NCBI GenBank assembly: GCA_013298715.1
Contig: JAAFIQ010000010.1
Location: forward strand, 62,001-126,000
Direction of reading: 5' to 3'
Source: Bacteroidota bacterium
GTDB taxonomy: Bacteria > Bacteroidota > Bacteroidia > B-17B0 > Aurantibacillaceae
Length of the DNA: 64,000 nucleotides
The notes below the pieces were generated by a model. That model searched no databases. It was not told the origin of the DNA and saw only the letters and a program-made list of their open reading frames with translations. Position numbers and translations under genes: made by a program. Positions within the stretch are counted from its first letter, which is position 1. Each line of letters opens with the position of its first letter. Positions 1 through 64,000 of this stretch are shown here, in pieces.

Positions 1-1349
1 TCAAATGCTCCGTGGTGTGTAGGTCCGTCGGCACCTGCTAATCCACCTCTATCCAAACATAAAATAACTTTTAAATTTTGCAAAGCTACATCGTGCAATA
101 CTTGATCATAGGCCCGTTGCATAAACGATGAGTAAATATTACAAAATGGCACCATGCCTTGTGTTGCCAAACCAGCACTAAATGTTACAGCATGTTGTTC
201 TGCAATGCCCACATCAAAAGCTCTATCTGGCATAGCTTTCATCATTATGTTTAATGAACAACCCGTTGGCATTGCCGGTGTAACACCCATTATTTTTGGG
301 TTTTTCTCAGCCAACTCTACAATGGTATGTCCAAATACATCTTGGTATTTTGGTGGTTGTGGGTTTTTAGGAACAACTTTAATTATCTCCCCTGTATCTT
401 TATTAAACAAGCCTGGCGCATGCCACACCGTTTCATTTCCCTCTTCACTAAATTTAAACCCTTTTCCTTTTTTTGTAAGAACGTGTAATAATTTCGGCCC
501 TGGTATATCTTTTAAATCGGCTAATACTTTTGTTAGTCGCACAACATCGTGCCCATCAATAGGACCAAAGTAACGAAACTTTAAACTCTCAAATAAATTA
601 CTTTGTTTTAATAGACTTGTTTTTACAGCATTTTCAACCTTACTAGCAATTTCTTGTGCATTAGGGCCAAACTTACTTATTTTGCCCAGTAGTTCCCAAA
701 CTTTATCTTTTGCTTTATTGTAAGTATGTGATGTTGTAATATCTGTAAGGTATTCGCGCAAAGCACCCACGTTAGGGTCAATGCTCATACAGTTATCATT
801 TAATACAACTAATAAATTAGCGTTTTCAACGCCTGCGTGGTTAAGGGCCTCAAACGCCATACCAGCCGTCATACTACCATCACCAATTACTGCAATATGT
901 TGTTTATCTTTTAATTTTTGATACTTGCTTGCCACAGCCATTCCCAATGCTGCACCAATACTGGTGCTTGAATGACCTACGCCAAACGTATCGTATTCGC
1001 TTTCGCTGCGTTTTGGAAAGCCACTTATGCCTTTGTAAATACGATTTGTATGAAAAACATCTCTTCTGCCAGTTAAAATTTTATGGCCGTATGCTTGATG
1101 ACCTACATCCCATACTAATTGGTCGTAAGGTGTATTGAATATGTAATGTAAAGCTACTGTAAGTTCTACCACACCTAATGAAGCGCCAAAATGCCCGCCC
1201 TTAACTGAAACTAAGTCTATGATATATTGGCGCAATTCTGAACAAATTTGCTCCAAATCACTTTCTTTAAATTTTTTTAAATCGGCCGGAGAATTAATCT
1301 TCGCAAGCAACTCTCCTGGGATGAAGCCAGAGCCTTTTACAATTTCCAT
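1..1349 (-). CDS. dxs: 1-deoxy-D-xylulose-5-phosphate synthase, C-terminus off the window
   Basis: Condenses pyruvate and glyceraldehyde-3-phosphate to DXP with thiamine diphosphate, the first step of the MEP isoprenoid pathway, in the cytosol. The frame starts at ATG (complement 1347-1349, MEIVKGSGFIPGELL) and stays open to the left edge, giving about 449 of the usual 620-640 residues. Visible DXS hallmarks are WDVGHQAYGHKILTGR, the thiamine-diphosphate motif GDGSMTAGMAFEALNHAG followed by NDNCMSIDPNVGAL, YFGPIDGHD, and the transketolase pyrimidine-domain segment DVGIAEQHAVTFSAGLA, then LDRGGLAGADGPTHHG. The gene is not broken inside the window. A hairpin terminator separates it from the upstream peroxiredoxin, so it probably has its own promoter in 1350-1526. 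Confidence 0.97.
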   Translation of the reverse strand, partial: MEIVKGSGFIPGELLAKINSPADLKKFKESDLEQICSELRQYIIDLVSVKGGHFGASLGVVELTVALHYIFNTPYDQLVWDVGHQAYGHKILTGRRDVFHTNRIYKGISGFPKRSESEYDTFGVGHSSTSIGAALGMAVASKYQKLKDKQHIAVIGDGSMTAGMAFEALNHAGVENANLLVVLNDNCMSIDPNVGALREYLTDITTSHTYNKAKDKVWELLGKISKFGPNAQEIASKVENAVKTSLLKQSNLFESLKFRYFGPIDGHDVVRLTKVLADLKDIPGPKLLHVLTKKGKGFKFSEEGNETVWHAPGLFNKDTGEIIKVVPKNPQPPKYQDVFGHTIVELAEKNPKIMGVTPAMPTGCSLNIMMKAMPDRAFDVGIAEQHAVTFSAGLATQGMVPFCNIYSSFMQRAYDQVLHDVALQNLKVILCLDRGGLAGADGPTHHGAF

Positions 1350-1526
1350 GGTAAACAAATATAGTAAATTTTAAGCTATAACGTTTTAAAAGTTAGGGAA
1401 TTATATAGCGGATTTACAATAATTGTTAAACAACTAAAGATTGAAATAGTTTAGGTTTTTACAAGATTAGCTTTTTAAAATGTAATAAAAAGCGCAATTG
1501 TTTTTCTTCAATTTTAATATAAACAA

Positions 1527-1551
1527 AAAAGGAGGCTTAAGACCTCCTTTT
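1527..1551 (-). terminator. Rho-independent terminator after the AhpC-type peroxiredoxin
   Basis: Inverted repeat AAAAGGAGG (1527-1535) and CCTCCTTTT (1543-1551) with a 7-nt loop. Read on the minus strand it ends in a run of T. It lies 18 bp past the peroxiredoxin stop codon and separates that gene from dxs. Confidence 0.8.
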
Positions 1552-1568
1552 CTTAATACTAAACAATA

Positions 1569-2201
1569 TTAATGTTTGCCTAAATAGGCTGCTACACCGC
1601 TATGGTCAGCTACCATTCCTTCTTTGCCTTTGCTCCAGTTTGCCGGGCAAACCTCGCCATTTTCTTCAAAAAATTGCAAAGCATCCACCATACGCAAGGC
1701 TTCATTTACATTACGCCCTAATGGTAAATCGTTAATTAATTGATGACGTACAACGCCGTTTTTATCAATTAAATATAATCCTCTAAACGCTATCATTGGT
1801 CCTGTTGCCACTAAATTTCCTGCATCATCCACATCATAATCACCAAATAAAGTACCGTAGTTTAACGAAATTGTTTTTGTTGTATCTGCTACAATTGGGT
1901 AAGTTACACCTTTAATACCGCCTGCTTTTTTGTCCATTTGTAACCAACCCCAGTGGCTCTCTTCAGTATCGGTACTGCACCCAACTACTGCACATCCACG
2001 GCCTTCAAATTCTTTTAGTTGCTCTTGAAAAGCATGTAGTTCAGTTGGGCAAACAAACGTAAAATCTTTTGGGTAAAAGAAAAAGATAACATACTTATTT
2101 CCAATGTATTGCTCTAAAGAGAAATTTTCTACCATTTCTCCGCCGTTTATTACTGCACCAGCTTTAAAATGTGGCGCTTTTTTTCCTACTAATGTTGACA
2201 T
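1569..2201 (-). CDS. 2-Cys peroxiredoxin, AhpC/Prx1 type
   Basis: Reduces hydrogen peroxide, alkyl hydroperoxides and peroxynitrite in the cytosol, using a typical two-cysteine cycle between subunits. The 210-residue protein matches the family in length. The peroxidatic Cys51 sits in FTFVCPTELHAF, the resolving Cys185 in GEVCPANW, and the conserved Arg140 in FRGLYLID. No ahpF-like reductase is adjacent, so it may be recycled by thioredoxin or a reductase elsewhere. It is divergent from a BCP-type peroxiredoxin across a 106-bp gap, which probably holds both promoters. A strong terminator follows. Family assignment is firm; the physiological reductant is unknown. Confidence 0.96.
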   Translation of the reverse strand: MSTLVGKKAPHFKAGAVINGGEMVENFSLEQYIGNKYVIFFFYPKDFTFVCPTELHAFQEQLKEFEGRGCAVVGCSTDTEESHWGWLQMDKKAGGIKGVTYPIVADTTKTISLNYGTLFGDYDVDDAGNLVATGPMIAFRGLYLIDKNGVVRHQLINDLPLGRNVNEALRMVDALQFFEENGEVCPANWSKGKEGMVADHSGVAAYLGKH

Positions 2202-2307
2202 ATTATTTTTGTTTTTAAATTTTTAAGATTGTGTAAAAGTATAAATTACTTTTTAAACGTTTTAGTTGTATTATTGTTTAAATATTAAATCATTAACAAT
2301 TATTAGT

Positions 2308-2778
2308 ATGAGTTTACACATCAACCAACCAGCACCAAATTTTAAATTATTCAACACTGAAAAAAAGGAAATTAGCTTATCTGATTTAAGAGGCAAAAAT
2401 GTAGTAGTGTTATTTTTTCCTTTAGCATTTACAAGCGTTTGTACTGCAGAATTGTGCAGCGTTAGAGACAATTATGAAATGTATAACGGATTAAATGCAG
2501 TGGTAATAGGCATTTCGGTAGATTCGTTATTTACGCTAGGAAAATTTAAAGAAGAAGAGAAATTAAATTACGACCTATTAAGCGATTTTAACAAAGAAAC
2601 ATCGCGTGCTTATGGGAGCATTTACGAACAATTTGGTTTTGGAATGCAAGGCGTTAGTAAACGTAGCGCTTTTGTTATTGATAAAGAAGGTATTTTAAAA
2701 TATGCTGAAGTGCTTGAAAACGCAGGCGAACAGCCAAATTTTAAAAACATAAAAGATACGTTAGAAAGCCTAAAGTAA
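2308..2778 (+). CDS. Peroxiredoxin of the BCP/AhpE-like group
   Basis: Cytosolic thiol peroxidase of 156 residues. A longer reading from 2266 is possible, but family members begin at MSLHINQPAPNF, so the ATG at 2308 is chosen. The peroxidatic Cys45 lies in AFTSVCTAELC and a second cysteine at position 50 has the five-residue spacing used as the resolving pair in E. coli BCP, so an intramolecular (atypical 2-Cys) mechanism is likely. The gene is divergent from the AhpC-type peroxiredoxin, and the two may answer the same stress. A palindrome followed by eight T at 2809-2841 probably terminates it. Confidence 0.9.
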   Translation: MSLHINQPAPNFKLFNTEKKEISLSDLRGKNVVVLFFPLAFTSVCTAELCSVRDNYEMYNGLNAVVIGISVDSLFTLGKFKEEEKLNYDLLSDFNKETSRAYGSIYEQFGFGMQGVSKRSAFVIDKEGILKYAEVLENAGEQPNFKNIKDTLESLK

Positions 2779-2808
2779 TTTTTAATAAATTAGTTTAAAT
2801 AAATTTAA

Positions 2809-2841
2809 TGACAAATAGTTGTACTATTTGTCATTTTTTTT
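2809..2841 (+). terminator. Perfect 10-bp palindrome plus T-run; contains direct-repeat copy 1
   Basis: TGACAAATAG (2809-2818), loop TTGTA, CTATTTGTCA (2824-2833), then eight T. This has the form of an AT-rich intrinsic terminator for the upstream peroxiredoxin. Bases 2816-2833 (TAGTTGTACTATTTGTCA) recur exactly at 4062-4079, directly after the stop codon of the following ATPase gene. The element is therefore both a hairpin and one end of a gene-flanking direct repeat. Confidence 0.7.
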
Positions 2842-2869
2842 GACAGATAGTTTATTATGATTATATTTG
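2839..2869 (+). promoter_or_regulatory. Bacteroidota-type promoter of the ATPase gene
   Basis: TTTG at 2839-2842 and TATATTTG at 2862-2869 are separated by exactly 19 bp, matching the phylum consensus TTTG-N19-TAnnTTTG. Transcription would begin about 5-7 nt after the -7 box, that is at or just inside the ATG at 2874, which implies a leaderless or nearly leaderless mRNA. Confidence 0.7.
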
Positions 2870-2873
2870 GAGT

Positions 2874-4061
2874 ATGATAGAAAGACCAATATATAAAGCG
2901 TTGGAAAAACATTTATCAAAAAAACAAGTAACTGTAGTGCTTGGTATGAGGCGTGTTGGAAAGAGCACCGCTGTTAAATACCTATTAAGTAAAGTTAAAC
3001 ATACTAATAAAATTTATTTAGACTGCGAGAAGATTGAACACCAAGCATTATTTAATACCCCTAGCTATGATAGTATAATTAATGAATTAGAAGTGTTAGG
3101 TATAAATTTTAAAAAGCCAGCTGTAATTGCTTTAGACGAAATTCAATTGGTGAAATCTTTACCAAGTTTTATTAAGTATGTGTATGATACTTACGCTGTA
3201 AAATTCATTATTACTGGCTCCAGCTCATATTACCTCAAAAATCAATTTACCGAAAGCCTGGCTGGAAGAAAATTAATTTACGAAATGTACCCACTTGCCT
3301 TTGATGAGTTTCTATTATTTAAAGGCGTTGGTACTATTGACATTCAAAAATACAGCCTGGCTAAATTTAATACAAGCTGGTACAATAAATACAATAAGTT
3401 TTATGACGAGTACATTACTTACGGCGGTTTTCCTGAGGTTGTGCTTAATAAAAAGAAAGCGGATAAAACTGAATTGCTTTGGGATATTGTAAACTCATAC
3501 ATTGATATGGATGTAAAAATTTTATCCGATTATTCCATCAGCAATGATTTGTTTAACTTGTGCAAATTACTTTCGGCAAGAGTTGGTTCAAAATTAGATT
3601 TTACAAAACTAAGTAGTGTTGCAGGTGTAGATAGGCGAAAAATTAGCGACTACATTTACCTTTTTGAAAACACGTATTTTTTATATTTAGTAAAACCATA
3701 TAGTAAAAATATAGATAAAGAAATTGTGCAACAACCAAAAATTTATTTTGCTGATATGGGTTTATTAAATGTGCTTGGAGGCAATGCTTTATCAAGTGGA
3801 CAAAGATTTGAAAATGCTGTTGCCATACAATTTAGAAATAAATTTAAACTTAATTATTATCAAAAAAAGAACGGACAAGAAATAGATTTTATATTGAACG
3901 AAAAAATAGCCGCTGAGGTTAAAGAAACGCCCATACTGCAAGATGTAAAGGTGCTAAAAGGCAGGGCTGCGGAATTAAAGCTTACAAAAAGCTATTTAAT
4001 TGGTCAAAAAGCACCAGCCAATGGATTTAAAGATTTTATTTGGGGAGGAAATTTGTACTAG
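2874..4061 (+). CDS. AAA_14-type ATPase with C-terminal DUF4143
   Basis: A 395-residue P-loop protein. Walker A is GMRRVGKST (residues 24-32), Walker B is VIALDE (84-89), and a sensor-like ITGSSSYYL follows. The C-terminal half is the DUF4143 domain and ends in EIDFILNEKIAAEVKE, a PD-(D/E)XK-nuclease-like signature. Members of this family are numerous, patchily distributed accessory genes in Bacteroidota and archaea; their substrate is unknown, and roles in defence or toxin-antitoxin-like modules have only been suggested. The gene is framed by an exact 18-bp direct repeat (2816-2833, 4062-4079) and carries its own promoter, so it looks like a self-contained cassette placed between a peroxiredoxin gene and rnhB. 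Confidence 0.9.
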   Translation: MIERPIYKALEKHLSKKQVTVVLGMRRVGKSTAVKYLLSKVKHTNKIYLDCEKIEHQALFNTPSYDSIINELEVLGINFKKPAVIALDEIQLVKSLPSFIKYVYDTYAVKFIITGSSSYYLKNQFTESLAGRKLIYEMYPLAFDEFLLFKGVGTIDIQKYSLAKFNTSWYNKYNKFYDEYITYGGFPEVVLNKKKADKTELLWDIVNSYIDMDVKILSDYSISNDLFNLCKLLSARVGSKLDFTKLSSVAGVDRRKISDYIYLFENTYFLYLVKPYSKNIDKEIVQQPKIYFADMGLLNVLGGNALSSGQRFENAVAIQFRNKFKLNYYQKKNGQEIDFILNEKIAAEVKETPILQDVKVLKGRAAELKLTKSYLIGQKAPANGFKDFIWGGNLY

Positions 4062-4079
4062 TAGTTGTACTATTTGTCA
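4062..4079 (+). repeat. Direct-repeat copy 2 flanking the ATPase gene
   Basis: TAGTTGTACTATTTGTCA begins on the base after the ATPase stop codon and is identical to 2816-2833. Both copies are followed by a homopolymer (T8 upstream, A8 downstream) and TGAC. Here only the right arm of the upstream palindrome is present. It could be the duplicated target of an insertion, or a shared processing or regulatory site. Confidence 0.75.
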
Positions 4080-4104
4080 AAAAAAATGACTAAAAGTTTA
4101 AGTA

Positions 4105-4704
4105 ATGCTTAAAAGCTATTTTAATAAAAAATTGGTAGAGGCTGGCTGTGATGAAGCAGGGCGTGGCTGTTTGGCTGGTCCTGTTTTTGCAGCAGCAGTA
4201 ATTTTACCCCTTGATTTTAAAAATAAAATTTTAGATGATAGTAAAAAATTAAACGATGCCACGCGTTATTTACTTAGGCCAATTATTGAAAAAGAAGCCA
4301 TTAGTTTTGCAGTGGCACAAGTAAGTAACATAGAAATTGATGAGATAAATATTTTAAATGCTTCGTTTTTAGCAATGCACCGTGCCGTAGATAAATTAAA
4401 CACAAAACCCCAGCAGTTGTTAATTGATGGAAATAGGTTTAAGCCTTATAAAAACATTCCTCACCACTGTATTATTAAAGGCGATGGCAAGTACATGAGT
4501 ATTGCAGCAGCAAGTATTTTAGCAAAAACCTACCGTGATGATTTTATGAAAGAAGCTGCAAAAAAATATAAGCAATACGGCTGGGAAACAAACATGGGTT
4601 ACCCAACTATAAAACACCGTAATGCAATACACGAAAACGGCACAACGCCTTTACACAGGCTTACATTTCAATTATTGCCAAGCCAGTTGGAATTGGAGTT
4701 TTAG
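4105..4704 (+). CDS. rnhB: Ribonuclease HII
   Basis: Cleaves the RNA strand of RNA-DNA hybrids and nicks at ribonucleotides embedded in DNA, a cytosolic repair function. The 199-residue protein has the full RNase HII signature: [15 protein letters not shown] with the catalytic pair Asp16-Glu17, LLIDGN with Asp108, and [21 protein letters not shown] with Asp127. These match the DEDD set of the E. coli enzyme, and length is normal. The ATG at 4105 is the first in frame. The gene lies only 43 bp after the ATPase stop codon, but the ATPase cassette looks inserted, so the original upstream neighbour may have been the peroxiredoxin. Confidence 0.97.
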
Positions 4705-4977
4705 GACTAGTTTGTTTTTAGCCAAAATAAAACCTGCCAAACATACAACTATTAATATTACCCATTCCGATTTTATATTTTTCAAATATTCTAACTGTTT
4801 GTTTCAAAACTTCTCGGGTTATTAGATAGCTTATTTCAAAACTAGACAACTCTTATTTTGACTCATTAAAATAATACTTGTCTTTTTATGAGTTACTAAA
4901 AAAACCAATTCATTAAATTCTAAAACACCTCGAAAAAGAAGATTAAATGACAACTCTAGACTTTTATGAGTGAGCTT

Positions 4978-5202
4978 CTAATTCCCAAGGGACTCCTTAT
5001 TATCCTTAATTAGAATAAATGTACTATCTGCATTAAACTTTAGACTCAAGGTTAAAAATCTATCCTTTAGGAAGGTGTCATTTTTTATTGATTTAACTTC
5101 TGTTACGCGCCAAACTTTAGATGTTAAGGAAACAACTTGTGCAGAGCAACATGAAATTACCCCAAATACTAATATACATAGCTTCAATTTTATCGTATCC
5201 AT
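4978..5202 (-). CDS. Short exported hypothetical protein, possibly truncated
   Basis: Encodes 74 residues starting MDTIKLKLCILVFGVISCCSAQ, a convincing signal peptide, followed by a short mature part (LTLSLKFNADSTFILIKD) that resembles the start of a lipocalin-like or DUF-type secreted domain in Bacteroidota. The mature part is very short, and the frame stays open for about 46 codons beyond the TAG at 4978, which fits an eroded 3' end. That downstream stretch does not look convincingly coding. It is 18 bp downstream of the 5221-5886 lipoprotein gene in the same orientation. No function is recognised. Confidence 0.5.
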   Translation of the reverse strand: MDTIKLKLCILVFGVISCCSAQVVSLTSKVWRVTEVKSIKNDTFLKDRFLTLSLKFNADSTFILIKDNKESLGN

Positions 5203-5220
5203 TTATTGAAAAGTAAGACG

Positions 5221-5886
5221 CTAACGACCTTCTAATGAAGGAAGATTTTTCTTACATAATAAAATTTTATAGAGTGTGCTATCTAAATTTTCAGATAAAA
5301 TTTCATTATAATTTTTATAATAATAACTAAAAGCTGTTCGGATTATCGGGGTATCTCCTTTTAAGAGGCTTTGTTTTAATTCACTATTATACTTTGCTAA
5401 TTCAGTGTAATTCTTGTTTTTATAAAATGCTTTAAACTTTATAAAGTGTTTTGGATTTTTTTCTAAAATATCTTCCTTAATAACAATGTTTTTACCAGTA
5501 GCACAAAATTGATGTGTAATTTGATTATTAAACGACAAAAATAATTTAACGCTATCAATATTTGATTTTGTAAAAGAGAATTTTATCGAATCTGATAAAC
5601 AATAAATTTTTATATAATCTGATTTTTCTATTAACGTTATATTATTTTGTGCTTTTATCAATTCGTCGCAAAAACCAAGATTATTAATATTATGTTTGGT
5701 GAGTTTAACTAATCCGCTTTTTCTTTCCTCCAATTTATAAACATTACTTTTTTTTGTACAAATAAAGTACTCTACCGAATCATAAACTATTTCTTGAACT
5801 ACTTTATCACAAAAACATTTATTTTGGAACGAATTTTCTTCATTACACCCAAAGCAAATTATGATTACCGTAAGTATTAAAAACAT
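5221..5886 (-). CDS. Hypothetical lipoprotein
   Basis: A 221-residue protein of unknown function. The frame can be extended to 5994, but that extension is translated from a palindromic repeat (5889-5935) and has no signal-like character. The ATG at 5886 instead yields MFLILTVIIICFGCNEEN, a classical lipoprotein signal with lipobox Cys, so this start is chosen. The mature part is Lys/Asn rich with several Cys (NKCFCDKVV, YFICTKK, CDELIK) and no domain I recognise. It lies in an island of similar exported, poorly conserved genes on the minus strand (4978-7941). Confidence 0.65.
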   Translation of the reverse strand: MFLILTVIIICFGCNEENSFQNKCFCDKVVQEIVYDSVEYFICTKKSNVYKLEERKSGLVKLTKHNINNLGFCDELIKAQNNITLIEKSDYIKIYCLSDSIKFSFTKSNIDSVKLFLSFNNQITHQFCATGKNIVIKEDILEKNPKHFIKFKAFYKNKNYTELAKYNSELKQSLLKGDTPIIRTAFSYYYKNYNEILSENLDSTLYKILLCKKNLPSLEGR

Positions 5887-5888
5887 AA

Positions 5889-5935
5889 AGTTGCGTACGA
5901 AATCGCCAAGCAATCGCGTTTGCCGTTCCGCAACT
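5889..5935. repeat. 47-bp imperfect palindrome upstream of a lipoprotein gene
   Basis: Outer arms AGTTGCG (5889-5895) and CGCAACT (5929-5935), then ACG/CGT, AAA/TTT and CGC/GCG pairs toward an 8-9 nt loop, giving about 16 bp of stem. It is markedly GC-richer than its surroundings and abuts the likely start codon of the 5221-5886 gene. A degraded half-copy (GTTGCTAACGAATCGCCA) occurs near 6673-6690, suggesting a dispersed repeat family. The ends do not fit the GTTRRRY/RYYYAAC rule of integron attC sites. Confidence 0.6.
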
Positions 5936-6025
5936 GTTCTTGGACAAGCTTTGTAAACCCAAGCATGCAACAATTTTCTAATTCCACTCATCATCTTTTA
6001 TTTTCATTAATGCAAACACTAACCC

Positions 6026-6598
6026 TTATTTAATTAATTTACCTTCAAACCAATTTTCTGACTTAATACAATCCCCAGTTTTATTATAATATTTCCAAGT
6101 GCCATCCTTTATTTCTATGCCTCTTTTTTTATATCCAACTATCGAAATTTCACCAGCATTGTTAAAGGTAGTATCAGTAACATTAAAGATTGAATCAGAA
6201 TACATAGTGATAATTTTTCCGCAAGACATTATATTTTTCATACTATCATATTCAAAAAAATAACCATTCAATATTCCATTTTTCCACTCTTTTATTTGTT
6301 TAATATTTTTATTTTTAAAATAAACATATTCAAATTTATTTTTTTTATTACCCTCCAATAAATATTCAGTTCTTATTTTGTTAAACTCAAATTCAAAACA
6401 AACTTTAAGATTAGTGTCTACTTCATACGAAAATAGGGTAATTCCTTTATTTTGATTACGCTTAGAGATTAAATCAGACTTCTGATTTCGACTTAAAAGC
6501 AAATTATAAATTTGTGCTTCGCAATTTAAATTGAAAAAAAAGAAATCGAAAACTAGTATCTTTAAATATAGAATAACTTTTTCTGGTTTATAAATCAT
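6026..6598 (-). CDS. Exported MORN-repeat-like protein
   Basis: 190 residues with an N-terminal hydrophobic segment ending in NCEAQ, consistent with a signal peptide. The second half contains MORN/YwqK-type motifs: IKEWKNGILNGYFFEYDS and KDGTWKYYNKTGDCIKSENWFEGKL. Such repeats mediate protein or membrane contacts in periplasmic and surface proteins of Bacteroidota. Some databases call them YwqK-like antitoxin domains, which is not evidence of a toxin-antitoxin function here. The alternative start MIYKPEKV versus an internal Met is uncertain. It belongs to the 5-8 kb accessory block and no partner is evident. Confidence 0.7.
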   Translation of the reverse strand: MIYKPEKVILYLKILVFDFFFFNLNCEAQIYNLLLSRNQKSDLISKRNQNKGITLFSYEVDTNLKVCFEFEFNKIRTEYLLEGNKKNKFEYVYFKNKNIKQIKEWKNGILNGYFFEYDSMKNIMSCGKIITMYSDSIFNVTDTTFNNAGEISIVGYKKRGIEIKDGTWKYYNKTGDCIKSENWFEGKLIK

Positions 6599-6930
6599 TA
6601 TGTTTGTTTTGGAGTGTTAAATTTAATTGTTGTATCTTGATCTAGAAAATTATTTCCACTAGAATTCTTAGGTTGCTAACGAATCGCCACATTTTCTTGT
6701 TTGATGTTGGGCAGGTACTTGAAAAAGTTTTGTAACTAAGAGCAAGAAAGTTCCAGGCCACTTTTTTGTGATTAAAATTTTTAAAAGCTTATTTTCTTGT
6801 TTAATTTTTTTATTAAATCGCTCATCTTTCTTGATTCCTTATCTGTAAGATTTTTGCTTACTACATCCCAATCAAAATAATTCAACTTGGTATAAATTAA
6901 ACAACTTTTATATTGTAACAAACTACAATT
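6599..6930. other. 332-bp gap with possible gene remnant
   Basis: No intact gene here. On the minus strand, codons from 6930 down to the TAA at 6781-6783 continue the frame of the 6931-7434 lipoprotein gene past its TAG stop for 49 codons (for example YFDWDVVSKNLTDKES), which looks like detached C-terminal coding sequence. Around 6673-6690 there is a degraded half-copy of the 5889-5935 palindrome. I see nothing identifiable in the remainder. Confidence 0.45.
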
Positions 6931-7434
6931 CTATTTTTCAGAATGTACAATTGCTTTTATAGGTTTGTTTTTTAATTTTTCTGTTAAAATTGTCTTACTC
7001 AAATTAGGCAACCTTGCCTTTTTATTAATTAATGTTTTATATGAACAAACATTAATTGTAAGTAAATAATTATTGTCCTGCTCGGCAAGTTCAAACGTAA
7101 AACCGTTAATATACCTATTTTTAGTGCTTGTTATAAACTTGTTAAAATTAATAACAGAGTTGTTGTTAAAGTTAATTTGTGGTTCTGTGAACAACTCATA
7201 ATATTTTGCAGAATCTAAAATTTCAACAAAATCTTCATTATTAGTTAAATTATACTGAGTATTAATTTCTGGGTTAAGTTCACGAATTAAAGGTGAGTTA
7301 TAAATGAAATAATTTGATTTATGCTTCTTTCTGCATGTTTCCTTCTTCCCACAACCAGCTAATCCTAACATTATTAAGATCAGAAATAGTTTAAGAGTTA
7401 TATTTGATAGAGAATTCACTTTTAATATTTTCAT
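6931..7434 (-). CDS. Hypothetical lipoprotein, possibly shortened by a nonsense codon
   Basis: 167 residues with a lipoprotein signal ending in MLGLAGCGKKETC, so it is probably anchored in a membrane facing the periplasm or surface. No known domain is recognised. The start is 3 bp after the stop of the 7438-7941 gene, so the two are cotranscribed. The TAG at 6931-6933 is followed by 49 further sense codons in the same frame before TAA at 6781, ending in SDLIKKLNKKISF, which reads like a natural C-terminus. This suggests a recent nonsense mutation, or two adjacent ORFs by chance. Confidence 0.6.
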   Translation of the reverse strand: MKILKVNSLSNITLKLFLILIMLGLAGCGKKETCRKKHKSNYFIYNSPLIRELNPEINTQYNLTNNEDFVEILDSAKYYELFTEPQINFNNNSVINFNKFITSTKNRYINGFTFELAEQDNNYLLTINVCSYKTLINKKARLPNLSKTILTEKLKNKPIKAIVHSEK

Positions 7435-7437
7435 TAT

Positions 7438-7941
7438 TTAACGGTTTAAAATTTGATAATCGTAAACAATGTTGAGTTTCATTGGCTTGAATTCTAATCT
7501 ATTGCATTTTAGAAGATTAAATAACTCAATACAGCTTTTGTTCGTCGTTCGTTTTGTATCCACCATTAGTTTTAGTTCATAATCACCGCCATTATCGATT
7601 AAAGTACAATTTAAGACTGAAACATTACGCAAACCCTTTTGCCTAATTATGGCATTCAGGTATATGTATGAGTGGCTATCAAAATCCAGTTTAAAATCTT
7701 TTAATCCTGCACTATGTTTATCAATATTATTAAAAAAAGTGGCGGTATCTGTGATCAAAATAATTTCTTTATAGGCAAACCCTGTTTTTCTGAATGCATG
7801 ATTTGCTGATAATTTGAGGGTATAGTGATGCAAAATAGGATTGTTTAACTTATAAATTGTCTTATTGGTACTTTTAACATAAGAAGTTAGTAATAAAAAT
7901 GAGCAAAAAAGATAAAGTATATAAATCGTTTTTTGCAGCAT
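7438..7941 (-). CDS. Exported hypothetical protein
   Basis: 167 residues, N-terminal signal-like segment MLQKTIYILYLFCSFLLLTSYV, then a mature part without a domain I recognise. It has the same length as its downstream neighbour (6931-7434), and both contain a segment of beta character followed by a Cys-containing motif (LNCTLIDNGGDYELKLMVD here, TFELAEQDNNYLLTINVCS there), so they may be distant paralogs. The stop is 3 bp before the neighbour's ATG, so they form an operon. Function unknown. Confidence 0.6.
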   Translation of the reverse strand: MLQKTIYILYLFCSFLLLTSYVKSTNKTIYKLNNPILHHYTLKLSANHAFRKTGFAYKEIILITDTATFFNNIDKHSAGLKDFKLDFDSHSYIYLNAIIRQKGLRNVSVLNCTLIDNGGDYELKLMVDTKRTTNKSCIELFNLLKCNRLEFKPMKLNIVYDYQILNR

Positions 7942-8396
7942 TCTATTTATTTGTATTAATTTGTTTCTTTAATTCCTATATCTCCTTTTGCTGTTCTACG
8001 GCATAAATAGTTAGTTCTTCGATTTTCTTTGGCAAAACAGTTGTCATTTCACCTAGTTTGAGGCGTCAATTAACTTAACATTTGTTGCTGTAAATGCAGT
8101 AGTTACTTGCGCTGATAAATTTTGCTAATTAGCAGTATAGCGCCTATTTTAAGCGTTGTTTTTAAAGCTGCACGGGGGGGTAGCTGGATAGGTTTTACAA
8201 TTATTAAAACCAAAAAAGCAAGTTTTTTTCATGTGTTTAACAAATCGTAAATTTAATTTATAGAAATCTTCGGCTGAAGTCAATCATATTCGACTAATTG
8301 GGTTTAAATATCGACTAAAGCCGGATGCGTAATCATTAGTTCATAAAGAACTTGCTTTTTCTGAAAAAAAGATGGTTATCTCCTTAAAAATTCAAT
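7942..8396. other. 455-bp intergenic region with a G7 run and an inverted repeat
   Basis: No gene was found. It holds a run of seven G at 8174-8180, unusual for this AT-rich DNA, and an interrupted inverted repeat, CGGCTGAAGTC (8271-8281) against GACTAAAGCCG (8313-8323). That repeat resembles the REP-like extragenic palindromes scattered in Bacteroidota genomes. The promoter of the 7941 gene presumably lies at the left end. Confidence 0.5.
8271..8323. repeat. Interrupted inverted repeat, REP-like
   Basis: CGGCT-GA-AGTC pairs with GACT-AA-AGCCG across a 31-nt loop that itself contains a second ATTCGACTAA/ATCGACTAA direct motif. It is located 73 bp downstream of the antitoxin gene end. It may be an extragenic palindrome or a weak terminator; no T-run follows. 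Confidence 0.45.
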
Positions 8397-8723
8397 TTAA
8401 GCTAACTTAATTACCTGCTTTTCTAGCTTAACATTAAAACTAATTTCAGCTTTTAATGCTTTAAAAACCTTTAAAATGGTATCAATGGTTGCGCTGTTAG
8501 TGCTACTTTCGAGTTTAGAAATTTGTGATTTTTGAACACCAACAAGTTCGCCAAGTTGCTCTTGTGTTAACTTGCGCTCTTGTCTTGCTGTTTTAATCAT
8601 TCTTCCCAAAATATCCATACGAAGTTCATATTCGTATTTATCTCTTTCAGTAGTTCCTGTTTTACCAATGTACTTGTCTTTCATTTCAGCAAGTGAATAC
8701 GATTTGTTTTGTGGTTTAGCCAT
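8397..8723 (-). CDS. HigA-like antitoxin, XRE-family HTH regulator
   Basis: 108 residues with a central helix-turn-helix of the Cro/CI type (LTQEQLGELVGVQKSQISKLE, about residues 55-75), plus a C-terminal segment likely to bind the toxin or dimerise. In HigBA systems this protein neutralises the toxin and represses the operon promoter. It lies 11 bp downstream of the toxin gene, in the toxin-first order characteristic of higBA. The stop overlaps nothing, and a long non-coding gap follows. Confidence 0.88.
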   Translation of the reverse strand: MAKPQNKSYSLAEMKDKYIGKTGTTERDKYEYELRMDILGRMIKTARQERKLTQEQLGELVGVQKSQISKLESSTNSATIDTILKVFKALKAEISFNVKLEKQVIKLA

Positions 8724-8734
8724 TGTGTAATTTT

Positions 8735-9067
8735 TTATTTGTTATTAAAATAGTTTTCTCTTATTCTTTCAGCTCTATTAATTTCGTTAGTTGGTACTTT
8801 GTCAACTTTTTTTATAAATCCAGGGGTTGCCATTACTAAAGTTTCCTGTCCGTTTGTCTTATCCCAAAATGCAAGAAGCCTAATTTGAATGCCTGAATAT
8901 ACAGTTCTAAATTCCCATATATCCTTATTAAGTTTTTTAAACAATCTAGGATCATTTGTTTGTTCAGCAAGATCGATATTGTAAAACACTTTTCTAATTG
9001 CTTTTGCATTTAATGTTGAAATAAATTTATCAGCTTCGCTTAAAAATCGTGTTTCAAAGAATCTCAT
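8735..9067 (-). CDS. HigB-like toxin, RelE/ParE superfamily (Gp49-like)
   Basis: 110 residues matching the phage-derived Gp49/HigB group: an N-terminal helical region (FLSEADKFISTLNAKAIRKVFYNIDLAE) then the core LFKKLNKDIWEFRTVYSGIQIRLLAFWDK and the late strand LVMATPGFIKKVDKVP. Toxins of this family cleave mRNA on the ribosome. The conserved IWEFR-x-n-RLLAFW segment carries the putative active-site Arg. It is the first gene of a two-gene operon with the HTH antitoxin. This module is the only clear toxin-antitoxin system in the window and sits at the border between the accessory island and the conserved ribosomal operon. Confidence 0.88.
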   Translation of the reverse strand: MRFFETRFLSEADKFISTLNAKAIRKVFYNIDLAEQTNDPRLFKKLNKDIWEFRTVYSGIQIRLLAFWDKTNGQETLVMATPGFIKKVDKVPTNEINRAERIRENYFNNK

Positions 9068-9160
9068 TTATCTGCGGCTTTTTTAATAATTAACATCTCA
9101 AAGATACAAAAAAGTTTCCAAATATTGCAACTTTGTTTCTGTTTACTAAACCACTCAAAC

Positions 9161-9196
9161 AAAAAAACCGTTCTACTTTCGTAAAACGGTTTTTTT
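9161..9196 (-). terminator. Terminator of the rpsF-rpsR-rplI operon
   Basis: AAAAAAACCGTT and AACGGTTTTTTT arms with an inner TAC/GTA pairing, about 20 bp past the rplI stop codon. A/T runs on both sides allow bidirectional function. Confidence 0.88.
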
Positions 9197-9214
9197 AAAA
9201 ATTTGCTTAAAAAA

Positions 9215-9661
9215 TTATTCTGCTACTACTTCAAAATTTACAGTAGCCGATACTTCTTTAAATAAACGTACTTTAGCTGTGTAAGCGCCAACTTGTTTAA
9301 TAGTTTCTTCGCCTAACTCAATATTTTTACGCTCAATGTTGTAACCTGCTTTTTGCAATGCTTCAGCAATTTGAATATTGGTAACGCTACCAAATATTTT
9401 ACCGCTTTCGCCAGCTTTAGCACCAACTTTAATTGTTAAGCCTGCTAATTTTTCAACATTAGCTGCTGCTTCTTTACGTAATTTATCTTCTTTATACGCT
9501 TTTTGTTTTAACGTTTCTGCATGCATTTTTTTAGCACTTTCAGTAGCTAAAATTGCAATTCCTTTTGGTATTAAAAAGTTACGACCGTATCCGTTACGCA
9601 CTTCAACTTTGTCATCCTTGTAACCTAAACCTTTTACATCTTGTTTTAAAATAACTTCCAT
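9215..9661 (-). CDS. rplI: 50S ribosomal protein L9
   Basis: 148 residues, normal length. Starts MEVILKQDVKGLGYKDDKVEVRNGYGRNFLIPKG, the L9 N-terminal signature that binds domain V of 23S rRNA, followed by the long connecting helix (KKMHAETLKQKAYKEDKL) and the C-terminal domain with SGKIFGSVTNIQIAEAL. It is the last gene of rpsF-rpsR-rplI, with 21 bp separating it from rpsR and a strong terminator downstream. Confidence 0.98.
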   Translation of the reverse strand: MEVILKQDVKGLGYKDDKVEVRNGYGRNFLIPKGIAILATESAKKMHAETLKQKAYKEDKLRKEAAANVEKLAGLTIKVGAKAGESGKIFGSVTNIQIAEALQKAGYNIERKNIELGEETIKQVGAYTAKVRLFKEVSATVNFEVVAE

Positions 9662-9682
9662 TGTAATTTCCTCCTTTTAAAA

Positions 9683-9949
9683 TTATTTTAATAAATCTGC
9701 TACGTAAGGCATTAACGATAAATGGCGTGCACGCTTAACAGCTTGTGCAACCTTACGTTGAAATTTTAACGAAGTACCAGTTAAACGACGTGGTAACAAT
9801 TTACCTTGCTCGTTTACAAACTTCAATAAAAAATCAGGGTCTTTGTAATCAATGTACTTGATACCGCTTTTTTGAAAACGGCAATACTTTTTCTTTTTAA
9901 CCTCGTTTTGTTGAGGGTTTAAATATCTTATGTCTTTTGGAGCACTCAT
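9683..9949 (-). CDS. rpsR: 30S ribosomal protein S18
   Basis: 88 residues. The core [40 protein letters not shown]-type sequence and the terminal [17 protein letters not shown] are diagnostic for S18, which binds the platform of the small subunit next to S6. The middle gene of the rpsF-rpsR-rplI operon, whose products S6 and S18 assemble as a heterodimer. Confidence 0.98.
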
Positions 9950-9974
9950 TTCTAAAATTTTAAAAAATTAATAA

Positions 9975-10346
9975 TTATGCGTTAGCACTTTCTTTCTTTT
10001 TAGTTTTAGCCTCTGCTACTTTACCTCTGCGTTTTTCAGCATAAGCAACTGCATGTTTATCTAAAGCTACAGTTAAGAAACGTAAAATACGCTCATCACG
10101 TTTGTAGGTTACTTCTAGGGTATTAATAATTTCTTCGCCCTCGCCAGTAAATTCAAATAGGTGGTAAAACCCAGTTGTTTTCTTTTGAATAGGGTAAGCT
10201 AATTTTTTTAAGCCCCAGTTCTCTTCGTTCACTACCTTGCCTCCCAAATCGGTAATGGCTTTTTTAAATTTTTTTGCGGCCTCCTTTGCCTGATCTTCAG
10301 ACAAAACGGGAGTTAAAATGAAGACCGTCTCATAATGTTTACTCAT
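9975..10346 (-). CDS. rpsF: 30S ribosomal protein S6
   Basis: 123 residues: [19 protein letters not shown] start, [23 protein letters not shown] central strands and [26 protein letters not shown] end, all typical of S6, with a short basic tail. First gene of the operon; a consensus promoter sits 23 bp upstream. In other bacteria the S6:S18 dimer can bind its own leader for autoregulation; I see no clear such leader in the roughly 20-nt untranslated region. Confidence 0.98.
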
Positions 10347-10368
10347 TGTTATTTTTTAAATTGGGGTG

Positions 10369-10397
10369 CAAATATAAGTAATTTTTGTTATCAACAA
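10369..10397 (-). promoter_or_regulatory. Promoter of rpsF-rpsR-rplI
   Basis: On the minus strand TATATTTG lies at 10376-10369, with TTG at 10397-10395, 18 bp upstream. This matches the Bacteroidota -7/-33 pair. The divergent cdd gene begins at 10457. Confidence 0.7.
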
Positions 10398-10456
10398 TGC
10401 AAATAGTGCTTAATTTTCTGTATTTTAGTAATTTAGCCCTTAAAATTAACATTATA

Positions 10457-10948
10457 ATGCCCAAAAACATAAGCCAAACTATAAATTTTACACATTATAG
10501 CAGTGTAAATGAACTAAACGAAGCTGATAAAAACTTATGCCTTACCGCCAAGGCGATTTTAGAAAACGCTTATGCCCCTTATTCTCAATTTTATGTTGGG
10601 GCAGCTATTTTGTTAGAAGATGGAACCGTTGTAACTGGCACTAATCAGGAGAATGCGGCATACCCAAGTGGGACTTGTGCCGAAAGAACTGCTATTTTTT
10701 ATGCAGCTACACAACATCCAAATAAAAAAATAAATACTATAGCGATTGCTTGTAAAAGTATTAGTACGCCAAGTAATAATTTGCCTATTAGCCCATGTGG
10801 TGCTTGCCGCCAAGTAATTGCAGAGTACGAAGTGAAACAGGATAGTGCCATAAAAATTTTAATGTTTGGGCAAAATAACGAAGTTTACGAAAGCAATTCG
10901 TTAGCAAATTTATTACCACTTATGTTTAATGCACGAAATTTAGAATAA
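10457..10948 (+). CDS. cdd: Cytidine deaminase
   Basis: Deaminates cytidine and deoxycytidine to uridine and deoxyuridine in pyrimidine salvage; zinc enzyme in the cytosol. The zinc-binding and catalytic motifs are CAERTAIFYA (Cys and the catalytic Glu) and PCGACRQVI (two Cys). YAPYSQFYVGAA and TGTNQENAAYP are the substrate-binding segments. The frame runs open from 10385, but the first family-like residue is in MPKNISQTI, so the ATG at 10457 is used, giving 163 residues. The stop codon overlaps the start of ung by one base, so the two are translationally coupled, a logical pairing for limiting uracil and its misincorporation. Confidence 0.96.
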   Translation: MPKNISQTINFTHYSSVNELNEADKNLCLTAKAILENAYAPYSQFYVGAAILLEDGTVVTGTNQENAAYPSGTCAERTAIFYAATQHPNKKINTIAIACKSISTPSNNLPISPCGACRQVIAEYEVKQDSAIKILMFGQNNEVYESNSLANLLPLMFNARNLE

Positions 10949-11637
10949 TGCTGCCTTTAGATTTTGAGCTATCGTGGTTAACACATCTTAAAGAAGAATT
11001 TACAAAAGATTATTTTGCAAAATTAAATTCTTTTTTATCTGTTGAGTTTAAAACAAAAACAATTTATCCACCAAAAGAAAAAATTTTTGCAGCATTAAAT
11101 TCTACCCCGTTAAATAAAGTAAAGGTTGTAATTATTGGTCAGGACCCTTACCATGGTGCAGGGCAGGCAAACGGTTTATGTTTTTCGGTAAGTGATTGGA
11201 TAAAAAAGCCGGCATCGTTAAATAATATTTTTAAAGAAATTAATTCCGATTTGGGAATAAACATACCACAGAATGGTAATTTAGAATGTTGGGCAAAACA
11301 AGGCGTATTATTACTTAATGCTGTGCTTACTCTAAGGGCAGGAGAAGCAGCCTCGCATCAAAAAAGAGGTTGGGAAACGTTTACAGATAAAATTATTAAA
11401 ATTGTGAATAATGAAACTAATTGCGTTGTGTTTTTATTATGGGGAAATTATGCCATTGCAAAACAAGAATTAATTACCAACAAATCGCATTTGGTATTAA
11501 CCTCGGCGCACCCATCGCCGCTGGCACGTGGTGCTTTTTTTAATAACAAACATTTTAGCAAAACAAATAATTTTTTAAGAGAAAATGGCAAACAAGAAAT
11601 TGATTGGAGGGTAGAAGAAAATGGTTTGTTGTTTTGA
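10948..11637 (+). CDS. ung: Uracil-DNA glycosylase, family 1
   Basis: Removes uracil from DNA to start base-excision repair. The 229-residue protein has the water-activating motif GQDPYHGAGQANGLCFSV (catalytic Asp), LLLNAVLTLRAGEAASH and the C-terminal HPSPLA loop with the catalytic His, all diagnostic of UDG family 1. It starts in the TAATG overlap with cdd. Convergent with the 11652-12377 methyltransferase gene, only 14 bp away. Confidence 0.97.
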   Translation: MLPLDFELSWLTHLKEEFTKDYFAKLNSFLSVEFKTKTIYPPKEKIFAALNSTPLNKVKVVIIGQDPYHGAGQANGLCFSVSDWIKKPASLNNIFKEINSDLGINIPQNGNLECWAKQGVLLLNAVLTLRAGEAASHQKRGWETFTDKIIKIVNNETNCVVFLLWGNYAIAKQELITNKSHLVLTSAHPSPLARGAFFNNKHFSKTNNFLRENGKQEIDWRVEENGLLF

Positions 11638-11651
11638 TAAATTATATTTAA

Positions 11652-12377
11652 TTAGAGCTTTACAAATAAATGATTTAATCTGTTATCAACTAATGTTAAC
11701 GTTTTATTTTTTGCAATCTCCTTAACAAGTTGAGCACTTCCAAAATCGGAGGTCGATTCAGAATCATCAAATAAAATAAAACCTCCTATAACCAAACTCT
11801 TCATTACATTCTCAAAATCTTTTTTAGTTTGTTGGTAGGAGTGATCGCCATCAATGTATGCAAAAGCTATTGGCCCGCCTAATGTCGTTTCATGTTCAAA
11901 TAAGTCAGTAGTTTTCTTATTTGTATTCCAAGCCTCAAAAAAATCATCAGAACTTAAGTGAAAGGAATGTGGAGAATTATTTTTTGACAACGTTTTTATT
12001 GATGAAAGATAAGCTTCTTTTATATAACGCGTATAATCCTCCCTTAACACATCATCACGTCCATCTATTGTTTTTGGAGGTGAGATTTTGTGATCATAAA
12101 ACCCTTCATAAATCCAAACATCTGTATTAAACAATTTATTTGTTTTGTTATTTTTACTTAGTAAATGAAGCAAAACATTAGTAGATAATCCCCCATAAAT
12201 CCCAATTTCTATAACAGATCCTTCGTTAGGCATATTCTTAATCGCATAATCCATTTGAAAAATATTTTCTTCAGGTAGCATGCCCTCTCCTATAAGCGAG
12301 CAGCGCAAGCGTTTAATGTAGTCGTCTGGGAAATAGATTTTAGGTTTATGAAATATTGATTTAACAGGGTTTTTCAT
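11652..12377 (-). CDS. Class I SAM-dependent methyltransferase (TylF/Methyltransf_24-like)
   Basis: 241 residues. VIEIGIYGGLSTNVLL is the glycine-rich SAM-binding motif I, followed by FAYIDGDHSYQQTKKDFENVM and GGFILFDDSES, which match the macrocin-O-methyltransferase/cephalosporin-hydroxylase-like group with its DGDHSY metal-binding loop. The substrate is not predictable from sequence; relatives act on sugars, antibiotics or glycans. It is a single gene between ung (convergent) and ftsE (same strand, 104 bp upstream), with no biosynthetic neighbours. Confidence 0.8.
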   Translation of the reverse strand: MKNPVKSIFHKPKIYFPDDYIKRLRCSLIGEGMLPEENIFQMDYAIKNMPNEGSVIEIGIYGGLSTNVLLHLLSKNNKTNKLFNTDVWIYEGFYDHKISPPKTIDGRDDVLREDYTRYIKEAYLSSIKTLSKNNSPHSFHLSSDDFFEAWNTNKKTTDLFEHETTLGGPIAFAYIDGDHSYQQTKKDFENVMKSLVIGGFILFDDSESTSDFGSAQLVKEIAKNKTLTLVDNRLNHLFVKL

Positions 12378-12481
12378 TAATACGGTTCTTAAAAATAGGT
12401 TTAGGAAATGTTGTGTGTTATACTAACTAAATAATGTTATTTTTTTAGGCAACGAAATTTTAAAAACCAATTGAATGTGTG

Positions 12482-13150
12482 TTACACCTTGTCGGTAACA
12501 GCGCCACCATCAAACGTAAGCGTTCTACTTTTGAATTTGTTGTACACTAACATATCATGCGTGGCAAATAACACAGCTTTCCCGTTTTCGCTAATTTGTT
12601 TTAAGAGTTTTAAAATTTCTTCGCTTGTTTCAGGATCTAAATTCCCTGTTGGTTCATCTGCTAAAATAATTTCTGGGTCGTTTACCAAGGCACGCGCTAT
12701 GCTCACACGTTGTTGCTCACCACCGCTTAATTCGTGCGGATGTTTGCTGTCTTTATTTTCTAGCCCAACTTTTTTTAGCACATTAAAAATTTTCGTTTTT
12801 ATTTTGTTGGCATCTGTCCAGCCAGTGGCTTTCATTACAAACTCAAGGTTTTGAAAAACTGTTCTATCTGTTAACAATTGAAAATCTTGAAATACAATTC
12901 CTAATTTTCTTCTTAAAAAAGGAATGTCGCGTGGCTTTAATCCAATTAAATTATAACCGCAAACGGTTGCAGAGCCATTAACTAAATTCAAATCGCCATA
13001 AATGGTTTTTAAAAAACTACTTTTACCACTCCCTGTTTTACCAAGCAAATAAACAAACTCACCTGCACTCACCTCCACACTTAGGTTGTTAATTACCGGT
13101 CTTTCATCTTGAAAGATTGTAACGTTATTAAACTGTAATAGCCTTTGCAT
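12482..13150 (-). CDS. ftsE: Cell-division ABC ATPase FtsE
   Basis: Cytosolic ATPase of the FtsEX complex that couples ATP hydrolysis to periplasmic cell-wall hydrolase activation at the septum. 222 residues with Walker A GKTGSGKSS (37-45), Q-loop VFQDFQLL, signature LSGGEQQRVSIARALV and Walker B ILADEPTGNLDPETS. The short length, the DLNLVNGSATV and LKPRDIPFLRRKLGIVFQDFQLL segments identify FtsE rather than LolD. No ftsX is adjacent, which is common in Bacteroidota where the pair is split. Confidence 0.9.
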   Translation of the reverse strand: MQRLLQFNNVTIFQDERPVINNLSVEVSAGEFVYLLGKTGSGKSSFLKTIYGDLNLVNGSATVCGYNLIGLKPRDIPFLRRKLGIVFQDFQLLTDRTVFQNLEFVMKATGWTDANKIKTKIFNVLKKVGLENKDSKHPHELSGGEQQRVSIARALVNDPEIILADEPTGNLDPETSEEILKLLKQISENGKAVLFATHDMLVYNKFKSRTLTFDGGAVTDKV

Positions 13151-13314
13151 ACAAAATTTAAAAGTAACTATTTGTAACTTTTTAATTTCCGCGCGTTTAT
13201 TCCAATATCAACACCACAGGGTTAATAACATAAAAGGGCTACAAACAAAGCGTTAACAAAAGCAAGGTATTTTTATTGAGTTAAAATCTATTTAAAACAT
13301 CTTTTAATAAGTAA

Positions 13315-16300
13315 ATGAAATTTACCAAAAAGTTACAGCTTTTGTTTTTTGCTTTTTTGTTTTTTAAAAACAGTAAAGCACAGCAAACAGCTATTTATAC
13401 TGATAAAGAAGCCCTTTATAAAGCTGGTGTTGAGCTGTTTGATAAAAAACAATTTGCATCGGCGCAAAAATCGTTTACAGATTATTTACAAATTTCTAAA
13501 GTTAAATTATTAATTGCAGATGCTAACTTCTACTCTGCTGCCTGCGCCATAGAACTGTTTAACAAAGATGGTGAATGGCAAATGAAGGAGTTTGTAAAAA
13601 GTTTCCCGGAGAGCCAACGCTTAAATGCCGCAAATTTCTATTTAGGAAAAAACAATTTCAGAAAAAAGAAATACGCTGAAACCATAGAGTTCTTTGAAAA
13701 AATTGATACTTACAAATTAGATAAAGATCAATTAGCCGAATTACGTTTTAAACGCGGTTACAGTTATTTGGAGCTGAACAATGCAGAAAAAGCAAAATTA
13801 GACTTTTACGAAATTAAAGATGTAGATAACAAATACGCCTTTCCGGCTCAATACTATTATGCACATATTGCTTACAAAGAAAAGAATTACGAAACTGCCT
13901 TAGCCGGATTTAATAAATTAGTTGGTAACGAAACATTCGGTTCCGTTGTGCCTTACTACATTACGCAAATATATTTTATTCAAAGCAAGTTTGATAAAGT
14001 GGTAGTAGAAGCTCCGAAACTATTGGATGATAGCGCCAACATCCAAAAGAGCAATGAAATAAATAGAATGATAGGCGAAAGTTATTTTAATTTGAAAGAT
14101 TACAACAATGCGCTCACTTATTTAAAGAAAACCGATTTAGCAAGTAATAACACTTCTGGAAACTACGCCTTAGGCTATTGTTACTATAAAATAAACGATT
14201 GTGCTAATGCCATTACTAATTTTTTAAAAGTTACAGATGTTAAAGATTCTTTGGCTCAAAATGCCTGGTACCATGCCGCAGATTGCTACATTAAAACAGA
14301 CGAACGCGTAAAAGCAAAAAATGCGTTTTTAGCTGCTTACCAATTAAACTTCGATAAAAAGATTACGGAAGATGCCTTGTTTAGTTTTGCAAAATTAAGT
14401 TACGAGCTAGATTTTAGTCCTTACAACGAAGCTGTTAAAGCATTTCAAAAGTATTTAAAAGAATATCCTAACTCACCAAGAAAAGAGGAGTGTTATAATT
14501 ATTTAATCAATGTATATTCTACCACAAAAAATTACGATATGGCAATTGCCAGTATTGAAGCGTTAGAGAAGATAGACCCCATTATAAAAACAACATATCA
14601 AAAATTAATTTATTACAAAGCTGTAGAACATTTTAATAACAGTGAATTGGATGCTGCGGAGAAACAATTTAAAAAATCATTACAACAAAATTCTGATTTA
14701 ACCTTAAATGCCTTAAATCAATATTGGCTATCGGAAGTATACTATTTAAGAAAAGATTACTCAACAGCAATTGAAGGGTGGAAAACATTTCAATCTATGA
14801 ATGGTGCCATTAACACAAAGGAATACGATTTAAGTAATTACGCTCTAGGATATGCTTATTTTCAACGAAAAGAAAAAGAAGATTACACCAACTCAAATAT
14901 TTCCTTCAGAAAATTTTTGATGACAAAAAATAAATACGAAGTTGAAAAAATGGCCGATGCAAATGTTAGAACTGCCGACTGCTATTTTATGAACCGCGAT
15001 TTTATTCAAGCTAGTGAATATTACGAAACAGCAATTGCATTAAATAAAATAGATGTAGATTACGCCATTTATCAAAAAGCCTTGTGTGATGGACTAAATA
15101 AAAATTACAAAGAAAAAATTTCAGGCTTAAAAAAGATAGAAACAAAATATCCTAATTCAAATTATTTAAGCGCCACCTTAAATCAAATTGCCGATACATA
15201 TTTAAATAATTTAAAAGACGATGATAACGCAATTATTTACTACAATAAAATTTTAAATAATTACCCTAACTCTTCCTTTGTTGGCAATTGTTATGCGCAA
15301 TTAGGAAACATTTATTACAATCAGAAAAAAGACGATAAAGCGTTTGAATACTTTGATAAGTTTGTGAAACTTGATAGCAAAAGCGATGAGGCAAAAGCAG
15401 TATTAACTTCTATTAAAAATATTTTTCAAGCAAAAGGGGATGTGGATGGTTTAGAAAAATACATGAATAATGTTGGTAATCCACTAACAGAAAATGAGTT
15501 AGAAAAATCGTTGTATTTGGCGGCCTACGATGCGTTTTACACGCAAAAAAATTGTGACGTAGCAATGGAAAAATATGGAAGTTATATTTCTAAATTCCCA
15601 AACGGTAAGTACATTAGCGAAGCACAGTTTAATTATGCTGAATGTGCTTATAGCAAAAATTTATTTGAAAAGGCATTATTTGGTTATCAATACATTATTT
15701 CAAAACCACGCAATATTTATACCGAAGTTGCTTTAGCTAAAGCATCATATTTATTATACAAAGATAAAAAATACAAAGAGGCATTGCCTTTGTTTCTTCA
15801 ATTGCAAGATGTGGCAGAAACACCTTCTAACAAAAGTGCCGGAAGGTTTGGCGCCATGCGCTGTGCTTTTTATACTAATGATTACGAAACCGCTTTAACG
15901 CAATGTACAAAAGTAATTGCCACAGAAAAATTAACACCTCAACAAGTAAGTGAGGCCAAATACATTAAAGCAAAGAGTTTGTTTGAAACAAAACGTTACA
16001 ACGACGCTCTTACTGAATTTAAAGACTTGGCAAAAACTTCTAAAAACGTTACCGGAGCTGAGTCATATTACCACATTGCAAAAATTCAATTAAGCAAGCA
16101 AGAGTATAATGATGTAGAAAAAACAGTAAACAAACTCATATCGTATCCTTATTCAAACGATGATTGGAACAGTAAAGCCATGCTAATTTTAGCCGACGCT
16201 TACATTGCTAAAGGTGATGAGGAACAAGCGAAAATTATTTTACAAACGGTAATTGATAGTAAACCAAAACAAGAATATTTAGATGAGGCGCAACAAAAGT

Positions 16301-16482
16301 TAAATCTAATTAATCAAAAAGCGAGCATGCGCACAATACCAACAAATACAACTGCTAACGACCAAATGAAAATAGAATACAAACAAAGCAATACAGATAC
16401 CGATTTGTTTGATAAGTTGTACGAAGAGAACAAAAAAAATAGCACTGCAAAAGATTCACTTAACACACAACAACCAAAATAA
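13315..16482 (+). CDS. Large exported tetratricopeptide-repeat protein
   Basis: 1055 residues, signal peptide MKFTKKLQLLFFAFLFFKNSKAQ, then a continuous solenoid of TPR and Sel1-like units across almost the whole length (for example FDKKQFASAQKSFTDYLQ, NYETALAGFNKLV, DYNNALTYLKKTDLA, YALGYCYYKINDCANAITNF, YPNSSFVGNCYAQLGNIYYNQKKDDKAFEYFDKFV). The C-terminus is polar and repeat-free. It presumably acts as a periplasmic scaffold. The next gene, 5 bp downstream, encodes an outer-membrane barrel, and I recall the order TPR-barrel near ftsE in other Bacteroidota, so the two probably work together at the envelope. No enzymatic function is visible. Confidence 0.88.
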   Translation: MKFTKKLQLLFFAFLFFKNSKAQQTAIYTDKEALYKAGVELFDKKQFASAQKSFTDYLQISKVKLLIADANFYSAACAIELFNKDGEWQMKEFVKSFPESQRLNAANFYLGKNNFRKKKYAETIEFFEKIDTYKLDKDQLAELRFKRGYSYLELNNAEKAKLDFYEIKDVDNKYAFPAQYYYAHIAYKEKNYETALAGFNKLVGNETFGSVVPYYITQIYFIQSKFDKVVVEAPKLLDDSANIQKSNEINRMIGESYFNLKDYNNALTYLKKTDLASNNTSGNYALGYCYYKINDCANAITNFLKVTDVKDSLAQNAWYHAADCYIKTDERVKAKNAFLAAYQLNFDKKITEDALFSFAKLSYELDFSPYNEAVKAFQKYLKEYPNSPRKEECYNYLINVYSTTKNYDMAIASIEALEKIDPIIKTTYQKLIYYKAVEHFNNSELDAAEKQFKKSLQQNSDLTLNALNQYWLSEVYYLRKDYSTAIEGWKTFQSMNGAINTKEYDLSNYALGYAYFQRKEKEDYTNSNISFRKFLMTKNKYEVEKMADANVRTADCYFMNRDFIQASEYYETAIALNKIDVDYAIYQKALCDGLNKNYKEKISGLKKIETKYPNSNYLSATLNQIADTYLNNLKDDDNAIIYYNKILNNYPNSSFVGNCYAQLGNIYYNQKKDDKAFEYFDKFVKLDSKSDEAKAVLTSIKNIFQAKGDVDGLEKYMNNVGNPLTENELEKSLYLAAYDAFYTQKNCDVAMEKYGSYISKFPNGKYISEAQFNYAECAYSKNLFEKALFGYQYIISKPRNIYTEVALAKASYLLYKDKKYKEALPLFLQLQDVAETPSNKSAGRFGAMRCAFYTNDYETALTQCTKVIATEKLTPQQVSEAKYIKAKSLFETKRYNDALTEFKDLAKTSKNVTGAESYYHIAKIQLSKQEYNDVEKTVNKLISYPYSNDDWNSKAMLILADAYIAKGDEEQAKIILQTVIDSKPKQEYLDEAQQKLNLINQKASMRTIPTNTTANDQMKIEYKQSNTDTDLFDKLYEENKKNSTAKDSLNTQQPK

Positions 16483-16487
16483 CTGTT

Positions 16488-18212
16488 ATGAGTAGCTTTA
16501 ATTCGATACAACATAACCACTTAACTGAAATACAACAACGCAAAATAAAAATTGCTTTGATTGTTTTTTTGATAGTTGGATTTGTGGTAGTAAGCTTAGC
16601 GCAAACGCCTTTAAACACCAACACCATGGTAATTAAAGGCACTAGCTATTTTGAACCAAGTTGCAAGGATGCTATTAAATTAAATGATGTACCTGAAATT
16701 AAAGATAGTGTAAAACGGATTCAAAATATTAAGTATGGAATTGCAAGTACGCCATTATTTCCAAAGTATAACGTGCAAACTATTGATGCAGCAAAATTAC
16801 AAAACGAGCCACTTCCAAAATTATACCACGCTATATTAAAAGCAGGCTACGGGCCAATCTATAATATGCCTTATGGCGAATTGTGGTTGGCAAACACTAG
16901 GTCAAGAGAAAACAATTATGGCTTGCACTTAAAACATTTTTCGAGTACAGCACAACTCGATAACGTTGGCTATGGCGGTTTAAGTAATAATGTTGCTGAG
17001 GTGTTCTTTAAACAGTTTTATAAAAAACACACTTTAAGCGGCGATTTTGTTTACAACAGAAACGTAAATCACTATTATGGCTACGATACCTCAGCCAATC
17101 AACTAACAACAGATTTTACACGACAACATTATAATTTTATTAATCCTAAACTCGAAATAAAAAGCCATTACACAGATAGTACACACATTAACCACAACAT
17201 AAAAGTCGGCTATTATAATTTTTTTAATCGCCAAAGTGAGGTTGAAAATAATATTAAATTAGATGCTACCGGAAATATGTTTTTAAATAAAGAACGTTTT
17301 TCGTTAGGCTTCTTAACTGATTTTTACAACCACAAACAAGCCAACGATACTTTAAATAATTTAATAATGAGTTTAGCGCCAAGTTTTTTAGCGGGCAATA
17401 AACAATGGCAATTAGAAATTGGATTAAGGGGAACAATTGACAACTTTAAGCAAAAAACACGCTTTTATTTTCATCCAAAATTAAGCGCACAGTATAATGT
17501 TTACGAAAACATAATTATTCCTTATGCTGGCGTAGAAGGCGGATTGATAAAAAATAGTTTTAAAAATTATGCATATGAAAATCCCTTTGTAAATACAACC
17601 TTGCGCTACACCAATACCAACAACAAGTATAACTTCTTTTTGGGTTTAAAGGGGAATTTAAGCAGCAACACCAGCTACGATACCAAAGTAAGTTACGCCC
17701 AATACGACAGTATGTACTTTTACGCCATTAATTACAACACCACAAATGTAATTTATAACAGATTTGATTTATTGTATGATAACGCCAGTCTGCTTACCAT
17801 TGGCGGACAACTAAAATACCAGTACAAAGAAAAATTTAATTTAATTGGTAAAGGAAATTATTATTTATGGAAAACCAAAAACCTAACACGCGCATACCAC
17901 AAGCCAGATTTTGACATTACCTTTAGCGGTATTTATAATTTGCAAAGCAAAATTATTTTAAAAGCAGATGTGTTTTTTGTAGGTCAGCAGTGGGCTTTAA
18001 CACAAGTTGCTGAGAACGACGCAAACGTTTTAAAACCAAAAATTTTAAAAGGCTACGTAGATGCCAACTTAGAAGCAGAATACAGGTACAGTAAAATGCT
18101 AAGCTTTTTTGCCCGCTTTAATAACATAGCCAACCAACGCTACTTTAAATACGACAAATACCCAAGCATGCGCTTTAATTTTATGCTAGGTGTTACGTTT
18201 GTGCCGTTTTAG
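16488..18212 (+). CDS. Outer-membrane beta-barrel protein linked to the TPR protein
   Basis: 574 residues. After an unusually long positively charged leader (MSSFNSIQHNHLTEIQQRKIK) there is a hydrophobic stretch ending in VSLAQ, a plausible signal peptide. The rest is alternating aromatic beta-strand sequence (YGLHLKHFSSTAQ, LSGDFVYNRNVNHYYGY, KVGYYNFFNRQ) ending in SMRFNFMLGVTFVPF, with a terminal Phe as in outer-membrane barrels. It resembles TonB-dependent-receptor barrels but lacks a plug and carboxypeptidase-like domain. It sits 5 bp after the TPR gene, so they form an operon. Function in envelope biogenesis or transport is inferred only. Confidence 0.75.
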   Translation: MSSFNSIQHNHLTEIQQRKIKIALIVFLIVGFVVVSLAQTPLNTNTMVIKGTSYFEPSCKDAIKLNDVPEIKDSVKRIQNIKYGIASTPLFPKYNVQTIDAAKLQNEPLPKLYHAILKAGYGPIYNMPYGELWLANTRSRENNYGLHLKHFSSTAQLDNVGYGGLSNNVAEVFFKQFYKKHTLSGDFVYNRNVNHYYGYDTSANQLTTDFTRQHYNFINPKLEIKSHYTDSTHINHNIKVGYYNFFNRQSEVENNIKLDATGNMFLNKERFSLGFLTDFYNHKQANDTLNNLIMSLAPSFLAGNKQWQLEIGLRGTIDNFKQKTRFYFHPKLSAQYNVYENIIIPYAGVEGGLIKNSFKNYAYENPFVNTTLRYTNTNNKYNFFLGLKGNLSSNTSYDTKVSYAQYDSMYFYAINYNTTNVIYNRFDLLYDNASLLTIGGQLKYQYKEKFNLIGKGNYYLWKTKNLTRAYHKPDFDITFSGIYNLQSKIILKADVFFVGQQWALTQVAENDANVLKPKILKGYVDANLEAEYRYSKMLSFFARFNNIANQRYFKYDKYPSMRFNFMLGVTFVPF

Positions 18213-18237
18213 TTGGTTTAAAACAACCTCTAATCAT

Positions 18238-18266
18238 AGAAATCATGAAAATTTTAAATGATTTCT
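18238..18266. terminator. Possible convergent terminator
   Basis: AGAAATCAT (18238-18246) and ATGATTTCT (18258-18266) form a 9-bp stem with an 11-nt loop between the convergent ends of the barrel gene and the esterase gene. It lacks a strong T-run, so the call is tentative. Confidence 0.4.
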
Positions 18267-18277
18267 TCATCAAAATC

Positions 18278-19558
18278 CTACTCCACCAAAATCTTCATCA
18301 ACTTTATATCCTTATTATTAGCAGTAATGCGTAACAGATAAATCCCGCTTGATGCGTTTACGTTAAGTTTTAAAAAGTCGCCCGTGGTTTCGTTTACATA
18401 AATTGTTTTTCCTTGCAAGTTAAGGACCTCCACTTTGTAAGTATTGTACTCATTAAATTGTAAACTAAAATAACCATTGCTTGGGTTAGGATACAAATCC
18501 GCGCTTATCGAATTTTTATTTTCTTTTATTGCTGTTGTAACGCACGGTACATAGCTGTATGTTGTTACATTGCCTGATGGTGTATTTGGTAATAGTGTGG
18601 GCGTGTTACTGCAGTTTACATAGGGCAATAAGAAATCGCGCACAAAATTTACGGTACTATCCATGTAAGCAATGTTTGAAGCATTAGAGCCAACAAAAGG
18701 TACATGAGGCGCGCCATACCATGTATAAAACTTGTGTGGTACAGTGTTTACTTGTGTGCCTGCAAACAACATTCTACTGCCATCTAGGTATAAGGTTTGA
18801 AACCCAGGATTAGCTTTGCCTCTGCCATACAATACGGTGGCATCGGCTGTTCCGTGCATAGAGCATAATGGTGGGTCTCCAGCTTTCATCCACCAAAATC
18901 TTCCCAAAGCACCACATAAATTTATAACACCTTTTACTTTTGATGAATAACCTGGATTACCGCTATTACCATTAAGTCCGCCCAATCCGTTCATGATTGT
19001 AGTACTCATAAACGGCTCCATTTCGCATTGGTTATCTAAATAAGCAACATGTAGTGCGGTAATTGCTCCTGCTGACGTGCCTCCAATAAAAATTTGATTG
19101 GTATCGATTTTATATAAATTAGCTGTTTGTGCATCTTTATAAAAAAAACGTATTGCTGCTTTCATGTCGTGAACGGCTCTAACCAGGGCAGGTACAATTC
19201 GCGCAGAATCTAAAGGAAAAAAACCAGTTCTATAATCAATAGTTGCTGTAGCATATCCTTTTTTTGCAAAGGCGTTACACAAAGCTACTTGGTCTGGGTC
19301 GGTACGTGTACCCGCTAAAAAACTTCCGCCATGGGCAAAAATAATTAATGGGCGTTTTGTTGCAACATCATTACTCGGCTGGTAAAAATCCAAAAGTAAA
19401 TTTATGTTTCCGCTATTGTTCCAAGTTACATTACTTCCATACTGAATGCCAGTGCTATTAGTAACTGTGGAGAAAACGTTATCGTAATAACGTGTGCATA
19501 ATTGTGCGTTTGCGTTAATAAGAATTAAGGCTGAAAGCAATGTGTAAATTTTCTTCAT
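18278..19558 (-). CDS. Secreted alpha/beta-hydrolase (carboxylesterase-like) with T9SS sorting domain
   Basis: 426 residues. A signal peptide (MKKIYTLLSALILINANAQ) precedes an esterase domain with HGGSFLAGTRTDP (oxyanion hole), the nucleophile elbow GGTSAGAITALH, an acid in HGTADATVLYG and a late His in GAPHVPF. After a linker comes a roughly 75-residue T9SS type A C-terminal domain: DLYPNPSNGYFSLQFN, VEVLNLQGKTIYVNE, LKLNVNASSGIYLLRI, IKLMKILVE. It should be exported to the surface or medium and cleaved there. It is adjacent to, but 33 bp from, the SGNH/FadL pair, with which it may be cotranscribed. Confidence 0.85.
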   Translation of the reverse strand: MKKIYTLLSALILINANAQLCTRYYDNVFSTVTNSTGIQYGSNVTWNNSGNINLLLDFYQPSNDVATKRPLIIFAHGGSFLAGTRTDPDQVALCNAFAKKGYATATIDYRTGFFPLDSARIVPALVRAVHDMKAAIRFFYKDAQTANLYKIDTNQIFIGGTSAGAITALHVAYLDNQCEMEPFMSTTIMNGLGGLNGNSGNPGYSSKVKGVINLCGALGRFWWMKAGDPPLCSMHGTADATVLYGRGKANPGFQTLYLDGSRMLFAGTQVNTVPHKFYTWYGAPHVPFVGSNASNIAYMDSTVNFVRDFLLPYVNCSNTPTLLPNTPSGNVTTYSYVPCVTTAIKENKNSISADLYPNPSNGYFSLQFNEYNTYKVEVLNLQGKTIYVNETTGDFLKLNVNASSGIYLLRITANNKDIKLMKILVE

Positions 19559-19591
19559 CTAATTAAATTTAAAGTAATGTTACAAAAAAAT

Positions 19592-20926
19592 TTATGGAAA
19601 TACAACACCTCTATAATTAGTAGCAGATAAATGCGGAATATTACTTTGGTATTGTTTATTAATAGCCTTTATACACTCATTTGCTAACAAGGCATTGCCA
19701 AAAGGATTTAAGTTTATGCCATCTAACGAAAAAGCACCACCTTTTACAAAAAGTGCGTTAACCGTAACGCCATTGTAAATTATACCTCCAGAGAGTGTAT
19801 TGTAAAAACTATTGGCATCAACATAAGCTAAATTTTTTTGATCGCACACTGATTTTAATTTGTTGTTGAACTTTGTTATAGCTGTTTTTATTAAATTAAT
19901 TTCTGAAGTGGTTAGCACATTCCTATCGTTTAAAGGATTTAACGACCCAAAGAAATTACACTTTAAAGAATCGGTTGGTGTGTTTAATAAAATAAATTCG
20001 TCTGCTTTTATTTGTCTGGCGCCTATTGGCGCGCTTGCATCATATATCACAAAAGGATTTGCACCAACACTAAACGAAATGCTTCCACTAGAAATTACAT
20101 TATAAACCAAGGTCAAATCCTTCACCTTTGCAGAATCTAAAGTAAGTCCGTTATAGGTTATTGTTTTAAAATACGGAAAAGTTGTTACATCTGGTACATT
20201 GATAACTGCACCGTTTGCGCCATTAGCAGTTAGTTTATTTATTAAATTATCAATTGCGGTTTCAAATCGTGTTATATTTGTTATGCTATCTGCTGCGCCA
20301 CCATTCATAGCATATTGAAGCACATCGTATAGTGCAGGTTGTAATACGAAAAAGGTTGGGGCTATATTCTCAGCATCAGAAATTACAGAAGATGTGTTTT
20401 TATTTTTAGCAAAGCGTTCAAAAAACGGATTGTAATAATAGCTGGTGTTTGTGCCATAACTAGGCTGCAAAAAGTGAAACGATTTTGCAAACGGCACCGA
20501 AAGGTTATTGTAATTTGCTGGTGTTAAACTCGCCCTTAAATTTGCGTAAGTAGCATTAGCATTGGGTTTTATTGGCGATAAGGCAACTACGCCTTTACAA
20601 TCTGCTTTATTACTTAAATAACTTTTTGCTGTAACTATGGTACTTGTAACATTACTTAAACCAAAACCATTATAAAATTCTTCTACCAATGGTTGCGTAA
20701 TTTCGCCACCACCAATATTTTTAAGTTGTTGTGCTATTAAATAAGCTAAACTATTTTTTTGTCCATCATTACTCAATGCCCCATCGCTATATCCAGCCAT
20801 ATCGTTAGTACCAATATAAACAATATTGTTTGGGTTTACTTTTCCGGCTTTAGGCTCGGTGGGTTTAAGTTTTGGCTTGCATGCGCATAAACATAAAACC
20901 GAAATTATAATTAAAATTTTTTCCAT
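19592..20926 (-). CDS. SGNH/GDSL-hydrolase-fold lipoprotein with degenerate catalytic motifs
   Basis: 444 residues, lipoprotein signal ending in LCLCACKP. It aligns by recollection with the Bacteroidota SGNH family that accompanies FadL-type transporters (AGYSDGALSNDGQKNS, AKSFHFLQP, SLDGINLNPFGNALLANECIKAIN). However block I reads IGTNDMAGY where GNS or GDS is expected (Asn at the nucleophile Ser, residue 41), the block III GxND is FVLQPALYD, and the catalytic DGxH is DGIN. It therefore probably lacks hydrolase activity and may act as a binding or assembly partner. It starts 3 bp after the FadL-like gene. Confidence 0.75.
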   Translation of the reverse strand: MEKILIIISVLCLCACKPKLKPTEPKAGKVNPNNIVYIGTNDMAGYSDGALSNDGQKNSLAYLIAQQLKNIGGGEITQPLVEEFYNGFGLSNVTSTIVTAKSYLSNKADCKGVVALSPIKPNANATYANLRASLTPANYNNLSVPFAKSFHFLQPSYGTNTSYYYNPFFERFAKNKNTSSVISDAENIAPTFFVLQPALYDVLQYAMNGGAADSITNITRFETAIDNLINKLTANGANGAVINVPDVTTFPYFKTITYNGLTLDSAKVKDLTLVYNVISSGSISFSVGANPFVIYDASAPIGARQIKADEFILLNTPTDSLKCNFFGSLNPLNDRNVLTTSEINLIKTAITKFNNKLKSVCDQKNLAYVDANSFYNTLSGGIIYNGVTVNALFVKGGAFSLDGINLNPFGNALLANECIKAINKQYQSNIPHLSATNYRGVVFP

Positions 20927-20929
20927 CTT

Positions 20930-22168
20930 TTAAAAAATATAACGTACACTTATTCCTGGCGCTACAACTGCTGTTTTATATGTGCCACTCATTTTAGTTT
21001 CGTAATTAATTGCCTCGCGTTTAAATTGTGTAAAGTAAATAGATGCATCTACCTGAAAATGTTGGTTAATTAAATAACTCCATCCGCCAGTAAAAATAAA
21101 TCTGTTTCCATCGGGTGTTTCAGGTGTTACATAACCTTGTTGTACGGGGCTTATTCCGTAAGCTATACCTACTCTTGCTTGAAATTTTTCGTTAATATCG
21201 TATTGCCCACCTAATCTAAACGCAAAAGTATTCTTATACAAACGTGGTGATTTTGTATCAAGTAAGGAAGATGTGTTTGTTTCGTAGTCAAAAGCTAATG
21301 TATCATAAGCTTTCCAGCCAACGTAATTTATATCAGCCACTAAGTTTAATTTTTCATTTACTTGATAACGTGTTCCAAACGTAATAACCTGTGGTAAGGG
21401 CAGTGTTGCTGTAAATTTACCATTCGGAAAATTAGCTGCTACACCTTTAGCTACATTAAAATTCGCATTTCCAAACTTTACTCTCATGTTTACCTGCGAA
21501 CGATACGATAACGCAAAACTTAATTTACGAGTTGGCTTCACATAAACTCCCAAGTTAAAACCATAGCCATTAGCGCGTCCATCTAATTCTGCATTGCCAT
21601 AGTTGCCTAGGCTATCTAAAATTGGAATATCTTTTTGCAGATTTACGCTCCCAATTGCATTTACAAAACCTGCGCCAAGACCAACAAGTTCATTTATTTT
21701 ATAAGTAATTGTAGGTTGAAAAAAAATAGTTTGCAGTTTTAACTGTGTAATAGCAAAGCGTCCAAGCCAAGCTTTAGGATATTGAACAGTACTTCCGAAG
21801 GGTGTGTAGACACCTATTCCAAATTTAAGATTAGAACTATCTTTTATTGCAAAAAGTGCATAAGCAGTAAACGGTGTGCCAATGGGCGATTGTGTACGTG
21901 TAATGGTTTGGCTGGCGCTATCTAAAAATGCGGTATTGGGTATAGTTGGCGTTACTCCAAGGCTAATACCGCCAGGTCTTACAAACGCCGCAGTACCTGG
22001 ATTATAAAAAATTGAACTTTCATCTTGTGCAAAGGCAGAACCAGCGCTTGCCATGCCTTGTTGCTTTTGACCTTGCAAATTTACTTGAAAACCTTGGCCT
22101 GATGCGTAATTTATGGCACTGGCAATTAGAATAAAGTATAAAAATTTAGTGTTAAAAGAATTCATCAA
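20930..22168 (-). CDS. OmpP1/FadL-family outer-membrane transporter
   Basis: 412 residues with signal peptide (ASAINYASGQ). The N-terminus GFQVNLQGQKQQGMASAGSAFAQDESSIFYNPG is the hallmark of the OmpP1/FadL family, where the NPA/NPG hatch plugs the barrel. The C-terminus AVVAPGISVRYIF ends in an aromatic residue as required for barrel insertion. It imports hydrophobic substrates such as long-chain fatty acids or aromatic hydrocarbons across the outer membrane. The coupled SGNH-like lipoprotein gene follows 3 bp downstream, a pair I recall as conserved in Bacteroidota. Confidence 0.92.
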   Translation of the reverse strand: MMNSFNTKFLYFILIASAINYASGQGFQVNLQGQKQQGMASAGSAFAQDESSIFYNPGTAAFVRPGGISLGVTPTIPNTAFLDSASQTITRTQSPIGTPFTAYALFAIKDSSNLKFGIGVYTPFGSTVQYPKAWLGRFAITQLKLQTIFFQPTITYKINELVGLGAGFVNAIGSVNLQKDIPILDSLGNYGNAELDGRANGYGFNLGVYVKPTRKLSFALSYRSQVNMRVKFGNANFNVAKGVAANFPNGKFTATLPLPQVITFGTRYQVNEKLNLVADINYVGWKAYDTLAFDYETNTSSLLDTKSPRLYKNTFAFRLGGQYDINEKFQARVGIAYGISPVQQGYVTPETPDGNRFIFTGGWSYLINQHFQVDASIYFTQFKREAINYETKMSGTYKTAVVAPGISVRYIF

Positions 22169-22420
22169 TACGTTTGGATTTCTATTATTTCCAAATTTAG
22201 AAATTTTTTGAGGTTATGGTAAATTTATTTCATTAGCCACTTTTCAATCACTAGGAATTCATGTTGTGTCTTTAAATATGAATAAAATACATAACATCTG
22301 TTTTTCTATAGCTTTGGTTCCTTCATTGGAAAGATATTGGATTAGTGTTGTTCAAAATTATAGTGTTTCAACCGTTATTTAACTAAAAATCAGTCAGTTA
22401 TTTCTTTAAACCATCATTTT
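22169..22420. other. Divergent intergenic region
   Basis: Non-coding stretch between the FadL-like gene (minus) and the rplU promoter (plus). I see no gene, RNA or repeat in it; it presumably carries the minus-strand promoter of the FadL/SGNH operon. Confidence 0.5.
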
Positions 22421-22451
22421 TTTGCACATTAAAACAAAAAGCGTATATTTG
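22421..22451 (+). promoter_or_regulatory. Promoter of rplU-rpmA
   Basis: TTTG at 22421-22424, then exactly 19 bp, then TATATTTG at 22444-22451. This is a perfect Bacteroidota housekeeping promoter and the best example in the window. The rplU ATG lies 44 bp further on. Confidence 0.88.
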
Positions 22452-22495
22452 CGTCCCTTTTTAAGGAATTTATTAACAATTTAAAAACTAAAAGC

Positions 22496-22969
22496 ATGTA
22501 CGCAATTGTAGAAATAGCCGGGCAACAGTTTAAAGTGGAACGTGGAAACAAAGTTTACGTTCACCGCCTAGAGGCTAACGAAGGTGCTCAAGTTGAATTT
22601 GACAAAGTGTTATTATTAGATAACGCTGGAAAAATTCAAGTAGGAAGCCCAACCGTGGAAGGCGCTAAGGTAGCAGCCACCGTAATTAGTCACGTAAAAG
22701 GTGACAAAGTAATTGTTTTCAAAAAGAAACGTAGAAAAACGTATCAAAAATGGAACAATCACCGCCAATCATTTACTCAAATCTTAATTCAAGGGGTATT
22801 AGGAAAAGGCGAAACTTTAAAAGATGAGCTTAAAGTTGAGAAAAAAGTTTGGGAACAAAATCGCAAAACTGATGTTAAGCCCGCTCCAGTAGCTGAAGCC
22901 AAACCAGAGAAAAAAGCCCCAGCAAAAAAAGCAGCAGCTAAAAAAATAACTAAGAAAAAAGAAGCTTAA
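22496..22969 (+). CDS. rplU: 50S ribosomal protein L21 with C-terminal lysine-rich extension
   Basis: 157 residues. The first about 103 are canonical L21: [53 protein letters not shown]. The additional about 50 residues form a Lys/Ala/Pro-rich tail ([21 protein letters not shown]), a basic low-complexity extension seen in several Bacteroidota L21 proteins and likely to contact rRNA. It is cotranscribed with rpmA 34 bp downstream. Confidence 0.97.
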
Positions 22970-23003
22970 TCCATTCATAAATTAACATTAAAATAAAAAT
23001 AAA

Positions 23004-23258
23004 ATGGCACACAAAAAAGGTGCGGGTTCGTCAGATAACGGCCGTGAGTCACATAGTAAACGATTAGGTATCAAAATTTTTGGTGGTCAGGCTTGTATCG
23101 CTGGCAATATTATTGTTCGCCAACGTGGTACAAAACACAATCCAGGAGAAAACGTTGGTATTGGAAAAGATCACACACTTTATGCTTTAACAGATGGAAC
23201 TGTTGTTTTTAAGAAAAAACGCGATGACCGTTCTTATGTTTCAGTAGTAACTTCATAA
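23004..23258 (+). CDS. rpmA: 50S ribosomal protein L27
   Basis: 84 residues: [29 protein letters not shown] start and [25 protein letters not shown] core. The N-terminal tail reaches the peptidyl-transferase centre. No cleavable Firmicutes-type extension is present. Second gene after rplU and followed by a strong terminator. Confidence 0.98.
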
Positions 23259-23278
23259 TTTTTAACTGATATTTTTTT

Positions 23279-23310
23279 AAAAAGCCTATCGGTATTCGGT
23301 AGGCTTTTTT
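23279..23310 (+). terminator. Terminator after rplU-rpmA
   Basis: AAAAAGCCTA (23279-23288) pairs with TAGGCTTTTT (23300-23309), loop of 11 nt, ending in a T-run, about 20 bp after the rpmA stop codon. Confidence 0.9.
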
Positions 23311-23330
23311 AATTTTACAACAATTTACTT

Positions 23331-24602
23331 ATGTTACAAATAAACTATATCCGCGAAAATAAAGACGAGGTTTTAAAGCGTCTTGCAATAAAAAACTTTA
23401 AAGGTGCTGAAAGCATTATTAATTCATTAATTGAAAAAGATACGCAACGACGATCTATTCAAAAAAACACCGACGATTTAAAAGCTGAAGCCAATACCAT
23501 TGCAAAACAAATTGGTAACCTAATGAAAGCTGGTAAAAAAGAAGAGGCTGAAAAAATTAAACTGCGCACAGCAGAAATCAAACAGAAAGAAAAAGAGTTG
23601 GATGAAACACTTGCTGCAATTGAAAAAGAAATTCAAAGTATTTTAGTTAATGTTCCTAACGTTCCGCATCTGAGCGTTCCGCTTGGCAAAACACCAGAAG
23701 ATAACGCTGTGGTATTTGAACACGGCAACAAACCTACCTTACACGCAAAAGCGGCGCCGCATTGGGATTTAACCACCAAATACGATTTAATTGATTTTGA
23801 ATTAGGTGTAAAAATTGCTGGTGCTGGCTTTCCTGTTTACAAAGGCAAAGGCGCGCGTTTACAACGTGCATTAATAAATTTCTTTTTAGATAGAGCTACA
23901 GCTGCAGGTTATTTAGAAATACAACCACCAATTGTTGTAAACGAAGACAGTGGTTACGGAACTGGGCAATTACCAGATAAAGAAGGACAAATGTACCATG
24001 TTGGAATTGATAATTTGTATTTAATACCAACTGCGGAAGTGCCTGTTACCAACATTTACCGCGATGTAATACTAAAAGAAGCCGATTTGCCAATTAAAAA
24101 TTGTGGCTACACCCCTTGTTTTAGAAGAGAAGCTGGCAGTTATGGAAAAGATGTGCGTGGCTTAAATCGTTTACACCAATTTGATAAGGTTGAAATTGTA
24201 CAAATTGCACATCCAGAAAAAAGTTACGAAATTTTAGAGGAGATGCGTGAATACGTTGCTGGGCTTTTAAAAGAGTTGGAGCTGCCATTCCGCACCTTAA
24301 AATTATGTGGCGGCGATATGAGTTTTGCAAGTGCCTTAACTTACGATATGGAAGTTTGGAGTGCTGCACAACAACGTTGGTTAGAGGTTAGTAGTGTGAG
24401 CAATTTTGAAACATTTCAAACAAATAGATTAAAATGTAGATTTAAAGACGCTAATGGTAAAACGCAATTAGCACACAGTTTAAACGGCAGTGCTTTAGCG
24501 CTACCGCGTATTGTAGCTGCTTTGCTAGAAAATAATCAAACAGAAGAAGGAATTACCATTCCAAAAGTTTTGGTGCCTTATTGTGGCTTTGATAAAATAT
24601 AA
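23331..24602 (+). CDS. serS: Seryl-tRNA synthetase
   Basis: Charges tRNA-Ser, and in organisms with SelA-type systems also tRNA-Sec. 423 residues, normal length. The N-terminal antiparallel coiled-coil arm (about residues 30-100: RRSIQKNTDDLKAEANTIAKQ, KQKEKELDETLAAIEKEIQ) binds the variable arm of the tRNA. The class II core has motif 2 CFRREAGSYGKDVRGLNRLHQFDKVE and motif 3 NGSALALPRIVAALLENNQ, with TAEVPVTN for serine binding. Followed one base later by a lipoprotein gene. Confidence 0.98.
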   Translation: MLQINYIRENKDEVLKRLAIKNFKGAESIINSLIEKDTQRRSIQKNTDDLKAEANTIAKQIGNLMKAGKKEEAEKIKLRTAEIKQKEKELDETLAAIEKEIQSILVNVPNVPHLSVPLGKTPEDNAVVFEHGNKPTLHAKAAPHWDLTTKYDLIDFELGVKIAGAGFPVYKGKGARLQRALINFFLDRATAAGYLEIQPPIVVNEDSGYGTGQLPDKEGQMYHVGIDNLYLIPTAEVPVTNIYRDVILKEADLPIKNCGYTPCFRREAGSYGKDVRGLNRLHQFDKVEIVQIAHPEKSYEILEEMREYVAGLLKELELPFRTLKLCGGDMSFASALTYDMEVWSAAQQRWLEVSSVSNFETFQTNRLKCRFKDANGKTQLAHSLNGSALALPRIVAALLENNQTEEGITIPKVLVPYCGFDKI

Positions 24603-24603
24603 A

Positions 24604-25188
24604 ATGAAAATAGGCCTAACATATTTAATTGTAATAGTGTTAGGCTTATTCTTTTTTTCGTGCACGAATTCCGCAAAAAAAGAACAACTTATAAAATGTA
24701 TAGACAGTTTGCAAACTGTGCTGTCATTAAAACAAACCGAACTTTGTAAAATTGACACCATTCAACTGAACAAAGCAATTACACGTTTTAAAAATTATTC
24801 TGAATTTATTCATCAAAATATAAGCGACACACTGGCCTTGCAAGAAGCGGAGACAATAAATTTATTTTACACATCTGGGAAAAATTTAGAAAACTTTAAT
24901 GCAAACAAAATTAGTTTACTTACCCGAATAAGCCTTATAAACAGCCAATTAACCAAGTTAAAACTAGATGTACAGGGTGGGAATTATAAACCAAACGTAA
25001 CTGAACTTTTAGTTAACGAAGAGAAAGCACAAACAAAAAATATTTCAGAAATAGTTACCATTCAGTTGCAAAATTACATAAGTAATTTACAAACATTAAA
25101 AAACAGTTTGTACCCTACAGAGGTAATTTTAAAAAATAAAAATGGAGGAAATCTTCCTACAGTAATTAACACCAGTAGCGATTTTTAA
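24604..25188 (+). CDS. Hypothetical lipoprotein between serS and ybeY
   Basis: 194 residues from the ATG at 24604, one base past the serS stop codon (an upstream in-frame extension would overlap serS). MKIGLTYLIVIVLGLFFFSCTNS is a lipoprotein signal with lipobox FFSC. The mature part is helical and Lys/Leu/Asn rich, probably a coiled coil (INSQLTKLKLDVQGG, IQLQNYISNLQTLKNSL). Its stop codon overlaps the ATG of ybeY by one base. Function is not recognised; position suggests simple operon membership. Confidence 0.75.
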   Translation: MKIGLTYLIVIVLGLFFFSCTNSAKKEQLIKCIDSLQTVLSLKQTELCKIDTIQLNKAITRFKNYSEFIHQNISDTLALQEAETINLFYTSGKNLENFNANKISLLTRISLINSQLTKLKLDVQGGNYKPNVTELLVNEEKAQTKNISEIVTIQLQNYISNLQTLKNSLYPTEVILKNKNGGNLPTVINTSSDF

Positions 25189-25610
25189 TGCCAGTATTTT
25201 TTAATAATGAAGATTTAGTTTTTAAACTAAAACAACCTTTAAAAACCAAACAATGGCTAAAGGCAATTGCACTTAAACATAAAAAAACTATTGGCGAAAT
25301 AAATTACATTTTTTGTAGCGATGAGGGTCAGTTAGCGCGCAACCAACAATTTTTAAATCACAATACCTACACCGATATTATTACCTTTGATTATTCAGAA
25401 AAAAACAAAATAAGCGGCGATGTTTTTATTAGCATAGAACGCGTAACCGAAAACGCAAAAAAATTTGATGTTGAATTTGATAAAGAATTAAACAGGGTTA
25501 TTGCTCATGGGTTATTGCATTTGTGCGGGTTTAAAGATAAAACCAAAGAACAAGCCGCTACCATGCGAAAAAAAGAAGATGAGGCGTTAATGATTTTCTT
25601 GCGAATCTGA
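25188..25610 (+). CDS. ybeY: Endoribonuclease YbeY (16S rRNA maturation)
   Basis: Single-strand-specific zinc endoribonuclease for 16S rRNA 3'-end maturation and ribosome quality control. 140 residues with the family motif HGLLHLCGFKDKTKEQ, where the usual third His ligand is replaced by Asp within KDK, as is typical in Bacteroidota. NTYTDIITFDYSE and KISGDVFISIERV are the other conserved strands. It starts in TAATG overlap with the upstream lipoprotein gene. Confidence 0.93.
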   Translation: MPVFFNNEDLVFKLKQPLKTKQWLKAIALKHKKTIGEINYIFCSDEGQLARNQQFLNHNTYTDIITFDYSEKNKISGDVFISIERVTENAKKFDVEFDKELNRVIAHGLLHLCGFKDKTKEQAATMRKKEDEALMIFLRI

Positions 25611-25632
25611 AGTAAAGAATAAGTGTACACAC

Positions 25633-26740
25633 CTAAACACTTTGCTGCAATTGAGAAAAATAAACAGCTTCCATTCTTGCAACATTTTGTTTTATATCAA
25701 AAAACTCTTTTACCCTTAAAAAACTGTTTTGTGCATTTGCTTTTCTCGCCTCAGCATTAAGCCAATAATATTCCATACAATTAAAAATGCTTTCTACTTC
25801 TGTTGTTGTTATTAACCCTAAACTACTGTTCGGAATCAAATCTTTAAACCCTTCTGCGTTACTAACAATCACAGGCACTTTGCAAGCCATGGCTTCGGCA
25901 ATACTTACACCAAAACTTTCGTATTCAGAAACGTTTATTAGTACATCAAATTGGTTTAAATAAAAAGGAATTTTTGTGTTCTCTACTTCGCCAACAAAAA
26001 CAACCTTATCCAATAATCCTAATTTTTCCGCTTGATTTACTAAATCAGCTTTTAATGAACCATTTCCAATCAAATGTAATTTTATTTTTGATGTGCTATA
26101 CTTTTTAGCTAATAAGTAAAACGCATCTATTACTCTATCAATATTATAAACCGATTCAAAATATTTTGTACAACCAAACACGAACGCATCTTTATTTTGG
26201 TCGATTGTAACCTGTGCATAAAAATTCTCTAAATCAACACCAAAAGGAATTATGGTACATGTCTTTTTAGTTAACCCATTTATTTCTTTTTCTAACAAAC
26301 TAGAAGTAGCACAAATGTTTGATGCTTTATAAAACACAAATTTTAAAATTAATTTGTGTAACAAACTTTTTCTAGGAAATTCTAAAGCATCGCCCCCCCC
26401 AAACCGATACAATTAAAGGGCTAAAGGTAGTTAAAGCCCCTAAAAGCCCATAGCTGGTTGCGTAATGCGCGTGTACAATGCTTGGTTTAAATTTATAAAG
26501 AATGTATAAAAGTTTGGGTAATGCAAAAAGATAACACAGTTTTTTAAAAACACCTAACTTACTTTTACTTAAAGGTTTATGTAAACAAGTAACATTAGGT
26601 GCTGCAGAAAACCAAGTTTTATTGCTTTTATTTAAAGAGAAAATGCCAATTTCGAAACCTTTGCTAGCCATACTACTTGCCCATTTTTGCGTGTGTGGCG
26701 AATTAATATCCGCTAAAAATAAAATCCTGAGGTGTTTCAT
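25633..26740 (-). pseudogene. GT4-family glycosyltransferase, frameshifted at a G8 tract
   Basis: The start (MKHLRILFLADINSPHTQKW) and the middle and end belong to one GT4-like transferase, but the reading frame shifts inside a run of eight G (minus strand; plus-strand 26393-26400). With seven G the protein reads SVWGGDALEFPRKS and spans 368 residues, the family norm. Conserved parts are FKPSIVHAHYATSYGLLG in the N-terminal domain and, in the C-terminal Rossmann domain, ESFGVSIAEAMACKVPVIVSNAEG with the EX7E-type Glu residues. Such enzymes transfer sugars to lipid, O-antigen or exopolysaccharide acceptors. A mononucleotide tract in a surface-glycan gene is typical of slipped-strand phase variation; a sequencing or assembly error is the main alternative. 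Confidence 0.8.
26393..26400 (-). repeat. G8 homopolymer tract inside the glycosyltransferase gene
   Basis: Eight consecutive C on the plus strand, G on the coding strand, at the exact position where the reading frame breaks. Long G runs are very rare in this AT-rich window; the only other one noted is a G7 in the gap at 8174-8180. A change of one unit restores the frame. Confidence 0.9.
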
Positions 26741-26892
26741 AAAATTTAGACTTGTATTATTAAAGAAGGTTTAATAGACCATTAAAAAATTCTTATAGGT
26801 TTGGATGTGGAATAGTTTATCGTAAATGAAAAAGCAACTACACAACATGTTGATTAATAATAAATTAACTCATTAAGAAAAATTTTAAAGTG

Positions 26893-26925
26893 TTGGGTGA
26901 TTTTTAACTAGCCATTGGTATTAAT
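26893..26925 (+). promoter_or_regulatory. ECF-type promoter of the sigma factor gene (copy 1)
   Basis: TTGGGTGATTTTT (26893-26905), 11 bp, GGTATTAAT (26917-26925). The same two boxes with identical spacing occur at 27551-27583 ahead of the peroxiredoxin-like gene. The pattern suits an ECF sigma factor recognising its own promoter. Transcription probably starts near 26931, about 22 nt before the ATG. Confidence 0.75.
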
Positions 26926-26952
26926 CTTTATAGTAATTTAATAACCCAAACC

Positions 26953-27504
26953 ATGTCTATAAATAATCAAAGCGATAAAGAAACCTTAAATGGCTTAAAA
27001 TCTAAAGACAATAAAGCGTATGAGATTTTGTATAAATTTTATTACCCTTCGGTAAAAAATTTTATTTGCAAAAATAATGGTAGTGTTGATGATGCAAAAG
27101 ATATTTTTCAAGAAACAATTATAGTGTTGTTGGAAAAAGTACCAACAGATGATTTTAATTTAACCTCCTCGTTAAAAACATACATATTCGCAATTAGTAG
27201 CAATTTGTGGTTGAAACGTTTACGCGATTCTAAAAAAATGGTGAAAACAGAATTAAGCATTTATGAAAAATACTTAAACGATTACGAAGAGGTTGAATTA
27301 GACAACTCATTCAGTAATAGGCTTGCAAAGGTTTACAGAACAATTACAGGTAAATGCAAAACATTATTACACGCCATTTTTTATGATGAAAAAAATATTG
27401 AAACAGTAACAAAAGAATTTGGTTATACTAATAAACACAACGCTCAAAACCAAAAATACAAATGCTTGGAGCAAGCAAGGCGGGGCGAAGAAAATTTGAA
27501 TTGA
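26953..27504 (+). CDS. ECF-family RNA polymerase sigma factor
   Basis: 183 residues. Region 2 is recognisable: AYEILYKFYYPSVKNFICKNNGSVDDAKDIFQETIIVLLEKV followed by TSSLKTYIFAISSNLWLKRLRDSKK, the DNA-melting and -10 binding helices. Region 4 (LLHAIFYDEKNIETVTKEFGYTNKHNAQNQKYKCLEQAR) is weaker but has the expected helical pattern. No anti-sigma factor gene (FecR-like or zinc-binding) is adjacent, so control may be transcriptional or by degradation. The promoter motif is repeated before the peroxiredoxin-like gene downstream, so those genes are likely its regulon. A terminator at 27515 separates them. Confidence 0.88.
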   Translation: MSINNQSDKETLNGLKSKDNKAYEILYKFYYPSVKNFICKNNGSVDDAKDIFQETIIVLLEKVPTDDFNLTSSLKTYIFAISSNLWLKRLRDSKKMVKTELSIYEKYLNDYEEVELDNSFSNRLAKVYRTITGKCKTLLHAIFYDEKNIETVTKEFGYTNKHNAQNQKYKCLEQARRGEENLN

Positions 27505-27514
27505 ACAAAAAATT

Positions 27515-27540
27515 AAAAGCGAAATAAAAAATTCGCTTTT
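27515..27540 (+). terminator. Terminator of the sigma factor gene
   Basis: AAAAGCGAA (27515-27523) pairs with TTCGCTTTT (27532-27540), followed by further T. It ends the sigma factor transcript 11 bp before the second promoter. Confidence 0.85.
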
Positions 27541-27550
27541 TTTTATTTGG

Positions 27551-27583
27551 TTGGGTGATTTTTATACAAGTTATGGTATAAAT
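27551..27583 (+). promoter_or_regulatory. ECF-type promoter of the peroxiredoxin-like gene (copy 2)
   Basis: TTGGGTGATTTTT (27551-27563), 11 bp, GGTATAAAT (27575-27583). The -35-like box is identical to 26893-26905, and the -10-like box differs only at one position (GGTATTAAT versus GGTATAAAT). The matching spacer length makes chance unlikely. Confidence 0.75.
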
Positions 27584-27610
27584 AAATATAAACCCATTAA
27601 ACTAAAAATT

Positions 27611-28246
27611 ATGAAAGCAAACATTAAACGCGTAAGTACCTTAATTGTAGTAGTAGCAGCTATTTTAACAACATCTGCATTCACACCAAAAAAAGAAAAA
27701 AGCAAAATGAAAGTACAAGAAAAACAAGTAGCACCTACCTTTTTAATAAAAGATGTAAATGGTGCAAGTGTAGATTTAAAAAACTACAAAGGAAAAAAAG
27801 TAATGATTACATTTTTTAGAAATGTTGGTTGCCCTGTTTGCAACTTGCGTTTCAATGAACTAGAAAAGCAGGCAGATTATTTTAAACAAAAAGGGATGGT
27901 ATTATTAGCAATATACGAAAGCAGTGCTGAAAACATGAAAAAATATTTAGAGAACGATGTGCCTTATGCTTTAATGATACCAAACCCCGACCAAAGCTTA
28001 TACAACCAATATGAGTTGGACAGAAGTGGTGGTAAAATGGTGAAAGGCATGTTTAACGGTGCCATTAAAAAAATGAAAGCAGGCAAAAAATTATTTAAAA
28101 ACAAAATTAAACAAGATGGTAATAACAACCGTATTGAAGCTGAGTTTTTAATTGATGAAAACGGAGTAATTACAAAAGCGCATTACGGCAGGTTTTTAGG
28201 AGATTATATTTCTATAGATGACATTAAGAAATTTTTGAATTACTAA
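27611..28246 (+). CDS. Exported peroxiredoxin-like (redoxin family) protein with CPVC motif
   Basis: 211 residues from the ATG at 27611; reading from 27551 would include the promoter. MKANIKRVSTLIVVVAAILTTSAFT is a signal peptide, so it acts in the periplasm. The domain follows the thioredoxin/AhpC-TSA fold: APTFLIKDVNGASVDLKNYKGKKVMITFFRNVGCPVCNLRFNELE, where GCPVC is the redox pair, then EAEFLIDENGVITKAHYG. It belongs to the PRX-like2 type redoxins. It is controlled by a promoter matching that of the upstream ECF sigma factor and is 32 bp upstream of a small CPMC protein, a likely partner or electron donor. Confidence 0.8.
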   Translation: MKANIKRVSTLIVVVAAILTTSAFTPKKEKSKMKVQEKQVAPTFLIKDVNGASVDLKNYKGKKVMITFFRNVGCPVCNLRFNELEKQADYFKQKGMVLLAIYESSAENMKKYLENDVPYALMIPNPDQSLYNQYELDRSGGKMVKGMFNGAIKKMKAGKKLFKNKIKQDGNNNRIEAEFLIDENGVITKAHYGRFLGDYISIDDIKKFLNY

Positions 28247-28278
28247 AAATCACAACTTAATTTAACCAACCATCAATC

Positions 28279-28503
28279 ATGAAACAATCATTAAATGTGT
28301 GGGGAATAAAAGAATATGAGGGCGACGGTGTAAGTTGCCCCATTTCTCCCGCTAACTTGCCTTGGTACAAAAAACTTGCACTTACTTTTTTTAGATTTGG
28401 TATTTGTCCAATGTGCATCACCATGAGTTTAGTTTACAAAGTAGGACAACTTTTTAGATACAAGAAATCTACACCAACTCTCCGTACAAATCAAAATCGG
28501 TAG
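28279..28503 (+). CDS. Small membrane-associated CPMC protein
   Basis: 74 residues, no family recognised. A central hydrophobic helix (KLALTFFRFGICPMCITMSLVYKVGQLF) carries a CxxC pair in the sequence CPMC, and another Cys lies in GVSCPIS. The location after a periplasmic redoxin, in an ECF-controlled transcript, suggests a membrane thiol carrier or a regulatory subunit, but this is inference. The last 35 bp overlap the 3' end of rimO on the opposite strand. Confidence 0.6.
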   Translation: MKQSLNVWGIKEYEGDGVSCPISPANLPWYKKLALTFFRFGICPMCITMSLVYKVGQLFRYKKSTPTLRTNQNR

Positions 28504-29782
28504 CTTCTGTAATTTTTGTATTTACAAAAGTTCCAGGACTTAAATAAATGTCGTTGTTGGCTTTTATTAAAACTTCGTTATCTACATCTGGGCTATCAAA
28601 CTCTGTGCGGCCGCAGTAGTAGTCGCCTTCTTTTCTATCAATTAAAACTTTATACGTGTTTCCTATTTTTTTCTGGTTTAGTTGAAACGAAATTTCTTGT
28701 TGAATAGCCATTACTGCATCTGCACGTTGCTTTTTTACCTTTGCTTTTACATCGTCCTTTAAATTAAAGGCATGGGTATTTTCTTCGTGCGAATAAGTAA
28801 AAATTCCGAGGCGTTCAAATTTAGTTTCTTCTACCCAGCTTAACATTTCTTCATGATCTTTTTCCGTTTCGCCTGGATAGCCTGCTATTAAAGTAGTTCT
28901 TATAGCAATACCTGGAATAGTATCTCTAATTTTATTTACTACATCAATTGTTTTTTGCTTAGTAATGCCACGGCGCATGCTACTCAACATGTTATCACTA
29001 ATATGTTGCAAAGGCATATCTAAATAATTACACACATTACTTCTGTTTTTAATCACATCCAATACATCTATTGGGAAACCGCTTGGGAAAGCATAGTGCA
29101 AACGTATCCATTCAATTCCGTTTACATCTGCTAGCTTATCTATTAAATTGGCGAGTTCTCTTTTTTTATAAATATCTAATCCGTAATAGGTTAAATCTTG
29201 TGCAATTAATAACAGCTCTTTTGTTCCTTTTGCAGCAAGGGTTTTAGCTCTATTCACCAACTCATCTATTTCTACACTTATATGTTTACCTCGCATTAAA
29301 GGGATGGCACAAAAACTACAAGGTCTATCGCAACCCTCGCTAATTTTAAAGTAGGCATAGTGCTGTGGTGTAGTAAGCAGGCGCTCTCCAACCAACTCGT
29401 GCTTATAATCTGCTTTTAAGGTTTTTAAAATTTTTGGTAACTCGCGTGTTCCAAAGTAAGCATCCACTAGCGGAATTTCTTTTTCCAAATCCGCTTTATA
29501 GCGTTCGCTTAAGCAACCTGTTACGTAAACTTTTTCTACAGCACCTTCTTTTTTTGCTTCAACATAACGTAAAATTGTATCTATACTTTCTTGCTTTGCA
29601 TTTTCAACAAAGCCACATGTATTTATAATTACAATGTTGTGGTCGTCGCTAGTGCCTTCGTGTTCTACATCAAATTTATTTGCTTTAAGCTGTCCCATTA
29701 ATACTTCGCTATCAACTAAATTTTTACTACAGCCAAGCGTAACAACATTTACTTTGTTCTTTTTTAAGGTCTTTGTCTTCAT
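28469..29782 (-). CDS. rimO: Ribosomal protein S12 methylthiotransferase RimO
   Basis: Radical SAM enzyme that methylthiolates Asp88/89 of ribosomal protein S12. 437 residues from the ATG at 29782; the longer in-frame start at 29848 overlaps the divergent promoter region and adds an atypical leader. VVTLGCSKNLVDSEVLMGQL is the UPF0004 domain with its first cluster Cys; EGCDRPCSFCAIPLMRGKHIS holds the radical-SAM CxxxCxxC; the C-terminal TRAM domain ends DFDLYGELV. The DYLDMPLQHISDNMLSSMRRG segment favours RimO over MiaB. Confidence 0.95.
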   Translation of the reverse strand: MKTKTLKKNKVNVVTLGCSKNLVDSEVLMGQLKANKFDVEHEGTSDDHNIVIINTCGFVENAKQESIDTILRYVEAKKEGAVEKVYVTGCLSERYKADLEKEIPLVDAYFGTRELPKILKTLKADYKHELVGERLLTTPQHYAYFKISEGCDRPCSFCAIPLMRGKHISVEIDELVNRAKTLAAKGTKELLLIAQDLTYYGLDIYKKRELANLIDKLADVNGIEWIRLHYAFPSGFPIDVLDVIKNRSNVCNYLDMPLQHISDNMLSSMRRGITKQKTIDVVNKIRDTIPGIAIRTTLIAGYPGETEKDHEEMLSWVEETKFERLGIFTYSHEENTHAFNLKDDVKAKVKKQRADAVMAIQQEISFQLNQKKIGNTYKVLIDRKEGDYYCGRTEFDSPDVDNEVLIKANNDIYLSPGTFVNTKITEATDFDLYGELV

Positions 29783-29857
29783 AAAATAGAAATACAAAGT
29801 TAGGTAATTTTTTCTGCGATTGAATTGCTTAAAAAATCGTAACTTCAAATCGTTGGT

Positions 29858-30871
29858 ATGATAAAGTTTTTTAAAGAATATTATAGGTTTTTAATCCCGT
29901 TTTTTATTCTAAACTCTTTATTGGTAATTGGTACAATTGGCTATGTGGTGATTGATGGCTACAGTTGGTTTAATGCCTTTTACATGACTGTAATTACCGT
30001 TGCCACGGTTGGTTATGGCGAAATTGAACCATTATCAACCACAGGACGAATATTTACGGCTTTTTTAATTATAACAAGTTTTGGTACTTTTGCGTATGCA
30101 GTGAGTGCAATTACTAAATTTGTAATTGATGGTGAGTTCAACCAATTTTTTAAAACCAAACGACTAATGGCAACAATAGATAAATTATCAGACCACGTAA
30201 TTGTTTGCGGTTATGGCAGAAATGGCAGGCAAGCAGCACACATACTAAAAAAACACGATAAACGTTTTGTTGTTATTGAAGAAAGTTCGAAAATAACAGA
30301 AGCCATAAACCATAAGTTTTCTGACCTTATATTAAATGGGAATGCCACTCAGGATGAGGTGCTTATTAAAGCTGGAATATTGAGAGCTAAAGCATTGATA
30401 ACAACGTTGCCTATTGATGCTGATAATTTATTTATTGTGCTTACAGCTAGAAATTTAAACCCAAATCTAACTATTATTTCACGTGCTAGCGATGATGGTA
30501 GCGATACCAAATTAAAAATTGCTGGTGCTGATAATGTTATAATGCCCGATAAGGTTGGTGGCGCGCACATGGCGAGTTTGGTAATGAAGCCCGATGTAAT
30601 GGAGTTTGTGGATTACATCACAGCGCAAGGGGGAGATAACATTAACCTAGAAGAGATCTCGTTTGATGGGAGCATTATTTCGCAAAATAAAACGTTAAAA
30701 GATTTAGAGATTAGAAATAAAAGTGGGGCAAATATAATTGGCTTTAAAACTGCTATGGGCGAATATATTGTAAACCCTAGCGCCGACACTAAAATTATAC
30801 CTCATTCAAAAATATTTGTGCTTGGCACACCAGAGCAAATCAGAACATTAAAATCTATTTTAGGTTCTTAG
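29858..30871 (+). CDS. Two-TM potassium channel with RCK/TrkA-N domain
   Basis: 337 residues. Two membrane helices (about 10-33 and 60-85) flank a pore helix and the K+ selectivity filter TVATVGYGEI, as in MthK-like channels. The cytosolic part has a Rossmann RCK domain (DHVIVCGYGRNGRQAAHILKK) that binds NAD or divalent cations, and a TrkA-C domain (IISQNKTLKDLEIRNKSGANIIGFK) near the end. It is a gated K+ channel of the inner membrane. Single-gene unit, divergent from rimO. Confidence 0.92.
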   Translation: MIKFFKEYYRFLIPFFILNSLLVIGTIGYVVIDGYSWFNAFYMTVITVATVGYGEIEPLSTTGRIFTAFLIITSFGTFAYAVSAITKFVIDGEFNQFFKTKRLMATIDKLSDHVIVCGYGRNGRQAAHILKKHDKRFVVIEESSKITEAINHKFSDLILNGNATQDEVLIKAGILRAKALITTLPIDADNLFIVLTARNLNPNLTIISRASDDGSDTKLKIAGADNVIMPDKVGGAHMASLVMKPDVMEFVDYITAQGGDNINLEEISFDGSIISQNKTLKDLEIRNKSGANIIGFKTAMGEYIVNPSADTKIIPHSKIFVLGTPEQIRTLKSILGS

Positions 30872-30923
30872 ACTTTTATTCACTGAGATTTTGTAACCTT
30901 AAATAGCCGTTAAGCGCTAGCTA

Positions 30924-31695
30924 TTAATAAATTTTTTTGGTACTTTCTTCAATATACTGCTTAACCGCTGTGTCATATGGCACCAAGCACCTATACGATT
31001 CAAATACTTTTATTGCTTCTTTGTTTTTATTCAGTTTTTGCAAAGATTTGGCATAAATAAGAACATGTTTAGGCTGTATAAAACTTTCAGTTTCTAAATT
31101 ATAAAACGCTTTCTCAAAATAGTTTTTAGCGTAGGAATAATTTTTTAATTCGTAGTAAATTTCACCGCAAATTAATAACCTTAAAATTTTTTCATCTTTT
31201 GATGGCTCATCATATCTTCCTTTAATTTCTTGTATGGCATTGTTAAGCTTTACTTTATAAATCGAATCATTATTATTCTTATAACACAAGCCTAATTCAA
31301 AAAGCCGTTGCGCCTTGGTACTACAAGCCTTTGTTTTTTTAATTAGGGTTCACTCAAAAACGCAAATATGCCAATTGATAAGAGATTTAAGGGTTAAATC
31401 CATTTTTATCTATAAAGTTTTTTGAACTCTTTTGAGAAAATCTTTGCAGATAAAAATAGAGTTTTATTTGTGTTTTTGGCTTGATAAAAATTAACTGACT
31501 CGTCGTTAGCTCAGCTCGAAGTATTTCTATACATCTTCACTTCGCTGCCTCGATTCAGTTAATTTTTATACAATTTGAGTGAACCCTAATAAGCTGTTCC
31601 AATCGTTTAATTTCTTCAGGCGAACAGTTCTGCTGAGAATAATAAGTTGTTGCAAATAAAAATAAAGAAAAAAATAGTATCAAATAATTTCTCAT
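30924..31695 (-). pseudogene. Exported TPR protein split by a MITE insertion
   Basis: Two minus-strand fragments belong to one gene. The 5' part starts at the ATG of 31695 with a signal peptide (MRNYLILFFSLFLFATTYYSQQ) and ends in EEIKRLEQL. The 3' part (KKTKACSTKAQRLFELGLCYKNNND to the stop at 30924) contains TPR-like helices (KILRLLICGEIYYELKNYSYAKNYFEKAFYNL, ALIYAKSLQKL-like). A 247-bp element (31343-31589) interrupts them. Removing it with one copy of a 3-bp TAA target duplication joins ...RLEQLKKTKAC in frame, and a 6-bp duplication would too. The gene must have been intact until the insertion. Its original function is unknown. Confidence 0.75.
31343..31589. mobile_element. MITE copy 1, 247 bp, with terminal inverted repeats
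   Basis: Starts TTAGGGTTCACTCAAA and ends with its inverse TTTGAGTGAACCCTAA; no coding capacity. Flanked by TAA on both sides (31340-31342, 31590-31592). The left about 60 bp and right about 25 bp match copy 2 at 57642-57792 closely. Copy 1 also carries an inner palindrome near 31488-31567 (arms AAAAATTAACTGA and TCAGTTAATTTTT), absent from copy 2, as if a second element had nested in it. Confidence 0.85.
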
Positions 31696-31729
31696 TTCCT
31701 TACTCCAATAGTTTAAAAACAAGAAAAAC

Positions 31730-32476
31730 CTACTTCTCAAAATTATAGTAGCTATAATCTTTTAACAAGGTATTTAAAAAATCTGCATTATTAGTGCTTA
31801 CGCTTGTAATACCATATTTTACTTGTAGCTTTTTTGCCAATTTATTAATGTGCTCAGGTTGATTTTGGGTATAACTAAAATCAATTACTTCCTTAATTAT
31901 ATTAACCTCTTCATCATTCATTAAAGCCACTTGATTATAAACCAAATTATAGGCTTGCACTTGTCTGTATAAAATGGTGTTATGTATTGAATATTTATGG
32001 TTTACCCTTACAACCAATGTTTTAGCTACCAAGTCGCCAAGGCGTTGCGATTTATCTGTTACCGCCACAGAAATTAACCCAACAAACATGTGATCTACAA
32101 TTCTAAACATACTGCGTAAAAGTTGCGAACTAAAATTTGCCTGAGAGCCATCTTCTTTAATAACTTTTATACCTAAAATCATTTTCCCAAAACTTTGCCC
32201 GTTTAAAAAAGTTTCGCATATCAAATTTAAAAGCAAGCCTGGGAGCGTAAACAGAATGTAAAATCCAATTATTATTTGATTGTAATTGTCGTTTTGAAAA
32301 TAATCACCAGTATAATTACTCCTCATTAAACCAGCGAAAAAAATTAGGTACAGGATAAAAAAGTAAACGCTTCTAAAAATAGAATCAAGCATAATTGCCA
32401 GCAAACGCATGCCCAGGCCAGCCAATTCGTAATTAATAGGAACGTTTTGTGTTGTATTTACTTTTGCAAAGTCCAA
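31730..32476 (-). CDS. RDD-family membrane protein
   Basis: 248 residues. Three to four membrane helices in the N-terminal RDD domain (NYELAGLGMRLLAIMLDSIFRSVYFFILYLIFFAGL, GFYILFTLPGLLLNL, GKMILGIKVIKEDG) followed by a C-terminal cytosolic helical part. RDD proteins have been linked to transport or Na+/H+ exchange, but here the gene belongs to the MoxR-DUF58-SpoIIM cluster on the opposite strand. It is divergent from the SpoIIM-like gene across a 107-bp gap, and probably takes part in the same envelope system. Confidence 0.9.
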   Translation of the reverse strand: MDFAKVNTTQNVPINYELAGLGMRLLAIMLDSIFRSVYFFILYLIFFAGLMRSNYTGDYFQNDNYNQIIIGFYILFTLPGLLLNLICETFLNGQSFGKMILGIKVIKEDGSQANFSSQLLRSMFRIVDHMFVGLISVAVTDKSQRLGDLVAKTLVVRVNHKYSIHNTILYRQVQAYNLVYNQVALMNDEEVNIIKEVIDFSYTQNQPEHINKLAKKLQVKYGITSVSTNNADFLNTLLKDYSYYNFEK

Positions 32477-32583
32477 AAAGAAAACTTGTTTGTGTGTATT
32501 ACAATTGTTATTTTAGTAAATGCTAATTTACATATTTCTAATTAAAAAAAAGAAATACGAGATTAAAAGGCATAATAAAATAA

Positions 32584-33555
32584 ATGAAAGAAATTACCTT
32601 TTTAAAACAAAACGCTAGTAAGTGGGATAATTACGAGAAGGTAATAAGTGAAAAAAACATTGGTCCGAGCGAACTTACAGAAATGTTTATTGAGAGTACC
32701 GACGATTTGTCTTATGCAAACACTAACTATAAACAAAGCAATACGCATAGTTATGTAAACAATCTTGCAAGTAGGGTTCACTTGTTAGTTTATAAAAATA
32801 AGAAGGAAGAAGGGAATCGGTTTTTAGCTTTTTACTTAAGAGAATTGCCTGAAATGTTTGCTACACATCATAAAAAATTATTTTATTCGTTTTTAGTTTT
32901 TGGATTAGCTACCTTGTTAGGTGTTGTATCGCAAATTTATGATGAATCGTTTGTGCGATTAATTTTAGGAGATTATTATGTTGACAGCACCATTGAACGT
33001 ATAAAACTTGGCAACCCGCTCGGTATTTACGGCGAGGAAAATGAATTTTATATGTTTGTAAGAATTACGCAAAACAATATTCAAGTGTCGTTTACTGCTT
33101 TTATATTAGGAGTATTTACCTTTTTTGGTACAAGTTATTTTTTAGTGTTTAATGGTATTATGTTGGGTTGCTTTTTTACTATGTTTTACCAATATAATTT
33201 GTTAGATAAAGCTTTTAAAGTTATCTGGATTCATGGCACATTTGAGATAGGTGCAATAATTATTGCCGGCTGTGCAGGGTATATTTTAGGCAGCAGTTTT
33301 CTTTTTCCTGGCACATACACACGTAAACAAGCGTTTTTATCAGGTGCAAAAAGTGGCATTAAAATAATTATTGGCTTAATTCCTTTTTTTATTGTTGCTG
33401 GTTTTTTAGAAAGCTATGTAACCCGCAACACCGAAATGCATTGGGCACTAAGCGCATTTATAATTTTTGGTTCTTTAGCATTTACCCTATTTTATTTTAT
33501 TGTTCTACCTATACGCTTAAACAAACAAAATACATCAAAAAGGTTGTATGAATAA
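32584..33555 (+). CDS. SpoIIM (DUF95) family membrane protein
   Basis: 323 residues. A soluble N-terminal region (about 1-95) precedes five or so membrane segments (FYSFLVFGLATLLGVVSQIY, FTAFILGVFTFFGTSYFLVFNGIMLGCFF, FEIGAIIIAGCAGYILGSSFLFPG). The LGNPLGIYGEENEFYMFVRITQNNIQVSF segment is typical for the stage II sporulation M family, which in non-spore-formers is linked to RDD and MoxR genes. First gene of the plus-strand operon; its end overlaps the next gene by 8 bp. Confidence 0.9.
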   Translation: MKEITFLKQNASKWDNYEKVISEKNIGPSELTEMFIESTDDLSYANTNYKQSNTHSYVNNLASRVHLLVYKNKKEEGNRFLAFYLRELPEMFATHHKKLFYSFLVFGLATLLGVVSQIYDESFVRLILGDYYVDSTIERIKLGNPLGIYGEENEFYMFVRITQNNIQVSFTAFILGVFTFFGTSYFLVFNGIMLGCFFTMFYQYNLLDKAFKVIWIHGTFEIGAIIIAGCAGYILGSSFLFPGTYTRKQAFLSGAKSGIKIIIGLIPFFIVAGFLESYVTRNTEMHWALSAFIIFGSLAFTLFYFIVLPIRLNKQNTSKRLYE

Positions 33556-34474
33556 TTTATCTTACAAGCAAATACGTACACTTAACCAAACGCTGCAGCA
33601 CAGTTTTTCGATATTGCTTAAAAATAGTGTTCAGGTACTAATTTGTTTTCTAGTTTTTTTGTTACCTATTTTTGTTATAATAAATTTAATCTCTATAACT
33701 GCATTTAATACAGACATAAACCTTCTGTTGCGTTTAAAAGTATCGTACCTAACGGGAAATAAAAAATTTATTCAATTAATTATTTCTGGCGCAATGCTGC
33801 TAGTGCTTTGCTGTATATACAATATTATTCTTAATAAACTTATTCTTTTTAAACATCAAACTACGTTTAAAGGAAACTTATTTCAGTTTGTAAAAGATGG
33901 ATTTATTGAATCGTTTCAAAAGCATTATTCTAATACACTTTACGCAGTATTATTATTTTGTGCCACCTATTTAATAACGGATTATATTGGCTACTACATT
34001 GGTGGAGACAATGCAACAGATTACCAAACTGACGTAACACTATTTATTTTTGAACGCCTCACGGCTATGATATTTTCTATTGTTTTAATGCCTATAGCTA
34101 CGTATTTACTTTTTACAAGTTTATTTGTTTCGTTTAGAGATAACATAAATGTATTTTTGGCTTTTGGTAAAATTAAAAAACACTTGATAGGCAACTGGCC
34201 AAAAATTTTTGGTGCTTCTTTATTATTTGCATTCATTTACAAGTTAACTGGTTTAATAGGCATTCTTCCAAGTTTTATAATTGGATTTTTTAATTTAATA
34301 AGTTGGCAAGATGTTTCATTCGTAAACTTACTTTGGAATATTATCAAGTACTACGAACTCATAATTAAATGTTTTTGCATTATGTTATTTGCTATTCTGT
34401 GTATTTACAATTATACGTCGTTAGAAGAAAAAATTGAAGCCTCTGAGATAAAAGAAAAAATTAATTCCATTTAA
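33548..34474 (+). CDS. Multi-pass membrane protein of the MoxR cluster (paralog 1)
   Basis: 308 residues with about six hydrophobic helices, beginning MNNLSYKQIRTLNQTLQHSFSILLKNSVQVLICFLVFLLPI. The N-terminal YKQIR and the C-terminal SLEEKIEASEIKEKINSI match the two following paralogs (YKKVR start, ...GKIDSI or NQLINSI end). All three are of near-equal length and lie in tandem, so they arose by duplication. No enzymatic motif is visible; a structural role in the membrane complex of this cluster is inferred. Start overlaps the SpoIIM-like stop by 8 bp. Confidence 0.8.
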   Translation: MNNLSYKQIRTLNQTLQHSFSILLKNSVQVLICFLVFLLPIFVIINLISITAFNTDINLLLRLKVSYLTGNKKFIQLIISGAMLLVLCCIYNIILNKLILFKHQTTFKGNLFQFVKDGFIESFQKHYSNTLYAVLLFCATYLITDYIGYYIGGDNATDYQTDVTLFIFERLTAMIFSIVLMPIATYLLFTSLFVSFRDNINVFLAFGKIKKHLIGNWPKIFGASLLFAFIYKLTGLIGILPSFIIGFFNLISWQDVSFVNLLWNIIKYYELIIKCFCIMLFAILCIYNYTSLEEKIEASEIKEKINSI

Positions 34475-34477
34475 GTT

Positions 34478-35434
34478 ATGATTACCGAAAAAATATCCTA
34501 CAAAAAAGTGCGCGACTTTGGTCAAGTGTTTGGTGCGAGTTTTAATTTTACTAAACAAAACTTTAAACCTATTGCTGGTGCTCTACTTTTAACCATTGTT
34601 CCTTTATCAGTAGTAATCGCCTACCTATCTATTAGATTGCAAGCACAAACCAACTCCTTCTCCAGAGCTGGTTTTGGATTAGATGTCTATAAAAATTTAG
34701 GCTTATTGCTCTTAAACAACTTATCTGTTTACTTACTTATAATTATACTCTCTTGGTTAATGGGAGCTATTATTAATACAATTTTTTTTAGGGCACTACA
34801 AAAAAATGAAGAGTTGCCAAAAGGCGAAAAAATTACAAGCGCCTTGTTACTTAAAAGTTTTATTGGTGATGTTTTAAATCAGCTCATAAATATTATCCTC
34901 ATTTCAATTACATTTATAATTTCGTTATCAATTATTGGGTTAGTTTTTGGCTTATTGCTGAGTTTGGGAGTTGGTGCTATAAATGTTATTGTAGGAATAC
35001 TACTCTTCTTTTTCATTTTATTCTTTCTTTTCATTCTGTTGCCAATTATTTTTCATGTTATAGTGGTCTCTCTTTTCGTGTGTTATGTTAATAAAACGTA
35101 TTTCATACCTGCAACCAAAGAGGTATTACGTGTAATGAAAGGGAATTTTTGGAACACGTGGCTTGTTATATTTGTTGGAGGTATTTACTACATGGTTGCA
35201 AGCACTATAGTATCTTTACCAACAATTATTTTATCATTAATGAAATCGTTTAGTAAGGCGCGCGCAAGTGCAGATGACTCAACTTCTATTGCATTAATTG
35301 TAGCCACTACAATTTCATCACTCCTTCAACGATTTATTTTAGGTACACTTTACTTAATGATAATATATCAACACATGAGTTGTAAAGAGAAAAAAGAAGG
35401 CTCAACTATTTCAGGGAAAATAGATTCTATTTAA
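34478..35434 (+). CDS. Multi-pass membrane protein of the MoxR cluster (paralog 2)
   Basis: 318 residues, begins MITEKISYKKVRDFGQVFGA, then alternating long hydrophobic helices. Its first 65 nucleotides are nearly identical to those of the next gene (one difference), although the rest of the two proteins is clearly diverged. This indicates recent duplication or gene conversion confined to the 5' end. Stop and start of the next gene overlap by one base (TAATG). The end has the shared SGKIDSI tail. Confidence 0.85.
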   Translation: MITEKISYKKVRDFGQVFGASFNFTKQNFKPIAGALLLTIVPLSVVIAYLSIRLQAQTNSFSRAGFGLDVYKNLGLLLLNNLSVYLLIIILSWLMGAIINTIFFRALQKNEELPKGEKITSALLLKSFIGDVLNQLINIILISITFIISLSIIGLVFGLLLSLGVGAINVIVGILLFFFILFFLFILLPIIFHVIVVSLFVCYVNKTYFIPATKEVLRVMKGNFWNTWLVIFVGGIYYMVASTIVSLPTIILSLMKSFSKARASADDSTSIALIVATTISSLLQRFILGTLYLMIIYQHMSCKEKKEGSTISGKIDSI

Positions 35435-36396
35435 TGATTACCGAAAAAATATCCTACAAAAAAGTGCGCGACTTTGGTCAAGTTTTTGGTGCGAGTTTTG
35501 GCTACATCAAACAAAATATTAAATCGTTGTATGGTGCAATTATTTTATACACCTTGCCTCCATTAAGCATAATTACCTTATTACTAATTTATTTAATAAA
35601 AAATTCTGAAATTTTTAGTTTTGGTAATCTCTCGAGTAATGGAGTAGTTGTAAGCATTCTGTTTTTTTTGTTTATCATCATGTTAGTGTTTTTAATAATT
35701 CATTGCACGTTTTTAACCATAATAAATAAACATCTAATAGATAACGAAAATTTAGGTAAGGATGATTATGTTAATCTAACGCAGGTTGGTAAAGGATTTC
35801 TAAAAAACTTTTGGCCTGTGCTTGGAAACACACTATTGCTTGTTTTTTTGAGTTTTATTTTTGGTGCAATTTTAGCAATTGTGTTTTCGCTCTTCGCCTT
35901 TCTTATTTCGGCAGGCGGTTTGCTGGGCGGACTATTTCTTTTGCTATTTGTTATGTTTTATTATTTAATAGTTACACCTGTTTTAACTTACGTTTTTATA
36001 ACGATTTATTTTGTAATGCTAAAGGATAAAGTAGGTATAATAACCGCATTAATTAAAGTTTTTAAAAGTTTAAAAGGCAACTTTTGGAGTACCTGGCTGG
36101 TTTCCTTTCTAGGCTTTGTAATGTGCTATATTGCTAGCGGAATTTTAGCTATTCCTATGGCTATTTTATTCCTTTTTACTGTTTTTACGCGATTTAAAGA
36201 TTATACCGATCCTAATTCTGGTACAAACAACATAGGTGTAACAACTTTAGTAATCGGCGCAATTCTGTTCTTAGTTACCATATTGCTATTTTTTATGATT
36301 TATTCAGTATTAATTCTCCTTTGCAATTTTCAGTATTCTAGTATTGAAGAAAAGAAAACCGGAACAACAATTAATCAACTTATTAACTCTATATAA
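35434..36396 (+). CDS. Multi-pass membrane protein of the MoxR cluster (paralog 3)
   Basis: 320 residues starting with the same N-terminal sequence as paralog 2 (MITEKISYKKVRDFGQVF), then about six membrane helices (KSLYGAIILYTLPPLSIITLLLIYLI, VLGNTLLLVFLSFIFGAILAIVFSLFAF, TTLVIGAILFLVTILLFFMIYSVLILL). The C-terminus NFQYSSIEEKKTGTTINQLINSI parallels the other paralogs. A dimer or larger assembly of the three proteins is plausible. Followed after 11 bp by the DUF4129 gene. Confidence 0.85.
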   Translation: MITEKISYKKVRDFGQVFGASFGYIKQNIKSLYGAIILYTLPPLSIITLLLIYLIKNSEIFSFGNLSSNGVVVSILFFLFIIMLVFLIIHCTFLTIINKHLIDNENLGKDDYVNLTQVGKGFLKNFWPVLGNTLLLVFLSFIFGAILAIVFSLFAFLISAGGLLGGLFLLLFVMFYYLIVTPVLTYVFITIYFVMLKDKVGIITALIKVFKSLKGNFWSTWLVSFLGFVMCYIASGILAIPMAILFLFTVFTRFKDYTDPNSGTNNIGVTTLVIGAILFLVTILLFFMIYSVLILLCNFQYSSIEEKKTGTTINQLINSI

Positions 36397-36407
36397 GAAA
36401 ATAAACC

Positions 36408-37157
36408 ATTTTTAATAAAATAGCATATTTAATCTTATTATTCTGCTTTGTTCTTTTTACAAAAGCCAACACTAAAACGCCATTACTTAAAGATAGTAGC
36501 GAAATAAAAGCATTTTCTGCGTTAAAAGACACCTTTTATATTACTCTTATTAAGCCAAGCCCAGAAACGGAAAGAGAAATTTTTAAAGGAATAAATTACG
36601 ATGTTAAAGTAGAGAAACAAAAGGTCTCTTTAAATGTTCTAGAAGAATTTCTAGAATGGTTGTCAAAATTCCTTTTCGGAAAAGCAAATTATGAATCAGT
36701 AGCAGGGGCAAGAAAACTCATAATTTGGCTGGTGGTAATTGTTGCAGTTATTACAGTTATTATTCTACTTACCAAAACTAATTTAATTGGTTTAGTTAAA
36801 TCAAAAGGTAAAAATACCGCCTTTAGTTTTAGTGATATAACCGAAGATTTAGAAACAATTAATTTTGAGCAGCGCATAGCAGATGCCTTAAAGGATGATA
36901 ATTTTAGGTTAGCAATACGGTGGCATTATTTAAAAATTTTATTTCTGCTCGATAAAAACAAACACATCAACTTTGCACCTTATAAAACAAATTTTGATTA
37001 TGCATATGAAATCAAAAATAGTACAATAAAATCCAAATTTAATTCTGCTAGCAAAATTTATGAATTTGTTTGGTACGGAAAATTTGATTTAGATAAAAAC
37101 AAATACGAAACCAGTAAAAAAGAGTTTAAAGATTTTGAAGCCATAATTCATGTTTAA
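36408..37157 (+). CDS. DUF4129 protein, apparently starting at ATT
   Basis: About 249 residues. The first ATG in frame (36690s) would lose the signal and about 90 conserved residues. The frame is open from an upstream stop at 36402, and reading from ATT at 36408 gives FNKIAYLILLFCFVLFTKA, a clean signal peptide, then a periplasmic region, a membrane helix (LIIWLVVIVAVITVIILLT) and the cytosolic DUF4129 domain (FEQRIADALKDDNFRLAIRWHYLKILFLLD ... YEFVWYGKFDLDKNKYE). An ATT start is rare but known (infC). The alternative is a GUG/UUG or an ATG-to-ATT mutation. Its 3' end overlaps the next gene by 8 bp. Confidence 0.75.
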   Translation: MFNKIAYLILLFCFVLFTKANTKTPLLKDSSEIKAFSALKDTFYITLIKPSPETEREIFKGINYDVKVEKQKVSLNVLEEFLEWLSKFLFGKANYESVAGARKLIIWLVVIVAVITVIILLTKTNLIGLVKSKGKNTAFSFSDITEDLETINFEQRIADALKDDNFRLAIRWHYLKILFLLDKNKHINFAPYKTNFDYAYEIKNSTIKSKFNSASKIYEFVWYGKFDLDKNKYETSKKEFKDFEAIIHV

Positions 37158-38349
37158 AGGGAATAAAAAATTCATACTCATTTTCGCTTCGTCTATTTTA
37201 GGGGTTGTGTTACTACAATATTTATTGCCACAACCAATAAATTGGAATAAAACGTATTTGGGCCAAAGCCAAAATCCGTTTGGGAGTTATGTCGCTGCCG
37301 AACTATTAAAAAAAACATACTGCAAAGATTTTAAAACAAACAAGCAAACGCTTTATAACCTTGTAAACAATGTAAAAAATAAAACATCGCTTGTAATTGT
37401 AAATGATAGAATCGACTTTAATAAATTAGATGTTGAAGCACTTTATAATTTTTTAGGATACGGCAATACAGTACTTATAGCGGCAAATAATTTTAATGGT
37501 CCTTTGGCAGATAGTTTGCATTTAGAAACCGAAGTAGATTACTCTGATTTTTATTTGTCAATAGATTCCTTAATAAAAAAAGACAGCGTACCGATTAATT
37601 TTTTTGCCAAAAACATTAAAACTAAAAAATTCTTTTTACCAAATGTTTGCACAAAAACTAAGTTCCTAAGTTTTGATAGCACTCGCTTTAAAGTTTTAGC
37701 CGGAGGCAATAAAAATCAATCTTATTTAATTAAACGGCGTTTAAACGGGGGCACACTTTACTTATTATCAATGCCTGATGTGTTTGGTAATTATGCAATA
37801 GCGAACAAACCTTCAAAAGATATTGCCTATACCATTTTTAGCTTATTAAAAAACGAAACACTTATTTGGGATGAATATTATAAATCGTATAACGTAAATA
37901 ATACATCTCCACTTAAATTTATTTTAGAAAGTGATGCCCTTTACGCAGCCTTTATGCTTACGCTTCTTACAATAATTCTTTATATGATTTTTGAAGGAAG
38001 ACGAAAACAAAAACCAATTCCTATGTTAGAGGCCAACACCAATTCAACTTTAGAATTTGTTAAAGTAATCAGTCATGTTTATTACAATAACAAAGGACAT
38101 CAAAACATTGCGATTGAAAAAATAAAATTCTTTTACGAAAGTGTTCGCAAAAAATTTAATGTAAACACAAATTATATTACCACTGATTTTATAGAAGAAG
38201 TAAGTGCCTTAAGCGGCATAGAGAATAAACTTGTAAAACAATTATTCAATTATTGCGAGTTTATAAAAAAATTACCCGAAATTACAGAGCTAGAATTGGT
38301 AGAACTAAACCGACAAATACATAATTTTAATAAAAATAGTTTAAGATAA
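37150..38349 (+). CDS. DUF4350-containing membrane protein
   Basis: 399 residues with an N-terminal signal anchor (FILIFASSILGVVLLQYLLP), a large periplasmic region with the DUF4350 pattern (NPFGSYVAAELLKKTYCKDFKTN, NTVLIAANNFNG, GGTLYLLSMPDVFGNYAIA, ETLIWDEYYKSY), and a second membrane helix near residue 270 (ALYAAFMLTLLTIILYMIFEG). The C-terminal cytosolic part is helical (IAIEKIKFFYESVRKKFNVN). It begins inside the last codons of the DUF4129 gene and precedes the MoxR gene, the order typical for this cluster. Confidence 0.88.
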   Translation: MFKGNKKFILIFASSILGVVLLQYLLPQPINWNKTYLGQSQNPFGSYVAAELLKKTYCKDFKTNKQTLYNLVNNVKNKTSLVIVNDRIDFNKLDVEALYNFLGYGNTVLIAANNFNGPLADSLHLETEVDYSDFYLSIDSLIKKDSVPINFFAKNIKTKKFFLPNVCTKTKFLSFDSTRFKVLAGGNKNQSYLIKRRLNGGTLYLLSMPDVFGNYAIANKPSKDIAYTIFSLLKNETLIWDEYYKSYNVNNTSPLKFILESDALYAAFMLTLLTIILYMIFEGRRKQKPIPMLEANTNSTLEFVKVISHVYYNNKGHQNIAIEKIKFFYESVRKKFNVNTNYITTDFIEEVSALSGIENKLVKQLFNYCEFIKKLPEITELELVELNRQIHNFNKNSLR

Positions 38350-38355
38350 AACACA

Positions 38356-39333
38356 ATGGAAGAAAATCAATTTAAAAACCGAATAGATTTAACGGAGTTA
38401 ACAGAAAAAACAAATCAAGTTAAAACCGAAATTGCAAAATACATTGTTGGCCAGCACCAATTAATAGATATGCTTTTGGTAGCGCTGCTCGCCGATGGAC
38501 ACGTTTTGATTGAAGGCGTGCCAGGCGTTGCAAAAACCTTAACCGCACGATTACTTGCCAAAACAATTGATGCAGATTTTAAGCGCATTCAGTTTACACC
38601 AGATTTAATGCCAAGCGATATTATTGGAACATCTGTTTTTAATGCCAAAACATCTGACTTTGAATTTAAAAAAGGCCCTTTGTTCGCAAACTTGGTTTTA
38701 GCAGATGAAATTAATCGCTCGCCAGCAAAAACCCAAGCTGCATTATTTGAGGCAATGGAAGAGCGCCAAATTACAGTAGATGGAACTTCGTATAAATTAG
38801 ATTTACCTTTTATGGTATTAGCCACCCAAAATCCAGTTGAACAAGAGGGAACATACCGCTTGCCTGAAGCACAATTAGATCGCTTTTTATTTAAATTAAA
38901 TGTAAGTTACCCTTCACTCGAAGACGAAGGACAAATGCTTATCAACGTACATAAAAACACACACATAGTTGATTTTAATTCAATTTTAAAAGTAGTAAGT
39001 AAAAGCGGTATTGCAACTTTAAAAAGTTTGGTACAAAAAATTGTTGTCGAAGAAAACTTGATTAAATACATTGCGCAATTGGTAAATGCAACACGCAAAA
39101 ATCCAGCCTTGTATTTAGGCGCCTCCCCCAGAGCAAGTATTGCTATATTAAATTCTGCTAAAGCGAATGCTTGCTTGCAAAACCGCGATTTTGTTACGCC
39201 AGACGATATTAAATATGTGTGCTTCCCAGTACTGCGTCACCGCGTAATGCTAACGCCTGAAAAAGAAATGGAAGGCATTTTAGTAGACGTGGTTATTCAA
39301 CAAATTATTGATAAAGTAGAAATTCCTCGTTAA
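38356..39333 (+). CDS. MoxR-family AAA+ ATPase
   Basis: 325 residues. Walker A GVPGVAKTLTARLL and Walker B LVLADEINRSPAKTQAALFEAMEE, followed by FMVLATQNPVEQEGTYRLPEAQLDRF with sensor 1 and the C-terminal helical lid (LGASPRASIAIL with sensor 2 Arg). MoxR ATPases remodel or insert metals or subunits into partner proteins, usually a DUF58/VWA partner encoded next door. Located 6 bp after the DUF4350 gene and 5 bp before the DUF58 gene. Confidence 0.95.
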   Translation: MEENQFKNRIDLTELTEKTNQVKTEIAKYIVGQHQLIDMLLVALLADGHVLIEGVPGVAKTLTARLLAKTIDADFKRIQFTPDLMPSDIIGTSVFNAKTSDFEFKKGPLFANLVLADEINRSPAKTQAALFEAMEERQITVDGTSYKLDLPFMVLATQNPVEQEGTYRLPEAQLDRFLFKLNVSYPSLEDEGQMLINVHKNTHIVDFNSILKVVSKSGIATLKSLVQKIVVEENLIKYIAQLVNATRKNPALYLGASPRASIAILNSAKANACLQNRDFVTPDDIKYVCFPVLRHRVMLTPEKEMEGILVDVVIQQIIDKVEIPR

Positions 39334-39338
39334 TTTTT

Positions 39339-40688
39339 TTGAAAGAAAAGTTCTTACATATTTTTAAGCAGTTTAGATTGTCTGGTAGGGCGTATTACGT
39401 TGTTTTGGTGCTGGTTGTACTTTTTGTTTTATCATTTATTCAACCAAAACTTTATGCAATTACGTCTCTAACATTATTTGTATTTTTTTTATTACTTATT
39501 GTAGATGGAATTATATTGTTTAAAAATCAAGAACCAATTAGCGCAAGTCGCAGCAGTGAGCACTCGCGCTTAAGTAATGGCGATGTAAATAATTTATACT
39601 TAACTATTGAAAATTATTACGCATTTAAAATTAAGCTTCAAATTCTTGATGAACTCCCTTTTCAGTTACAAGCTCGAGATTTTGTAATTAAATGCGTTCT
39701 CGATTCGGGTGAAGTTAAAAAATTTTCGTATTTCATCCGCCCTATTGAGCGCGGAGAATACCATTTCGGAACTCTAAACATTTTAGCAACAAGTCCGCTC
39801 AGTTTAGTTGAGCGTCAACTAAAAATCTCACAAGAATTTATGTTGCCAGCTTATCCTTCTTTTTTAAAATTGAGGCAGTACGAGTTATTGGCTATTAGCA
39901 ACCGATTAAGCGATTTAGGATTAAAAAAAATCAGGCGCATTGGCCATAGTTCTGAATTTGAACAGATAAAGGAATATGTGCAGGGCGATGATATTCGTAC
40001 AATTAATTGGAAGGCAACTGCGCGCAGAAATCAATTAATGGTAAATCACTTTAGAGATGAGCGTGCACAACAAGTTTACTGTGTTGTGGATATGGGTCGA
40101 GTAATGAAAATGCCGTTTGAAGAATTAACCTTATTGGATTATTCCATTAACGCCTCTTTAGTTTTAGGTCATGTTGCTTGGATTAAACAAGATAAACCTG
40201 GCTTAATTGGATTTAATAGTAAAGTGGTAACTGCTGTAAATGCTGATAGAAAAGGCAATCAATTATTGCGCTTGCAAGAAGCATTGTATAATGCAAAAAC
40301 CAATTTTGAAGAGAGTAACTTTGATAATTTATTAGCGTATACACGAGCTAAAGTTACACAACGAAGTTTGTTTTTATTGTTTACTAATTTTGAATCGTTA
40401 AGTGGCTTACGCCGACAAAGTAAATATTTGCGCAGGTTGGCAACCCAACATTTAGTAGTTGTAATCTTTTTTGAAAACACAGAATTAAAGCAATTGCTAA
40501 ACACTACACCAAAAAACACGTTTCAAATTTACGAGCAAGCCATTGCGCAAAAATTTGATATAGAAAAACGACAAATAGTTGCGGAGCTTCAACAGTACGG
40601 TATACTGAGCGTTTATACGAGCCCACAAAACTTAACGGTAAATACATTAAATAAATATCTAGAAATTAAAACCAGAGGTTTAATTTAG
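39339..40688 (+). CDS. DUF58-containing protein
   Basis: 449 residues; two N-terminal membrane helices (AYYVVLVLVVLFVLSFI, LYAITSLTLFVFFLLLIVDGIILF), then a periplasm-to-cytosol domain with the DUF58 signature EFEQIKEYVQGDDIRTINWKATARRNQLMVNHFRDERAQQVYCVVDMGR. A von Willebrand-like fold is common in the family. The first codon in frame is TTG (39339) and no ATG occurs before the first membrane helix, so a TTG start is accepted. It closes the operon and is the presumed MoxR partner. Confidence 0.9.
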   Translation: MKEKFLHIFKQFRLSGRAYYVVLVLVVLFVLSFIQPKLYAITSLTLFVFFLLLIVDGIILFKNQEPISASRSSEHSRLSNGDVNNLYLTIENYYAFKIKLQILDELPFQLQARDFVIKCVLDSGEVKKFSYFIRPIERGEYHFGTLNILATSPLSLVERQLKISQEFMLPAYPSFLKLRQYELLAISNRLSDLGLKKIRRIGHSSEFEQIKEYVQGDDIRTINWKATARRNQLMVNHFRDERAQQVYCVVDMGRVMKMPFEELTLLDYSINASLVLGHVAWIKQDKPGLIGFNSKVVTAVNADRKGNQLLRLQEALYNAKTNFEESNFDNLLAYTRAKVTQRSLFLLFTNFESLSGLRRQSKYLRRLATQHLVVVIFFENTELKQLLNTTPKNTFQIYEQAIAQKFDIEKRQIVAELQQYGILSVYTSPQNLTVNTLNKYLEIKTRGLI

Positions 40689-40751
40689 TGGTATTGGTTA
40701 TCTGAAACACGGATATTTGATTTTATACCAATAAAACTTTAAACAGCAATT

Positions 40752-40897
40752 AGACAGTAGAAGTCGAGTTATCGACGAACTACCTGTCTTATTGCGGGTT
40801 ATCCCGATTTAGCAACTGTTAGGATTTGTTACAAATGATTCATTGGAAAATCCTTACAGTTGCTTAATCTCAGACAATTCTTTTTTTGAATTGTCTG
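40752..40897. repeat. Cluster of four stem-loops between DUF58 and the next gene
   Basis: Within 146 bp: AGACAGTAG/CTACCTGTCT (40752-40789), CGGG-TTAT-CCCG (40795-40806), AGCAACTGTTAGGATTT/AAATCCTTACAGTTGCT (40811-40827 and 40848-40864, one mismatch), and CAGACAATTC-T7-GAATTGTCTG (40871-40897). The last may terminate the DUF58 operon. The density of perfect palindromes is unusual for a plain spacer and suggests a MITE-like or structured-RNA element. Confidence 0.65.
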
Positions 40898-40904
40898 TTT
40901 AAGG

Positions 40905-41486
40905 TTAAACGTTAATTGCATTTCTTTTTTCCATTCTGCGAAGTTTCATCCGGGTGCGCGAATGGAAAGCGTTTTTCCAACAACCCCAACAGTTAATTTT
41001 TGGATTCATTATATGGTTAGTAGATTTTACTTTAGCATTGATGATGGATTTAGACATTTCAAAAACGCTATTTAGTGTGAGTAAATATTTAGTTTTAATT
41101 GTGTCCTTGGTTTTTTTAATCGTGTAACGCGTAATTTTTTGTTCGGTATTCATAGAAAAGATTTCTATTTTACTTGTTTTAAGTTGTTTTTTCAAAGTGG
41201 ATTTTATTTTTTGAATTCGCTTCAAAGTAAGGGCTTCTGTTTCCAAACTATCCCGCCACATTACAAGGCTATTTGTACTTTTATTAAAATTACTTGCAAT
41301 GTGTTTAATACAAGAATCAACCGAGTATGGCATATGCGCATATTCAGTTGACTTGTTTTTAAAATAAATACTCGGAAAAGTCATTTTAAATTCGCTTGCA
41401 ATCAATCTATCAATCTCATTTTCTTGAGCGCTCAAAAAAGTGGTGAAGATAAAAAGCACTTGGAGTAATTTGCAACGTTTTGGCAT
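40905..41486 (-). CDS. Exported hypothetical protein
   Basis: 193 residues with a short signal-like start (MPKRCKLLQVLFIFTTFLSAQ). The rest is basic and helical; the C-terminus contains INCWGCWKNAF followed by a strongly basic tail (RTRMKLRRMEKRN). No domain recognised. It reads as a stand-alone gene between a hairpin cluster and the DUF5686 gene, so function is unknown. Confidence 0.6.
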   Translation of the reverse strand: MPKRCKLLQVLFIFTTFLSAQENEIDRLIASEFKMTFPSIYFKNKSTEYAHMPYSVDSCIKHIASNFNKSTNSLVMWRDSLETEALTLKRIQKIKSTLKKQLKTSKIEIFSMNTEQKITRYTIKKTKDTIKTKYLLTLNSVFEMSKSIINAKVKSTNHIMNPKINCWGCWKNAFHSRTRMKLRRMEKRNAINV

Positions 41487-41553
41487 GAAGTCTTATAAAA
41501 CAAAGGTAAAAAATAACTTAGCGAGATTGTGTTTTTCCCTAGTTTTATAAATT

Positions 41554-44022
41554 TTACAATGCTAATTGAAATCCAAACCTAAAGCCAATATTTTTTGAGG
41601 CTTGCTCGAATTGATAAGTAGCACGATAGAATAAATCTACTCTAAACACTTTAAAAATATTTTCAATACCAATACTTGTTTCAACATAAGGTCCTTGGTT
41701 TAATGCTTTTAAGGCATTTGGTCCTGTTGGGAAAATCAACGCTCTTCTGTTTTTATCGTTTACGGTACCTACAACAGCTTTTGCAGTAGCTACTTCACGC
41801 CATTTTAATTTACGCAACAAGGGAATTTTATTGAAAAACAAACCTTCAAAATGATGAAAAATTGCAAGAGATGTGTATTGATCGCTTGTGAATTCGTAAT
41901 TATTCATCATGTTAAATGCCATATAATCATATAAGTAAGTTTGGTTGCCGCCGTGCAATTCCATTAATACATAAGGAACCTGACCCCATATTTTCCCACT
42001 TTCTAAAATGTAATCGGTGTATCCTAAAATTGGTGTTATGCGAATTCTATCGCTTATGTTTAGCACAAGTTTATGGTAATCATATTCACCTTTAAAAGCA
42101 TTACGCAACGACTTTGCGTAGTTAATTTGTAACACAGGATATTTTGATCCAATGGATAAACGTGTAAAATTATCGCCAACATATTTTTCTTTCCAAGCAA
42201 AACGTACAAACAAGCGTGCCTCTGTATTGGTAACATTTTCCTTTTCGCTAATGGTTCCTGCCCTATTAAATTCTAAATATTTATTTACTCCAAGTGGTGT
42301 AAATGTTCTTCCTACTATACTTGCTCTTGTTCTAAATCCCTGAAACCATTCTATATCATAGTAAGCGCTTGTGTTATCTACGCGGGTTAAATTATTTAAC
42401 GGTGCTGTTCTAAAAAAAGAGGCAAGCACATTGTCTTGTGAAAAACCGTTAGTACTTTGTCCTAAAATTTCGTTGTCGCTTTTATAATCCATTCCAACTA
42501 TTTGGCGGCGCGGACGCTTAGATAAAAATGTTTTAAAACCTAAAGCGTATTTCCATTTTTCATCATGTAGGCCATAAGCGACATAGCCACTTAACTCGTA
42601 CCACTTACTAAATATATCGCTGGTTCGTCCGCCAAATCGCAAACGCAAACCTTCTACTTTATTGTAGGAAATAAGATTAGAATACGGACCAATTTCAAAA
42701 TTGTTAAACTTTTTGTAGCCTGCTACTAACACATAAAAAATATCTACCCAGCTTTTATATACCGGTAATGATTGTATGGTATCAATCATTTTAAAAACTT
42801 TTAATTCTCGTTGGGTAAGGCTATCATGGCGGTTTTGTTGCCAAAACTCATCCGATTTTTTTGTTACACCTTCATCTACTTCTATCTTATCGCCAAATTC
42901 ATAAAATTTATCCTCTTTGGGTTTATTTAAAATCAATTTTTTGTATGAGGTTGTCTTTCGCCCGTAAAAACCAATGGCATTTTTAGTTGGTGCAAAATCT
43001 ATAACTAGCCTATCTTTTGCTAACATCCATGTGCTATCTTGGTAAGAATACTCTTGAATAACATTGGCACCATTGATAAAATTTAGGTTAGCATCTTTAG
43101 GCACACTCATTTCTAAGCGCTTTACACCCCAGGTTGTATCAGCAATCCACATATTGCCCACAAAGCTTAATTCTTGCGAACGCTTTGGCCTAAAACGAAT
43201 GTGATAAATGTATTGGTTGTTTTCGAAGGCGCTATCTTCTAAAAAATACTTATAATAAAAAAAGCCATTCTCGCTTAAAGGGCTAGGCAATTGTTTGCCG
43301 AACACTAAAATATTATTATCATAAACGTTTATATTCTGATACATATCTCCTAAAACCTGTGATATGCTTGAATTTTCAATCCCTGTCATTTTTGTGGCAA
43401 TTACCACTTCTTTTTTACGAGTTGGATTTTTTTTATAATAAAACTGCGATAAATTTTCTACAATAAAAAACGGAAGTGATGGTTTTTCGCCACTGTTTAA
43501 GCTATCTACATTGTCAAAAACAAAACTTATTGGCTTTAAAATTTTTTTGTTGCGCATTTCTTTTGGTATGCGGTTCAAATCAAATTCTAATTTATTATAG
43601 GTTTCGTACTCATAAGAGGTTAAATTGTTTCTGTCATTTTTTTCTTTTCGCTTTACAGTGTTTCTTACTATGCGGTGTGCTGGGTTTTCGCCCATTGTAA
43701 CAACAACCTCATCAAGTTGCGTGCCGCCAGCATTACTCATCGGAAAATTAATTTCTTGTTCCGTTAAAGATTTGTTTATAGCCTTTACCATGCGTTTATA
43801 CCCAACAAATGTGGCAATTAAACTATCTCCCAGCTTAGAACATTTTATAACAAAGTTTCCATCAAAATCTGTTTGTGCAGCAAAGTTTGTTCCTTTAATT
43901 GCAACTGGTACAAAGGGCATTGCTTCTTTATTTTCCGCTTCAAAAACTTTACCTTTTATAGTAAATTGAGAAAATAATTTACCATGTGATAGAAGAAAAA
44001 CTATAAAAATAAAATACCTCAT
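41554..44022 (-). CDS. Outer-membrane DUF5686 protein with carboxypeptidase-like regulatory domain
   Basis: 822 residues. Signal peptide (MRYFIFIVFLLSHGKLFSQ), then a beta-sandwich of the CarboxypepD_reg type (FTIKGKVFEAENKEAMPFVPVAIKG, FDGNFVIKC, SLIATFVGYKRM), followed by a DUF5686 beta-barrel that ends IGFRFGFQLAL, with a hydrophobic terminal residue. This combination is a common Bacteroidota surface family of unknown function, distinct from SusC but similar in N-terminal domain. It is the largest gene in this region and is followed upstream by a TlpA-like gene, 39 bp away. Confidence 0.9.
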   Translation of the reverse strand: MRYFIFIVFLLSHGKLFSQFTIKGKVFEAENKEAMPFVPVAIKGTNFAAQTDFDGNFVIKCSKLGDSLIATFVGYKRMVKAINKSLTEQEINFPMSNAGGTQLDEVVVTMGENPAHRIVRNTVKRKEKNDRNNLTSYEYETYNKLEFDLNRIPKEMRNKKILKPISFVFDNVDSLNSGEKPSLPFFIVENLSQFYYKKNPTRKKEVVIATKMTGIENSSISQVLGDMYQNINVYDNNILVFGKQLPSPLSENGFFYYKYFLEDSAFENNQYIYHIRFRPKRSQELSFVGNMWIADTTWGVKRLEMSVPKDANLNFINGANVIQEYSYQDSTWMLAKDRLVIDFAPTKNAIGFYGRKTTSYKKLILNKPKEDKFYEFGDKIEVDEGVTKKSDEFWQQNRHDSLTQRELKVFKMIDTIQSLPVYKSWVDIFYVLVAGYKKFNNFEIGPYSNLISYNKVEGLRLRFGGRTSDIFSKWYELSGYVAYGLHDEKWKYALGFKTFLSKRPRRQIVGMDYKSDNEILGQSTNGFSQDNVLASFFRTAPLNNLTRVDNTSAYYDIEWFQGFRTRASIVGRTFTPLGVNKYLEFNRAGTISEKENVTNTEARLFVRFAWKEKYVGDNFTRLSIGSKYPVLQINYAKSLRNAFKGEYDYHKLVLNISDRIRITPILGYTDYILESGKIWGQVPYVLMELHGGNQTYLYDYMAFNMMNNYEFTSDQYTSLAIFHHFEGLFFNKIPLLRKLKWREVATAKAVVGTVNDKNRRALIFPTGPNALKALNQGPYVETSIGIENIFKVFRVDLFYRATYQFEQASKNIGFRFGFQLAL

Positions 44023-44061
44023 TAAAGTACCTAAAGTAAGGTAAATTTTTTAATCAATCAA

Positions 44062-45321
44062 TTAATTCTCAGTTAAAAACTTTATGGTTGATTCTGTTTC
44101 TTCCTTAAAAATGTTGTAATTTTTTCCAGTTGCTGGACCACTAAAACCAGTGTGTATTTTTATTATTTGATGCTGCCTATTTAAAAACAGTAGTGTTGGA
44201 AATGCTGTTATTTTATTTAATGCAGACAATGTTTCGCTAGCTTTGTCTTTGCCCGTAAGCCCCGTTAACAATACGGTGTAAGGAACATTAAATTTTTTTA
44301 TTAATCGGGTTACTTGCGATTTTGCTTTTTCTTCATCTGTAGTTTTTTCGAAGGCTAAAGCAATTATTTCAAATTCTTTTTTATTATTTTTTGAGTACAA
44401 CTCACTTAAATAAGCAGTTTCATCCATGCAATTTGGGCACCAGCTTCCCATTACCTGAATAAGCAACGGTTTGTTTTTAAATTTTTCATCGTTTATAGAA
44501 ATAACTTTTCCATTCACATCCTTAAACGAAAATTGTATGGGTACATCTTTGTTTTTTAAGAATGTAATTTCGTTCGCATTGCGCAATTCGGCATTAGGAT
44601 TGATTGTTGCTACAAAATTTTCTTTCCACGTTTTACCGCTATAAAAAGTTCCCTGTAAAGTGTCTTTGCTTAAGGTTGCAACAAATAAAAATGCGTGGCT
44701 GCCATCAAAGCAAGAAAGGTGCAACTCATTATTATGGCGCATACCTTCTAAATAGCGGTAATCACCAGTTTCAGTTAAAAACGTACCTGTAACATAATCT
44801 GTTTGTTCGGTATGATGAAAAACACCAATGGCTTTGCTACTATCTTTGGTTTTAGGAGAAAAAATGGTTTGCCATTTACCTTCAAACAATGGATTTGCTT
44901 TACCAGGCACAAAGTTAAAACGTTGTGATTGGTTGTAGAAGGCTTTAAAGGGAATGGTATTGTTTTCTTTTTTATAATTATTTTTCCAATAGCCAATCAA
45001 TGTATCGCCTACTAATTTTGTTTTAAACTCTGTATCAAATACAGGCATTTTAAAATTTACAGAGTCTTTTTTTATTGTAATTTCTGTAACAGAAATTCTT
45101 TCGTCTGCATTTTTAATAATGAGTGTGGGTTTGTTTTTTTTATACACTACATCAAAATTAAAAGGGAGCTCAATGCCTTCAGTTGGCCTTAAATAAAGAA
45201 CCGCACGGTAAGTACCTTTTTTTAGCTGTGCAAAGCCAATGGAGTTAAAAAAAAGAAAAGTAAGTAAAAAGAGATAACATCTAAGATTTTTATTTAAGCT
45301 ATGCAACGATAGAATGTACAT
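44062..45321 (-). CDS. Periplasmic TlpA-like thioredoxin-fold protein with extended N-terminal domain
   Basis: 419 residues, with an N-terminal extension and signal sequence (RCYLFLLTFLFFNSIGFAQ). Residues to about 260 form a beta-rich lipocalin-like or DUF region, and the C-terminal 150 residues are a TlpA/ResA-type thioredoxin domain: QVMGSWCPNCMDETAYLSELY with the active-site pair CPNC, cis-Pro loop ITAFPTLLFLNRQ. It is likely a disulfide reductase or isomerase for periplasmic or surface proteins. Seventeen base pairs separate it from the agmatinase-family gene on the same strand. Confidence 0.88.
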   Translation of the reverse strand: MYILSLHSLNKNLRCYLFLLTFLFFNSIGFAQLKKGTYRAVLYLRPTEGIELPFNFDVVYKKNKPTLIIKNADERISVTEITIKKDSVNFKMPVFDTEFKTKLVGDTLIGYWKNNYKKENNTIPFKAFYNQSQRFNFVPGKANPLFEGKWQTIFSPKTKDSSKAIGVFHHTEQTDYVTGTFLTETGDYRYLEGMRHNNELHLSCFDGSHAFLFVATLSKDTLQGTFYSGKTWKENFVATINPNAELRNANEITFLKNKDVPIQFSFKDVNGKVISINDEKFKNKPLLIQVMGSWCPNCMDETAYLSELYSKNNKKEFEIIALAFEKTTDEEKAKSQVTRLIKKFNVPYTVLLTGLTGKDKASETLSALNKITAFPTLLFLNRQHQIIKIHTGFSGPATGKNYNIFKEETESTIKFLTEN

Positions 45322-45337
45322 GAGAAATTCACTTTTA

Positions 45338-46387
45338 TTATCCTTGACTTTTCGTCACTAAGTTGCAAATCCTATACAACAAGCGTGCTGCCACATTTGC
45401 ATCCCAATCGTTATCTTCGGCTGGTGCTACTTCGTTCAAATCAAAGGCAATAATTTTTTTGCCGGAGTTTACAATTTTTTCTAACAAAAATAAAACTTGT
45501 TCTGTTTCAAAGCCGCCAGCTACGGGTGTTCCGGTATTAGGACATAATTTAGGGTCTAAGCCATCAATGTCAAAACTTAAGTAGATATTTTGGGGCAATT
45601 CGTTTACAATTCTGTTTACAATTCTATCCCAACTATCGCCATTATATTGGGCATACTTTATATCTCTATCAAAAAAAGTTTTTACTCTACCATCACTTTC
45701 ATTTATTAAGCTTAATTCTTCATCACAATAATCACGAATACCAACTTGCACTAACTTTTCTACTTGCTTAATCTTAAGGGCGTTGTACATAATGCTTGCA
45801 TGGCTGAACTCAAAGCCTTCGTATGCATTGCGTAAGTCAGCGTGTGCATCAATTTGTAAAATGGCATAGGAATTATATTTCTCGCCTAAGGCTTGCATTA
45901 GTCCAAGCGGTGTGCTGTGGTCGCCACCAACAAGACCAACAATTTTATTTTGATTTAAGTAATTTAAAGATTTTTGTTTTACCCAATTAGCTAACCACAA
46001 ACACTCATTTGTAATTTCAGTTGCAACTTTTTTTAGTTCTGGGCTATTTTCATCAGCGCCATTGGCGAGTTCTGCAATATAATTTTCGGCAGCGCCTCTA
46101 TTTTTATCACTTCTTTGTTTTACTTCTTCGCTAATTTCATCCATGGCTATGCCTCGGTGCCAGGCGCTAGCAACAAAAGGATCGTACAAATCTACTTGGT
46201 AACTTGCTTCTAATATGGCAGCTGGGCCATTTGCCGTTCCGCCTCCATAACTTACGGTTACTTCCCAAGGAACAGGAATTAAAATAATATCGCATTCATC
46301 CTTTGTAAATGGTAAACCAAACATGCCATCATTTAACTGGCCAATATTGTTAGGGTTAAAGTTGTTTATTTTTTCTTGTTTATTCAT
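45338..46387 (-). CDS. Arginase/agmatinase-family ureohydrolase
   Basis: 349 residues. The manganese-binding set is complete: GGDHSTPLG, QIDAHADLR and SFDIDGLDPKLCPNTG, with PVPWEVTVSYGGGTANGP as the substrate loop. It hydrolyses a guanidino group, most probably agmatine to putrescine plus urea, as in the Bacteroidota group annotated as agmatinase family; formimidoylglutamase or guanidinobutyrase cannot be excluded. Cytosolic, no signal. It precedes the TlpA gene on the same strand. Confidence 0.85.
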   Translation of the reverse strand: MNKQEKINNFNPNNIGQLNDGMFGLPFTKDECDIILIPVPWEVTVSYGGGTANGPAAILEASYQVDLYDPFVASAWHRGIAMDEISEEVKQRSDKNRGAAENYIAELANGADENSPELKKVATEITNECLWLANWVKQKSLNYLNQNKIVGLVGGDHSTPLGLMQALGEKYNSYAILQIDAHADLRNAYEGFEFSHASIMYNALKIKQVEKLVQVGIRDYCDEELSLINESDGRVKTFFDRDIKYAQYNGDSWDRIVNRIVNELPQNIYLSFDIDGLDPKLCPNTGTPVAGGFETEQVLFLLEKIVNSGKKIIAFDLNEVAPAEDNDWDANVAARLLYRICNLVTKSQG

Positions 46388-46438
46388 AGCGTTTGTTTAA
46401 TCAACTACTAAGTAAAAATTTGAATTATTTTAATGGAG

Positions 46439-46846
46439 TTACCAAACAAATTCTATAACTTGTTTAATATCTGGATGCAAACTTTTTGCCACAGGGCAGG
46501 TGTGTGCAGCGTGTTCGTAAATCTTTTTTTCTTTATCTGTATAATCCAATTTTGGCATTACAATTTTTATGTGGATTTCACCAATTCTTCGTGGTTCTTG
46601 ATACATTACCTTAAGTACTTCAGCACTGGCGCCTTCTATTGGGGTTATACCATCTTTTTTTGCGGCAATTCCCATTATAGAAATCATGCAACAAGCTAAT
46701 GAGGTGGCTGTTAAATCTGTAGGAGAAAAAGCTTCACCTAAACCGTGATTGTCTTTAGGGGCATCGGTTTTTATTTCTGCCCCGCTATCTAGGTGTTTTG
46801 CTACTGTTCGCAATCCGCCAAGGTATGTTACTGTGCTTGTTGCCAT
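46439..46846 (-). CDS. OsmC/Ohr-family hydroperoxide reductase
   Basis: 135 residues with the two OsmC-family cysteines: FSPTDLTATSLACCMISIMG and HAAHTCPVAKSLHPD (Cys pair about 60 residues apart). The family uses the pair to reduce organic hydroperoxides with lipoamide or thiol reductants. The sequence is OsmC-like rather than Ohr-like because of the ACC motif. Adjacent, same strand, to the agmatinase-family gene but 51 bp apart. Fits the abundance of thiol-peroxide enzymes in the window. Confidence 0.9.
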   Translation of the reverse strand: MATSTVTYLGGLRTVAKHLDSGAEIKTDAPKDNHGLGEAFSPTDLTATSLACCMISIMGIAAKKDGITPIEGASAEVLKVMYQEPRRIGEIHIKIVMPKLDYTDKEKKIYEHAAHTCPVAKSLHPDIKQVIEFVW

Positions 46847-46974
46847 AATTTATTACTGTAAGCAAAAGTAGTATTTTATATTAAAAAACTGAGCTTAAAA
46901 AAATTATTGGAGAATGATTTTAGAATTATTGGATAAACAAATTCAACTGCTAAGTGTTTGTTGTTTAAACAAAA

Positions 46975-47754
46975 ATGTGTAAATTTGTTAGAGTGATAAA
47001 GCGTCTATTAATCTTTTTATTTTTATTCTCTGCAAAATTTTCGTTTGCTCAGTTAGATGTTTTTGATTTTGGCGAAGAGAATGGAAAAGATTTAAATGTT
47101 TTGTACCGCAATGATATTTCTGTTAAGGCTTACGCAACTACCCGCGGTTTGGGTTTTTCTTTTAGGAGAGGTAAACATATAACTGGAAAAAAAAGGTATT
47201 TTTATGAAGGAGATTTTCAGAGCCTGCGCCATCCAAAAGAAGTGCGCGTAGAAGGCGAATCCAGTGCCAGAAAACGCTTTGTTTACGGAAAGTTAAATTC
47301 TGTATATTTATTTAGGGGCGCAGTTGGTTATCAAAATGTAATTTTTTCAAAAGCAGATAACAAAGCTGTAGAAGTTAGGTATTCGGTAACGCTTGGCCCT
47401 ACATTTGCCTTTGCTAAACCTTATTACGTTCAAGTTTTTAGGTCACGAAGTTCTAACGATAGAATTAATACCGATGACGTTCCATTCAACGAAAAAACAT
47501 TTACAACCGATAGCGTTGTTGGAAGAGGCTATTTTAGCAGTGGATTAGACAAAACAAAAATACTACCTGGCTTACATACAAAGTTTAACTTAAGTTTTGA
47601 ATACGCTAATTACACAAACCTTATACGAGCCATTGAAACTGGAATAACATTGGATGTTTTTCCGCAACAATTAAGAATCATGGCTCGCAATCCTGCAGAA
47701 AACGTAGTAGTAACATTTCACGTTGGATTTGTTATGGGACGAAAGTGGTTTTAA
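46975..47754 (+). CDS. Exported hypothetical beta-barrel protein upstream of lipA
   Basis: 259 residues with signal peptide ([16 protein letters not shown]). The body is beta-strand rich ([64 protein letters not shown]) and ends with GFVMGRKWF, an aromatic terminal residue as in outer-membrane proteins. No family name recognised. One base separates its stop codon from the lipA ATG, so cotranscription is likely even though the roles seem unrelated. Confidence 0.7.
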
Positions 47755-47755
47755 A

Positions 47756-48619
47756 ATGGAACTTACAGAAGAATCAAAAAAAATTAAAAAACCAGATTGG
47801 TTACGCGTAAAATTACCTACTGGAGCTGAATACGTGAAAGTACGTGGCATTGTTAGCGAGCATAAATTACACACAATTTGCGAGAGTGGCAACTGTCCTA
47901 ATATGGGCGAATGTTGGGGCGCAGGCACTGCAACTTTTATGATTTTAGGAAACATTTGCACACGCAGTTGTGGCTTTTGTGCTGTGGCAACTGGTAAACC
48001 AAAACCTGCAGATTGGGATGAACCTAAGCGGATCGCAGAATCTGTAAAGTTGATGGGTGTAAAGCATTGTGTTATTACAAGTGTAGATAGAGATGATTTA
48101 AAAGATGGTGGTTCAATTATTTGGGCTGAAACCATTAAAGCAATAAGAGCCGAAAGTCCTGAAACAAAATTTGAATGTTTAATTCCAGATTTTGCAGGGA
48201 AGTGGGAAAACCTACAACGCATAATTGATGTACAACCCGATATAGTTAGTCATAATATTGAAACTGTAAGAAGGCTAACTGCACAAGTGCGCATACAAGC
48301 CAAGTATGAAAGGAGCATGGAAGTTTTAAAACGCCTAGATGAGGCCAACGTAAAAACGAAAAGCGGATTAATGCTTGGCCTAGGAGAAACAGAAGATGAA
48401 ATTTACGAAACAATAAATGATTTATCAGCAGTAAAATGCGATGTGTTAACCATGGGGCAATATTTGCAACCAACCCCAAAACACTTACCAGTAGAGCGTT
48501 TTGTACCTCCTACCGACTTTGAAAAATACAAAGATTATGCCTTAACAAAAGGCTTTCGTTTTGTAGAAAGTGGCCCTTTAGTTCGTTCAAGCTATCACGC
48601 AGAAAAACATATTTTTTAA
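47756..48619 (+). CDS. lipA: Lipoyl synthase
   Basis: Radical SAM enzyme inserting two sulfurs into octanoylated domains of 2-oxoacid dehydrogenases and GcvH. 287 residues from the ATG at 47756. The auxiliary cluster motif [12 protein letters not shown] and the radical-SAM motif CTRSCGFC are intact; EKRYAQKH-type C-terminus [10 protein letters not shown] is typical. The C-terminal RSSYHA motif with the Ser ligand is present. It follows directly after the barrel gene and precedes two lipoprotein genes on the same strand. Confidence 0.97.
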
Positions 48620-48628
48620 CTGAGGTTG

Positions 48629-49300
48629 ATGCGAATTGTAGCAAAATTTTTTCTTATTTTTTGTATTGCAATTTGCTTTACACAATGTGCACCATCTAGA
48701 ATAGTAAAGCCACTAAAGTATAAAGAACAAGTTGCAGGATTAACCTTTGGGGGACCCGTAATTAATTTTGCAGGGGCACCAATTCCAATACCATATACCA
48801 CATTATATTATGCTAATGGTATTGGCAGTAATGTAACACTTTTTGGTTCTTTACATACCACATCGCTGCTGTTTGCTAACCTACAAACCGAAATTGGCGG
48901 CACATTTGATATTTATAAATTCAACAAAAAATTTGCAATAACGGGAAGTAACGCGTTACAGGTGATTTATAATTTTCGTAATAATGGTAAGGTTAAAGTT
49001 TGGCCAAGTATAGATTTGAATGCGTATTACCATCCTAAAGAAAAAAATTCGTTTGTTTATGGTGGGTTAAGCTCTTGGATTGAGTTAAATAGATTTAAAG
49101 CGCACCAACAAACAAAAACAAGAACTCTTGTGCCTAACTTACAGGTGGGCTATCAATTTGTAAATACAAAATTCACACATCAAGTAGAAATGAAGTATTT
49201 GGGATTAGGAATTGCAAATACACCTAACGTAGTTGATTATATTGGGTTAGCAGGACAAGGAGCATTTGGTATTTATTATGGGGTATCGTATAAATTTTAA
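48629..49300 (+). CDS. Exported lipoprotein of unknown function
   Basis: 223 residues from the ATG at 48629; TTG three bases upstream is an alternative start. MRIVAKFFLIFCIAICFTQCAPS is a lipoprotein signal with lipobox ICFTQC. The mature part is beta-rich and ends ...AFGIYYGVSYKF, with an aromatic end like an outer-membrane protein. I do not recognise a domain. Followed 3 bp later by an alpha/beta hydrolase lipoprotein gene, so an operon is likely. Confidence 0.65.
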   Translation: MRIVAKFFLIFCIAICFTQCAPSRIVKPLKYKEQVAGLTFGGPVINFAGAPIPIPYTTLYYANGIGSNVTLFGSLHTTSLLFANLQTEIGGTFDIYKFNKKFAITGSNALQVIYNFRNNGKVKVWPSIDLNAYYHPKEKNSFVYGGLSSWIELNRFKAHQQTKTRTLVPNLQVGYQFVNTKFTHQVEMKYLGLGIANTPNVVDYIGLAGQGAFGIYYGVSYKF

Positions 49301-49303
49301 ATA

Positions 49304-50197
49304 ATGAAAAAAACTGTAGTCATAATCATTGTTCTTTTTTTAAGTAGTTGCTTAAAGTTAGATGATAATTTATTTAACCCAAAGAACACAATTAAGCAAT
49401 ACGAGCTTGATAATTATACTGGTGAACAGGATTTTAAGCTTTCTTCGTTTTATGATATTCCTTCTAACTTAATAACAGAACTTACTTTAGAATCTAAAAC
49501 AGAAAACGAAACTGAATCTACTAAAATTAAAGCCATTTATGTTGGAGATGTAAACACCATTGCCACTGATACAATAATTTTATATTGCCATGGCAACAAG
49601 TGGCATATTGATTTTTATTGGCAACGCACAAAATTACTAGCACACGTAAATGGTAAAAATAAATATGGCGTTTTAATTTTAGATTACAGAGGTTATGGCT
49701 TAAGTGAAGGAAAAGCAAGTGAACAAGGGATGTACGCCGATGTTGATGCAGCAATGAAATGGTTGAAGTTGAAAGGCTGTCAAAATCAAAATTTAATAAT
49801 GTATGGTTTTAGTCTTGGTACTGCCCCAACCTGTGAATTAACCAGTAAGCCAAGAACTCTAGAGCCTTCAAAAATTATTTTAGAAGCACCATTTGCTAGT
49901 GCGGATGTTATGGCTAATGATGGCGCACAGTTAAGCATGCCAGCCACATTTTTTACAGATTTAAAGATTGATAATGCTGAGGAAATTAAAAATGTAAATG
50001 CACCTTTTTTATGGATTCATGGCAATAACGACAATTTTTTAAACTATAAAACGCATGGCCAAGTTGTGTTTAATAACTACAAAGGCACATACAAAGAATT
50101 CTTTATTGTTGATGGTGCCGACCATGGCGAAGTACCAGCAAAAATGGGCTTTGACAAGTATTTAGAGGTTGTAGGAAAATTTATTCGTAAACCATAA
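49304..50197 (+). CDS. Lipoprotein alpha/beta hydrolase
   Basis: 297 residues with lipoprotein signal (IIIVLFLSSCLKLDDN). The alpha/beta-hydrolase fold shows LYCHGNKWHIDFYWQ (HG oxyanion motif), the nucleophile elbow YGFSLGTAPTCE, and the His near the end in DGADHGEVP, with FLWIHGNNDNFLNYKTH for the acid. Probably a surface or periplasmic esterase, similar to the BAAT/serine aminopeptidase group. Located 3 bp downstream of another lipoprotein gene. Confidence 0.85.
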   Translation: MKKTVVIIIVLFLSSCLKLDDNLFNPKNTIKQYELDNYTGEQDFKLSSFYDIPSNLITELTLESKTENETESTKIKAIYVGDVNTIATDTIILYCHGNKWHIDFYWQRTKLLAHVNGKNKYGVLILDYRGYGLSEGKASEQGMYADVDAAMKWLKLKGCQNQNLIMYGFSLGTAPTCELTSKPRTLEPSKIILEAPFASADVMANDGAQLSMPATFFTDLKIDNAEEIKNVNAPFLWIHGNNDNFLNYKTHGQVVFNNYKGTYKEFFIVDGADHGEVPAKMGFDKYLEVVGKFIRKP

Positions 50198-50226
50198 CAA
50201 ATCGCATAAACTTTTTAAAATTAAAA

Positions 50227-50257
50227 TTTGCAAGTAAATAGCTTTTACCTATATTTA
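50227..50257 (+). promoter_or_regulatory. Promoter of purS-metK
   Basis: TTTG at 50227-50230, 19 bp, TATATTTA at 50250-50257, which is the phylum consensus with the last base A for G. The purS ATG follows 26 bp later. Confidence 0.6.
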
Positions 50258-50282
50258 TCACTTCTAACTAAAAAATAGAAAA

Positions 50283-50534
50283 ATGAAATTTACTGCACAT
50301 ATAGATGTAATGCCACTTAAAGCTTTGCTAGACCCGCAAGGAAAGGCAGTTACAGGCTCAATGAAAAATTTGGGTTTACCAGAAATTGAAAATGTACGTA
50401 TTGGCAAGCACATAACTTTGGAAATAGAAGCAAGCGATGAGGAAACCGCAAAAGCCAAAGTTGACGATGCCTGCAAAAAATTATTATGCAACCAAATAAT
50501 GGAGTTTTACGAATTTACAATCACTAAAAATTAA
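50283..50534 (+). CDS. purS: Phosphoribosylformylglycinamidine synthase subunit PurS
   Basis: 83 residues, the small structural subunit of the three-part FGAM synthase PurS-PurL-PurQ in purine biosynthesis. KFTAHIDVMPLKALLDPQGKAV and IGKHITLEIEA match the family, and length is normal. A PurS-type small subunit implies PurL and PurQ are encoded separately elsewhere. Followed 26 bp later by metK on the same strand. Confidence 0.9.
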   Translation: MKFTAHIDVMPLKALLDPQGKAVTGSMKNLGLPEIENVRIGKHITLEIEASDEETAKAKVDDACKKLLCNQIMEFYEFTITKN

Positions 50535-50560
50535 ATTTAACAAAAAACAAATAACAAAAA

Positions 50561-51814
50561 ATGGGATATCTATTTACATCAGAATCAGTATCAGAAGGGC
50601 ATCCAGATAAAGTTGCCGATCAAATTTCAGACGCCTTAATTGATAATTATTTAGCGTTCGATCCTTCAAGCAAAGTAGCTTGCGAAACGTTAGTAACAAC
50701 AGGGCAAGTGGTTTTAGCAGGCGAAGTAAAATCTTCTGCTTCGTTAGATGTTCAAGAAATTGCACGTCAGGTTATCCGTAAAATTGGATACACGAAGGCA
50801 GAATATATGTTTGAAGCTGATTCATGTGGTATCTTATCCGCAATACATGCACAATCATCTGATATTAATCAAGGTGTTGAAAGGACTAAAAAAGAAGAGC
50901 AAGGAGCTGGCGATCAAGGAATGATGTTTGGTTTTGCTACAAATGAAACACCTAACTACATGCCATTAGCGCTTGATTTGGCTCATGGAATTTTAATTGA
51001 ATTAGCAGCATTACGTCGCGAAAACAAAGCAATTAAATATTTACGTCCTGATGCAAAATCTCAAGTAACATTAGAATACAATGATAATCATGAGCCGGTG
51101 CGTATTGATGCTATCGTAGTTTCTACACAACACGATGATTTTGATTCTGATGCTAAAATGTTAGCTAAAATTAAAAAAGATATTGTTGAAATATTAATTC
51201 CACGTGTAAAAGCTAAGTATCCTAAATACGCAAAATTATTTAACGATAAAATTAAATACCACATTAACCCAACAGGTAAATTTGTAATTGGCGGTCCGCA
51301 TGGTGATACTGGTTTAACAGGCCGTAAAATTATTGTAGATACTTACGGTGGAAAAGGTGCTCATGGTGGTGGCGCTTTCTCGGGTAAAGATCCTAGTAAA
51401 GTAGATAGAAGCGCTGCATATGCTACTCGCCATATTGCAAAAAATTTAGTTGCTGCAGGTTTATGTAAACAAGTATTGGTACAAGTGAGTTATGCAATTG
51501 GTGTTGCTCAACCAATGGGTATTTTTGTTGACACCTATGGTACAGCAAATTTAAAAATGACTGACGGAGAAATTGCTACAATTGTAGAAAAGATTTTTGA
51601 CATGCGTCCTTACGCTATAGAGCAACGTTTTAAATTACGTAACCCAATTTATAGCGAAACCGCAGCTTATGGCCACATGGGGCGTAAAAACGAAACAGTT
51701 GAAAAAACATTTAAATCTCCAGCAGGTAAAGTAGTTAAAAAGAAAGTAGAGTTGTTTACTTGGGAAAAACTAGATTATGTAAGCAAAGTAAAAACTGCTT
51801 TTAAAATAAAATAA
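50561..51814 (+). CDS. metK: S-adenosylmethionine synthetase
   Basis: Makes SAM from methionine and ATP. 417 residues, normal length. [16 protein letters not shown] (13-28), [13 protein letters not shown], and [23 protein letters not shown] are the three signature motifs. Strong codon usage fits an essential gene. A terminator with a 12-bp stem follows. Confidence 0.98.
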
Positions 51815-51830
51815 TTTAAGCAATTTAATA

Positions 51831-51860
51831 AAATCCCAAACCCAAAAGGTTTGGGATTTT
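51831..51860 (+). terminator. Terminator after metK
   Basis: AAATCCCAAACC (51831-51842), 5-nt loop, GGTTTGGGATTT (51848-51859) and T-run; about 16 bp after the metK stop codon. Confidence 0.92.
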
Positions 51861-52026
51861 TATTCAAACAAATTCAAAATCCCCCTGCCTTCAGCAGTAA
51901 AAAAACAGCATTTTGCATTACAACTTTTAAAGCTCTAGTAACAATAATACTTGCCGATTTTTTTGTAATAAGTAAGGTCTAAAAAATGAAATTGCCCAGA
52001 ATTATTAAAGGGAAAGAGAGGTAATC

Positions 52027-53628
52027 CTAATTCCCAAACGTTGGAAATTTCTTACTCACTACAACACCCTCTGCACTATTTGACAAGGTTGCTAAATAAA
52101 CGCCTTTTGCTAGTAAGGGTTTTAAGTTTACTGAATTAAATCCTTCGGTAAAATTAAAATCGTTTTTAAATACGATTCTACCTGCAGCATCTGCAATGGC
52201 TAAGGAGTAATTTTTTAATTTATCGCTATTACCAACAATTGTGATACCTACCTCATCATTAAAATATAATTTTGGCACACTTTTTTTAATATCGCAATCA
52301 GCATTCACCGTTTCTATTTTTGAAAGCCGGGCGCTGTAATCCTTATCTACAATTCTTAATTTAAAATAGTTACCAAAACTTTTTTTGTCATTTACTATAT
52401 ATGAATAACTCGTGTTGGCTGTTCTATCTCCTCTGGCTATTTCAGAGCCAATTTTTGAAAAATTAATTCCATCAACACTATTTAGTATTTCGTAATGGCT
52501 ACAATTAATTTCACTTGCTGTAACCCAATTTAATTTTACTTTATTTTCTTCGAAACAATTCGCTTTAAAGTCTAGTAATTCAACAGGTAATGGAACTAAC
52601 TTTGAAGTTAAAACCCAAGGACAAAATGTAGCAATGCCACTTGCTAAAACGCTTCCTACGCCAGCAGTTACACCAACATTAGATCCAAAGCTAGCATTGT
52701 CTAGCACCCAACCCGCACCATCCCAAAACTGCGCACCAATGTTGCCGGTTGGGGCGTTTGTAATGGTATTTTCGCTACCTAAATAAGAGAATGTAATATC
52801 AGCGGTAACAGGATGGCTGTTTGTTATATCCCACCACCTATCTATAACAGAGCCTGCAGCACAAACATTACCTGTAGTTAAATTATTAGGGCAAAACATT
52901 TGGCTAACAGCTCCAACATTGCTTGCTCCTGCCCAAGGTTGGTTATCGTTAGCGGCAGTAGCACGCGTTGAAACATCGATAAAACCCGCAGCATTTGCCA
53001 TAGCCGCTGTTGCATTAAAAGTAAAAGGTATTTGTGTTCCTGCTAATACACCAAAAGGATAAATGTGGGCTCCACCAGTTGTGCGCATGTACCAACGCAC
53101 AATGCTGTTGTTAACTGCTGCATTAGTTTCGCTAATAATGTAGCCACCGCTTTGTGTAATGGCTGTAGTTAAAGGGTTTGTAATATCTAATCGGTTATTA
53201 TTTAAATTTAATGGACGAGTGCCTAAACTCAACACACCAGTAAAAGTTGCGGCTTGACCACCAACAGTAGTGCCATTTACAGCTAATTGTTTGGTGTTTG
53301 TTCCTGTTAAAGAAAGGTTATGAAAAGCAGATGCGTTTGTACCTCCAATAGTTTGTGCCGCACCAGCTAACATAACACCACCACCATCGGCAGTAAAGGC
53401 ATTGTTGCCTGCATTATTTGTCCAATTACCTAGCAAGGTAATGCTTGAGCTGGCAGATGGAGTAATAAATCCATTTGCCGTACTTGAATAATTTCCTGTA
53501 GCACCATCAATATATATTTGCGACGCGCCAGTAAAAACAATGCGTGCGCCGTTGTTTATAAGACCTTGAGAGTAAGAAAACTCCGTTATGGAAACAATTA
53601 AAAAGAATATTTTAAAAAACTTGTTCAT
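52027..53628 (-). CDS. Secreted surface protein, autotransporter-like, with T9SS-type C-terminus
   Basis: 533 residues. Signal peptide (FFLIVSITEFSYSQ), then a beta-rich low-complexity region (IVFTGASQIYIDGATG, SSITLLGNWTNNAGNN, QTIGGTNASAFHNLSLTGTNTK, rich in Asn, Thr and Gly, as in Bacteroidota surface proteins), a Gly/Asn middle, and then VELLDFKANCFEENKVKLNWVTASEINCSHYEI, the linker module widespread ahead of T9SS domains. The last 80 residues end in GVYLATLSNSAEGVVVSKKFPTFGN and likely form a T9SS type A sorting domain. No enzymatic function seen. Confidence 0.75.
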   Translation of the reverse strand: MNKFFKIFFLIVSITEFSYSQGLINNGARIVFTGASQIYIDGATGNYSSTANGFITPSASSSITLLGNWTNNAGNNAFTADGGGVMLAGAAQTIGGTNASAFHNLSLTGTNTKQLAVNGTTVGGQAATFTGVLSLGTRPLNLNNNRLDITNPLTTAITQSGGYIISETNAAVNNSIVRWYMRTTGGAHIYPFGVLAGTQIPFTFNATAAMANAAGFIDVSTRATAANDNQPWAGASNVGAVSQMFCPNNLTTGNVCAAGSVIDRWWDITNSHPVTADITFSYLGSENTITNAPTGNIGAQFWDGAGWVLDNASFGSNVGVTAGVGSVLASGIATFCPWVLTSKLVPLPVELLDFKANCFEENKVKLNWVTASEINCSHYEILNSVDGINFSKIGSEIARGDRTANTSYSYIVNDKKSFGNYFKLRIVDKDYSARLSKIETVNADCDIKKSVPKLYFNDEVGITIVGNSDKLKNYSLAIADAAGRIVFKNDFNFTEGFNSVNLKPLLAKGVYLATLSNSAEGVVVSKKFPTFGN

Positions 53629-53797
53629 GTGATAAATTATTTTTCTATTTTAAATTAAAATTCTACTACTCTTTTGTACGGACGAATATAAATTAGCTCT
53701 CTTTTTATTTTGTGGATACTTTTTTAATTCTTGAGTTAACAAATACTAAAGCAAAATCTTTTTAAATTTCAGTTTTGTATATTTTAAATTAAATAGT

Positions 53798-54937
53798 TTA
53801 TTTTTTCTTTAATTCATTTATTTCTTTTTCTAACGCTTCAATTTTTTCTTGTTGGGCCTTCATACCTTCAATTAGTAAAGGAATAATGTTTGTATAACTT
53901 AAAGTTTTTAATTGATACGTTTTTAATTCTGTTTGTTGATTTGAATCTGCTTTTTTATTTTGATTGCCATAAATTAAAGATTCTCGAACAATTTCAGGCA
54001 TAACTTGTTCAACCTCTTGTGCAATAAATCCATATTGTTTATTGTCTGGTAAATTTATATCGTTATATTTTTCGGTATCAAAATAGTATTCAACTCCCCT
54101 TAAATTTTTAATTTTTGAAATTGGATCACTTATTCTTACGATGTCTTTTTTTAATCGGCCATCAGATACATTTTGCCAAGCGGTTACCCCTCCCGCCCAG
54201 TTATTAGAGTATAATCCCCATCCACCAGTAGAACCTGTTGGGTTTTGATTAGCAGCAAAAACACCAGTTTGGCCCGAACCGTTACAAACACCTTGAACAC
54301 CAACTCCACCAGTACCAGCAGTTTGAATGGAAAGCCCCATTAAAGCAGCCGCTTGAAAAGCATTTGCGTTGTAATTGGTTACACTTAATACTACTCTACT
54401 ACCATTCACCGTACTAGTATGTTGCCATCTTGCCAAAGCGTCTCCCGTTAAAGCATTATCCCACATTGTTTGAAAAGTGGAGATAAGTGTGGTTGGTGTA
54501 AAATGTAGCCAAGTTGAAGGAGCCGTGTTATAGAATCCAAATCGACCAGTGCTTGTTAATCGCATCCATTCTGTATTATTTGAAAAATGACGCACATCTT
54601 GAGCCGTAGTGCTTCCAAAAATACCAGCAGTTGTTAATGCATTTCCTGTTATTTGCCAACCTGTATTACTGCCAAGCATCTCTACCCAAACCGTACCATT
54701 AAAGTACCAATGTGTGTTTGTAGAGGTATCATAAACTTTTAAACCAGTTGCTGGTGCAGCTATAGCCGTTCTTTGAGCGCTTGTCATTCTTGGAATTAAC
54801 AAACCGCTTGTTGTAGATGAAATATCTAACATAGCACTTGCCGCAGGAGCTGCGCCAGTAGCGTTAATGGCTACGTTTTGCGCGTTTGCAATGCTTGCAA
54901 GAGAAAAAATTGCTAATATGAATATTTGGTTTTTCAT
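53798..54937 (-). CDS. Secreted protein with C-terminal S74 intramolecular chaperone domain
   Basis: 379 residues. Signal peptide MKNQIFILAIFSLASIANAQ, a 100-residue repeat region shared with the next gene (GAAPAASAMLDIS, TSGLLIPRMTSAQRTAIAAPATGLKVYDTS), a beta-rich middle, and the S74 domain: SDGRLKKDIVRISDPISKIKNLRGVEYYFD, KQYGFIAQEVEQVMPEIV. S74 domains fold trimeric beta-helical proteins and cleave themselves off. They are known from phage tail fibres, but here the signal peptide and neighbours argue for a bacterial surface protein. Its 5' end overlaps the next gene by 4 bp (ATGA), so the genes are translationally coupled. Confidence 0.88.
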   Translation of the reverse strand: MKNQIFILAIFSLASIANAQNVAINATGAAPAASAMLDISSTTSGLLIPRMTSAQRTAIAAPATGLKVYDTSTNTHWYFNGTVWVEMLGSNTGWQITGNALTTAGIFGSTTAQDVRHFSNNTEWMRLTSTGRFGFYNTAPSTWLHFTPTTLISTFQTMWDNALTGDALARWQHTSTVNGSRVVLSVTNYNANAFQAAALMGLSIQTAGTGGVGVQGVCNGSGQTGVFAANQNPTGSTGGWGLYSNNWAGGVTAWQNVSDGRLKKDIVRISDPISKIKNLRGVEYYFDTEKYNDINLPDNKQYGFIAQEVEQVMPEIVRESLIYGNQNKKADSNQQTELKTYQLKTLSYTNIIPLLIEGMKAQQEKIEALEKEINELKKK

Positions 54938-56394
54938 TTCGATTTTTCAGGTTTGGTTTCATCTAGTTGCTTTTTGGTTAATTCCAATTGAGCGGCTTCT
55001 TTTTGTAAAGTTTCGTAATAAATAAATCCTTCGGGCATTGGTGTTTGCTTCCAATTCTTTTTTTGTTCTAATTGGAACTTCACATTTTCTTCGTAATTAA
55101 TGGGGGGAGGCGTTGCGTACTGTGCATATTTACGTGTATCGCCAGGCCCCCACACAGGGTCGTTTCCAAATCGATGATCTTGAAAATGTATGCGTTTTGC
55201 CATAACACGATATGAAAACTCGGCATTGGAGTTGCCACTATTGCGCTCCTTTACTTTAAAATTAGTTTTACCTTTTACAACATATACCTCTTGGCTTTCG
55301 CCTTCCATTTGCACAAATACGTGCATGGGGTGTTTCTCGTCAATGACCACTGTTTCTAAAAATAAAGGATCTAAATCAATGGTAACCTCGCCATTTTTTA
55401 ATTGACCGCTGCCAATATCTTCGAACCAAACTTCGGGCGATTCGGTAGTATATAATAATTGATTACCTTTTGTAGTAGGTACAGAGCCTGATTTTGTTCC
55501 ATTAGCGATAACGTGATTGCCATTAAAATAACCACTGTAATTGGCATTATTAGCACGCCAACCTACCACCGCTACATCATTATTTCCAGCCATGATACCG
55601 CCACCAAAGCCAATACCATGTACGCCAATACCAAATGCCGTGCCTGCGTATTGTCCTAAAACACCCATGCGTTGGTTTCCTGAAGCTATGCTATTCTGTC
55701 CACTTACACCAACTCCAGCGGCATTTGCCGCCGCTTGCGAACAAACGCCAACAACACCAGCTCGTGTATTACTGGTATTAGTTCCATTATAATTACCTAG
55801 CACTCCTGCGCCTGCACCGCTCCCACCGTAAACACCTTGTACCGCCGAAAAAGCCGTTGTACTAGCCGCCAAAATTTCGCCCCAAGTACCACTTCCATTT
55901 TGACCAGAATATCCATTAATACCAAAAGAAAGTACTGCATTGGTAACCGCACTAATCATATCTCCGGCATAAGGCGATGCGGCTGCACCAGCCACCATCT
56001 CACCATCAGTTGGATTTAATCGAAAACGCTCTACGTTATTACAAAAAAAACGAACGGCTTGCGCATTAGTAGAACCCATAAAATTAGCAGCAGCAATGGC
56101 ATTGCCATTTAAGCGCCAACCATTGGTAGAACTTAGTTCTTCTACCCATACAGTGCCATCGTAGTACCAAAATGTTCCAGTTGTAGTATCATAAACTTTT
56201 AAGCCTGTAGCTGGTGCAGCAATAGCCGTTCTTTGAGCACTTGTCATCCGAGGAACTAATAAACCGCTGGTTGTTGAGGCAATATCCAACATTGCACTTG
56301 CCGCAGGTGCAGCTCCTGTTCCGTTGATGGCTACATTTTGCGCTGATACGCTAAACGCAAAAGCAAAGATGGATAGTAATATAATATTTTTCAT
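54934..56394 (-). CDS. Secreted surface protein paralogous to the S74 protein
   Basis: 486 residues. Signal peptide (IILLSIFAFAFSVSAQ), then the same N-terminal module as its downstream neighbour (NVAINGTGAAPAASAMLDI, TSGLLVPRMTSAQRTAIAA, YDGTVWVE), a Gly/Asn/Ala-rich middle (GVYGGSGAGAGVLGNYNGTNTSNTRAG, likely beta-helical) and a C-terminal region that lacks S74 but has an ordered domain (EVWFEDIGSGQLKNGEVTIDLDPLFLETVVIDEKHPMHVFVQ). Its last bases overlap the neighbour's start. It may be a trimeric partner or co-fibre of that protein. Confidence 0.75.
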   Translation of the reverse strand: MKNIILLSIFAFAFSVSAQNVAINGTGAAPAASAMLDIASTTSGLLVPRMTSAQRTAIAAPATGLKVYDTTTGTFWYYDGTVWVEELSSTNGWRLNGNAIAAANFMGSTNAQAVRFFCNNVERFRLNPTDGEMVAGAAASPYAGDMISAVTNAVLSFGINGYSGQNGSGTWGEILAASTTAFSAVQGVYGGSGAGAGVLGNYNGTNTSNTRAGVVGVCSQAAANAAGVGVSGQNSIASGNQRMGVLGQYAGTAFGIGVHGIGFGGGIMAGNNDVAVVGWRANNANYSGYFNGNHVIANGTKSGSVPTTKGNQLLYTTESPEVWFEDIGSGQLKNGEVTIDLDPLFLETVVIDEKHPMHVFVQMEGESQEVYVVKGKTNFKVKERNSGNSNAEFSYRVMAKRIHFQDHRFGNDPVWGPGDTRKYAQYATPPPINYEENVKFQLEQKKNWKQTPMPEGFIYYETLQKEAAQLELTKKQLDETKPEKSK

Positions 56395-56502
56395 TGTTAC
56401 TTGAATTGAATTATAAAATTAAAGTATTTTTTTAGATAATTGCAAATTCTTACTCGACAAATTGTTGTTTTCACTCAATAAAATCTATAATTTAGCTCGT
56501 TA

Positions 56503-57582
56503 ATGTTTGATTTTAACAAATATGAGTTTCCTGAAAGGTTTTTAATAACTGATTTAGATGGTATTACAAAAGGCTTTGAGTTGAATAAAGTAGTTGGGAT
56601 TAAGCCAAACGCTAATTTGTTTTGTGCTATTCCTTATCAAAATTATTTTAAAAAAAAGATTGATATAAGTTATTTTGAATTGCTTAATGAAGAAGAAATT
56701 AGTTTTAATTCAGAAACTGTTTTGTTGCCTGAAATAAAATTTGTTTTAAAAACAACAAAACAAAATTACATTGAAAAAGTTATTGCCTTAAAAAATGAAA
56801 TTAAGTTAGGCAATATATACGAAATTAATTATTGCATTGAATTTTTTGCTGAGGTAAAAAACTTAAATTTTTTACAAGTGTTTAAAAACCTTTGTAACAT
56901 TAGTAAAGCACCCTATTGCCAACTTTTTAAAATTAACGATGAGGTTGTAATTAGTGCAAGTCCGGAATTGTTTTTGAAACGAGAAGGAAATAAGTTATTT
57001 ACCAAACCTATTAAAGGAACAATTAAACGCTCTAAAGATATAGTTGAAGATGCTAATTTAAAAAATCTACTTTTTAATAACGTAAAAGACAGAACAGAAA
57101 ATGTAATGGCGGTAGATGTTGCGAGAAACGACTTGTCTGTAATAGCAAAACGAGGAACAGTTGAAGTGAATGAATTATATAAGATTGAAAGTTTTGAAAA
57201 TGTGCACCAAATGGTAAGCACCGTGGGTTGTGAGCTAAAGGATGGAATTACGTTTGAAGAAATTATTGCTGCCACCTTTCCTATGGCAAGTATGACGGGT
57301 GCTCCAAAAATTAGTGCCATGAATTTAATTGATGAATATGAAGATTTTGAAAGAAATAATTATTCAGCTACGGCAGGAATTATAGCGGCAAATGGTGATT
57401 TTGAATTACCTGTTTTAATTAGAAGTATTTTTTATAATACAAAAACCAACTTAGTAAGTATTTGTGTTGGTGGCGCAATAACACGTTTAAGTAATCCTGA
57501 AGAGGAGTGGGAGGAATGCATTTTGAAAGCGAAAAACATGTTGTTAGCAATTAATGGGCGAATAGATTGGGCTAAAACATAA
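56503..57582 (+). CDS. pabB: Aminodeoxychorismate synthase component I (PabB)
   Basis: 359 residues of the chorismate-binding family. VRNDLSVIAKRGTVEV-type and FPMASMTGAPKISAMNLIDEYEDFERNNYSATAGI are the conserved C-terminal motifs; SASPELFLKREGNKLFTKPIKGTIKR binds chorismate. It makes 4-amino-4-deoxychorismate for p-aminobenzoate and folate, with a PabA amidotransferase encoded elsewhere. The SMTGAPK motif and short N-terminus favour PabB over TrpE. Convergent with nothing; upstream neighbour is divergent (54934-56394). Confidence 0.88.
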   Translation: MFDFNKYEFPERFLITDLDGITKGFELNKVVGIKPNANLFCAIPYQNYFKKKIDISYFELLNEEEISFNSETVLLPEIKFVLKTTKQNYIEKVIALKNEIKLGNIYEINYCIEFFAEVKNLNFLQVFKNLCNISKAPYCQLFKINDEVVISASPELFLKREGNKLFTKPIKGTIKRSKDIVEDANLKNLLFNNVKDRTENVMAVDVARNDLSVIAKRGTVEVNELYKIESFENVHQMVSTVGCELKDGITFEEIIAATFPMASMTGAPKISAMNLIDEYEDFERNNYSATAGIIAANGDFELPVLIRSIFYNTKTNLVSICVGGAITRLSNPEEEWEECILKAKNMLLAINGRIDWAKT

Positions 57583-57641
57583 TTCATCCCCGTATTAAGA
57601 CAGCTAGTTTGTTGATGCAATCAACTTCTACTATCTAAATA
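57583..57641. other. Short spacer after pabB
   Basis: A 59-bp spacer that leads into the MITE copy. No hairpin with a T-run seen. Confidence 0.3.
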
Positions 57642-57792
57642 GGGTTCACTCAAAAACGCAAATATGCCAATTGACAAGAGATTGGAGGGTTAAATCTCTT
57701 TTTAAGCGCAAGCCTTTTTGGACTTTTTAAGGAAAATCCTTACAGATAAAACTTAGTTTCCTTTGCAATTTTTATACATTTTGAGTGAACCC
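57642..57792. mobile_element. MITE copy 2, 151 bp
   Basis: GGGTTCACTCAAAAACGCAA start and TTTTGAGTGAACCC end, inverse of each other; first 60 bp nearly identical to copy 1 at 31343-31589. It lies between the pabB and phaC genes. The flanks show TAAATA directly repeated (57636-57641 and 57793-57798). It lacks the internal palindrome of copy 1 and encodes nothing. Confidence 0.85.
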
Positions 57793-57798
57793 TAAATA

Positions 57799-58101
57799 CA
57801 GTTTAAATAAAAATTAATTCTCGCATACCTTGCTCAATGCGGCGACAAGCAAGCACGCATGATTCGTCATAGTCGAACATGCATAAAGGAACAACAACGT
57901 TTTAGGAATTATGACAAGTCTTTGAACGAATTTAGTAGGTTTTGTAAAGTTTACCCTTTGTGCACATTATTTTCAATCTATTATACCTTACTGCGTTTGA
58001 CTCAATAAGTTCTTTCAAAGGAGGAAAAACTTAATTTTGATAGTAAGATTCACATAGAAGATTCTTAATAGTTGAATTAAAGCTGAATGTTGTTTTTACT
58101 T
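57799..58101. other. Non-coding gap before phaC
   Basis: About 300 bp without a convincing gene. An open frame of about 68 codons runs on the plus strand (encoding AYLAQCGDKQARMIRHSRT) but has no known start, no homology that I recognise and no codon bias, so it is treated as chance or as a transposon remnant. Confidence 0.35.
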
Positions 58102-59148
58102 CTAATCTCTTTTCTTTAACCACTGTGTTACAGCAGGAGCTAATTCTTTTTGAGATTTTCCTCCAACAAAAACACCAATGTGGCCGCCTTTAAAGCTATA
58201 CAACTCCTTATCTGAACTGCCAACATGGTCGTTTAATGGAATGGTTGCTGCTGGTGGAACCAAATGATCTTCGGTAGCATAAATGTTTAATAAGTTTGCT
58301 GTAAGGTTTTTTAAATTTACTTTTTTACCACCAACTTCTAACTCACCTTTTACTAATTTGTTTTGCTGATACAATTCTTTCATAAACTGTCTGAAACACT
58401 CACCTGCTTGATCAGGGCTTTCAGCAATCCATTTTTCCATGCGTAAAAAATTCATCAACTTATCTTTGTCTTCAAGGCTTGCTGTAAGTGTTTGTTGCTT
58501 TTGAACTTTCATCATTGGTTTTAGCATATCAAAACCTTGATTTAAAAATTCGCCAGGAACCAAGCCATGATTGGCTTCTACCAATTTATCAAAATCCATG
58601 TCTTTACTCCACTTGAATAATAGTCCGTCGTTCGTACTAAAATCGATAGGTGTAACGTGTGTTACTAAATTTTTTATTTTGTTTGGATAAAGCGAAGAAT
58701 AAATTACGCTTAATGTACCGCCTTGACAAATACTTAAAATATTTATTTTTTCAACTTTATTTTTTTTGCGAATAAAATCAACACAATTATTTATGTAACC
58801 GTTTACATAATCATCCATACTTAAATACCTATCGCTTTTGCCCGGAAAGCCCCAATCTATAAGGTAAATATCAAGCCCGGCATTTAATAAATTTTTTATA
58901 TAACTGCGGTCTGGCTGAATATCCAGCATTTTATAAGTGTTTACCAAGGCGTAAACAATTAGAACTGGCGTTTTATAGGTAGCATCTGTATCGCGGTTGT
59001 AACGATAAAGTTTTAATTTATCCTCTGCGTAAACTTCTGTTTTTGGTGATGTTGCAATATCAACATCTTGCACTTGTTTTAAAGTTTCGTAACTTTTAAT
59101 TAGTTTTTGGCTCATATGGGCCATTTCTTTAAACGCGTTTACTTCCAT
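58102..59148 (-). CDS. phaC: Class III poly-hydroxyalkanoate synthase catalytic subunit PhaC
   Basis: 348 residues. Polymerises hydroxyacyl-CoA to polyhydroxyalkanoate at the granule surface. The active site is complete: Cys141 in SICQGG (lipase-like box), Asp294 in IYATEDHLVPP and His323 in KGGHIGVFVGG, each exactly eight residues below the positions recalled for the Allochromatium vinosum class III enzyme. Class III enzymes need a PhaE subunit; none is visible nearby, so PhaE is either elsewhere or the class is atypical. The GTF domain with DWGFPGKSDRYLSMDDYVNGYI is typical. No phaA or phaB in the window. Confidence 0.9.
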   Translation of the reverse strand: MEVNAFKEMAHMSQKLIKSYETLKQVQDVDIATSPKTEVYAEDKLKLYRYNRDTDATYKTPVLIVYALVNTYKMLDIQPDRSYIKNLLNAGLDIYLIDWGFPGKSDRYLSMDDYVNGYINNCVDFIRKKNKVEKINILSICQGGTLSVIYSSLYPNKIKNLVTHVTPIDFSTNDGLLFKWSKDMDFDKLVEANHGLVPGEFLNQGFDMLKPMMKVQKQQTLTASLEDKDKLMNFLRMEKWIAESPDQAGECFRQFMKELYQQNKLVKGELEVGGKKVNLKNLTANLLNIYATEDHLVPPAATIPLNDHVGSSDKELYSFKGGHIGVFVGGKSQKELAPAVTQWLKKRD

Positions 59149-59250
59149 GATAATTTATTTTTATATTTAAATGTAGTGTTTTTTTCTTTTGTAAATTTTG
59201 TTGGAATTGGTTTTGTAGAAGTTAGTTTTAAGATTCTGTGTTTTTTAATA

Positions 59251-59275
59251 AAAAAACCGCTTAAAGCGGTTTAGT
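59251..59275 (-). terminator. Terminator after the DUF2795 gene
   Basis: AAACCGCTT-A-AAGCGGTTT (59254-59272) with an A-run on the left that becomes a T-run on the minus strand, 13-16 bp after the DUF2795 stop codon. Confidence 0.8.
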
Positions 59276-59287
59276 ATTTTTATTGTT

Positions 59288-59509
59288 TTAAAATTCATCT
59301 TCATTAAAAAAGAAATCGTCCTTGGTTGGGTAGTCTGGCCAAATTTCTTCTATGGTTTCGTAGCTCTCGCCCTCGTCTTCCATCTCCTGAAGGTTTTCAA
59401 TAACTTCCATAGGCGCTCCACTACGCATTGCAAAATCAATTAATTCGTCTTTTGTGGCAGGCCAAGGTGCATCTTCTAACCAACTTGCTAACTCTAATGT
59501 CCAATACAT
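59288..59509 (-). CDS. DUF2795 small acidic protein
   Basis: 73 residues, strongly acidic, of the DUF2795 family (MYWTLELASWLEDAPWPATKDELIDFAMRSGAPMEVIENLQ ... IWPDYPTKDDFFFNEDEF). The family is widely conserved in Bacteroidota with unknown function. Single gene with its own terminator, between phaC (same strand, separate) and the pseudouridine synthase. Confidence 0.85.
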   Translation of the reverse strand: MYWTLELASWLEDAPWPATKDELIDFAMRSGAPMEVIENLQEMEDEGESYETIEEIWPDYPTKDDFFFNEDEF

Positions 59510-59697
59510 AAATAGGTTTTAAATTTGTTGCAAAAGAAAATATTTTTTTTGTATTATGAAAGAAAAACTTTCGATTTTTTAATAAATTAATATGGATTTA
59601 TAAGACACTGTTTGTTAGGCAGTTGCAGAAGGCCATAGGAACAATAATTGTAACCGTTAATATACTAGCAAGTAAACTCAAAAAGTTTAAAATTTAC

Positions 59698-61296
59698 TTA
59701 GCCGCCAATCATTTGCAAAAAAGAAATTTCTTTACCGGTTAAAAAGCGGTGTTTGCCACGTGGTAAATCTTTTTTAGTGAGGCCTGCAAAAGTTACTCTA
59801 TCTAATTTTAATACATCATAACCCAAATGCTCAAAAATACGGCGTACAATGCGGTTTCTGCCGCTATGCACTTCTATACCAATTTCTTTTTTCCCTTCGC
59901 CCACGTAAGCTAAATCATCTGCTTTAATTAAACCATCTTCTAATTCAATACCTTCTTTGATAGCGTTAAAGTCTTCTGTTTTTAATCCTTTATTTAAACT
60001 AACGTGGTATACTTTTTTAATGTTATTTTTTGGATGGGTTAATTTTGTTGCCAAGTTGCCATCGTTGGTAAATAATAGCAAACCTGTTGTATTTCTATCC
60101 AATCTGCCAACTGGGTAAATACGTTCTTTACAAGCTGTTGCAATCAACGACATTACCGTTTTTCGTTCTTGTGGATCATCCATTGTTGTGATGTAATCTT
60201 TTGGCTTGTTTAATAACAAATAAACTTTACGCTCATTTCTAACTTTAGAATCGCCATACGTTACAACATCGCTTGGTTTAATTTTGTAACCCATTTCAGT
60301 AACAGGTACGCCATTAACTTTTACCGAGCCGCTGGCAATCAACACATCTGCATCGCGCCTAGAGGCAATGCCCGAGTTTGATAAATATTTATTTAAACGA
60401 ATTAATCCATCACTGCTTTCTTTTGCTGTTTTTTTGAAGGACGTTTTTTCGTAAGCGCTATTTTTTTTGTGTTGTGTAAATGTTTTCCCACTTTCAAACT
60501 CATCGTAGTTTACGCGTTTTTTTTCATCGCTAAATTCTTTCTTCTTGTATTCTTTTTTCTCAGTTGAATCAAAGGATTTTTTATATTCTCTTTTTTCATC
60601 AGCGCCAAAAGTTCTTCTTGGCTTTTTATCAAATCCAGAATCATCTTTTGTGGCAAAAGGCTTTTTGTAAGGTTTATCAAATGATTTTTCGCCACCTCTT
60701 TTTTCTCCATCAAAACTTTTGCGTGGAAATCTTTTATCCGAATCACCTCTAAAACTTTTTTCTCCTCGTTCTGCAAATGGTTTTTTGTAAGGTTTGTCAA
60801 AGGTTTTCTCTTTGTCTTCTTTATCAAAACTTTTACGAGGGTATTTTTTATCAGAATCGTTGCCAAAACTTTTTTCACCGCGCTCAGTGTATGGCTTTTT
60901 AAATGGCTTGTCAAATGATTTTTCTTTATCTATACCTTCGCCATCAAACTTTTTGCGTGGAAATTTTTTATCTGAATCGCCACGTTTAAAATCTTTGTTT
61001 CCAAAAGGTTTATCTGATTTATTTTTGGTATACGATCTCTCAAACGGTCGTCCATGCGCTTTTTTCTCGCCACGTTCAAATTTATTTTCACTGTATTTTT
61101 TATCAAAACTAGGTTTGCCAGTTGTGCTTCTTAGATCTTTATTTTTAGTGAATGAGCGTTTTGCTTTATACTCATTTTTTTTTGTAGATTCTGAATTGGC
61201 TGTATTTACGCCTTTTACAAAAGGTTTGCTTCTTGATTTTCTGACTGGTCTGTCAGATTTTTGACGGTTATTGTCCGATGAATAATTTTTTGACAT
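59698..61296 (-). CDS. RluB/RsuA-type pseudouridine synthase with repetitive N-terminal extension
   Basis: 532 residues. The C-terminal about 240 residues are a normal synthase: S4 domain (IRLNKYLSNSGIASRRDADVLIASGSVKVNG) and the catalytic GRLDRNTTGLLLFTNDG with the active Asp. It converts uridine to pseudouridine in 23S rRNA. The first about 290 residues are a disordered Lys/Arg/Ser/Asp-rich tail built of imperfect about 30-residue units around KSFDKP-KKPF-ERGEKSF-DSDKK-PRKSFD. Such tails occur in Bacteroidota RluB homologues and probably bind RNA. At DNA level the repeats lie at about 60440-61200. Confidence 0.93.
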   Translation of the reverse strand: MSKNYSSDNNRQKSDRPVRKSRSKPFVKGVNTANSESTKKNEYKAKRSFTKNKDLRSTTGKPSFDKKYSENKFERGEKKAHGRPFERSYTKNKSDKPFGNKDFKRGDSDKKFPRKKFDGEGIDKEKSFDKPFKKPYTERGEKSFGNDSDKKYPRKSFDKEDKEKTFDKPYKKPFAERGEKSFRGDSDKRFPRKSFDGEKRGGEKSFDKPYKKPFATKDDSGFDKKPRRTFGADEKREYKKSFDSTEKKEYKKKEFSDEKKRVNYDEFESGKTFTQHKKNSAYEKTSFKKTAKESSDGLIRLNKYLSNSGIASRRDADVLIASGSVKVNGVPVTEMGYKIKPSDVVTYGDSKVRNERKVYLLLNKPKDYITTMDDPQERKTVMSLIATACKERIYPVGRLDRNTTGLLLFTNDGNLATKLTHPKNNIKKVYHVSLNKGLKTEDFNAIKEGIELEDGLIKADDLAYVGEGKKEIGIEVHSGRNRIVRRIFEHLGYDVLKLDRVTFAGLTKKDLPRGKHRFLTGKEISFLQMIGG

Positions 61297-61355
61297 AAAG
61301 CAAATATACGCTATTTATGTTGAACGAAGGGTAGCTTTTAGAGAAGCTAGGTTAG

Positions 61356-62132
61356 TTAAAGACTTAAAACTAATTTGTGATTCCCTATAGTTTTATAAGC
61401 ATTATAATGAAGCTGTTCTTGAAAAGATAATTCTTGAAACGCTTTATCAGTAATAGATACAAGGGTTTTTGTGTGAACGTAAAAAGTTATTCCTTCCGTT
61501 TGATTAAGTAGTTTAAATCCTAAATTTAAAAATGATTTTCCTTCACCAAATTGTTTGTCGGCATAAGTCATAATATCCCCTGGATTTTTTAATAAAACAA
61601 AGTGTTTTATCAATCTGCTTAAACCGCCTGTAACAGTAGTTCCGCCAAGGCAGCAAAACCTTAGCAATTCGAACGAACGCTTGTCTTCCTGTAATCTGTC
61701 CATTTTTCTGCCTTTGCTAAATGTAGCTAATGCAACTAACGTTGAACTATTGTACAAACCAAGCTGGTAGGCGCTTGAGCAGTTTCCGAGTAAGTGGTAT
61801 TTTTCTAAAAAAATTTTAGCATCCTCTTTCGAAACAGATTTTACAAGACATTTCCTAGCAAATACAGTTGTATTCACTTTTAATTTAGAGCAGAGTATGT
61901 AAAACAACTTATCTGTTTGATGCTTTAAAACAAAGGGTTGAATTGAGATGTAATTATTTTCATGTACAAAAATTTCATCAGTAATTATCCTTAAAAATAC
62001 TTTTTCTTTAGATGAAACTAATTTTGTAGTGGTGTCTGAAATAAAAGAAGCCTTAACATTAAACGCTTGCAGTTTAATTATTAAGGCTTTTAATTCTGAA
62101 TGTATCTTCTGTGTTTGCTCTTTATTAAGCAT
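61356..62132 (-). CDS. Mom/GNAT-like acyltransferase-fold protein
   Basis: 258 residues. The N-terminal half has no recognised domain. The C-terminal half (about 115-250) has FLEKYHLLGNCSSAYQLGLYNSSTLVALATF, SFELLRFCCLGGTTVTGGLSRLIKHF and DIMTYADKQFGEGKSFLNLGFKLLN, the pattern of phage Mom-like and GNAT-fold proteins, often annotated with homing endonuclease domains. I therefore expect acyl-CoA-dependent modification of a small-molecule or nucleic-acid amine, but the substrate is not predictable. The start codon lies 8 bp inside the upstream KdnA-like gene (ATGCTTAA overlap), so it is translationally coupled to an amino-sugar enzyme. Confidence 0.6.
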   Translation of the reverse strand: MLNKEQTQKIHSELKALIIKLQAFNVKASFISDTTTKLVSSKEKVFLRIITDEIFVHENNYISIQPFVLKHQTDKLFYILCSKLKVNTTVFARKCLVKSVSKEDAKIFLEKYHLLGNCSSAYQLGLYNSSTLVALATFSKGRKMDRLQEDKRSFELLRFCCLGGTTVTGGLSRLIKHFVLLKNPGDIMTYADKQFGEGKSFLNLGFKLLNQTEGITFYVHTKTLVSITDKAFQELSFQEQLHYNAYKTIGNHKLVLSL

Positions 62133-63333
62133 TTACAGGCATTAGCGCTTTTTTAATACAAGCAGCAATTTTATTTGCCAACGCTTCAACTTCTTCTTGT
62201 GTCCAAGTACATCTAATTCCAAACGAAATTAATCTGCCAACAACTTCTTGTGTTTTTGGCAAATGCAAATTTTTATAATCTTGTGGCGCGCCAAGTAATT
62301 CAATAGGTAATTTGCTTGCTGTTTTTAATTCTTTAATATGTTCCCATTGATTGATGAAGTGATACATATTTGTATACCAATAATTAAATCCACCAACACC
62401 TACAGTATTCATTTCTGCTACAACGCGCTTGGCAGCTTCGGTATCAGGCAGCATTAAATTTAAAAATGTTCCGCTATCGCCGTTATCATCTCCTAATTTA
62501 GCAAACGTTACGCCTTCAATTTTTCCTAAAATTGATTGTAATAAAGCTTTGTGTTTTATGTTTGCAGCCTTTATTTGTGGCACTTTACGTGTTTGCGCTG
62601 CGCCTACTGCTGCGTGTAATTCGCTAATTCTAAAATTAAATCCAATAACTGGATGGTTCTCCATTCCGCGATTAGATCCAAGATGATCGTGGCCATGATC
62701 GCAGAAATTATCTGCTAATTTGTAAACAGTTTCATCGTTAGTTACAAATATTCCTCCTTCGCCAGCGGTTGCAATTTTAAAAAAATCGAAACTATAAGCC
62801 CCTGCTTTTCCAAACAAACCAGTATAAGTTCCTTTGTAACTAGCTGCAAAAGCTTGACCGGCATCTTCAACCAAAATTAATTTATTCTCGTTAACTACTT
62901 TCAAAATTTCATCCATGTTTGCATTGCCACCACACATGTGAACCAAACAAACCGCCTTGGTTTTAGAAGTAATTGCTTTTTTAATACCATCAGCACTTAA
63001 GCATAAGGTTTCATCAATTTCGGCAAATACGGGCAACGCGCCTAATAATAATACTGCTTCAACTGTGGCAATGTAGGTAAAAGGCGGGCAAATAACCTCA
63101 TCACCAGTGCCAATACCACTTGCCGCAAGTGCAGCCATAATAGCAGCAGAGCCATTACTAACTGCTAAAGCATATTTTGCGTTGGTAATTTTTCTAGCTT
63201 CTTCTTCAAAATCTTTGGCTTTCCAAATATTATTGCGTTGTGCATCGTGGTTAAAGCGGAACATAATTCCGGTGCTTAACACATCTTCAATTTCTTTGCG
63301 CTCTTCAGCGCCAAATAATTCTGTACCTGGCAT
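62125..63333 (-). CDS. kdnA: DegT/DnrJ/EryC1/StrS aminotransferase, KdnA-like
   Basis: 402 residues, PLP-dependent. SFDFFKIATAGEGG holds the PLP lysine and VEDAGQAFAASYKG a phosphate or Asp contact. The N-terminus MPGTELFGAEERKE and the segment CDHGHDHLGSNRGMENHPVIGFNFRISE closely resemble KdnA of Shewanella, the 8-amino-3,8-dideoxy-octulosonate transaminase that makes 8-amino-Kdo for lipopolysaccharide. The partner oxidase KdnB is not adjacent. The overlap with the Mom/GNAT-like gene suggests a modification of the amino group. Homology is recalled, not searched, so substrate stays provisional. Confidence 0.75.
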   Translation of the reverse strand: MPGTELFGAEERKEIEDVLSTGIMFRFNHDAQRNNIWKAKDFEEEARKITNAKYALAVSNGSAAIMAALAASGIGTGDEVICPPFTYIATVEAVLLLGALPVFAEIDETLCLSADGIKKAITSKTKAVCLVHMCGGNANMDEILKVVNENKLILVEDAGQAFAASYKGTYTGLFGKAGAYSFDFFKIATAGEGGIFVTNDETVYKLADNFCDHGHDHLGSNRGMENHPVIGFNFRISELHAAVGAAQTRKVPQIKAANIKHKALLQSILGKIEGVTFAKLGDDNGDSGTFLNLMLPDTEAAKRVVAEMNTVGVGGFNYWYTNMYHFINQWEHIKELKTASKLPIELLGAPQDYKNLHLPKTQEVVGRLISFGIRCTWTQEEVEALANKIAACIKKALMPVNA

Positions 63334-63363
63334 GTTATATTTTTTTGTTTTGTAAAGTTAAGA

Positions 63364-63825
63364 TTAATTAGGGTAGAAATAAAAATTTGTATCTGTTTCC
63401 AAAATAGAGAAGTTGATGGAGGTCATTTTTTGATTTTCGAAATAACAATCAAGTCCAGCATCATCAAAACTAAGGCGTTTTTCGCCCCATTCATGGGTTT
63501 CGGTTTCAGTAAGTTTGTACCCATTAGATTTTAGGAGTTGGGTTACGTCATTTTCGTTTAAACTAAAAATTTTTACACCAAACAAAAGGGTGTCTTTATT
63601 ATCAAGCTCTACACTACAAAAGGTGTTATTTTTATTTCTATCAAAAAATAAAGAAAAGCCTTGATCCCAATAGTGGTAAGCCACAGAGGAAGTGTGAAGA
63701 ATATCATCTTTAAGTTCTTGAATTTCTTCAGGTTCGCCAACTATTTTTTTAACGTTTTCAATTGTTTCGCCAAAAGTGATGGAGCAAAACCCTGTAAGTA
63801 GCTTTATTTCAGGTATAAGGAGCAT
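63364..63825 (-). CDS. Hypothetical protein
   Basis: 153 residues, no signal peptide and no family recognised. It has an N-terminal ITFGETIENVKKIVGEPEEIQ segment followed by YHYWDQGFSLFFD and ends in SILETDTNFYFYPN, a mixed alpha-beta pattern with many aromatic residues, similar in appearance to small SMI1-like or immunity-type folds, but I cannot support that by motif. It is 30 bp upstream of the KdnA-like gene on the same strand and may share its promoter. Confidence 0.5.
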   Translation of the reverse strand: MLLIPEIKLLTGFCSITFGETIENVKKIVGEPEEIQELKDDILHTSSVAYHYWDQGFSLFFDRNKNNTFCSVELDNKDTLLFGVKIFSLNENDVTQLLKSNGYKLTETETHEWGEKRLSFDDAGLDCYFENQKMTSINFSILETDTNFYFYPN

Positions 63826-63892
63826 TGATGTTGCTAAAATAGCAAAATGATAAACAAAATGAGCAAAATTTTAATTAAATGATAAAAAATAT

Positions 63893-63923
63893 TTTGTTGG
63901 AGATAAAAATGGTAGTATATTTG
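63893..63923 (+). promoter_or_regulatory. Promoter driving a transcript off the right edge
   Basis: TTTG at 63893-63896, 19 bp, TATATTTG at 63916-63923: a full consensus. The downstream leader carries a perfect hairpin, GCTTC-TTTAA-GAAGC (63966-63980). No coding frame is visible before the edge, so the product (a structured RNA leader or gene) lies outside. Confidence 0.75.
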
Positions 63924-64000
63924 CACTCCAATTTTGAAATATAAATTGGAAACCGCACACGAAATGCTTCTTTAAGAAGCGACTTTTACGGTAGGTGTAA

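Follow-up and report, generated by a model that had tools for sequence, protein, structure and literature searches.

Comparison with described systems

CorE of Myxococcus xanthus (PMC3107203) senses copper through a Cys-rich C-terminal domain, has no recognised anti-sigma gene in its operon, and reaches metal genes via a shared promoter sequence. The last two features recall the ECF sigma factor described here. However, the latter ends after region 4 and has no Cys-rich C-terminal extension, which places it outside the CorE type. Another point of comparison is provided by the Buf1 bufferin clusters, which combine a sigma factor with NrsF, the bufferins being copper-binding peptides (PMC12452194). 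One of the relatives of our locus, L063, has an EGKCG/HvfA-like precursor, MNIO, DUF2063, and DoxX behind the same motif, but no NrsF was seen in the scanned loci, the other partner proteins differ, and no bufferin genes stand beside the module studied here. An ECF-type promoter motif has also been described in the Bacteroidota for Flavobacterium psychrophilum SM6; in contrast to ours, it has a CGT box, serves type IX secretion genes, and, in the consulted portion of the source (PMC9723704), contains neither GGTGA nor GGTAT. A literature search of openly accessible journal papers, whose outcome does not prove absence, found no description of our motif, of the small protein CPMC, or of the peptide reported below. 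With the module, a Bacteroidota sigma subfamily gains a probable link to thiophilic metal stress and a recognition sequence by which any genome can be searched, and two conserved microprotein families (CPMC and the peptide) are added that are new to the annotation libraries used.

Organization of the module

The stretch of DNA analyzed (64 kb, referred to here as the window) contains, on the plus strand, a sigma factor gene, a terminator-like hairpin, a second promoter, a redoxin gene, and the CPMC gene, in this order. The sigma gene (26953 to 27504; 183 aa) matches the overall ECF profile (TIGR02937, 54.8 bits, cut-off 42.9) and sigma region 2 (Sigma70_r2, 31.9 bits, cut-off 24). For region 4 no Pfam match was listed; TIGR02937 spans residues 22 to 174 and the C-terminal end is well conserved. 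With 42.6 bits against a curated cut-off of 126.4 (TIGR02985), the protein does not belong to the FecI-like Bacteroidetes sigma factors. It is 68 to 79% identical to the first six full-length relatives. Two cysteines, C135 and C171, are the only conserved ones in the sigma alignment, where they appear in 31 of 31 rows. We rejected them as a metal sensor because six of these rows are outgroup sigma factors that have them too. The gene is followed by a predicted intrinsic terminator (27515 to 27540, plus strand), and by eye a similar hairpin lies 3' of the sigma genes of L006, L008, and L009, and a weaker one in L007 (relatives are labeled L for loci and G for genomes).

Two predicted ECF-type promoters share the pattern TTGGGTGATTTTT-N11-GGTAT(T/A)AAT on the plus strand. 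One (26893 to 26925; TTGGGTGATTTTT, 11 bp, GGTATTAAT) precedes the sigma gene and is conserved in alignment A4, while the other (27551 to 27583; TTGGGTGATTTTT, 11 bp, GGTATAAAT) precedes the redoxin-CPMC operon. The positions, the single-base difference between the boxes, and the equal 11-bp spacers are exactly those given in the first-pass annotation. At both promoters the core, GGGTGAT...GGTATNAA, ends 28 bases upstream of the next ATG. Given where the two sites stand, the sigma factor is predicted to drive its own gene as well as the redoxin-CPMC operon, as that annotation had already proposed. The redoxin (211 aa) starts at ATG 27611 and ends at 28246; the first start called by the ORF program, TTG 27551, falls within the promoter. 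The CPMC gene (28279 to 28503, plus strand; 74 aa) has a 35-bp tail-to-tail overlap at its 3' end with a minus-strand ORF (28469 to 29848).

By eye, the module has minus-strand neighbors: ORFs of the glycosyltransferase type and a RimO/MiaB-like gene. As noted before, no anti-sigma gene adjoins the sigma gene that could be recognized by eye among the window neighbors or in a family search. One glycosyltransferase-like gene (25633 to 26740, minus strand) consists of two overlapping ORFs split at an eight-C/G run near 26392, which could reflect a frameshift, an assembly error, or a phase-variable tract.

The explanation that we favor, with a probability of roughly 0.6, is that of an ECF subfamily that recognizes this motif, has two targets here, and serves a response to thiophilic stress. 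In this Bacteroidota subfamily, the sigma factor would recognize GGGTGAT-N14/15-GGTATNAA, and its two targets in this genome would be its own terminator-ended gene and the operon in which CPMC follows a secreted redoxin of the SelL-like type. The sigma factor would be activated by thiophilic stressors such as copper, mercury, silver, or arsenic, or by the disulfide stress that they bring about; positive autoregulation would then raise the extracytoplasmic CxxC redox protein together with CPMC, and these two would serve to repair or buffer thiols or else to deal with metal. The sequences show the motif, its tie to the subfamily, the layout of the operon, the conservation of CPMC and its link to the sigma gene, and the exchange of the redox gene; that this sigma factor binds the motif, that soft-metal or thiol stress is the signal, and what CPMC does (as an effector or as a regulator of the sigma factor) are inferred.

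The promoter motif in the genome and in related loci

Scanning the 64-kb window for TTGGGTGATTTTT-N11-GGTATNAAT with up to three mismatches returned only the sites at 26893 and 27551, and dinucleotide shuffles of the window gave a mean of 0.02 matches (largest value, 1) against the two observed. We extended the scan, as the first-pass annotation had suggested, to the genome of origin (4.01 Mb; 4,011,927 bases in 46 contigs). The 30-bp core with up to two mismatches had five matches, the two window sites, both exact, and three more with two mismatches each; the latter were rejected as regulon members, being at the level of the reversed core (two matches). A looser core, GGTGATN{13,17}GGTAT, gave 10 matches versus 4 for the reversed control. 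All eight matches other than the window sites lie inside ORFs, so no further regulon members were found in this genome and its regulon appears, on this evidence, to consist of two units.

To follow the motif outside this genome, we used 12 loci picked by the sigma protein alone in one scan of genome contigs. Their sources include Flavobacterium, Chitinophaga, Flavipsychrobacter, two Bacteroidetes assemblies near the group of the window, and Kapaibacterium; L013 and L015 come from the same assembly, in which the sigma gene is divided between these two contigs. At no more than one mismatch, the motif was present in 10 of the 12, with 15 of its 16 sites at module genes and one stray (L011, position 762) inside a long ORF. 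The reversed pattern was never found in these loci, and 20 Markov resamples gave a mean of 0.05 (largest value, 1). The two loci that lack the motif, L016 and L017, are distant. The motif is thus tied to the sigma subfamily, as would be expected of the conserved recognition site that had been claimed for the window. In the assembly of L013 and L015 (G345), the sigma gene is cut over two contig ends (L015:4001-4336 and L013:120-437), and on one of them it continues into a repetitive peptide (SNIGHPFSF, GQSFSS), which may reflect a repeat where the contig breaks.

A sigma profile (A5) run on 395 genomes of the class matched at 1e-20 in 174 of them. Within the best 30 sigma loci, the top 10 all had a site no more than 100 bp from the sigma gene and the other 20 had a single stray one, roughly 300 bp off and on the strand opposite to that in which its locus is read (reversed control, 0 in 31 loci), a split that is partly circular because the profile had included five motif-picked loci and three picked via the module of the window or CPMC; only G084 and G117 in the top 10 lie outside the profile. 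Two high-scoring sigma genes, L102 (204.7 bits) and L103 (208.5 bits), had no site within reach. The bare short exact pattern occurred at 58 places in 49 of the 395 genomes (reversed control, 21), and a sigma gene of the subfamily adjoins only 15 of these places. By itself, this pattern is not specific in other genomes.

Over all the loci studied, 38 sites stand 17 to 64 nt before a start codon (median, 28), with a core spacer of 14 (21 sites) or 15 (17 sites). These figures bear on the possibility that a separate repressor or activator uses the two window sites as operators, which would then not be promoter elements of the sigma factor. Boxes of seven and eight conserved bases could indeed be read by another protein, but near-constant spacing at such distances from the starts is promoter geometry, and the sites track this sigma subfamily across loci, all of which makes operators highly improbable. 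Recognition by the sigma factor, the reading that we prefer, does not bring autoregulation with it in every member of the subfamily: in L064 (YceI), L063 (bufferin-like), and L106 (Emticicia), it is the target gene, rather than the sigma gene, that has the site in front of it. Upstream of CPMC in L059 and L115 we observed a related promoter that keeps the first box but has GATTAA instead of GGTATTAA, perhaps a shifted recognition sequence. Some T-rich-looking sites (L066, L068, and L069), located inside or at ORFs in stretches without a sigma gene of the subfamily, were treated as chance.

In a tree of 31 sigma proteins, six CPMC relatives that belong to other families form a group with the window protein (support, 100/99). 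The presence of CPMC changes 4 times along the tree versus 10.5 in shuffles. High identity across families combined with a rare and patchy presence suggests horizontal spread. Searches of plasmids retrieved five records for the sigma factor, the best with 41.6% identity on a conjugative Emticicia plasmid, and no match for CPMC in 72,556 records at E 0.01.

An exchangeable redox gene

The redoxin belongs to the AhpC-TSA/redoxin superfamily (AhpC-TSA, 62.6 bits, cut-off 26), has its GCPVC active site at residues 73 to 77 and an N-terminal segment that looks like a signal peptide by eye, and matches ResA in the PDB (E 5e-8). It also matches the SelL-related redox proteins (NF040769) over residues 40 to 207, including the CPxC pair. 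The proteins of L012 and the Emticicia plasmid match this family too. However, the three scores (72.5, 71.6, and 54.2 bits, respectively) fall under the curated cut-off of 120, and we therefore consider these proteins relatives of the family and not members.

Among the 16 loci with CPMC, a SelL-like redoxin is present in only two (the window and L012). Another 10 (L006 to L011, L013, L056, L058, and L113, the last with a split gene) have a thioredoxin-like protein with WCxVCK, and four (L059, L114, L115, and L116) have no redox gene between the promoter and CPMC. To judge from these loci, the redox gene is the exchangeable partner and CPMC the constant one. The WCxVCK protein has weak matches in Pfam (best, 0.00058, to thioredoxin, in five of seven members) and weak thioredoxin matches in the PDB (best E, 0.0013). 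In Flavobacterium soyangense (L007:4619-5502), a gene resembling the metallo-beta-lactamase fold, with its own copy of the motif, lies between the sigma and thioredoxin-like genes. Two of the carriers found are cultured strains, F. soyangense CGMCC 1.13493 and F. paronense CECT 8460.

CPMC, a conserved small protein

In the alignment of the CPMC family (13 rows), C20, C43, and C46 (window numbering) are invariant in the rows covering them, and the family has a FFRFG.CP.C core. The reading frame has a pN/pS of 0.19 (11 sequences) versus 1.37 and 1.97 in the other frames, indicating purifying selection, and none of the 13 members has a Pfam or NCBIfam match. These data support a real, conserved, and undescribed family, in line with the initial impression of a small protein outside known families, and the comparison of syntenic loci proposed at that point found both motif and small gene conserved among relatives. 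The gene for a 74-residue protein was correctly recognized in the first-pass annotation. The membrane association also claimed there is putative: the best 19-residue hydropathy is a borderline 1.64 with an arginine inside, and we dropped the description of CPMC as clearly membrane-spanning.

Profile searches revealed how rare CPMC is. Of the 395 class genomes, 6 have strong matches; at the level of the family the counts are 4 of 87, with 1 of 201 for the family of G114 and 5 of 150 for that of G290. Weak matches in G296 and G057 (E of about 7e-4, with ca. 0.3 expected by chance over 395 genomes) were dropped; these two genomes also have no sigma match at 1e-20. A sigma gene of the subfamily lies within about 1 kb of CPMC in all 10 distinct genomes with strong matches, with the qualification that it is an internally deleted remnant in G706 (L115) and is cut by a contig end in G345. 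Seven of the 10 (G115, G114, G290, G706, G738, G759, and G796) are new relative to the sigma search. The remnant (L115:3426-3656), located after CPMC, has 76 codons and keeps the start and the region-4 end, the middle being gone.

This constancy beside the sigma gene is compatible with an effector and equally with a regulator, and CPMC (plus, where present, the peptide of 26 to 29 residues described below) could be the cognate anti-sigma factor or sensor of the sigma factor instead of one of its effectors. It would account for CPMC being constant while the redox gene varies, for CPMC and sigma genes being direct neighbors in L012, L059, and L116, for the three conserved cysteines, and for the lack of a family-level anti-sigma gene adjoining the sigma gene. 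On the other hand, the CPMC gene of the window belongs to a separate unit from the sigma gene, sister sigma genes (the YceI, HMBD, and bufferin-like loci) have no CPMC, and the structure model is poor (pLDDT, 64), so that we regard a regulatory role as quite unlikely. For ECF sigma factors that lack a known anti-sigma factor, a very small protein that stays constant as a partner and conserves three cysteines provides a testable answer.

Aligned to the redoxins with hhalign, CPMC gave 87.2% probability (E 3.9e-6) over just 19 columns (KKxxLTFFRxxxCPxC), versus 0.4% and 0.3% in control alignments, and in this active-site segment the redoxin and CPMC of the window have 9 of 16 residues in common. 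CPMC may either descend from the active-site segment of a redoxin or copy it. Two AlphaFold2 runs, based on 9 and 13 sequences, gave poor models (pLDDT of 59.1 and 64.0, respectively), too poor to name a fold or to compare folds with the redoxins, and a Foldseek search of the PDB with the CPMC model returned one match, at E 4.2.

A second microprotein

Just 5' of CPMC, 13 of the 16 CPMC loci have an unannotated ORF of 26 to 29 residues (for example, L006:5157-5234, L007:6010-6087, L008:4296-4373, and L056:202-279, the last on the minus strand) encoding a hydrophobic peptide with the consensus MKKxTKIILCxVSVxLTxxCIYHFFG. It starts with GTG in L010 and takes a divergent form in L059, L115, and L116, and it is absent from the interval before CPMC in the window, L058, and L012. 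Its frame also shows purifying selection, with a pN/pS of 0.28 (10 sequences) versus 1.09 and 1.21 in the other frames. A search of 12 genomes gave clear matches only in three with CPMC (G345, G115, and G382), with nothing better than E 0.297 in the genome of the window and nothing below 0.02 in seven sigma genomes without CPMC. This peptide gene of most relatives and the terminator between the two units of the window had both escaped the first-pass annotation.

More speculatively, CPMC and this peptide might form a new kind of pair of cysteine-bearing microproteins that detects disulfide stress or thiophilic metals and directly controls the ECF sigma factor, with the redox enzyme as an exchangeable cartridge and with CPMC as a sensor that arose from a redoxin's active-site segment. 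We consider this scenario improbable.

Metal context and the stress signal

No metal-resistance gene was recognized beside the module in the window. The sister loci provide a metal context, with MerTP (254.6 bits, cut-off 180) and GDCCVxC (107.8, cut-off 40) in L014, YceI in L064 (151.9), and marginal HMBD matches in L065 (23.8 against a cut-off of 23.6) and, just under it, L101 (23.0), where DUF6789 also appears. By eye, G345 has arsenic-type genes next to its split sigma gene, and L012 has metal-binding domains. On the Emticicia plasmid, the motif lies exactly in front of a gene for a peroxiredoxin-like protein and of one for DUF4833; the same run of genes includes thioredoxin, an FAD oxidoreductase, and GDCCVxC.

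These neighborhoods can be read in another way, namely, as a general oxidative- or disulfide-stress sigma module in which the metal genes of the sister loci are later passengers. Redox proteins are indeed the commonest partners, a redoxin or a WCxVCK protein being present in 12 of the 16 CPMC loci; in addition, L067 has a thioredoxin and L059 an AhpD-core protein. Yet four CPMC loci do without a redox gene between promoter and CPMC, and among the motif targets of sister loci are an HvfA-like RiPP precursor, HMBD, and YceI, which are not peroxide enzymes. We consider a general oxidative module unlikely, though the most credible of the alternatives. The response to thiophilic stress remains our preferred reading, and because sister loci hold mercury, copper-RiPP, and heavy-metal-binding genes, soft-metal or thiol stress seems a likelier signal than plain peroxide stress. 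Of the undescribed redox-stress module first proposed for the window, the undescribed part holds for the CPMC family, while the redox-stress label covers too little, given the metal genes of sister loci and a redoxin that can be exchanged.

A further metal-related neighborhood is that of L063 (2501-4922, minus strand), where genes for an HvfA-like precursor, an MNIO enzyme, DUF2063, and DoxX stand behind the sigma motif. The precursor has the HvfA-type KCGExKCG domain (23.9 bits, cut-off 19.5) and stays under the cut-off of the full HvfA model, and the locus also matches MbnB/TglH/ChrH (333.7 bits). It is likely a copper RiPP cluster under the control of the sigma factor.
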